From Thamnocephalis sphaerospora (Eukaryota; Zoopagomycota; Zoopagomycetes; Zoopagales; Sigmoideomycetaceae), in contig KZ992547.1 in NCBI GenBank assembly GCA_003614735.1, positions 1 through 32,581 on the forward strand: a DNA stretch of 32,581 nt, read 5' to 3'. The translations under genes and the position numbers were made by a program. Position 1 is the stretch's first letter. Each line of letters begins with the position of its first letter. The notes below the pieces were generated by a model, which worked only from the letters and a program-made list of their open reading frames with translations, was not told the DNA's origin and did not search any database. This document shows positions 1 to 32,581 of this stretch, in pieces.

Positions 1-943
1 TGACCCGAAATCCACGTCCTTCGAGCAAGAACACAGAGAACCTCTGCAGCGCCTGATCCAGCGGATGGACTATGGACCGCGAGTCAATCTCGAATCCCAC
101 CATTTGCAGCCGGGAGATGATCCGGTGGCAGCGGAGGATGTGCACGCGTGATCGGTGGCCCTGCGCACAGCGGCTGCAGTTCACCTTGTCATTGTAAACC
201 GGCAGGCGTCCGGTCCACCACCTGAGTAGCAGATCGGTCACCCACTCTGGTCCATTGTACGTGAGGAGTGGCGACGGGTAGAACAGCAGTGGCAGTCCCA
301 TGGGGAGTGCGGTGCCGCGGCCTTTCTCAGCTGCCAGCTTCATTGCCTTTCGGCGTACCGTCATCCACCAGCTCGTCCGTGCCCGGCAGGTCGTGCGTGC
401 CATGATGACATATCCTGGTGGCGGACGGTAAGCCCAGCTCTGGCGCCAGCGCTCTCCTTTACCACCTAGCATCCTTCGCATGTACGCTTCGCGAGGGTGG
501 CTTCGCAGCCAGTGCGCCTCATTCCTGCGCCTGACAACGTCCTCTCGATGCCATCTGATCACTGCGTTGTTGTGCTCGAGCCGCCCAAAGATTGACGAGC
601 GCCAGCCATTTTGGCACCGCGCTCCGTACTGGCGCCACACCATGGCGTGTTGGGCCGGAGCGTGGTCAACTCGAGCCAGCCATCCTGCCGCCAGCTCTCG
701 GCCTCTGTGACGCATGTCCGTGCAGCCTGCCAGTCGCAGCAAGGCTCCGTGGCTTGTGCTTGCATAGGAGCGTGTGACTTCCCGCAGCACACTGATTTGG
801 ATCAGATCCAGCTCAGTCTGCAGCTTTTTTGACGACAGGATCAGCGCCAGCCTGTACTCCGAAATAGATGAATGTGTCCGTCGGCTGTTAGAATGCGGCC
901 TGCCAGTATTTGACAAGCGTCTATGGGCTTTGAGATGTGCCAT
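1..943 (-). mobile_element. Non-LTR (LINE-type) retrotransposon, C-terminal part of reverse transcriptase ORF, partial
   Basis: One minus-strand frame is open without a stop from about base 968 to the left edge; the first ATG is at 941-943, giving at least 314 codons. The upstream half resembles the thumb and linker that follow the catalytic core of LINE reverse transcriptases (EYRLALILSSKKLQ, later LLRLAGCTDMRHRGRELAAGW). Nearer the left edge is a cysteine-histidine cluster of form CX2CX8HX3C (about bases 139-181, starting CSRC), as in the C-terminal zinc knuckle of many fungal LINE ORF2 proteins. The catalytic YxDD motif is not in this frame, and stops occur just above base 968, so the copy is truncated or decayed at its 5' side. 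The downstream end lies outside the window. Family assignment rests on these motifs only; the clade is not determined. Confidence 0.68.
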
Positions 944-1679
944 GCGCCTTCCAATCGACAGGCTATTTGCTTACTACACCATTTCTCAATGCTTTTTGAT
1001 GAGTGCTCGTAGAACTAGGCGCTACGATAACTGCAGTTTCACAAGCGCTTTACCAATCGAGCAGGCTGTTGTATACGTTTCAAGTGCAGATGGAGGTATT
1101 TGGCGTTGGCCTCTGTAAACGGAAATTGGTCCGTGTTTAGCTTTCACATTTGTCAAGTGGCATCAGAGTAAACACCACCAGGTGTTAGCAAGAACGTGTC
1201 GTGGATAGCGTGCTCGCTGCTAGCGCAAAAGGGAGTACCCAAGCATTCACGTGCTATTTCGCTTTACATTGCTATACTTAGTTCAAAAGACAGGCTTTAA
1301 ATGTCGCAAGTTTTGCAGAGTGAACGTGGCTACAGTTTTGGGCCGCTACGTCAATCGTCCTCGCCGGCAGGCTGTTATCGCAGGCTTTTTAGACTATCTA
1401 GCCACCGTCCACCTCAATTCCATTTTCGCCACATCCACGTTTTAGGCTAACCCATGCGCCTGAGTGACCGGCAATGGAATGCGAGCACGCGCCATGTGGT
1501 AAGATGGCTGCTATGCGTTTGGCACACTTGACGGCTGCGTGCCCATAAAGCTCTGTTCCGCAGTGTAGCTCTGTGGTTTATCCGCAGTCGTTACGTTTAC
1601 CTCTCTTCATCACATCTTATCGCTATACAATTGCGCAAGTCTGCGTTACGTATCCGCATCTTCAACACCATCGTTTGCT
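944..1679. other. Gap between retroelement fragment and fungalysin gene
   Basis: No convincing gene is seen. Short frames here lack ATG starts or family resemblance. The right part must hold the promoter and 5' UTR of the fungalysin gene; an E-box hexamer CACGTG lies at 1248-1253. Its left part could contain more decayed retroelement sequence, but no reverse-transcriptase motif was recognised. Confidence 0.4.
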
Positions 1680-3638
1680 ATGCTGTTTCAAGCACGTGCC
1701 ATTGTAGCGCTACTTGCGGCTGCTGTCGGCTGTTTGCCGGTAGTTCACGCTTCGTTTACCGGCAGCAATAATGGCCGTTTGCCGGTCAATAACATCAACC
1801 AGCGGCCTCCAACGCTTTACGAAACGGATATTATGCGCGGGCCCATGCTAACACGGGCCAACTCGATGACCGCCGTCGAGAGCAGCAGTGCAGATCCGGC
1901 ATTGCCCAGGACGGTTATGGAGCGCTTTGTAAACGATGTACTCGGCTATTCAAAAGATACTTTTGTCATAGATCACGATTATTACTCGGAATCGCTGCAC
2001 AGCACGCATTTCTATCTCAAGCAAATCATTGATGGCATCCCGTTGGCCAACGGCGACACTAACGTCCATGTCACCGACAGCGGCCGGGTGCTCACCTTTT
2101 ACTGCAGCTTTGCCACGCCAAAGGCAAATGATCGGCACTGGCGCTTCGACAACAGCGCTGATTTTATCAGTGCACGTGAGGCGCTGGCCAAGTTTGCACA
2201 GTTTGCAAGTTTGGAAATAGGCGATGTCTCGCTGGTTCAGGAGACTGCCACAACACAGCCGAATGATCCGCTGGCGGTCTTTAAGCTGACTTCTGTTCCG
2301 TTTACCAACAGAAAAGTGAGCGCCAAGCGTGTTTACTTGCGTCTGAACGACGGAAGCATAGCGCCAGCTTGGTCGCTTCGTGTCAAACTTCCGCAGCATT
2401 ACTACCATGTTTATGTGGACGCAATGAACGGCGACATTCTCGAGGTGGTGAGCCGCATTTCGCACGCCACCTATCGCGCGCTGCCCATCGGCTACAGCAA
2501 CGCACACGAGGCGCCGCCGCAGCTGATTGCTAACCCGGAAGATGCCCTGGCCTCCCCACAAGGCTGGTTTGCGCCTATTCAAATGCAACACGGAGGGACT
2601 GTATACACCCTGGCGGGCAACAACGTAGTAACGTCTGCACAGCTCCAGCGCGGCAATCAAACCGTAGACTACAACCCAGTATTCAGTGCTAACCGGGGTT
2701 TTGTGCCTCAACTCAAACTCGACCGGCCAGCGGAAGAAAGCTTGGCGGGACTCATGCTCAGCGCCTCGACTACTCTGAATGCAATGCACGATCTCACCTA
2801 CCGCCATGGCTTCATCGAGGCTGCTGGTAACTTTCAGCAGGACAACTTTGGCCGCGGCGGTCTAGGAAATGACCCCATCGTGATCAATTTTCTAGAAGGC
2901 ATGCCGTATGCGCGTGCTGAGTTTGTCCACGCGCCGGATGGAGAGCGGCCGCAGCTGAACATTCGTTCGCCTAGTGGAATAAGTGCTCGCAATCACCTGG
3001 CGCTGAACAACGATGTTCTAGTGCACGAGTATATCCACGGTCTTGTCGGTCGGCTGGTGGGCGGTCCGCTCATCAATATCTGTATGGCATATCCCGAGAC
3101 AGCCGCCATAAGCGAGGGTGCTGGCGACTTTGTTGCCCTCTTGGTGAGAATGCGTGCAACCACCGTGCGTTCCGCGCGACTCTCGTTTGGAAGCCGCGAA
3201 CATGCCGGCTCCCTCCGCTCGTATCCGTACTCGGCCGATATGAGCGTCAATCCTACCCGCTATGATCTCCTAAACAACAAAGCCTGGCGCCATCCGCACA
3301 AGATGGGCGAAGTTTGGGCCTCTGTTCTGCTTGATATGTACTGGAATCTGGTTGACAAGCTTGGCTTTGACACCAATCTGTATTCGGCCAGAGTGGAGCG
3401 CGGCAACACGCTTGCGCTCAAGCTACTAATTGCATCGCTGCAGCTGATGCCTTGTAATGCGTCACTTACTCAAGCGCGTAACGCTCTTCTGGAGGCAGAA
3501 AGACAGCTGACACTTGGCGCGCATCAGTGCGAGCTTTGGAAGGCATTTGCAAAACGTGGTCTGGGAGTGGCGGCACGAGGAGGCGATGCCAATGTGGTCG
3601 CCGATGGTAGCGTGCCACAGGAGTGCATGCGTAAATAG
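1680..3638 (+). CDS. Secreted M36 metallopeptidase (fungalysin), intronless
   Basis: This 652-residue protein is an extracellular zinc endopeptidase of the fungalysin family, made as a preproenzyme. Residues 1-25 form a hydrophobic signal peptide ending VVHA. Residues about 90-230 match the FTP propeptide, including the YLKQIIDGIPLANGDTNVHV stretch. The catalytic domain carries the zinc motif HEYIH (H449, E450, H453) and the third ligand in SEGAGDF (E479). The family C-terminus follows, with MPCNASLTQARNALL and LWKAFAKRGLGV. Length and domain order are those of complete family members. The start is the first ATG and directly precedes the signal peptide. The gene has no intron, unlike the intron-dense MED12 beside it. 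An AATAAA lies 20 bases after the stop. It is convergent with MED12. Role in nutrition or host interaction is inference from the family. Confidence 0.97.
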   Translation: MLFQARAIVALLAAAVGCLPVVHASFTGSNNGRLPVNNINQRPPTLYETDIMRGPMLTRANSMTAVESSSADPALPRTVMERFVNDVLGYSKDTFVIDHDYYSESLHSTHFYLKQIIDGIPLANGDTNVHVTDSGRVLTFYCSFATPKANDRHWRFDNSADFISAREALAKFAQFASLEIGDVSLVQETATTQPNDPLAVFKLTSVPFTNRKVSAKRVYLRLNDGSIAPAWSLRVKLPQHYYHVYVDAMNGDILEVVSRISHATYRALPIGYSNAHEAPPQLIANPEDALASPQGWFAPIQMQHGGTVYTLAGNNVVTSAQLQRGNQTVDYNPVFSANRGFVPQLKLDRPAEESLAGLMLSASTTLNAMHDLTYRHGFIEAAGNFQQDNFGRGGLGNDPIVINFLEGMPYARAEFVHAPDGERPQLNIRSPSGISARNHLALNNDVLVHEYIHGLVGRLVGGPLINICMAYPETAAISEGAGDFVALLVRMRATTVRSARLSFGSREHAGSLRSYPYSADMSVNPTRYDLLNNKAWRHPHKMGEVWASVLLDMYWNLVDKLGFDTNLYSARVERGNTLALKLLIASLQLMPCNASLTQARNALLEAERQLTLGAHQCELWKAFAKRGLGVAARGGDANVVADGSVPQECMRK

Positions 3639-3657
3639 CCGAGCAATCGTCTGTCGG

Positions 3658-3663
3658 AATAAA
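3658..3663 (+). terminator. Probable polyadenylation signal of the fungalysin gene
   Basis: A canonical AATAAA starts 20 bases after the fungalysin stop codon, on the coding strand. It fits a cleavage site within the 239-base gap that separates this gene from the convergent MED12 stop. Confidence 0.55.
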
Positions 3664-3877
3664 ATTTGTGTAGTTTGGCAAACATCGCTAGCGGTTATTT
3701 GCCGATGGGTGGGCATTTGCCGATAAAGGCCATAATGTATTGAAAGCGAGGTGGCCGTAATGGCCCAAGACATGGTGGTACGCTAAAGCAGCCGTGAAAT
3801 GACAAGATATTAGAGCAAACAACAATAAGAAAAGGTCTGGAAGCCGTAAGTAGTGCAATAACAAGGGTGGTGCGCCG

Positions 3878-6800
3878 CTAAGCTCTGGGCTCTGCGTCCT
3901 CTGCTGGCCGCTTATGCCCAGATTTAAAAAGCGACGGCGTGCCAGCTGCGTGCTTTTGATCTACATCCATCTCCGAGAGCTCGCCTGGCTCTGGCGACAC
4001 GCGGCCGGCCAGATTCACAAAAGTTGATGTAGCTGTGCTCGAGTGCTTGACAGAAGGATACGACCAGCCGCGTGGTACCCGACCAGCGCGGACTGCACGT
4101 ATCAGCGGCGAATCGACTGTTTGCAGTCGGCGTGCTCGAAACAGCGCCAATGACAGCGGCGTATCGTTGCGTGTGTCTGGTTTGCCGCGCGATGTGGTAT
4201 TGCTGCTGGCGCCATTTCCACTTATGCCACTAACAGCTGCACCAGAGGTATTTGGTGTAAACGGTGCGGGCGTGGACACGCTCTGCACTGTCTTGGTGGC
4301 CGTTGTCGGTGTGTCCTCCAGCCAGCGCCACGGGTCCAGCAGAATACGTAGTTCCTGCCGCGTGGTCTCCTGATACCGGTAACGGACTTTGAAAGGCAGC
4401 ACACGGCGGATGCGCTCAGCATATGCAGCTGGCAAAACAAGCTGCGCTTCCATCATCTTTATGACGATCGTGATCGCGCAGGTCAGTCTACTGCTAGCAT
4501 GGTCGGTGGCGCCAATAAACGTTTCCTTACCCGCATTGCATCCAAGACACTCGTTCGTGTCTCCTTGGGCAGCTCTACAATACGCGTGGATACACATGCA
4601 TATAAGCTGGCGGGCAGATGAGGTATGCGGCGCATGCACCTACCATCGAGGAAGAATGAAAGAATATCCAAGACAAAGTCAAACAGACAGTTTGTCTGTT
4701 CCATGCCTGGATTTTGCTGTTGCGCGGTGGTAAACAGCGAGGAGCCTGTAGCGTTGCCGTACACTAGCGGATTCTGTATAAATGCCATGACACACGGTAG
4801 AATCATTAGTTGAGCTCGGCGCCTGCTAAGGGGTTGCGCGCCATATACTCACCGTAAGCAGTCGGAGAAGCGTGATGGCCCATTCGCCGGTAGCACATGC
4901 ATGCGGTTTATCCAGCAACCGCTTGAGCAGCGGAACAAGCAGTCGTAGCCGTAGTTCGAGACTGCCAATAGGATAATGCCGTGTTAGCAGGCTGCCATCT
5001 CTTTCTGCAAGCGCATGGTCGCTCTTTCCCAGCGTAGACTCACCAGCGGCGGAACTGATCTAGCGTCACGTTCGAGGCAAAGTGCTAAAGCACGGTACTA
5101 GGTCAGAATATGATGCTACACTGGCGGTTGCGCAAATGCCCACCTCATCACCGATCATTGGTACTGTGCCTTGACCTGCAAGTAGGTCCGGTAGCTGAGC
5201 ATCATCGCTTGCGTTTAGCCGGCGTATCGCCTCGCCGTAGGTGCATTCGTGGAACGCCATGGTGGCGAACACCTGAGCGATGATGTTGTAAGCACACGGG
5301 GTGTACATGCATGCTGAGCTGCTACTAACCTTTCTGTTTTCCTCAAAGCGTTTTGTTTGCGAAAGTAACGCTTGCGCAGCAGCAGCCTGTTTGCATGCTG
5401 TTTCCTCCGTAGCAGCATCCGACTTTGTTAGCAGCAGCGTCATGACCAGATGCATGCGACAAAGGGCCGTGGAAAAATCATTGTCCAGCGTGGCAAGCTC
5501 TGGGAAGAGGAGCACATTGCCGGGAAAACTCGGGTCTACCAGACCTTCCATAACACGCAGACCATGGGATACAAACTATGTGCACGTCAGTAAGTCAGTG
5601 ATCACGGAAAAATACGACGGTGGTTGCAGCTAACGACATCGACTTACCTCAGCGATAAGCGCCGTGGGGGCATCGCCAATGATGCTGGCCAGCAGGCGAA
5701 TGTCCGCTGCCGGCGTCAAGACCGTGCTATCAAACAGTGTGCGGGCCATTCGTTGCAGTGCATCGCTTGCCGCGCAGTCTGCTTGACCGGTCACGCCGTC
5801 GACGAGCATGTCGGTCTCGGAGGAGGCGGACGTTTCGTGGTGCGCAAGACCAGCCAGCGCAAGATGAACGATTGCGCGGCTGTTGTCCACATTCCATACC
5901 GACAGTCCAGTGAGCGCGCGTGAAAATGCAGCTAGACAACGATTGGCAAGACCTTCCGAGGCAATTTCCACGTCGTTGGACATTGCAGCTAGCAGTGTTG
6001 CAGAGTGATGAACAGGCGGGCAGTCATAGGAAAAGAGAGATCAGTATCACTCGTCGCACATGCCTTGCGTGCTCAGGGCTTACCTGCGAATGCCGTATCT
6101 AATACCAGCAAACCCGACTGAATGAGGAGTGCCACGGCAGCCGCGGTACGCTGCGAGTTGCTTGCAGTTGCCACCAGCATTTCTGCAAATCGCATTGGAT
6201 CGACCAGACACAAGCTGCGGAACCACGCTGCGTTCAACAGATGAAGTCGCAGCCACTGGCAGTGATGGCGCAACGCGTTGCTCAGCGGAAGTGTGGCCTC
6301 CAGCTGGACAAGTAGATCAAGCAGAGCCAAGATCGGCTTGACCTGCGCCATGGTCGAAACGACGGCCGTCATCCGCGCACTTAATGCCAGCGACTCGGCG
6401 GTGGAAAGCGTTGTTGCACCAATCGACTGCTGCAAAAGTATGGCAGCCAAAAGTTCCACAATGCAGCCTATCCGCTCATCGTTCATCGACTAGAATACCA
6501 ACGTAGTGAGCATACTGTGGACTAGCAAAGACGGTGTGTTGAGCGTCTACGTACTCGTTCTACGCCCTCGGCCAGTATTGGCAGGCATATGTGTTCCAGA
6601 ACGTACAATACATCGCAGCACCCTCGGGCAAGCAGCATAATGGTGAGCGCCAAGCGCCAGTGCCGGCACTCTGGCTGCGTCATCTCCGCTGCGCATAGGC
6701 GTGCGACAAGCCACTGGTTTACATCGCTGCGCATGCCAAATGACGTGCGTATAAGATTCTCCAAAAGGTTGGCGAATACGACTAGCTTGCGTCGTGCACT

Positions 6801-9800
6801 AGCTGCGTCGCCGAACGCTGCAATATGCTTGTCAAGTGACATATGAAGCAGCTCGAGCAGCCGAGGGAACCAGCCCGTCTCGGTGTGGTACTTTTCCCGG
6901 AGTGAGTTGGCAAGCATCGCCACGTGCTGTGCGTCCATCTCAAGAGGCTGGAAGCGCATGTCGCTCAATCGATCAGGCAGCTGAATGACGGTCGGTTGCC
7001 GTTGCGATGCGCCAAGGCTGCTCAGTGGCTAAACAGAGCAATGCTGGTTAATATTACGCAGCAACGATCTAGATGTCGTCCACTTTTCATACCTGAGCCG
7101 ATTTCGCCGTGTCGGAAAGCTGTGCAAGAATCGCATGTCAGCGTGGACCAGCCGTGGCCAATACCATGACCAGCATGCTTACCAGCGATTTTACACTCTC
7201 CATTGTACCATGGCCGTGCAGCACCAGCCGCTTGACACACTCAAAGATGGCAAAATCCAGCTGACCTTTGCTGGCAAAATACGCAAACTGTTGCACAATA
7301 GCGGTGCGTGTTAGCACTGTGATCTGTCAAATGATGCGCAAGTAGCTTGCCTTTTTTGCCACCGCGCCAAATACCGCCTGCTGCATGTCCAGTGCTGCCC
7401 AGCAGCGCTCGTAGCGAAGCAGAGTGTCCGTGCACAAGGCTGCAATGGCATGGTCGTTGGTGTGATCCATGACCCACATAGTAAGCTATGTCGCATATGC
7501 TCGTCAGCTGCGCAATGCAGTAGCGTATTCCGCACCGATAGATACCTCAATCAACGTATTGTAATCGCGCGCAAGCTCCATGACCCGAATGAGCGTGGCC
7601 ATTTGGCGCGCATTCAGCAAGGACGAGCCAGGGGACGTGATGACCCGCCAGTTATCCATGCCAATCCTGACCGTGGCTGTGATTAGAATGGGAGATCGCA
7701 CCTTCGACACCATCGTCGCTTAGCCACTTACTGCACCTCCTTGACGACAAACTGCTTCACCAGTCCCATGAGCCAGTTGGCCGTCACGCGAATCTGGCAA
7801 TATCGGTTGCTTGCTTGCAGCAGTCGCACTGTGTCCTCGTCCATCTCTAGCTGGAGCTCATAGTCCGCCACCGGATCGTCCACCAGCGGATCCGTCATGC
7901 TGGTAGTGCGAAAATTCGGTCGCGCGTGGACATTGACAAATGCCGGTGGTGTCGGTAGCGAGTTGCCAATTTGCGACAGATTGGACGCACCACCACCCGC
8001 CATACTGTTGCTGGTCAAATAGGGCAAGCGTGCCGCAAGCCGTGTCGTCAGCTGGCGAATCGTCTCTTCATCCGGATCCACCTGTATGCCATGCCATCAA
8101 TGTAAGCACGCTGCAGGCGACCGATCGCACAATATCGAGACAAGCGCACCATGTCGTTTACACCGTAAAGCTGGATGCGTCTTTGACGTGCTGCTACTGA
8201 ATGCGGGTCATAGACTGGTAGTGCACGCAAAATGTCTGCCTGCTTTTGTGCCGCCTAAGTCCGCGTAACGTGTCAGTACACGCGCACATCTATCGCCAGC
8301 AACAGAGATACGTGTCGCGGTACAGTTGACTTACCGGCGATGCGTCCGCAGCAACAGCAACATCGCACAGTGCGCCGCGTGCAATTAACCGTCGGAGATA
8401 TCGCGTGTAGGAGAAGACACGCGCTCGCATCAGCTGATCAAAGAGTAAGACTACTGTGTTTACATCTGTAACATGGCATGTCAAGCCAACAAAATTAGTC
8501 AGCTCTCGTACACACAGTTCGTTTGCGGCGCGTATGCTACTTGCCGCCTTCGCACTGATCCAAAAAGAGAAGCAGTGCCATCTGCACTTGCTCATCCCAG
8601 TCTTGGCTAGACATCTCAGATGCCTGCTTTAAGCGGCGGAGAAGTGTGGCGACAACGAAATACCGCTGCTCTTCGGCCTCACAGCCGGGAAGTGTGGCCC
8701 AATGGCACAGTCGTTGTACCCTAACCGCACAATCGCGGGCCTTGTTGACCGTGCACATGTCGATCCAGCGTGCATAAGCGTTGACGTTGGTGTGTGATCG
8801 AAGCAGCTGATTGAGCAGCTACGTTATTCGCCAGCGCGTGTGTTGGTTATCCAAGCATAATTTCGCGGCACCCTCGTCTAGACCTACCTCTACGTCCTCC
8901 TCGCTGGGTGCGCAGCCAATCTCTACCGTAAACGCCACATTTCTCTGCTGCACCGCCGCCATGTGGGCGCGCAGTTGCTTGCTGTCATGCCCACTTCGAG
9001 CGGGCACTCCCCGCTGCGCCGACGATGCCACCGATACGGCCATAATGCGCTTTAGCGTCTCGTGATGCCGATGCCAGGACCTTGGCTGTACAAAAGCATC
9101 CGGCCACCGCAGAGCCACCGTCTACAGCATGTGCATGGTAAAGTCAAACCTTTTAGCGGTTGCCCTATTCGGCGACATTACCCACCTGTAACACCGAGGC
9201 AATCTCCGTAACAACATAGCTAAAACGCCGTGACTTTGTTTCATCGGTGGTAGAACGAAACACCTGTAAACATACGTTCAGGATGACTCAGCATTATTGC
9301 GCTCAGCGTCAGCATAACATCTTGACCTACCGCATGCAACTTGTCCAAGAGCGCGTCAATAAGTAGTCTTGTAAGGGCGCGGGAGCGCGCAATGTCGTCT
9401 TGCAGTGCAGCCACGAGCGGCAGTAGCACCGCTGTCTGCTCCAGACCCGATGTAGCCAGACGATCCAGAACCCATTTCAAAAAGTGCCGCTGTTCCATCA
9501 GGCCATCGCTATGCAACCACTCGGCCAACCAGGTGCTATATTGTCCATTCTCCTTAGCATGCCAGTCTCACGCAGCATCACAGCGTGTTCAACTGCCCAC
9601 CTATACCACCAGCGGCCTGTCCAGCGTGTCCGCGATTCTTCATTCTGCCAAGGGCGAAATGCATTGCCAACAATGCGATTTGTCATAAAACCGACACCAG
9701 AAGTGCCAGATGCCCGTGGACCACCTGCAAGCTCGGCCAGTTGCATTTCCAGAAACTGTGCCATGTTGTTTTTCAACTCCAGCGCCAACGTAGACGAGGG

Positions 9801-11166
9801 TGCGGCAGCAGATTCCTAGTGACATTACCATAAGCAGCGGCACCAGCCAAGCTTGGCAACTTTGCTTACCATTTCAGCCATGGCAATCGCCTTAATGCTC
9901 CACACTGCACGTGCCAGTGGCGGCTGACGTGTAGCCAATTCGTCCAGTAGTTTTTCGCCGCGAAGTCTGTACGGCCAATAAAGCACGCCACCCTGTGATG
10001 AGCTGTTGCACGACTGACACCAGCGCCATCTAGAATGGCCTACCCAATGGGAATAGAGTGCGCTAGCGCATGCAGTGGCACCGTCGGATTGACCAAATCC
10101 TGCAGCCACTGCTCTTTTTTCAGATCCGACGTTTTGCACTTGACAGGTGGCTTCCAGCTTGAATCACTAGATCGACGCATACAGGCAGCATATATCGTAA
10201 GTAGGTGCCAGCAGAGCCTATTTGCGCATGCTGCTTACCGAGGCACACGCAGCGTACGCATCTGCCGCCGCATAACATCGGTCATGAACTCATCTAGCGT
10301 CGAAAGTGCTGCTGCGTCCCGCAACTGGTCATGGAGGAGATCGTGCGCCGACATACATTCATTCTGCACCACCACCATGGCGTCAGCATGGTGCATCACC
10401 GCATATAGGCACACACTGTCCAGCAGGCAGGTTGTTACCTCGATAGGTGCTCGTGCTTTGTAGCCGCGCTGCACCACATGCTGATTTAAGCGATCTTCCA
10501 GCTGGCCATCCTGGTGTGCATGATAGTCGGGATAGACTATTTGCCAATTGCCCGTTCAAGTCACCGCGGTATCGCTGGTATGTGCTATGCCCAGGCAATG
10601 ACTTACCCGTGGGATTATCGCAGTGCAGGCTAGGCAGTGAAGGAGGCGGCGCCAGCCGGTACTTGCTTAGAGGCTGATCGTGGCGCGACATGCGCCCTCC
10701 TCCGCCGGCCGGTGGCGAGGCCACACTGGCGCTAATCTGTGATGGAGACGGTGCGCCCGGATAGCGGCCAGCATGCGCCGAATGCCTAGCATGCGCGTGC
10801 GCACCCAGCGACGAAGCTTGCGCCGCAAATGCGCTTAGATGGGAGGCGGTCGAGGCGCCTGCGCCCGCATATCCATAGATTGGCACGTTGGGTCGAGTGT
10901 GCGTAAAGTGGCCCATGGCAACGCGCGACGCAAAGGCGCTAGAGGTGGAGAATAGGCCGCCTGCCGCGCCGGTCATGGACGGCGCGCCTACAGGACGGTG
11001 CGGGCCTGTCGGCGGCTGACCAGGCGGCTGACCCTGGCCGAATGAACCTAGGCGCATAAATCCATGAGCGTCTGCACCAGCACCGCCGATTGGCCATCAT
11101 GTACGCTGCCATCTCCCGCTAGCCGGCCGCAAAGCGTAGACACTTACCAGGTGGTCTGCCCGACAT
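3878..11166 (-). CDS. MED12: Mediator complex subunit 12 (CDK8 kinase module), about 26 exons
   Basis: About 1,869 residues. MED12 links Mediator to CDK8-cyclin C in the nucleus. Diagnostic blocks in order: YPDYHAHQDGQLEDRL (from about residue 163), WLQDLVNPTVPLHALAHSIPIG-type block (about 286-302), GEKLLDELAT...RAVW, GLMEQRHFLKWVLD, LCHWATL (about 615), FSYTRYLRRLIARGAL, RRIQLYG, and VELPKETR near the end. Phase-consistent exons, 5' to 3': 11166-11148, 11071-10607, 10536-10239, 10166-10044, 9966-9870, 9815-9601, 9535-9331, 9263-9186, 9121-8888, 8818-8556, 8536-8335, 8254-8150, 8081-7732, 7666-7546, 7485-7375, 7323-7183, 7119-7093, 7028-6555, 6489-6084, 5988-5648, 5575-5330, 5272-5144, 5059-4853, 4773-4644, 4574-4531, 4456-3878. 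The N-terminus is Gly/Pro/Ala-rich and looks disordered. Least certain points: the tiny first exon, the 8537-8555 gap, the donors at 5143 and 7374, and the AAG acceptor at 4457. The start at 11166 joins in phase; M11057 is the alternative. Confidence 0.93.
8537..8555 (-). other. 19-base apparent mini-intron (or frameshift) inside MED12
   Basis: The reading frame carrying ALLLFLDQ ends at a TAG. The frame carrying the next conserved block (FSYTRYLRRLIARGAL) is open directly afterwards. Removing 19 bases that begin GTGCG and end TAG restores phase exactly. The alternatives are a one-base sequence error, or a longer intron starting at the GTGCAG upstream, which would delete the conserved FLD segment. 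The donor is weak. Confidence 0.4.
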
Positions 11167-12199
11167 GGTTGCAGGTGTCTAGCGCACGTGTAAGTGGGTG
11201 TGAGTGTATGCGAGGAAGTCACCACGCCTGCTGGATGACGAAGTCGACGGTAAGTACGCGTGCACGCGAGCAAGGCGTCGTAGATGAATCGCAGCAGCAG
11301 TGCAAGCACCGCATAAAGCGGCGGCGTGGTAGAGCAGAGATTCAACAGGTAGACAGGGCGGATCGGTTGGTGGGGGAAGAGATCGAGGGGGCAGTTGACG
11401 TACGTGTGGTGGCGGCTGTGGCGGCGAGCAGCGTGTAGGCGGCACTTTGAGAGACGCGCACCCAAACAAGCGGCCGCGATGCCACGCCTACATGCACTAT
11501 AGGCGCAAAGGCCGACCAAGGCTATCATCGTCCGTGGCCACGATGGGTGGCGCCGCCATAGGCCATGGTAACAAACATAGGCACCGGAAGAGATCAGGGC
11601 CATCCTGCAGTGCTGGTGGGCTGTGACGGCTGGCGGCGAGGTGGTCCGCGCGCGAACATGCACGGCGGCCGTCTTCTATCGCCTGGTGTCCATGCAGCAG
11701 TGCTACGGCGGCGCTTGTTCTATCGCCCTATGGATGGCGTTGCTGGGCGCGCCAGGCTGCAGCGGGTGAGGGTCTACATGCGCGGTCTACGCTTCATGGC
11801 GGCCTTCACATGCGGCCTGATAAACCGGCACACCAGCGCTTGTTCCCCGTCCACAACCGTTAACCTGTCTTTCTCCACCTGCAGGCGCGCGCTCATTCTC
11901 GTCGTCGTCGCCACCTATCCACTCGCTTTCTCGCTCATTCTACCCTTGGCTCGGCCGTTCTTGCGGTCGGGCTGCCACGTTTCCCGCTTCGCTCGCGATT
12001 CACGTTCAGCGCGTAGCGTGTCGGGATCCATCCGCGCCCTCTGCTCGCGCAGATTGAATCACGCAGCGTCGACTGGTCGGCACCGCTGCCACGACTGCCC
12101 TGCTCACCGCTGGACGCCCACGCTAGGCAATACGCCGGGTAAAAGAGGCCAATACGCGTGTCTTGGCATTATCGCGTCAGCTACCCAACCACGCTGGCC
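11167..12199. promoter_or_regulatory. Shared upstream region of MED12 and SCAP
   Basis: This GC-rich 1 kb gap separates two divergent genes, so it should contain both promoters and 5' UTRs. On the plus strand there is a strong 3' splice site: GTTAACC followed by a pyrimidine tract and CTGCAG ending at 11884. Possible donors are GTGAGG at 11766 and GTAAGT at 11250. A 5' UTR intron of SCAP is therefore plausible. A 229-codon open frame crosses part of the gap but resembles nothing and overlaps the SCAP start in another frame. Confidence 0.45.
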
Positions 12200-15100
12200 A
12201 TGTCGCTACACACTCAAAACCGCACGGCTGGCGCCTACGGACCAACAGGTCTAGCTGCCGAGGCGGAGGCGCAAAACGCCAACCGTGCTGCTCACTTGGC
12301 GTCGCCGCCGCCGTCCTCGCTGTCGCCGTCCGTGTTGGTGGCGTCGAACCATGCGCCAGAGGGCAATGGTTGTGCACCTTCGCCACTCGCCCCCTCTTCG
12401 ACGACCGAACCGGGTAGCGCAAATACGCCCGCGCATCCGGTCCACGAGACAAAGCTATCGCGGCCAGCGTACACCAGACATCTGTTCTATCGTCTGGGGA
12501 AACATGCGGCCGCACACGCTCTCACCTATCTCCTTGCGTCGATCGTGGGCATGTTTCTGCTGACGTATCCGGCCTTGCACGCGCTGCTTGTGCAGCAGCG
12601 GCTCCAGCAGTTGGATCAAGGTCGTTTCTGGCAGGCACCAATGCTGCCTCGCACCGTAACAGACCAATTGCACGAACGCACGGGCTCTGATGGCGTACTA
12701 CATATCCAGCAGGTGTTTGTGCGACACGTGGATCGCAGTAGGAAAGCCGATGCGCTACGTGGTCCCATCTGGGCGCTAGCTCAGCAGCTGGTGCCAGCAC
12801 TCGAGCGCACGGTCGCCGGATCGGCCTCCGATGCCATGGAAGTGGTGGCCAAGACAGTAACGCTAGTGGCACGCGGCAAAGCAGATGCACCGGCGCTGTC
12901 TACGCAGCTGTTGCAAAACGACACAGTGGACAATAGTGGCTACTGTTTGGCGCCGGGGTCAGGCAGGCCGCGCTGCTTTGTCATGAGTCCGTGGACATCC
13001 TGGTCGACCATGGACACGCACGCATCGTCGCCAGCAGCGACGGTTGCGCCCTTTCTGCGAGCAGATGCACGGCGTGAATGGACACAACTGGTGCATCGGC
13101 TGAGTTGGCCGTCGACGGACGCACAACTTTCGACTGGCAGCATTTCCGGCGTGCTCTACGACTGGCGCCATGGCCGTGTACGTGGCGCTGACGCAGTGGT
13201 GCTCAGCTACTTTTGGCTGGGTTCCGCTGGTACACGCGAGTCCGCTTTACCAGAAACCACGGTGATCATGCCCGGCAGCGACGCAGTACCAGGTGTGCGC
13301 CGATTGACAGTACAGCTGGCCAACGAGCCGGCACAGCGCATGAACGTTCAAGTAGATCGCGGCCTATACGATATGCCCATTGCGTGGATCCCCATTATTC
13401 TGGCCCTGGTTATAGTATTCTTTAGTGCCTCTCACTCACTGGGCAGCGTGGAGCTGGTCAAGAGTCAGCATGGCATCGGGTTTGCAGCTGTGCTCACTGT
13501 TGTCTTTTCCATGACCATGTCTTATGGCGCCTCGGCTATTCTGGGCATTGTGTACGAGGCGGTGCCCGGGTAAGACGCAGTGTATTTTGTGTGACGCGGT
13601 ATAGCATACTGTAGCTAACCTGCCGAGACATCTTGTGCAGCCAAGAGATATACATCACGCTTCTGATGGCCGTATGCATCGAGAATATGTTTGTTGTCAC
13701 CAATGCCGTTGTATCAACTTCCATGGATCTGCCGGTGTCGGAACGCGTCGGACGGGGTGAGGCACGCCGTCGTCATGTTACCTGGCTGTGAAGCATTGGC
13801 TTACACGGATGCATCCAGGACTGCGTGCAGTTGCGGTTCCGCTTATGCTAGGTTTGCTACTTCAGCTCCTAATGCTACTCGGTGGCTACCTTCTAGGCGA
13901 TAGTGTACTAAGGGTGCGCTAACATGATGGACGGGCGTACTGCGACAGATCGCCAAACTAACGCTGAGGCGTACGTTTGTCGTTGCAGAAGTTTTGCATA
14001 CTAGGAATGTTTACAGTGTGCTTTAGCTTTGTACAGCAGCTTGTGTTCCTGGTGCCCATCCTCTGTATCGACATTCGCCGCCTGGAGCTCTCTGACCTGC
14101 ATGACCGACGGGTTGTGCATCAGATTCGCCGCTTTCCGCCCTCTCCGCATGCTAGCACCAATGGCCATTATATGCCAGCAGGGCATGCGCCGCATAATGG
14201 CGGAGGGGCGCACGCACGCGAAAGCGATCTGGGCGAGTCGCGCGTGCAAGTGTTTGGTATATCTGTTTTACAGCACCACACACTCAGTATCTTTTGCGTA
14301 AGTGGCTCATGCGGAAAGCTACGCACGGGTCGGCATTGGGTATTTATGCGCGTGTTGTCGCTTTGCAGGTGGCTGCTAGCATTGTTTGTGTAAGCATTTT
14401 CTACCCTGCTACGACAGCCCAGATGCCGGTTGTAGGTCAACGTAGTTACAGCTTTTGGCAGCAACCTATTGCTACCTATCTTCCCTGGCCTCTGCAAGCT
14501 CCGCCATCTCATGAGACAGCCTTTGATCTTCAGCTGGAACCGGCGGTCGCCGTGCTTGTCGAACTGGATACAACAAAGTATGACCAAACTCCCGGTCGTG
14601 AAAGCACCAATGCGTTGCCAGCGGGTGCCTCTTGGTATGCAACCTTTATGGATGGCTGGGGTCGTTCATCCAGCGAAGCGACCTTGGTCGATCAATCCAT
14701 GCACGTGGACAGAGACAGTGATGCTGACAAAGACGATGACGACGATGATGACGACGATGACGAGGATTACGGTGATCAGGATGAAGAAGACGGTGAGGAG
14801 GACAAGAGTACAGGTCGCTGGACACTGCCCTCGTTCTCCGGCGTGTCGTCAACTGCAATGATTGTCAAGCTGTCGCTGTGGCTGGTGGCAGCATGGTATA
14901 TACTGCAGACGACCCGTTTCCTACGCCAGCTCGCAGTGCGTCATCGTTGGCGCTGGTTATCCCAGTGGACGCAGCGAGGCCGACGACAGCAACACAGGCG
15001 ACGCCAAAGTCGCGATCATACCAACGCCGCTCGCGCCATTGGCTTACGGCGTAGCACTAGCTTGTCTCCGGTACGCATCGAGTGGCTGACTGGGCGCAGT

Positions 15101-17119
15101 GCGCACGAAAACGAAGTCAACCAGCTGGATGTCAATGCATACGGTACCGTTGTGTCAGCCTGCGTCGATGGACATGTGCAGCTCTGGAGATCAGATTGCA
15201 TAGATCCAGTGCTGTTGACTGCCTCACCAGGCGACTTTGATGGCTTAGGCGTGGCAGATGACCTGCTGTGTGTCTGTGTATTGGCTGATCCGGATGACGC
15301 CTGGGTGGCAGCCGGATATGAAGACGGGTCGGTGCGCGTGTGGCGCGTGTCAGATGCGCGCCTGCTACACCTGTTGGCCGACGACGGCGGTCTGGGACCG
15401 GGCACCGACCCATCCAACCCAGGTGCTAAATCCAGTCCGATGCCCATGGCCGAAGCGTTTGCTCTGCTGTTGGATCCGGCCACACAGTCTCATCTCATCG
15501 TGGTACATCGCGACGGCATGCTTCGCCGGTGGAATCTGGTCACAGGGGTCTGCGAGCAGGTCTGGCACCATACACCTGTTCAGGATCGCGCCAACGATGC
15601 ACTTCGACAGCCCATGCCCCGACGCTGCTGGCTTACTGCGGTTTATGTGTCGTCAGCTGGAGACCATCTCTTTACCGCGGATGCCACAGGCGTGGTGATG
15701 GCGTGGCAGCTTACGATGAACATGCGCTCTCCGCTTTCTTCATCACTGTCGTCAGCACCCTCGTCGCCGTCACTGTCGCGGCACTTTATGCACATGTCGT
15801 CTTTGACTTTGGCTACAGGCAGCACGGTGCCGCACGACATTGACGATGAGGATGTCGTGTGCGCATACGTAGTGGAAATGCCATCCCCTGTACTTTCGCT
15901 TACCAGCTGTTGCAGTCAACACTGTCAGTTGATGCTGGCTGGCTGTGCAGACGGTACAGTGCATATTTGGCAGGCCAGCGACGGACAACGACTACTCAGC
16001 TTGGAGCCTGGTGCATCTGAGGCCGCACCCGTTACGCGCCTTTGGATTTCGCGCCTTCCTGGACCGCGTGCTGGCGATCTGTCCATTGCAGTGACGGCAG
16101 TGCGCACCGGCTTGGCTGCAACTGTCTGGCGTGTGGAGCACGCGGATACCTGCCAATGCGAGGTGCACCGTAACGTACATGCGTGGCGAGCCAGAGGTGA
16201 TAGCAAAACAGGTGCCGCGCAGTCGTCCAAAGACAGACCGTCGCTTTTGCTTGAGCCGCAGCCGCAGCCGCAGCCGCCAGAGTTAACAGCCGTGCATATG
16301 GCCAGCGAGCCACTGTTGGCGGGACAGGCAGGCTTCTTTGCCGGTCCTGCTGAGTTGGTCAGCGTCCGAAAGGCTGACACGGCGGGTAACCGGTATCGTA
16401 GCATTTCGGATTGGGAGCTCAGCATAGCAACGCTCGACCGGTGTCTTCCATCTGGCATGGACAGTCTGCAGGCCACCGTATCGCAAACACATGGCACTGC
16501 CCACGAAAGACCGCGCGTAGAATCTGCCCATGATGTTGCAGCGCAGGCCATCAATGCACCGCGTTTACACACGGTAGAAACGATACCGTTGGCGCTTGAT
16601 GCGGACGATAACAGCTACAATCGAGGCAACACGCCGACAGCCAATGGTCGACATTCCAACCGGTCGACGTTTTCCTGGTGGCATACTACATCCGCGCGCT
16701 TTTTTGGTACATCCAATATGCGCTGGCGAACAAGGACTACTGCTGCCCCTGGATCGTCGGTGATGTCAGCACAATCGCGGCAACAGCAGCAGCAGCAGCA
16801 GGACACTCGCGACGGTATCGAACTTTTGCAGTGGCAATCCGCTCCTGACGCTGCCTCTGCTCTCCCGTTCTCACGTATTCACTGCATGGTGACCGTGGAG
16901 CCATTTGTGGTGCTGGCATGTGGAAATCGCATTCTGCGTCTGCTAGTGACGCGGCATCAAATGTACTCACGCGCCATGACAAACGAGCATGAGGATGAGC
17001 GCCACGACAGTCGGCCAATCCGCTCATTTCTGGACCATAATACCTCGGAAGCAGACGACTGCAGCGAAGAGCGCATAGAGGAAAGCGACGATGAAAAAGA
17101 GCCATGCAAGGTGGGCTAG
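12200..17119 (+). CDS. SCAP: SREBP cleavage-activating protein (SCAP/Scp1): sterol-sensing domain plus WD40
   Basis: About 1,546 residues. SCAP is an ER membrane escort that carries SREBP to the Golgi when sterols are low. Exons: 12200-13569, 13641-13756, 13819-13913, 13989-14297, 14369-17119, all in phase. One membrane segment lies near residues 105-127, then a luminal loop. The sterol-sensing domain follows: IPIILALVIVFFSASHS, LVKSQHGIGFAAVLTV, QEIYITLLMAVCIENMFVVT, VVSTSMDLPV, and LCIDIRRLELSDL at its end. These blocks align with SCAP rather than HMG-CoA reductase, NPC1 or Patched. An acidic Asp/Glu run lies at about 747-776, another membrane segment at about 791-814, then WD40 repeats from about 875 to 1230 (for example DGHVQLW, DGSVRVWR, DGTVHIW). 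A poly-Gln run is near 1435. The frame opens with GTG upstream; the first ATG (12200) is taken as start. No SREBP gene is in the window. Confidence 0.93.
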
Positions 17120-18078
17120 TTTTGCTCACGAACCTCTCCTCATTTGCGTATTCTTTGCTTTGACTATTTTAGCACGCCTGTACTTTCTTTAGCTCTATGT
17201 ATTCTGGTTTATCTACATGTTTTTCATGATCTGCCATTAGAGGCTAATAGGTGCGCTAGTGCGCACTTTTGAGTGAGATGTCCGATATCAGCCGGGTACC
17301 AGCAAGGGATGGCGCACACAGGCGACGGGCACAAGGCCACGCTTTTAGCGCCAAGCGCTTCGTCGGTCTCGTTGACGGCGGCACAGCGTAAAGTTGCGCG
17401 TCAGACGGGGGCATATCTTGACGACGGTCGTGTCAATAACGTGTCGGCTGGGAAATAATGGCATAGTATTGTCGTCGATACCTATGGGCTGACGAATGCA
17501 CAATCATGGGTTGGTAGAGACGCAAGCATACGGCGACGATTCATCCGGTTGCTGGCTAGGTGGGCCGAGTAACCGTAGCTGATCATCGAAACGAGCGGTT
17601 GGTGCGATGTTTGTAGCGCTGCCAAAGTAGTTGCAAATGCCTCTTGTGTCCGTTATTTCCCGACGGGGTACATAACGGCGACATGCACATATCATTTCTG
17701 ACATCATATATTGCAGGTTACATCAAGCGGTGTAGTCACAAGCTCCGGCGTGACTGCCAAAGTAGACTGCCACTCGGTTGGACATACTTGAGCATGGATA
17801 TCAAATCGCGACGTATATTGCTGGTTGCGACATTGTCGTCAACAACGGTAAACACTGACACGGTCAGCTACGAGAGCAATCTGTGACCGGTCAGCATGGG
17901 CGCAAGCATTACGGCAACATCAACTGGCAGGCGAATGACAACAAGCGATGGGGCTCACGGGCGGTCGTTGCAGTCACATTAGGATAATGAAAGGGCAATC
18001 ATAAATGCACATGTAATAAAGAAACAGGAGCGATTAGGAAAAACCAGTCATAGCAGCAGCAGCAACAGTATAGAGGGG
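17120..18078. other. Gap between convergent SCAP and the coiled-coil gene
   Basis: This holds the 3' regions of both flanking genes. No gene was recognised. A short frame (17309-17458, 49 codons) has an ATG but no family likeness. A hairpin of six base pairs with a TAGT loop followed by TTTT is at 17251-17270. AATAAA occurs on the plus strand near 18016, far from the SCAP stop. No tRNA-like fold was found. Confidence 0.4.
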
Positions 18079-19367
18079 CTAAACACGCTGCGTTTGCATG
18101 GCTGCATTGTTGGCACGTCGCTGGCGTACTTCCTCACGACGTCGTTTGCTTCTTAAACGCTTACAGTTGCGATCGGCTGCCAGCTCAGATGGCGTCTTTT
18201 TAGATTCCTCACGGTAGTTTTGCAGATAAACCGATACGCGCTTATCCACCGTTTCAATGGGTAATCGTGTGCCTGCCAGTTCGCCCAGAGCAAGAATTTC
18301 TTGCGTCACGGCCTGGCGAAATGTGATGTTGACCGGATCGCCTAGCCGGGCTGTCTTGTGAAAGTGGTGTCCGTTGATATCGCTGTCCTGCACGAGAGTC
18401 TGCTTAAGCGTGCCGCGCAGATAGTCCTAGCGTTGACATTAAGCGTTAGTGCTGGCAGAACGAGGCAGCCGCTGCATGCACTTACCCGAATCAGGGTGTA
18501 GCCGCCCTTATCGAGACCGTATTTGATCCAAGGCGAGCCCAGCTGGCGCTCCGGCACAGGCTGCAGTGGGCTAGCGGACGCTTCGTGTAGCGTCATAGCT
18601 GTCGCAGCTGCCGGTGATTCTTGCGGACAAGATGACGTCTGCTGGCTTGCAAAGCCAAGCGTGCTCTGTGCCGCCGACTGAAGAACGCGCGCCTGCTCGT
18701 GCGTCGAAAAATGTGCGGCCGGCGGCTCAAGTGAATGTTGCGTTACAGCGGATGGCTGAGACGTGCGTACCATGGACGGCGGCGGTGGCGGCAGTGAAAG
18801 TGCCGCAGTTGGCGACTGGGACGGTGCGGGCTGGTGCGGCGAAAACAGCATGGATACAGCGGCAGCGACAGCATCGCCTGATGTAGCTGCGGGCCCCGTG
18901 CCGGCGGGTGCAACAGTGGGTCCGGAGCCCGTTGCTGTGGTTGTAGTGCGTACCATTGCGCCTGATGGAAGCCGAACGGTGCGCGCGGTACCGCTCTGCA
19001 TTGGTGCTGGTGCCGCGTGTTGCTGGTGCTGGTGCTGCTGCTGTTGTTGTTGTTGTGCTGGTGCTGGTGGCGGTGGCTGCTGTGGCGGTGGCGCCACGGC
19101 TACCGATTGTGTGTCCATCGCCAGCGGAGGATAGTCGGCTACCAGCGGCGATGTCGGCTGCGCTGTGGTGGTGATTGCCACACCTGTGCGCGCGGCTAGC
19201 GCCGCCAGCTGGCGACGTAGCTGCTGGTTCTCATCTTCGAGCCGATCGTGACGACGCTTCATGTCGTCGAGCCGGCGTTCTACATCCAGCAGCTGGTTCT
19301 CATTTTTAGCGACGTGCGCCATCAGCCAGACAATCGCCTGATGCGTTTCTCCTTGCGTAACCGCCAT
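18079..19367 (-). CDS. Glutamine-rich coiled-coil protein with basic C-terminus, unknown function, 2 exons
   Basis: I do not recognise this family. Exons are 19367-18486 and 18426-18079, separated by a 59-base GT-AG intron with a CACTAACGC branch-like site; the joined protein has 409 residues. Residues about 1-60 form a charged coiled coil (NQLLDVERRLDDMKRRHDRL and following). A long Pro/Gln/Ala/Thr-rich low-complexity middle includes Gln/His runs. The last ~130 residues look folded: SPWIKYGLDKGGYTLIR joins DYLRGTLKQTL across the intron, followed by a helical stretch and a Lys/Arg-rich tail (CKRLRSKRRREEVRQRR) that could be a nuclear signal. The composition suggests a transcription-related protein, which is inference. 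The frame extends upstream to a GTG; the start is the first ATG at 19367. It lies just downstream of a bZIP gene on the same strand. Confidence 0.7.
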
Positions 19368-19968
19368 GGCCAGACGTCGGCCACGGGACACACTTTAGAT
19401 TACAGACTAGTATAACAGACGCGCTGAATTAGGGCACAAAGAAACGGTCATCGTCATGTCCACCTACAAGGCTGCCTACTGCGGCGAGTGACAATATCTG
19501 GGGGCTAGTCAGTGCAGCCTGGTCTCACTGGCGGGATTGCACGAGCTGCAGCGACAGCGGCACGCGGAAACGCACTTGTTCTGGAAACGAGCTGTCCTGG
19601 ACGCAGAATGAATAACGGAAATGACTGTGTGGGGATGGAATTGACAGAGAATCATAGGATCAAGCTGGGGTCGGATGAATCGGGAGGTTTGTTCTGTTGT
19701 GATCAGGAATCATGCACACTGCCGAAACTATCGGATTCAACCGTCCACACGTGGATGGTGCAATGCGGCCTTTAGTGTCTACTATCCGCGCAAAGGAGCC
19801 AGCGCATAAGGCAAAAACAGCCGCCTGCAGCATCAGAGTCACAAAACACCTTTTGGGATCTCTTGCTACGACGCAATGGCTGCTGCTGCTGCTGCTGCTG
19901 CAATACCATGGGATGGCGTGGTGACCACATGCCTTTAGGCTAGGCATCGCATCGCAACGGAGACCATG
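19368..19968. other. Gap: upstream of coiled-coil gene, downstream of bZIP gene
   Basis: No gene was recognised on either strand. The region should contain the promoter of the minus-strand coiled-coil gene and the 3' UTR of the bZIP gene. It contains a (CTG)7 run at 19880-19900. Confidence 0.4.
19880..19900. repeat. (CTG)7 trinucleotide repeat
   Basis: Seven perfect CTG units (CAG on the minus strand) lie just beyond the bZIP stop codon, probably in its 3' UTR. The run is not in a supported coding frame. Confidence 0.85.
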
Positions 19969-21382
19969 TCAATGGCGCGTTGTCCGGTGCGGTGCAGCGG
20001 CCAAAGACAATGCAGTCAGGCAGTGTTCCGTGGCTGTAACCGGCTGAGACGAGGATGTCCTGTGGACGTGCTGCACGGCGCGGCGCAGTTGCACGTTCTC
20101 CGCCTGAAGTTGCGCCAGTACCAGCGTCATCTGCTGCGCATTCTGGACACGCTTCTCGCGTGCCCGCTTTGCAGCAAGTCGATTGCGCTCACGACGGCGC
20201 GCCACACGCAGCACCTCTATGTCCGCCAATGACGGCTGCCGGTGGGATGACGCTCGGGCGTGTCTTGGATCAGGCGCGGGTTTGCATGGTGGCAAAGTGG
20301 GTTCGGGCGTGGCGGCCTTGAACACACACGGCCGTTGAGACAACGCTCTTGTGTTGCTAGTCGCTGCGCAAGCTGTTGGCGCACGCACGGCTGCTTGCGT
20401 CGAGCTGCAGCGGGCATCGACGACGACACGCGGCATGCAACCACGAGCTGCTCTCACAGCACCAACCTCCGACGCACCTGTGAGCGGCAGTGTGTCAGCT
20501 CTACAGCGGCCACCGTGTTGCACATGGTCTTGAGCATAGCACTCTATGGCGCTGTGACTGCCATCTCCATCATACTGACTGCCAAGTGAAATGTGACTAG
20601 CAGGAGTGGATGATCTACGATGAGTGACTACCATGGGTCTTGCGCGGCCCACCACGCGGAACGGCCGATGCTCCGGGTAAAGCGAAAAGTAAGAGGGCAG
20701 CGCGTCAGTAGGATGGCGCAACGGTGGTTCCGCTTTCCAAGTCGACGGCTTGGTATGCAGTGCGGCTGGGCAGTCTGCTGATCCAGCCTCTTTCACGCCA
20801 TTCGTCCACGGACTGACGCACGCGCTGTCCTCGTTCCCGCGCTCATTGTCCGTGTTACCCTTGCGCTTTGCGGGCGGTAAGGTTGCCTCGGCTGCCGTGG
20901 CGTGCGTTAGCAGCGACGACAACAGACGACAGTAAGGGTAATCACGCACTTGATGGCGCGGTGGCACAGTGCTGTGGATCTTGCCCAGTCATCAAGGGTG
21001 CCCTTGTACGTGCAAACGGTGGCTGACTACTTGCAATGCAGAGCGCACCAACATTACCATCAGCCAGTTACAAGCACGCACCGACATACCATGCCGCGGC
21101 CTCGGCACCATCGGGCGGCTGCGTCTCGGTGGGTGTACATACGGTGTACTCGCCAGCATTTATGCCTGCAAGTGCAGCTTGCTCATGGCCGAGAGGCAAT
21201 GCGGCAGACCAATCCATGCCGTGTGCTAGGCAGACGTCCATGGACACGGGTGATGTATCACTGCCAAGGGCTAGCCAGTGTACCCAGGCCATCATTGCAC
21301 TAGTATCGATAGGCGATGCTGCTGTTTGCGCGTCGAATGGCATAGCATCCAAGCACACTTGGCGATCTTCTCTTGAATGCAT
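19969..21382 (-). CDS. bZIP transcription factor, 2 exons
   Basis: A nuclear DNA-binding regulator of the basic leucine zipper class, 431 residues in this model. The bZIP lies at about residues 352-400: the basic region RRRERNRLAAKRAREKR has the N-X7-R spacing of the DNA-contact helix and runs into a short zipper with leucines in MTLVLAQLQAENVQLRRAV. The rest is low complexity with many Ser, Thr, Pro and Ala and looks disordered. Exons are 21382-21090 and 20971-19969 with a 118-base GT-AG intron. The second frame has no ATG near its 5' end, only GTG after a stop, so an upstream exon is required. Joining it to the ATG frame at 21382 keeps phase. The first exon is a model, less certain than the bZIP itself. 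Target genes and subfamily are unknown. It is divergent from the gene at 21706. Confidence 0.84.
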
Positions 21383-21705
21383 AAGACAAACGGTCGATGG
21401 GTGTATCTACAGTAAACCGTTCAAAGCCGCCGCATCAATGAATGACAAAAACAGAGCAACCATTGAGCACGCTGGTACGTGTGCGCATACAATGGCCACG
21501 TCAACTTCTGCCGTAGCCACGTGTTCTTGATTGACAGCGGTGACAGCTGTCTACTGAACGCTATTCTGTTGTCAAGCATTCGATGAGTATGCATGAATGA
21601 TGATGATGTGTTGCCTAGCTGCTTCATCACAAAAACATGCTCCTTTGGCTGTTCTTGGTATCACCGCAGTCACAACAATGAGACACAATAAACCACGCGG
21701 AGACA
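21383..21705. promoter_or_regulatory. Divergent upstream region of the bZIP gene and the DEP/RhoGAP-like gene
   Basis: This 323-base gap lies between two genes reading away from each other, so it should carry both promoters. No clear TATA box or repeat was seen. Confidence 0.4.
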
Positions 21706-24700
21706 ATGGCCGACCGTGTTCTAGCGCATCTGGTCTCTTTCCTTCTCTCTCCACAACCGGAAAACAGACTGTCAGCGGGCAACGCTTTGAAAGGCGTCGC
21801 TGTGCAGGTCAGTACGCGCCTGTGCACACAAGCTACTGGGCCACCACTGCCTGCACTACTCACGGAGTGTGGCCGCTGCTCTTCTGCTCACCGGCTCAAA
21901 CACAGTGCCAAGCACTATGACAACGGACACGCGTGCAACGGGCTGTGCACTACGGCGATCAAGTGCGCTGGTATCGCCAATACCACGTGTGGCTACGCTT
22001 GCTCAGCCGTCTGCAAGTATATTGTCGCTACCGGAACGGTTGGTACCGGCGCCAGCAGCTAGAGCCGAGTCACGCGAGAGTACTGCGCCTTGTATACCGC
22101 TCGGCCGTCGCCGTAGCACCGGGTGCTCGGCCGTATCGCGTCCGCCTATATCGCATGCATGCCATCGCCGGCGGCACTCGACTACGCTGGCGTCGTTGTC
22201 GACCATATCGCTTGTCGCCTCTTCCCTTGCCTCGCTGTCACCTTCCCCTTCGCGGCAGTCGACGCCCAGCCTACCACGCCAGATGAGTCGTGAAGGCTAT
22301 GGTGCCTTAGGCACTATCAATCATGCGCCCAAACAACCAAGGCGGCACCCGTCCAAGGCGTCGCCAAGTTTTTGGGAGATGGCGTCGACCCCAACCTCTA
22401 CCCGTACATGGCCAAAACCACCGCGATCGGCGCTACGCTCACTGCGCCAGGGAGGAAGTCGCGTTGCCTTGGCGATGGCACGACGCACAGCGCGTGTTCA
22501 GAGCATCGTGCATTACATTCGCACTTGGGTTAGGCGGCGCGGCGATGCCGAGTCCAAGGTAGGACCTTAAAGACCCCCGGCTGACACGTGTACTGACCGT
22601 AGCTGCGCACGCAGAAGCTGTACAGCCCAAGGTTACCGGCAGATACAATGTATACACGCGGACACACAGAAATATGGCAAGAACTATGGTCCAAGGAGGA
22701 GAGCAATGCGCAGGTGCGCCACTACTATACTCATGGTACGCCGATTGAGCGATACGGCGTCTATCCAAACTCGCCACTGACTCTTTCCGACGCAGCTGCT
22801 TTTTACATGCTCCATCTCGTGGCTGATATATTTAGCACGGATGAGGCGCTTCAAGTGTTGCGTGCTGCCCACGCCGTGCACTGGGCGGGTGCAAGGATAC
22901 GCTACCAGCCGCCGCATAAGCGTACGCATCGCATTAGCCTGGATAAGGTGAGCGCGCGTAGATGAACTGCTTTTGCGCGATACAGTAGCAGCGGTCTAAC
23001 GGAGGCACTTGCGTGCTGTAGGGCTCGGTGCGCCATAGCAGGTGTAAGCGACCCATCGATTTCGTGCAATGCACGTCCGAATACGCGTGGGATTGCTTGC
23101 ACAGGCAGGCGACGCAGTCGCAGACGCTTAAACAGCGTGACTGCGAGTGGCTCTTGCGACAGTTTTGCATCATTTATGGCATGGCCGTGACTGATCTGGG
23201 ACTGGTATGTGTGCGCGTAGCGGGTATTCAGCGCGTAGCTGCTAATAAGATGGATATGCAGCGTCACTGTAGTCTACGGAAACACTTGGAGCGAATCGCA
23301 ATGCTACCCTGCACGTCGGATCTACGGGCTTGGAATGCGCACACGCTTGATGGTGCTCAAGCCCAAGGTCGGTTAGAGTCATGTTGTACACCATCGCTCG
23401 ATATTGGCAGCGAGTCAGACTTGGCACGCCGTATCGGCCGTGACAACATGTGCGGCTCAACTTGCAGCGAACCTGTATATCGGAACGCTGACATGATGGT
23501 GAGCCGTGTGAACTTGAGAGATACGATTTCTGTGCAAAGCAATTCTAGCAGTGACTGTTTTCTGGGCAAAGCCGCTCTGGATCTGGAAGACAATGTATCC
23601 ACGTCTACTTTACAACCAGAGAGCCGCTCTTATCGCAAAGATGACGTAGACGTGCAGACTACAGGCGGTTTGCGCCTGTCGATACATGCCTACAGCACAC
23701 CGCAGCTCCATCTCACCGGCAGCTGTGGCAGCGTGCCATCGTACGACGCCGCAAGTGCCAGCCATCGCCACGGGGATCACTCATCTAGGACCACTGTCAG
23801 GACAGGGGACCTGCATACTCAGCCGACGACGGCAGCATTATCGTCAGCCTACCATGCTCAACAGCAGGCCTCGAATGCTGCTCAGTCTCGGTCATCATTG
23901 CCACATGCGGTGCCGAGAGACTTTGCAAGGCCATGCATGTCCACCGGCGAGCGCACACGGCAATCGGATTGCTGCGTACTGGAGCATACTGCATCAGAGA
24001 GTAGTAATGATACGGCTATCACCAATGCCGACCTGAGAAATGCCGCGGGTGCGGGCAGAGCCGAGATGGGTGCAGAAAAACGGTGTGGCTGTAAGATGGC
24101 GCACACGCATACACATAGCGACTCTAGTACCTCGGACTGTCTACGCCACAAGCCTGCGACTACAACAGGCACGTCAAGCATACCGCCGTTTTCTCCGCCG
24201 TTAGCCGAATCGACTAGGAATGGTGTCAAAAACGTGAGAATGCTACAAGACACGTCTAGTGCCGATAGAGTTTTGATGCTGCTGTGTCACACTATGCATA
24301 GGCAAGTAGCGATTTGTTGCCGGTGAGATATGCGCTAACCTATATATATGTTTATCTCGGTAGTGATGCTGTGTTGTTATCTGCACCCACGATGGCACGC
24401 ATCATTTACGAAATGTCCGCAATGGACAAAGTTGTTTTGCTGGACAGTCTGGAGCGCGAGCTAAATGTATGCGTTGACTATTTGATTAGTGAGACAACCC
24501 GCACTACAGGTAAGCCACGGCGCGGCGGCAGGTGGTAGCTGTAAGCTCAAATCAGTCGACCGATGGGCAGATCTAGCCTATGCTAGCCACTGGTTGCGAG
24601 AGAGTCCGGATCGTGCAGAACTGCGGCGTATCAACGCTATGGGACTTGAAGCGTACCGTGCTTTACTCGCCCAGGAGAACGCACATGCATACCAGGCCTT

Positions 24701-25232
24701 GGATGACACCGCATCAGTGCCGTTAGACCCTCGGCTTATTGCGGCGCACATGAAGCACGTCTGTCAGCAGATACCAAACGGTCTGGTCATAGACTCGGTG
24801 CGCGATGCACTGCTGCAGCTGTCACCGCCTCCAGGCTCTTCACTGCCGCCGCTTGTTTTGCTGACACACCAGATATACGCTTGGCAGCCAACAGAGCAGC
24901 AGATTGCTACTGTGCGCCAGCTACTTTGCCTGGACGCTGCACGCTATCGGTGTCTAGTGCGCGTGATGCAGCTTGCCAATCACATCCTTCAGGTACAACA
25001 GACAGACCAGATTACTCCGGCCGGCTTGGCTGTACTTTTGCCTGTCACATCTGGCACCGAAGTAACCGATGTTGCCATGCTCAAGCATTGGCACGCGTGT
25101 TTTGGTGCACTCATGACCCACTGCTGGCATGTATTCGAGCCGTCCGCACACGTCTACGCGGAGGACCATAGCAGTGCACCACACACCAGCGGATGGCAGC
25201 TAGTTGCTGGATGGAGGCCCAAGGCTAAATAG
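21706..25232 (+). CDS. Multi-exon gene with DEP-like and RhoGAP-like regions, tentative
   Basis: Well-supported introns: 22559-22614, 22948-23021, 24323-24363 (CTAAC branch) and 24510-24555, all phase-consistent. A stop-free 57-base stretch, 23205-23261, has good splice signals and is probably also an intron. The 5' end is less sure: ATG 21706 (MADRVLAHLVSFLL) joins in phase through a 25-base intron (21808-21832) or a longer one, followed by a Ser/Pro-rich stretch. SPLTLSDAAAFYMLHLVADIF...ALQVLRAAHAVHWAGARIRY has the look of a DEP domain. The final exon (DAARYRCLVRVMQLANHIL...ITPAGLAVLLPV) resembles the last helices of RhoGAP folds as in DEPDC1-type proteins. A catalytic arginine finger was not identified, so GAP activity is not claimed. 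The middle (about 23.3-24.2 kb) is a long disordered region. Both domain names are inferences. Confidence 0.5.
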
Positions 25233-25849
25233 CAGTCTGCGACACCAGGCTGCTGCCGCATATGTACTGTTGCCAATACTTCACGCGATGGCATATTATA
25301 TATTAGATCAGCCGGCGCGCTGACACACTTGATAGAGAAGGAATAGCTTGTAGACGCCATAGCATCGGTGATAATGTTTTGTATAGGGAAAGCGCAGTAG
25401 CAGCAACGAATTCGCTTGTGTAGCCCACGCTATCAAGCAACACAGCTTTTACAACTTTATTCGCTTGCGTGGGCCACGCCACTAGATAATGCAATGTATG
25501 AACAAGATAGCTTCCCAGCTCCACCTTTTCAGACAGATGCCGGGTTAAACTGTCACGTTTTAGGTGTTCCTATTCTACAGTATATAAATAGGATTAACCA
25601 TGATTCAAAGTTGGCTGATTTGCATCGTCTTCTCGTTGACGCGAGCCCACGTAAGCGGCAGCGGAGGTCGGCTTACTATATCCGCCCTTGATGCGCAAAA
25701 TTGCGGTCTCTTGGACGGGCTGATGGCGTTTGCGCTTGATGCTGGCCGCACAGCGTAGTCTACGTTTTAATGGTGCAATTCGCCGCCGTAGCGCTATTAT
25801 ATGGAATATGCATGTCTAGTTTTTGAGGACTGCGAGTAGCACCAGTAGC
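25233..25849. other. Gap upstream of the plus-strand F-box-like gene
   Basis: No gene was recognised. A 65-codon ATG frame (25494-25691) has no family likeness. A TATA-box-like sequence at 25580 suggests that the promoter of the downstream gene lies here. Confidence 0.4.
25580..25591 (+). promoter_or_regulatory. TATA-box-like element
   Basis: The sequence GTATATAAATAG matches the TATAWAAR consensus in an otherwise mixed-composition gap. It lies 270 bases before the first ATG of the F-box-like gene, so it would imply a 5' UTR of about 240 bases or an unseen 5' exon. Confidence 0.35.
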
Positions 25850-27474
25850 ATGTTTGCAAAGTACCATAAAAGTAGTATGCAGCGGTCTTTGCAGTGGCCT
25901 GCTCAAATCATCTCTTTCAACAACATGGTCGCAGATGCAAGGTGCGCGTACATATTGAAGATACTCCCGGTAAACGATAGGCTCTGCCTACTTGGCTACG
26001 TTGACTCTTACACCTCGACGCGTCTGACAGCAACCTGCCGCGCACCCTACACTGCAATCTGGCGTGATGTCACTCGATGGCGCCGCTACTATATGCACGC
26101 CTTTGCCCCACGTGCCGTAGAGCATGAAATGAGCTTTCTCTACTGGTGTTTGCGAACTGGCAGTCAGCGCGAGTTTCAGGAGCAGGCTATAGCTGGACAA
26201 ACTGGCAATGTCTGGACAGATATCTATTGGTCGGACGCATTTCGGCGACGAGTGCTTACCGAACGCAACCTGCGCTGGGGAAGATGCGTGCGCCGCACAT
26301 TTCGCCTGTCAAAAATGTCACCGACACGGCTAAATGGTTTATTAGCACCGCCACACCAACTGAAGTTATCGTCACTGGCACAACGCCTGGCAAACTGCTA
26401 GTCAAAAGAATATGCACCACTGATGGCGACCTCGTGCACGAGAATCAGCGAGATTGTGAGCGCATCATCTTGCCAGACTCGTCAGATGCCAATGATCTAC
26501 AGATGCCTATGCGACTAGTTTGGTCAAGTGAGCAGTCAATGCACATCGAGCGAGATGATTGCAGGTGCCAAACAAGCTGTTGGTTCTCCGTGATGCAGCA
26601 CCTTGCCGACACCTCGATGCTGCAAGTCTGGGAGGCTGGCAAACTCTCCTTAAAGCGTAGTATTCAACTGAGTTGTCCAATGGAGCTGGGTAAAGTTTCA
26701 ATCGCTGGGCATTGGTTCGTCAGCCGATACAGTTGCTCGACAGCGATACGCCCTCGGAGATGGCGGTGCATGACTTGGAGCGTAGCGTAGCATGCCCTAG
26801 TATTACTTCTCGATGTATCCTACATATGTGTCGCTTTGTACATACGGACGAGCACACGACCGTGGTGTATGGCGTGACGATGCAGGGCGACATGGATAAC
26901 ATGTTCAGTTGGTATCCCTATCGCTTTGCCGTAGATCAGCCTGCGCTTCTGTTGCATACTGCAAGCATCACCACACCAGAACCCATTGACTGCCCATTCC
27001 CGGGTTTTCTTGCCTCACAAAGGCGGTAGCGGCGACACCGACTGCGCCGATTTCATGCTGCTAAGCGTCTTCACCACTGCGGGACAAAGCATCATGCTAC
27101 ATCACACGCTGCCAATGGCAACCCGTCGCCCGGGTGCACTGTTTACCGCCCAATGTAACATTCTGCCGACAGATTCATTTGCCATCGCACAGACACGCTG
27201 TGGCTTTGTCTGTTATTTGGATGGACACCTCGCGTCCTACAACAGGGATGACACACTGCGTTGTAAGCATCAGCGACCGACTGGGCGCTGCTACTCGTCA
27301 GTGCTGGGAGACATCTGTTTGGCAGAGGAAGTGGTCCAGGGAAGACGGTCGACAGCGCTAGTTGATACTGCCACCGGAAAGGGGCTGTCATGTTCTCCTG
27401 TGCTAATATCAAAAAAAAGTACAGTCCACTTGCTGCATGCCTGGTTCTCACGCTTGCTGGCAGAAGCAGTATAA
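25850..27474 (+). CDS. F-box-like protein, relative of the neighbouring minus-strand F-box gene; frame shifts along its length
   Basis: The N-terminus (ILPVNDRLCLLGYVDSYTST, then LTATCRAPYTAIW) looks like an F-box. It is followed by VWTDIYWSDAFRRRVLTERNLRWG, which parallels FDWFDAYCERRAVEYRWRHG in the gene at 27713-29572. Such proteins are usually substrate receptors of SCF ubiquitin ligases; that role is inferred. The coding signal passes through successive frames: 25850 to about 26310, about 26300-26790, 26712-27029 and 26986-27474. Phase-consistent GT-AG candidates exist at each change: 29 or 38 bases ending near 26343, 101 bases (GTAAAG to GTAG, about 26690-26790), and 19 or 79 bases ending near 27020. 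No intron was seen in the paralogue. The locus is therefore either an intron-containing gene or a decaying copy. The boundaries are not settled. Confidence 0.52.
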
Positions 27475-27707
27475 AAGTCATCAGCTTTGGTGCAGCCTAG
27501 CAGTGTGTGCTTTGTCTACTTGGTATATGCACGTGTTCATTGCACGGACGCGTGAACCGTTTTGACATGCACAGCGCAAAGCATAAAGATGGGCCATTAT
27601 CATGCCGCCTTTCGACATAATGTTTGCTATTCTTCAGGGTAGCTAGATGGCTGAGCGTTTGCCATTGCCAGAACATTGTGCACACAACGAAATGCAGCCA
27701 CGCCATA

Positions 27708-27713
27708 TTTATT
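27708..27713 (-). terminator. Polyadenylation-like signal overlapping the F-box stop codon
   Basis: On the minus strand the stop TAA of the F-box gene is immediately followed by ATAAAT, so an AATAAA hexamer overlaps the last base of the stop codon. It suggests a very short 3' UTR, with only 238 bases to the convergent neighbour. Confidence 0.35.
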
Positions 27714-29572
27714 TACGTGCTGTCAAGTGCGCGAATCTGAGCACGTATTTCCTGCAGCTTGGCCGTCAAATGTTCACACTCGTCAAGTATGCGTCTGCCT
27801 TCGTCGCACAGGCGCCTGCCTTCATCGCGCATTTGCATGCTTTCGGTAAACATGCGTTTGCCCTTGTCATACACACGACTGTCTTCGTCGCGCATTCGCA
27901 TGCTTTCGGTGAAAATATGCTCACCCTCTTCGCGCATGCGTTTGCTCTTGTCGCGCAAGTGCGCACCCTCAGTGCGCATACGTACGCCTTCTGGGAGCAA
28001 CAGCTTACGTTTGGCAGCTATACGCTTGTCCTCGGCAACCAAGTGCTTGCGCTCGGCAATTCGACGGTTACGGATCTCAATGCTCAAGCGCTCTACCCCT
28101 TGCTGGTGTTCCGATCGATGCATGCATCCAGTATAGTCGACTACGGTAATTGCATCATCATGGCCATAAACTATCGCAGCTGGCGATAATTCTTGACTAG
28201 CTTCCTCATGTATGTGCAAAGTAGGGTCGTCTCTCGGATTCCACCACATTGAATCGTCAATCATTTTTGCCCACTGATCGTCAGGCGGATAAAGACCGCT
28301 GCATATCCAGCAATTGAAATGTACCCGACGCACCTCTGAGCCATCGATTAAACTCAGCAGGAGCCATTTGTCGTATGTCTGCTGTATACTAAACAGATCA
28401 TGTGATGCGATCGATCGTATGTCCATGACTCGGATGCCGAGTGACCATTTCTCCTTTAGCAGCACACCTGATGCTTCATCAACCACCTCCACCAGTGATA
28501 TGGTAGGCGCTGATATAGGATCCAGGTCGTCCGTTTCTCTTGAATACAAAATGAATTTGCCGTCGTCGATGCGCTGCAATTTAATGTCGCCTTGCTTCAG
28601 GCTCATTGCCTTTCTTCCCGTCGCCTGACACTGCATCGGCTCTGCCCGATCGGGCGCAACCTGCCATAGCTTGTAGGCGATCGTAACAGGGCTGGATGTG
28701 CTTTTGTTATACTCTACGCAGACAATGCGCATGCGATCTGTTGTAGCGTTCAGGCTACAGCAGGTGTGGATATTTCCCTGAATATCAGAGTAGCAAGCAC
28801 CTCGAGCGAGGTCATACACAAATGCAGCGCCATATTGGCCCGTATCTGCAGAGTGTGCAATTCGGTGTGCGAGCCAGGACCCACGCAAACTGACATCAGG
28901 TATTTCTCGTTTGTCGGTGATAATGGTGCGTGGTGGCCTGTGAGGAGCGGCCGTATGCCATACACACAGGGAATAGCAGTCGACCAACATGTTCCAGGCT
29001 TGAATGACAAGGTATTCATCCGATTGCCGCTTGCTTAGCACTACTACATCCTCCGTGTCCATATCACCCCAGTATAATGGCTCTGAAAACCACGCTGATT
29101 GCCGCGGAGATGCTATTAGCCACTGTGATACCACCGCTACATCGCCTGCCGGGGAGTAGTCAAACGCGCATAGGATGCTTTGAAGGCGGACACCACGCGG
29201 ACGAACGTTGGCTGTGTTGGTGAGCCGATGTGCTGCGTACTTTCCGTGTCGCCAACGATATTCAACCGCACGACGCTCACAATAGGCGTCAAACCAGTCA
29301 AACTGAGCGCTGCCTTGCGGAAATAACAATATGCTGGTAGTATCGCCAAGATGTGTTGCAGCGCGCTTTGCTCGCATGTGCTGGTGCAGCCACTTTTGCT
29401 CGCTATCATTGCTTTGCAGGAATTGTCGCTCAAAGCGCTTGCGCCATGCCTCTTGCCGACAGGCCACCCGGCTGCGTAACCGTTTTGAAGCGCATGACAG
29501 CACCACAAGCGCAGCTTCATCGTTGCAAATCTCAACAATATGGTCCAGCACTTCGTCCGGTATACGCTTCAT
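27713..29572 (-). CDS. F-box protein with C-terminal heptad-repeat tail, intronless
   Basis: A 619-residue protein. Residues 1-40 match an F-box (MKRIPDEVLDHIVEIC, then ALVVLSCASKRLRSRV), the Skp1-binding module of SCF ubiquitin ligases. The middle 400 residues, rich in beta-type segments with scattered W and D, may form a propeller, but no clear WD repeat signature is present. The last ~110 residues are a regular 7-residue tandem repeat rich in Arg, Asp and Glu. The frame continues upstream only to a GTG, so the ATG at 29572, directly before the F-box, is the start. There are no introns. It is convergent with a diverged relative at 25850-27474, which shares the F-box and the following ERRAVEYRWRHG-type block, so the pair probably arose by duplication. 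The substrate is unknown. A long plus-strand frame over the tail is a by-product of the repeat. Confidence 0.76.
   Translation of the reverse strand: MKRIPDEVLDHIVEICNDEAALVVLSCASKRLRSRVACRQEAWRKRFERQFLQSNDSEQKWLHQHMRAKRAATHLGDTTSILLFPQGSAQFDWFDAYCERRAVEYRWRHGKYAAHRLTNTANVRPRGVRLQSILCAFDYSPAGDVAVVSQWLIASPRQSAWFSEPLYWGDMDTEDVVVLSKRQSDEYLVIQAWNMLVDCYSLCVWHTAAPHRPPRTIITDKREIPDVSLRGSWLAHRIAHSADTGQYGAAFVYDLARGACYSDIQGNIHTCCSLNATTDRMRIVCVEYNKSTSSPVTIAYKLWQVAPDRAEPMQCQATGRKAMSLKQGDIKLQRIDDGKFILYSRETDDLDPISAPTISLVEVVDEASGVLLKEKWSLGIRVMDIRSIASHDLFSIQQTYDKWLLLSLIDGSEVRRVHFNCWICSGLYPPDDQWAKMIDDSMWWNPRDDPTLHIHEEASQELSPAAIVYGHDDAITVVDYTGCMHRSEHQQGVERLSIEIRNRRIAERKHLVAEDKRIAAKRKLLLPEGVRMRTEGAHLRDKSKRMREEGEHIFTESMRMRDEDSRVYDKGKRMFTESMQMRDEGRRLCDEGRRILDECEHLTAKLQEIRAQIRALDST
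27770..28042 (-). repeat. 21-base tandem repeat encoding 13 heptads in the F-box tail
   Basis: Thirteen consecutive heptads begin with a hydrophobic residue (L, I, M or V) and have acidic or Gly residues at positions 4-5 and Arg/His/Lys at 6-7, for example MREEGEH, MRDEGRR, LCDEGRR. A 63-base higher-order unit is visible: IFTESMRMRDEDSR and MFTESMQMRDEGRR. Only one hydrophobic residue occurs per heptad. Confidence 0.85.
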
Positions 29573-30433
29573 GATGAGACGGACGAGAACGGCAAAACAG
29601 CAAGACAGAGCACTTTGGCTCAGTAAATCACTGCAAGCACAGCGGGGTAGCAGCAGCGGGCACAGGCCGGTCACCTTTGCCTACGTTACAGCCAACCGAT
29701 AGATGACGCCATTGCCAACCATCGTATACCGTGCGATGACGACGATGCCTATTAAGGAGCAGTACGGCAGATTTTCGCCAACCTTGCTCGGGTACAAGAC
29801 AGATCTGTCAGCATCAACGGCGAAACACTTCCGCGGATGATGTCAAAGCTGAATGTGGCAAGGACAAGATGACAAGGAGTAGCGCAATTTCAACAGGCCT
29901 GTGGACGGGTCTACAAGCCATACAACCAGGCCGCACCAAGTCCTTTGATCCATGGTACACTATCTGTTGTAGCCTACGTAGAATATAATGAGAGCGGTGA
30001 CCATACCGCCATTGTTGCTTTAATGAACAAAGTAGTGCTGTTTACACTAGCCCGCGTTTGCAGAAAGCGGTGTAATTGTCTGTGTATCGGCAAATACGTG
30101 CAGTCAGTGTGCTGAGCAGCTGCGTTACCAGTGGACGTTAGTGTGCCACATCATTGAGCAGCACTGGCGTCATGTTGGTTCTCTACTAGGCATTGCACAG
30201 AGCGCCCAGTCAGTTGATGATGCGCCATCTAATCCAAACAGAGTAGCGGTTATACTGCCATGTCTCTCATCCTGCAATACGCTAGCCATACCCTGTGTAT
30301 TTGTTTACTTGCGCGAACCAAGCTGACAAGTAGCTTTGTGCACCTACATGGTGATTCTCTGACATGGCTTTAAAAGGCGTAGAAAGGGTGATGCCGACTG
30401 AACGTTGCATCCTCTTTCCTACCTTTGTTTACC
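29573..30433. other. Gap between divergent F-box and DCPS genes
   Basis: This should contain both promoters. A 45-codon ATG frame at 29703-29840 reads like protein in part (MPIKEQYGRFSPTLLGYKTD) but matches nothing recognised. A further frame follows it out of phase. Neither is annotated as a gene. Confidence 0.35.
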
Positions 30434-31656
30434 ATGACTTCTGATAGTGCCGCAGTCAACGCGCTAGACTTGAGCCACTTTAGTCTGACGCGCGTGCTAA
30501 ACGAAGGTGGAAGGACTGTGCTGCGCGTGCATTCGCGGTAGACGCTCTGCTTATGTGTACTCGTACAATAGACACGCACAGTAAGACCGTATACCTCCTT
30601 GGCACATTGCCGTACTCGGCGAGCAATGGCGGCGAGACGCGCACCGAACCTGCGCTACTGATTGTCGAGAGGCTGCATTTTACCACAGCCGAGGCAAATC
30701 AGCTTGTAGCAAAGCGTTTGACCGAGACAGGCTCTACCGGACAAAATGACGTGTACCACTGGCTGCGTGGTCGTTTGCGCGGATACGCGAGCGACGCAGC
30801 CGACGACGAGTGGGACGTCAAGCTGACGGTTGTTGTGCCTGCCACAGAGGCGGTAAGGAAACGACTCAGGTGGGCGACTGTGGGCTACGAAGGATGCCAA
30901 CTATATAGCGCGCGTAGCACATTCGCAAGTACACGCGACAAGAGCGGCGCATGATACGCGAAACACCCGACATTTACCAGCGTGTGGTGCTACCGTATGT
31001 GGAGCATCTGCCGAAATCGCGCATTCACTGGCTTTACAACATCCTGGACGGTATTGGCGAACGGGAACATGTGCTGTTCAATGATCCCGACCCAGCGCAT
31101 GGGTTTATGCTGCTACCCGACAGGTAAGCGGTCAGGTGGCGAGTGCTGTATTTGCGAGATGCCAACATGGTTCGGCGCTACCTTAGCAAATGGGACAAGC
31201 GCACAATGGAAAGCCTGTACTTGCTTTGCTTGTGCCATGATCGCACCATCCGTTCGCTGCGTGATTTGCGTGCAAAACACCTGCCGCTGCTCACCAACAT
31301 ACGCCGCCAAGTGGGCCAAGTCACCAGCGCAAAATATGGCGTGCCGGCAAACCAGCTGCGGCTTTTCTTCCACTACCAGCCTTCCTATTGTACGTGACCT
31401 TTGTCACACATCACATCCGTTTGCCATGCTGATCATTTTGTTGTCGCCAGATCATCTCCACGTACACGTCACGCACATCCAGAACACGCAGCTGGGTGGC
31501 ATGACGGTTGGACAAGCGTATTTGCTGGATGATGTTATCGATATGCTTCAGTTGATGGATGATTATTTCCAAAAGTGCACGCTAACTTACGCGCTGGGTC
31601 AGGACCACCCATTGTACGCAGCGTTGGAAGAAGCCGGTGCCACTGCAGACCCATAA
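30434..31656 (+). CDS. DCPS: Scavenger mRNA-decapping enzyme DcpS (HIT family), 5 exons
   Basis: A 328-residue protein that hydrolyses the m7GpppN cap left after 3'-5' mRNA decay. Exons are 30434-30506, 30542-30852, 30930-31123, 31187-31389 and 31451-31656. Introns are 35, 77, 63 and 61 bases, all in phase. The N-terminal domain (FSLTRVLNE, PALLIVERLHF) is followed by RETPDIYQRVVLPYVEHL and HWLYNILDG (W162, the likely cap-stacking tryptophan), NDPDPAHGFMLLPD, KW (K194, matching the substrate-contact lysine), IRSLRDLRAKHLPLL, and the histidine triad YHLHVHVTH. H264 is the predicted nucleophile, with H262 and H266. All key residues are present and the length matches the family, so the enzyme should be active. 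The first intron is very short. The fourth intron, inside the codon just before the HIT motif, is partly duplicated in inverted orientation at the right end of the window. Confidence 0.96.
31385..31432 (+). repeat. Left arm of 48-base perfect inverted repeat (exon-intron junction of DCPS intron 4)
   Basis: This begins with the last five exon bases (CTATT), covers the donor GTACGTGACC and runs 43 bases into the intron. It is identical over 48 bases to the reverse complement of 32534-32581. One extra T and then a further 7 matching bases (CATTTTG) follow. Confidence 0.95.
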
Positions 31657-31819
31657 CGTGCCAATGGTCGATTAAATGGCGGACGCGACACAGCGGCCAT
31701 TTGACGTTGCAGCAATAATCGAATTTACGTTGTGTATATGTGCGCGTGCAGTAGCGTGTCCGTCCAGCAATACGCCATACGCAGCCGACTCTGGCGCGGA
31801 CGCCAGTCAAATGGCCAAA

Positions 31820-32581
31820 CTAGTGCATCCGGTCCATCTGGTGGCCATGCTCCATCATCTCCGTGTCGCGCGTGTCCGATGTTAGTACCGAAATCAGATG
31901 CGAAATGCCGCGTTGCTGTTCCTCCAGCGCACGCTGCATTCGTGAAAGACGCGTGGCATCCGTCACGCTCCATGCCTGACCGCCTTCCAGCTTCCGCCGC
32001 TCAGCCACGCGCTCCAAAAGCACGGCCAGCTCCTGCAGTCGCGATCGAAACTGGCCCGGCCGCATAAGCCGCTGCTGCAGCTCCTCTAAGCGCGACCGCA
32101 GTGCTTCCTCCTCAGGCCGTAGCGAACGACCGTGCGACCGCAGCAGATGAATGCTGCGCATCAGCTATTTGGTCGGCAATCACGTTGATGTTAGCATTAC
32201 CGCGGCATTGTCATCGTGATTTTTGTCGCGTAGCCACTTACGTCTAGGACACGCTGCATCAGCGCCAGCTGGCAACGCCGGGACTCGGCCAGGCGAGCTG
32301 CGTTGTGCAAGTCATGTGCTTGGCGCAGCTTGTTCAGACGCTCTCGAAGTTCCTAGCAGCAGTCATGGCGATAGTGTAAGCGCAGATCTTGACCGAATCG
32401 GTATGTCACTTACTGCCAATGTGCTATCGTGCGCGCCAGTCTGCAAACGCTGCTGCTCTACGCGCTTCTCCAAATCGCCAAATCCAACTGCAAGCACCGG
32501 TACCAGACTGTGTGCGATTAGAGCGGCAAAATGTCAGCATGGCAAACGGATGTGATGTGTGACAAAGGTCACGTACAATAG
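31820..32581 (-). CDS. NUP54: Nucleoporin Nup54/Nup57, C-terminal part, cut by the window edge
   Basis: This is a component of the Nup62 channel complex of the nuclear pore. Exons, in minus order: 32507-32414, 32352-32242 and 32164-31820; the 61- and 77-base introns between them are in phase. The sequence runs LVPVLAVGFGDLEKRV (matching the VPV..VGF.DL..R entry to the alpha/beta region). It continues with coiled-coil segments (ELRERLNKLRQAH, SRRCQLALMQRVLDL), then LRPEEEALRSRLEELQQRL and QFRSRLQEL, which are highly characteristic of Nup54 C-termini. The FG-repeat N-terminus lies outside. Upstream of 32507 there is an acceptor-like CACACAG and then sequence inverted from the DCPS gene. The apparent donor at 32576 and the five exon bases beyond it may therefore not belong to NUP54. 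It is convergent with DCPS, 163 bases apart. Confidence 0.92.
32534..32581 (-). repeat. Right arm of 48-base perfect inverted repeat, reaching the last base of the window
   Basis: Read on the minus strand it begins CTATT|GTACGTGACC and ends GCTGA, base for base as 31385-31432. The match includes the final base of the window, so its full length cannot be seen. It would serve as the donor half of a 69-base NUP54 intron (32508-32576). Confidence 0.95.

Follow-up and report, generated by a model that had tools for sequence, protein, structure and literature searches.

An inverted 48-nt copy from a DCPS intron at a contig end of Thamnocephalis sphaerospora is very probably a chimera of multiple displacement amplification

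In this study of one whole contig of Thamnocephalis sphaerospora (C124, 32,581 nt; hereafter the window), the second copy of a DCPS donor half, found inside a NUP54 intron at the contig end, was assigned to an inverted template-switch chimera of multiple displacement amplification (MDA) and not to a real genomic feature, with a probability of about 0.93. The preliminary description had left such a chimera and an introner-like mobile intron side by side. The chimera is now favoured by the MDA of sorted cells given in the methods of PMC6784888, by the position at a true contig end, by a length below the k-mer size, and by the inverted arrangement of two arms lying 1.1 kb apart; contig C593 of this assembly gives further backing, since it too has a terminal duplication shorter than the k-mer.

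An inverted-repeat search of the window found 31385-31432 and 32534-32581 to be reverse complements over 48/48 nt (100%), with 1101 nt between the arms. DNA searches of the assembly gave a wider match between 31385-31440 and 32527-32581, with 55/56 positions aligned and one gap. Beyond the 48 exact nucleotides the DCPS copy has one extra T, after which 7 nt more are matching (CATTTTG in gene sense). From the base composition, about 1e-20 exact inverted pairs of 48 nt are expected in the window. GTACGT begins five bases into the copied block and CTGA lies at its inner end. Both searches bore out the match as it had been described, with the odd T and the seven further bases, and the limits given for the block, five exon bases before GTACGT and around CTGA, were confirmed as well. 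The second copy ends with base 32581, the last base of the contig. The features are collected in Table 1.

Table 1. Features of the DCPS and NUP54 region at the right end of the window.
Feature	Position	Strand	Basis or remark
Authentic DCPS intron, 61 nt, phase 1, GTACGT donor to CAG acceptor	31390..31450	+	Deposited protein, spliced reading
Source copy	31385..31432	+	Five terminal bases of the preceding DCPS exon plus the first 43 of the 61-nt DCPS intron; authentic
NUP54 3' exons and introns down to the stop codon	31820..32507	-	PF13874, PDB Nup54 chains, end of deposited protein
3' portion of the genuine NUP54 intron, through acceptor CACACAG	32508..32533	-	Sequence; start of deposited model
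CATTTTG in gene sense, resembling the DCPS intron over 7 nt	32527..32533	-	Next to the join, one base out of step
Inverted second copy of the source (31385-31432)	32534..32581	-	Runs to the last base of the contig; interpreted as the tail of a chimeric molecule

The DCPS gene was recognised by the DcpS_C profile (E 2.2e-25), and its protein is deposited as 'scavenger mRNA decapping enzyme [Thamnocephalis sphaerospora]' (P0001). The DCPS intron is firmly established, because the deposited protein reads PSYYHLH across it; the longer reading is ...FHYQPSYYHLHVHV... The NUP54 gene was identified with PF13874 (E 1.2e-28, profile positions 23-137 of 140) and also by matches to PDB Nup54 chains. Its deposited protein (P0121) is partial, and the first residues (LVPV) come directly past the acceptor CAG at 32508. 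The donor of the composite NUP54 intron would read CTATT|GTACGTGACC, and the exon upstream of it is absent from the deposited NUP54 model, only five bases of such an exon being present in the contig. The NUP54 intron is thus supported in its 3' part only, its donor half being copied DCPS sequence, and its true 5' part is taken to be absent from the contig. The earlier statement that each intron has its own 3' part therefore stands for the DCPS intron, through the deposited protein, while for the NUP54 intron it is this 3' part alone that is supported. When LF, the residues from the copied exon bases, was placed before LVPV, 1/7 PDB matches (9hcj_H0) aligned from F and the remaining six from L or V after it. 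The difference is one residue, and the 9hcj_H0 alignment speaks weakly here and does not count against a real upstream exon.

The N-terminal part of NUP54 lies beyond the contig end, and profile and DNA searches of the contigs of at least 10 kb did not find it on another contig. PF13874 matched this contig alone, in three pieces. The FG-repeat family PF13634 matched C200, C247 and C177 among the contigs of at least 10 kb, and the one of these that was read, C247, has its match about 440 nt from the right end and pointing there; positions 20600-22093 of C247 hold an FG-repeat nucleoporin gene running towards that end. The checks made on this gene did not identify it as NUP54: Pfam gave FG repeats only for its protein, the 52-residue tail had no nucleoporin match among PDB chains, and the last 250 nt of C247 and of C124 (gene sense) have no common run of 10 nt or more. 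With a plain NUP54 query four proteins came back; one was the partial protein of this species and the other three were C-terminal. A padded query gave no longer relatives at E 0.01.

According to the methods of PMC6784888, T. sphaerospora cells were sorted and their DNA was amplified by MDA using a REPLI-g kit or in-house phi29, so that amplification by phi29 is documented for the source DNA. The same methods state that libraries were assembled with SPAdes in 'careful' and 'single-cell' modes with k-mers of 21, 33 or 55, a list that refers to single libraries, and that the co-assembly was made 'again with SPAdes'. These methods presumably apply to the present contig. The searched assembly comprised 14.46 Mb in 594 contigs of at least 10 kb each (C594, the last by number, has 10,047 nt).

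The arrangement resembles published phi29 chimeras. Among the MDA chimeras described in PMC1855051 (Lasken and Stockwell 2007), 406/475 were inverted; 337 of these 406 joined sites less than 10 kb apart, and complementarity was present in 93.5% of the latter. In the samples reported by PMC6515389, inverted chimeras made up 91.36% of single-end chimeras (mean of two samples), and the data given in PMC4595205 place the peak of chimera overlaps at 6 nt and that of the distances, which run from 0 to more than 5,000 nt, at 250-300. The present join is likewise inverted, with its arms well within 10 kb, and belongs to an MDA-made genome; it may also share the short complementarity, 7 nt of similarity lying beside it. 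It differs from the chimeras described in these sources in being known from a finished assembly rather than from reads, and in that its 7-nt similarity is offset by one base.

The chimera could have arisen as follows. A nascent strand would have been copied rightwards through the NUP54 3' exons as far as the branch-site region of the NUP54 intron (about 32533). There it would have become detached and started again on single-stranded DNA close by, of opposite polarity, where the DCPS intron has a similar region 1.1 kb off; from this point the DCPS intron would have been copied backwards, through the donor into the exon. Reads of the chimeric molecule would have taken the assembly 48 nt beyond the join, where the contig stops because, at k = 55, an overlap of 48 nt would not suffice to join it to the DCPS copy. 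The strand switch is inferred, and so is the stop through want of k-mer overlap. An assembly at k = 55 should read through any repeat of less than 55 nt, and the 48-nt copy was therefore not considered to have caused the break; we take it for a tail that was assembled before the break, and a chimeric read tail can end a contig. Each join point falls in an intron, and the genes point towards one another. Joining such introns in inverted fashion would give the DCPS donor half followed by the NUP54 acceptor half, hence the impression of a shared donor half. That both join points fall in introns is a coincidence that counts against the chimera reading. A spliced DCPS-NUP54 product would be out of frame and would meet a stop after 16 further codons.

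CAAAATG had been put forward as a 7-base microhomology at the junction. It is indeed present on both sides of the join, but one base out of register, so that the similarity is 7 nt with this offset and 0 nt in exact register; 75/200,000 random joins reached at least 7 nt within one base of offset. The overlap used at the join may instead, or in addition, have been the branch-like TGCTGA. On one reading of the odd base, the native NUP54 branch site was TGCTGAC, that of DCPS is TGCTGAT, and the switch took place at the common TGCTGA. The 'careful' mode of SPAdes performs indel correction, and such a correction, or a slip, is another possible source of the odd base. Around 374 donor-like hexamers, GCTGAC occurred 19 times downstream and 6 times upstream, GCTTAC 17 and 5 times, and GCTAAC 17 and 6 times. 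These counts hint at GCTNAC as a branch motif in this genome; the support is weak because the three rank only 5th, 6th and 22nd among hexamers and the 374 candidate donors are unverified. The last 55 nt of the contig match DCPS with a single gap, and 55 is also the k-mer size, which may be coincidence or may reflect an edited graph vertex. The gap is not fully explained in this way, because an unedited vertex should match exactly.

Other contig ends bear the marks of the same assembler. The last 55 nt of the right end of C10 are exactly common to the interior of C21, and the right end of C210 has exactly 55 nt in common with the right end of C11; this 55-nt sharing is the fingerprint of a k = 55 graph. 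The window's end resembles a chimeric or branching end of a SPAdes k = 55 contig in that its foreign stretch of 48 nt is shorter than k while two other ends share 55 nt, and it differs from a plain end of this kind in that its last 55 nt depart from their source by one gap. The left end of C593 has an anatomy similar to that of the window's end, since its first 40 nt are an exact direct duplicate of its own positions 2301-2340, another terminal duplication below 55 nt. Exact local repeats of at least 20 nt were present at 3/46 contig ends for which the local view spanned 2 kb or more (C593, C405 and the window), and all three, of which that of C405 is longer, begin at the terminal base. With the window set aside, such repeats occurred at 2/44 ends and in 2/456 interior segments, the interior ones both being of CAG type. 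The 44 other ends that were compared with their local sequence gave no further inverted sub-k-mer repeat. In 282,581 nt (45 stretches, nearly all contig ends), 10 repeat pairs of 35-150 nt were detected, and the four at 95% identity or more (C410/C139, C593, C405 and the window) each have one copy at a contig terminus. The enrichment at ends proves little alone, because real repeats also break assemblies and those of C405 and C410 look like such cases; the sub-k-mer lengths of 40 and 48 nt are what is telling.

The assembly-wide end check covered 65 of the 86 ends besides the window's, one of them with 77/90 bases; 21 were left out, one of which contained N, and 20 further left ends were compared only with locally retrieved sequence. 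All 65 ends matched themselves. One search scored 40/69 candidates and missed the known second copy of C593, and short second copies are therefore under-counted in this check.

Several further overlaps and repeats were observed in the assembly. C594 is apparently contained wholly within C450 at 3518-13564, both of its ends matching at 100% and at the right distance, and the assembly thus seems to hold redundant contigs. C210 and C423 have at least 250 nt in common, the last 250 nt of C500 also occur in C425, and the last 90 nt of C408 in C532. The two ends of C100 (35.7 kb) are mutual inverted repeats of 516 nt at 99% identity. Dispersed repeat families occupy both ends of C410: the right end has matches on 13 other contigs at 86-94% and the left end on 15 other contigs at 90-100%, and several of these matches lie near contig ends. 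The first 90 nt of C405 recur on the same contig at 9899 (99%) and 12216 (98%), which looks like a real local repeat. In the window itself, 27780-27989 hold an array with 21-nt spacing and six copies of a 63-nt unit, of which five are 60-76% identical to the reference copy; it is perhaps a repeat in coding sequence.

An introner-like element, that is a recent intron gain in which the DCPS intron was copied whole or in part into NUP54, would account for the 48-nt donor half exactly common to two introns, with 7 nt more past one gap, and for a composite intron furnished with donor, branch-like motif and acceptor. Near-identical sequence in two introns of different genes is also what introners show in PMC9860276. 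The preliminary description had offered this explanation, and the assembly search spoke against it: in the contigs of at least 10 kb (14.46 Mb) the sequence was found in two places, and no third copy was returned by DNA searches that used 76 nt spanning the DCPS intron and the terminal 81 nt of the contig as queries, or by a 24-nt donor-side pattern with up to 3 mismatches. The survey described in PMC9860276 retained introner families only with at least four introns, and no family of at least four similar introns was found in the contigs searched; in contrast to those introners there are one authentic copy and one truncated half. Splice sites do not bound the copy, which carries five exon bases, stops in mid-intron and reaches the contig end. 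An introner is accordingly extremely improbable. Slightly less so, and still highly improbable, is a real and very recent transfer, in which the 5' half of the DCPS intron with its five exon bases entered the NUP54 intron through inverted template switching in the living fungus and made a composite intron with halves from different genes. A search for literature on introns in Thamnocephalis found none.

Among the alternatives, a real inverted duplication or 1.1-kb inversion (31433-32533), present in one haplotype or cell and joining DCPS to NUP54, is the least improbable, though itself very unlikely. The join is shaped like an inversion breakpoint, and PMC6784888 gives 4/6 basal fungi and 3/4 Zoopagomycota as not haploid, in counts for groups that are not specific to T. 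sphaerospora. Such a variant would break both genes, leaving DCPS without its HIT-motif exon and NUP54 out of frame; if real, it should assemble for more than 48 nt, since at k = 55 a repeat of this length should be no obstacle to the assembler. Joins of this kind are, moreover, routine in MDA according to the data in PMC1855051. A simple inversion in place of a fold-back would give the same join, but the contig has a normal DCPS gene together with the inverted piece, and a chimeric tail accounts better for an end reached within 48 nt. A pure SPAdes misjoin, formed with no chimeric molecule when an edge ended at a DCPS intron vertex and indel correction changed one base, would fit the alignment of the last 55 nt to DCPS at 55/56, the k-mer size of 55 and the two other ends that share exactly 55 nt. 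A graph edge from NUP54 to DCPS, however, needs reads spanning the join and hence a chimeric molecule anyway, and the match of the last 55 nt to DCPS is inexact, which leaves the misjoin as the least credible explanation of all.

In conclusion, the MDA chimera is the preferred reading of the second copy. A real copy would instead represent the transfer of half an intron, so recent as to be caught in the act. Single-cell (MDA) assemblies can keep chimeric tails at contig ends that resemble shared or mobile introns, and scans for intron gain in MDA genomes should discard about the last k-mer length of every contig.
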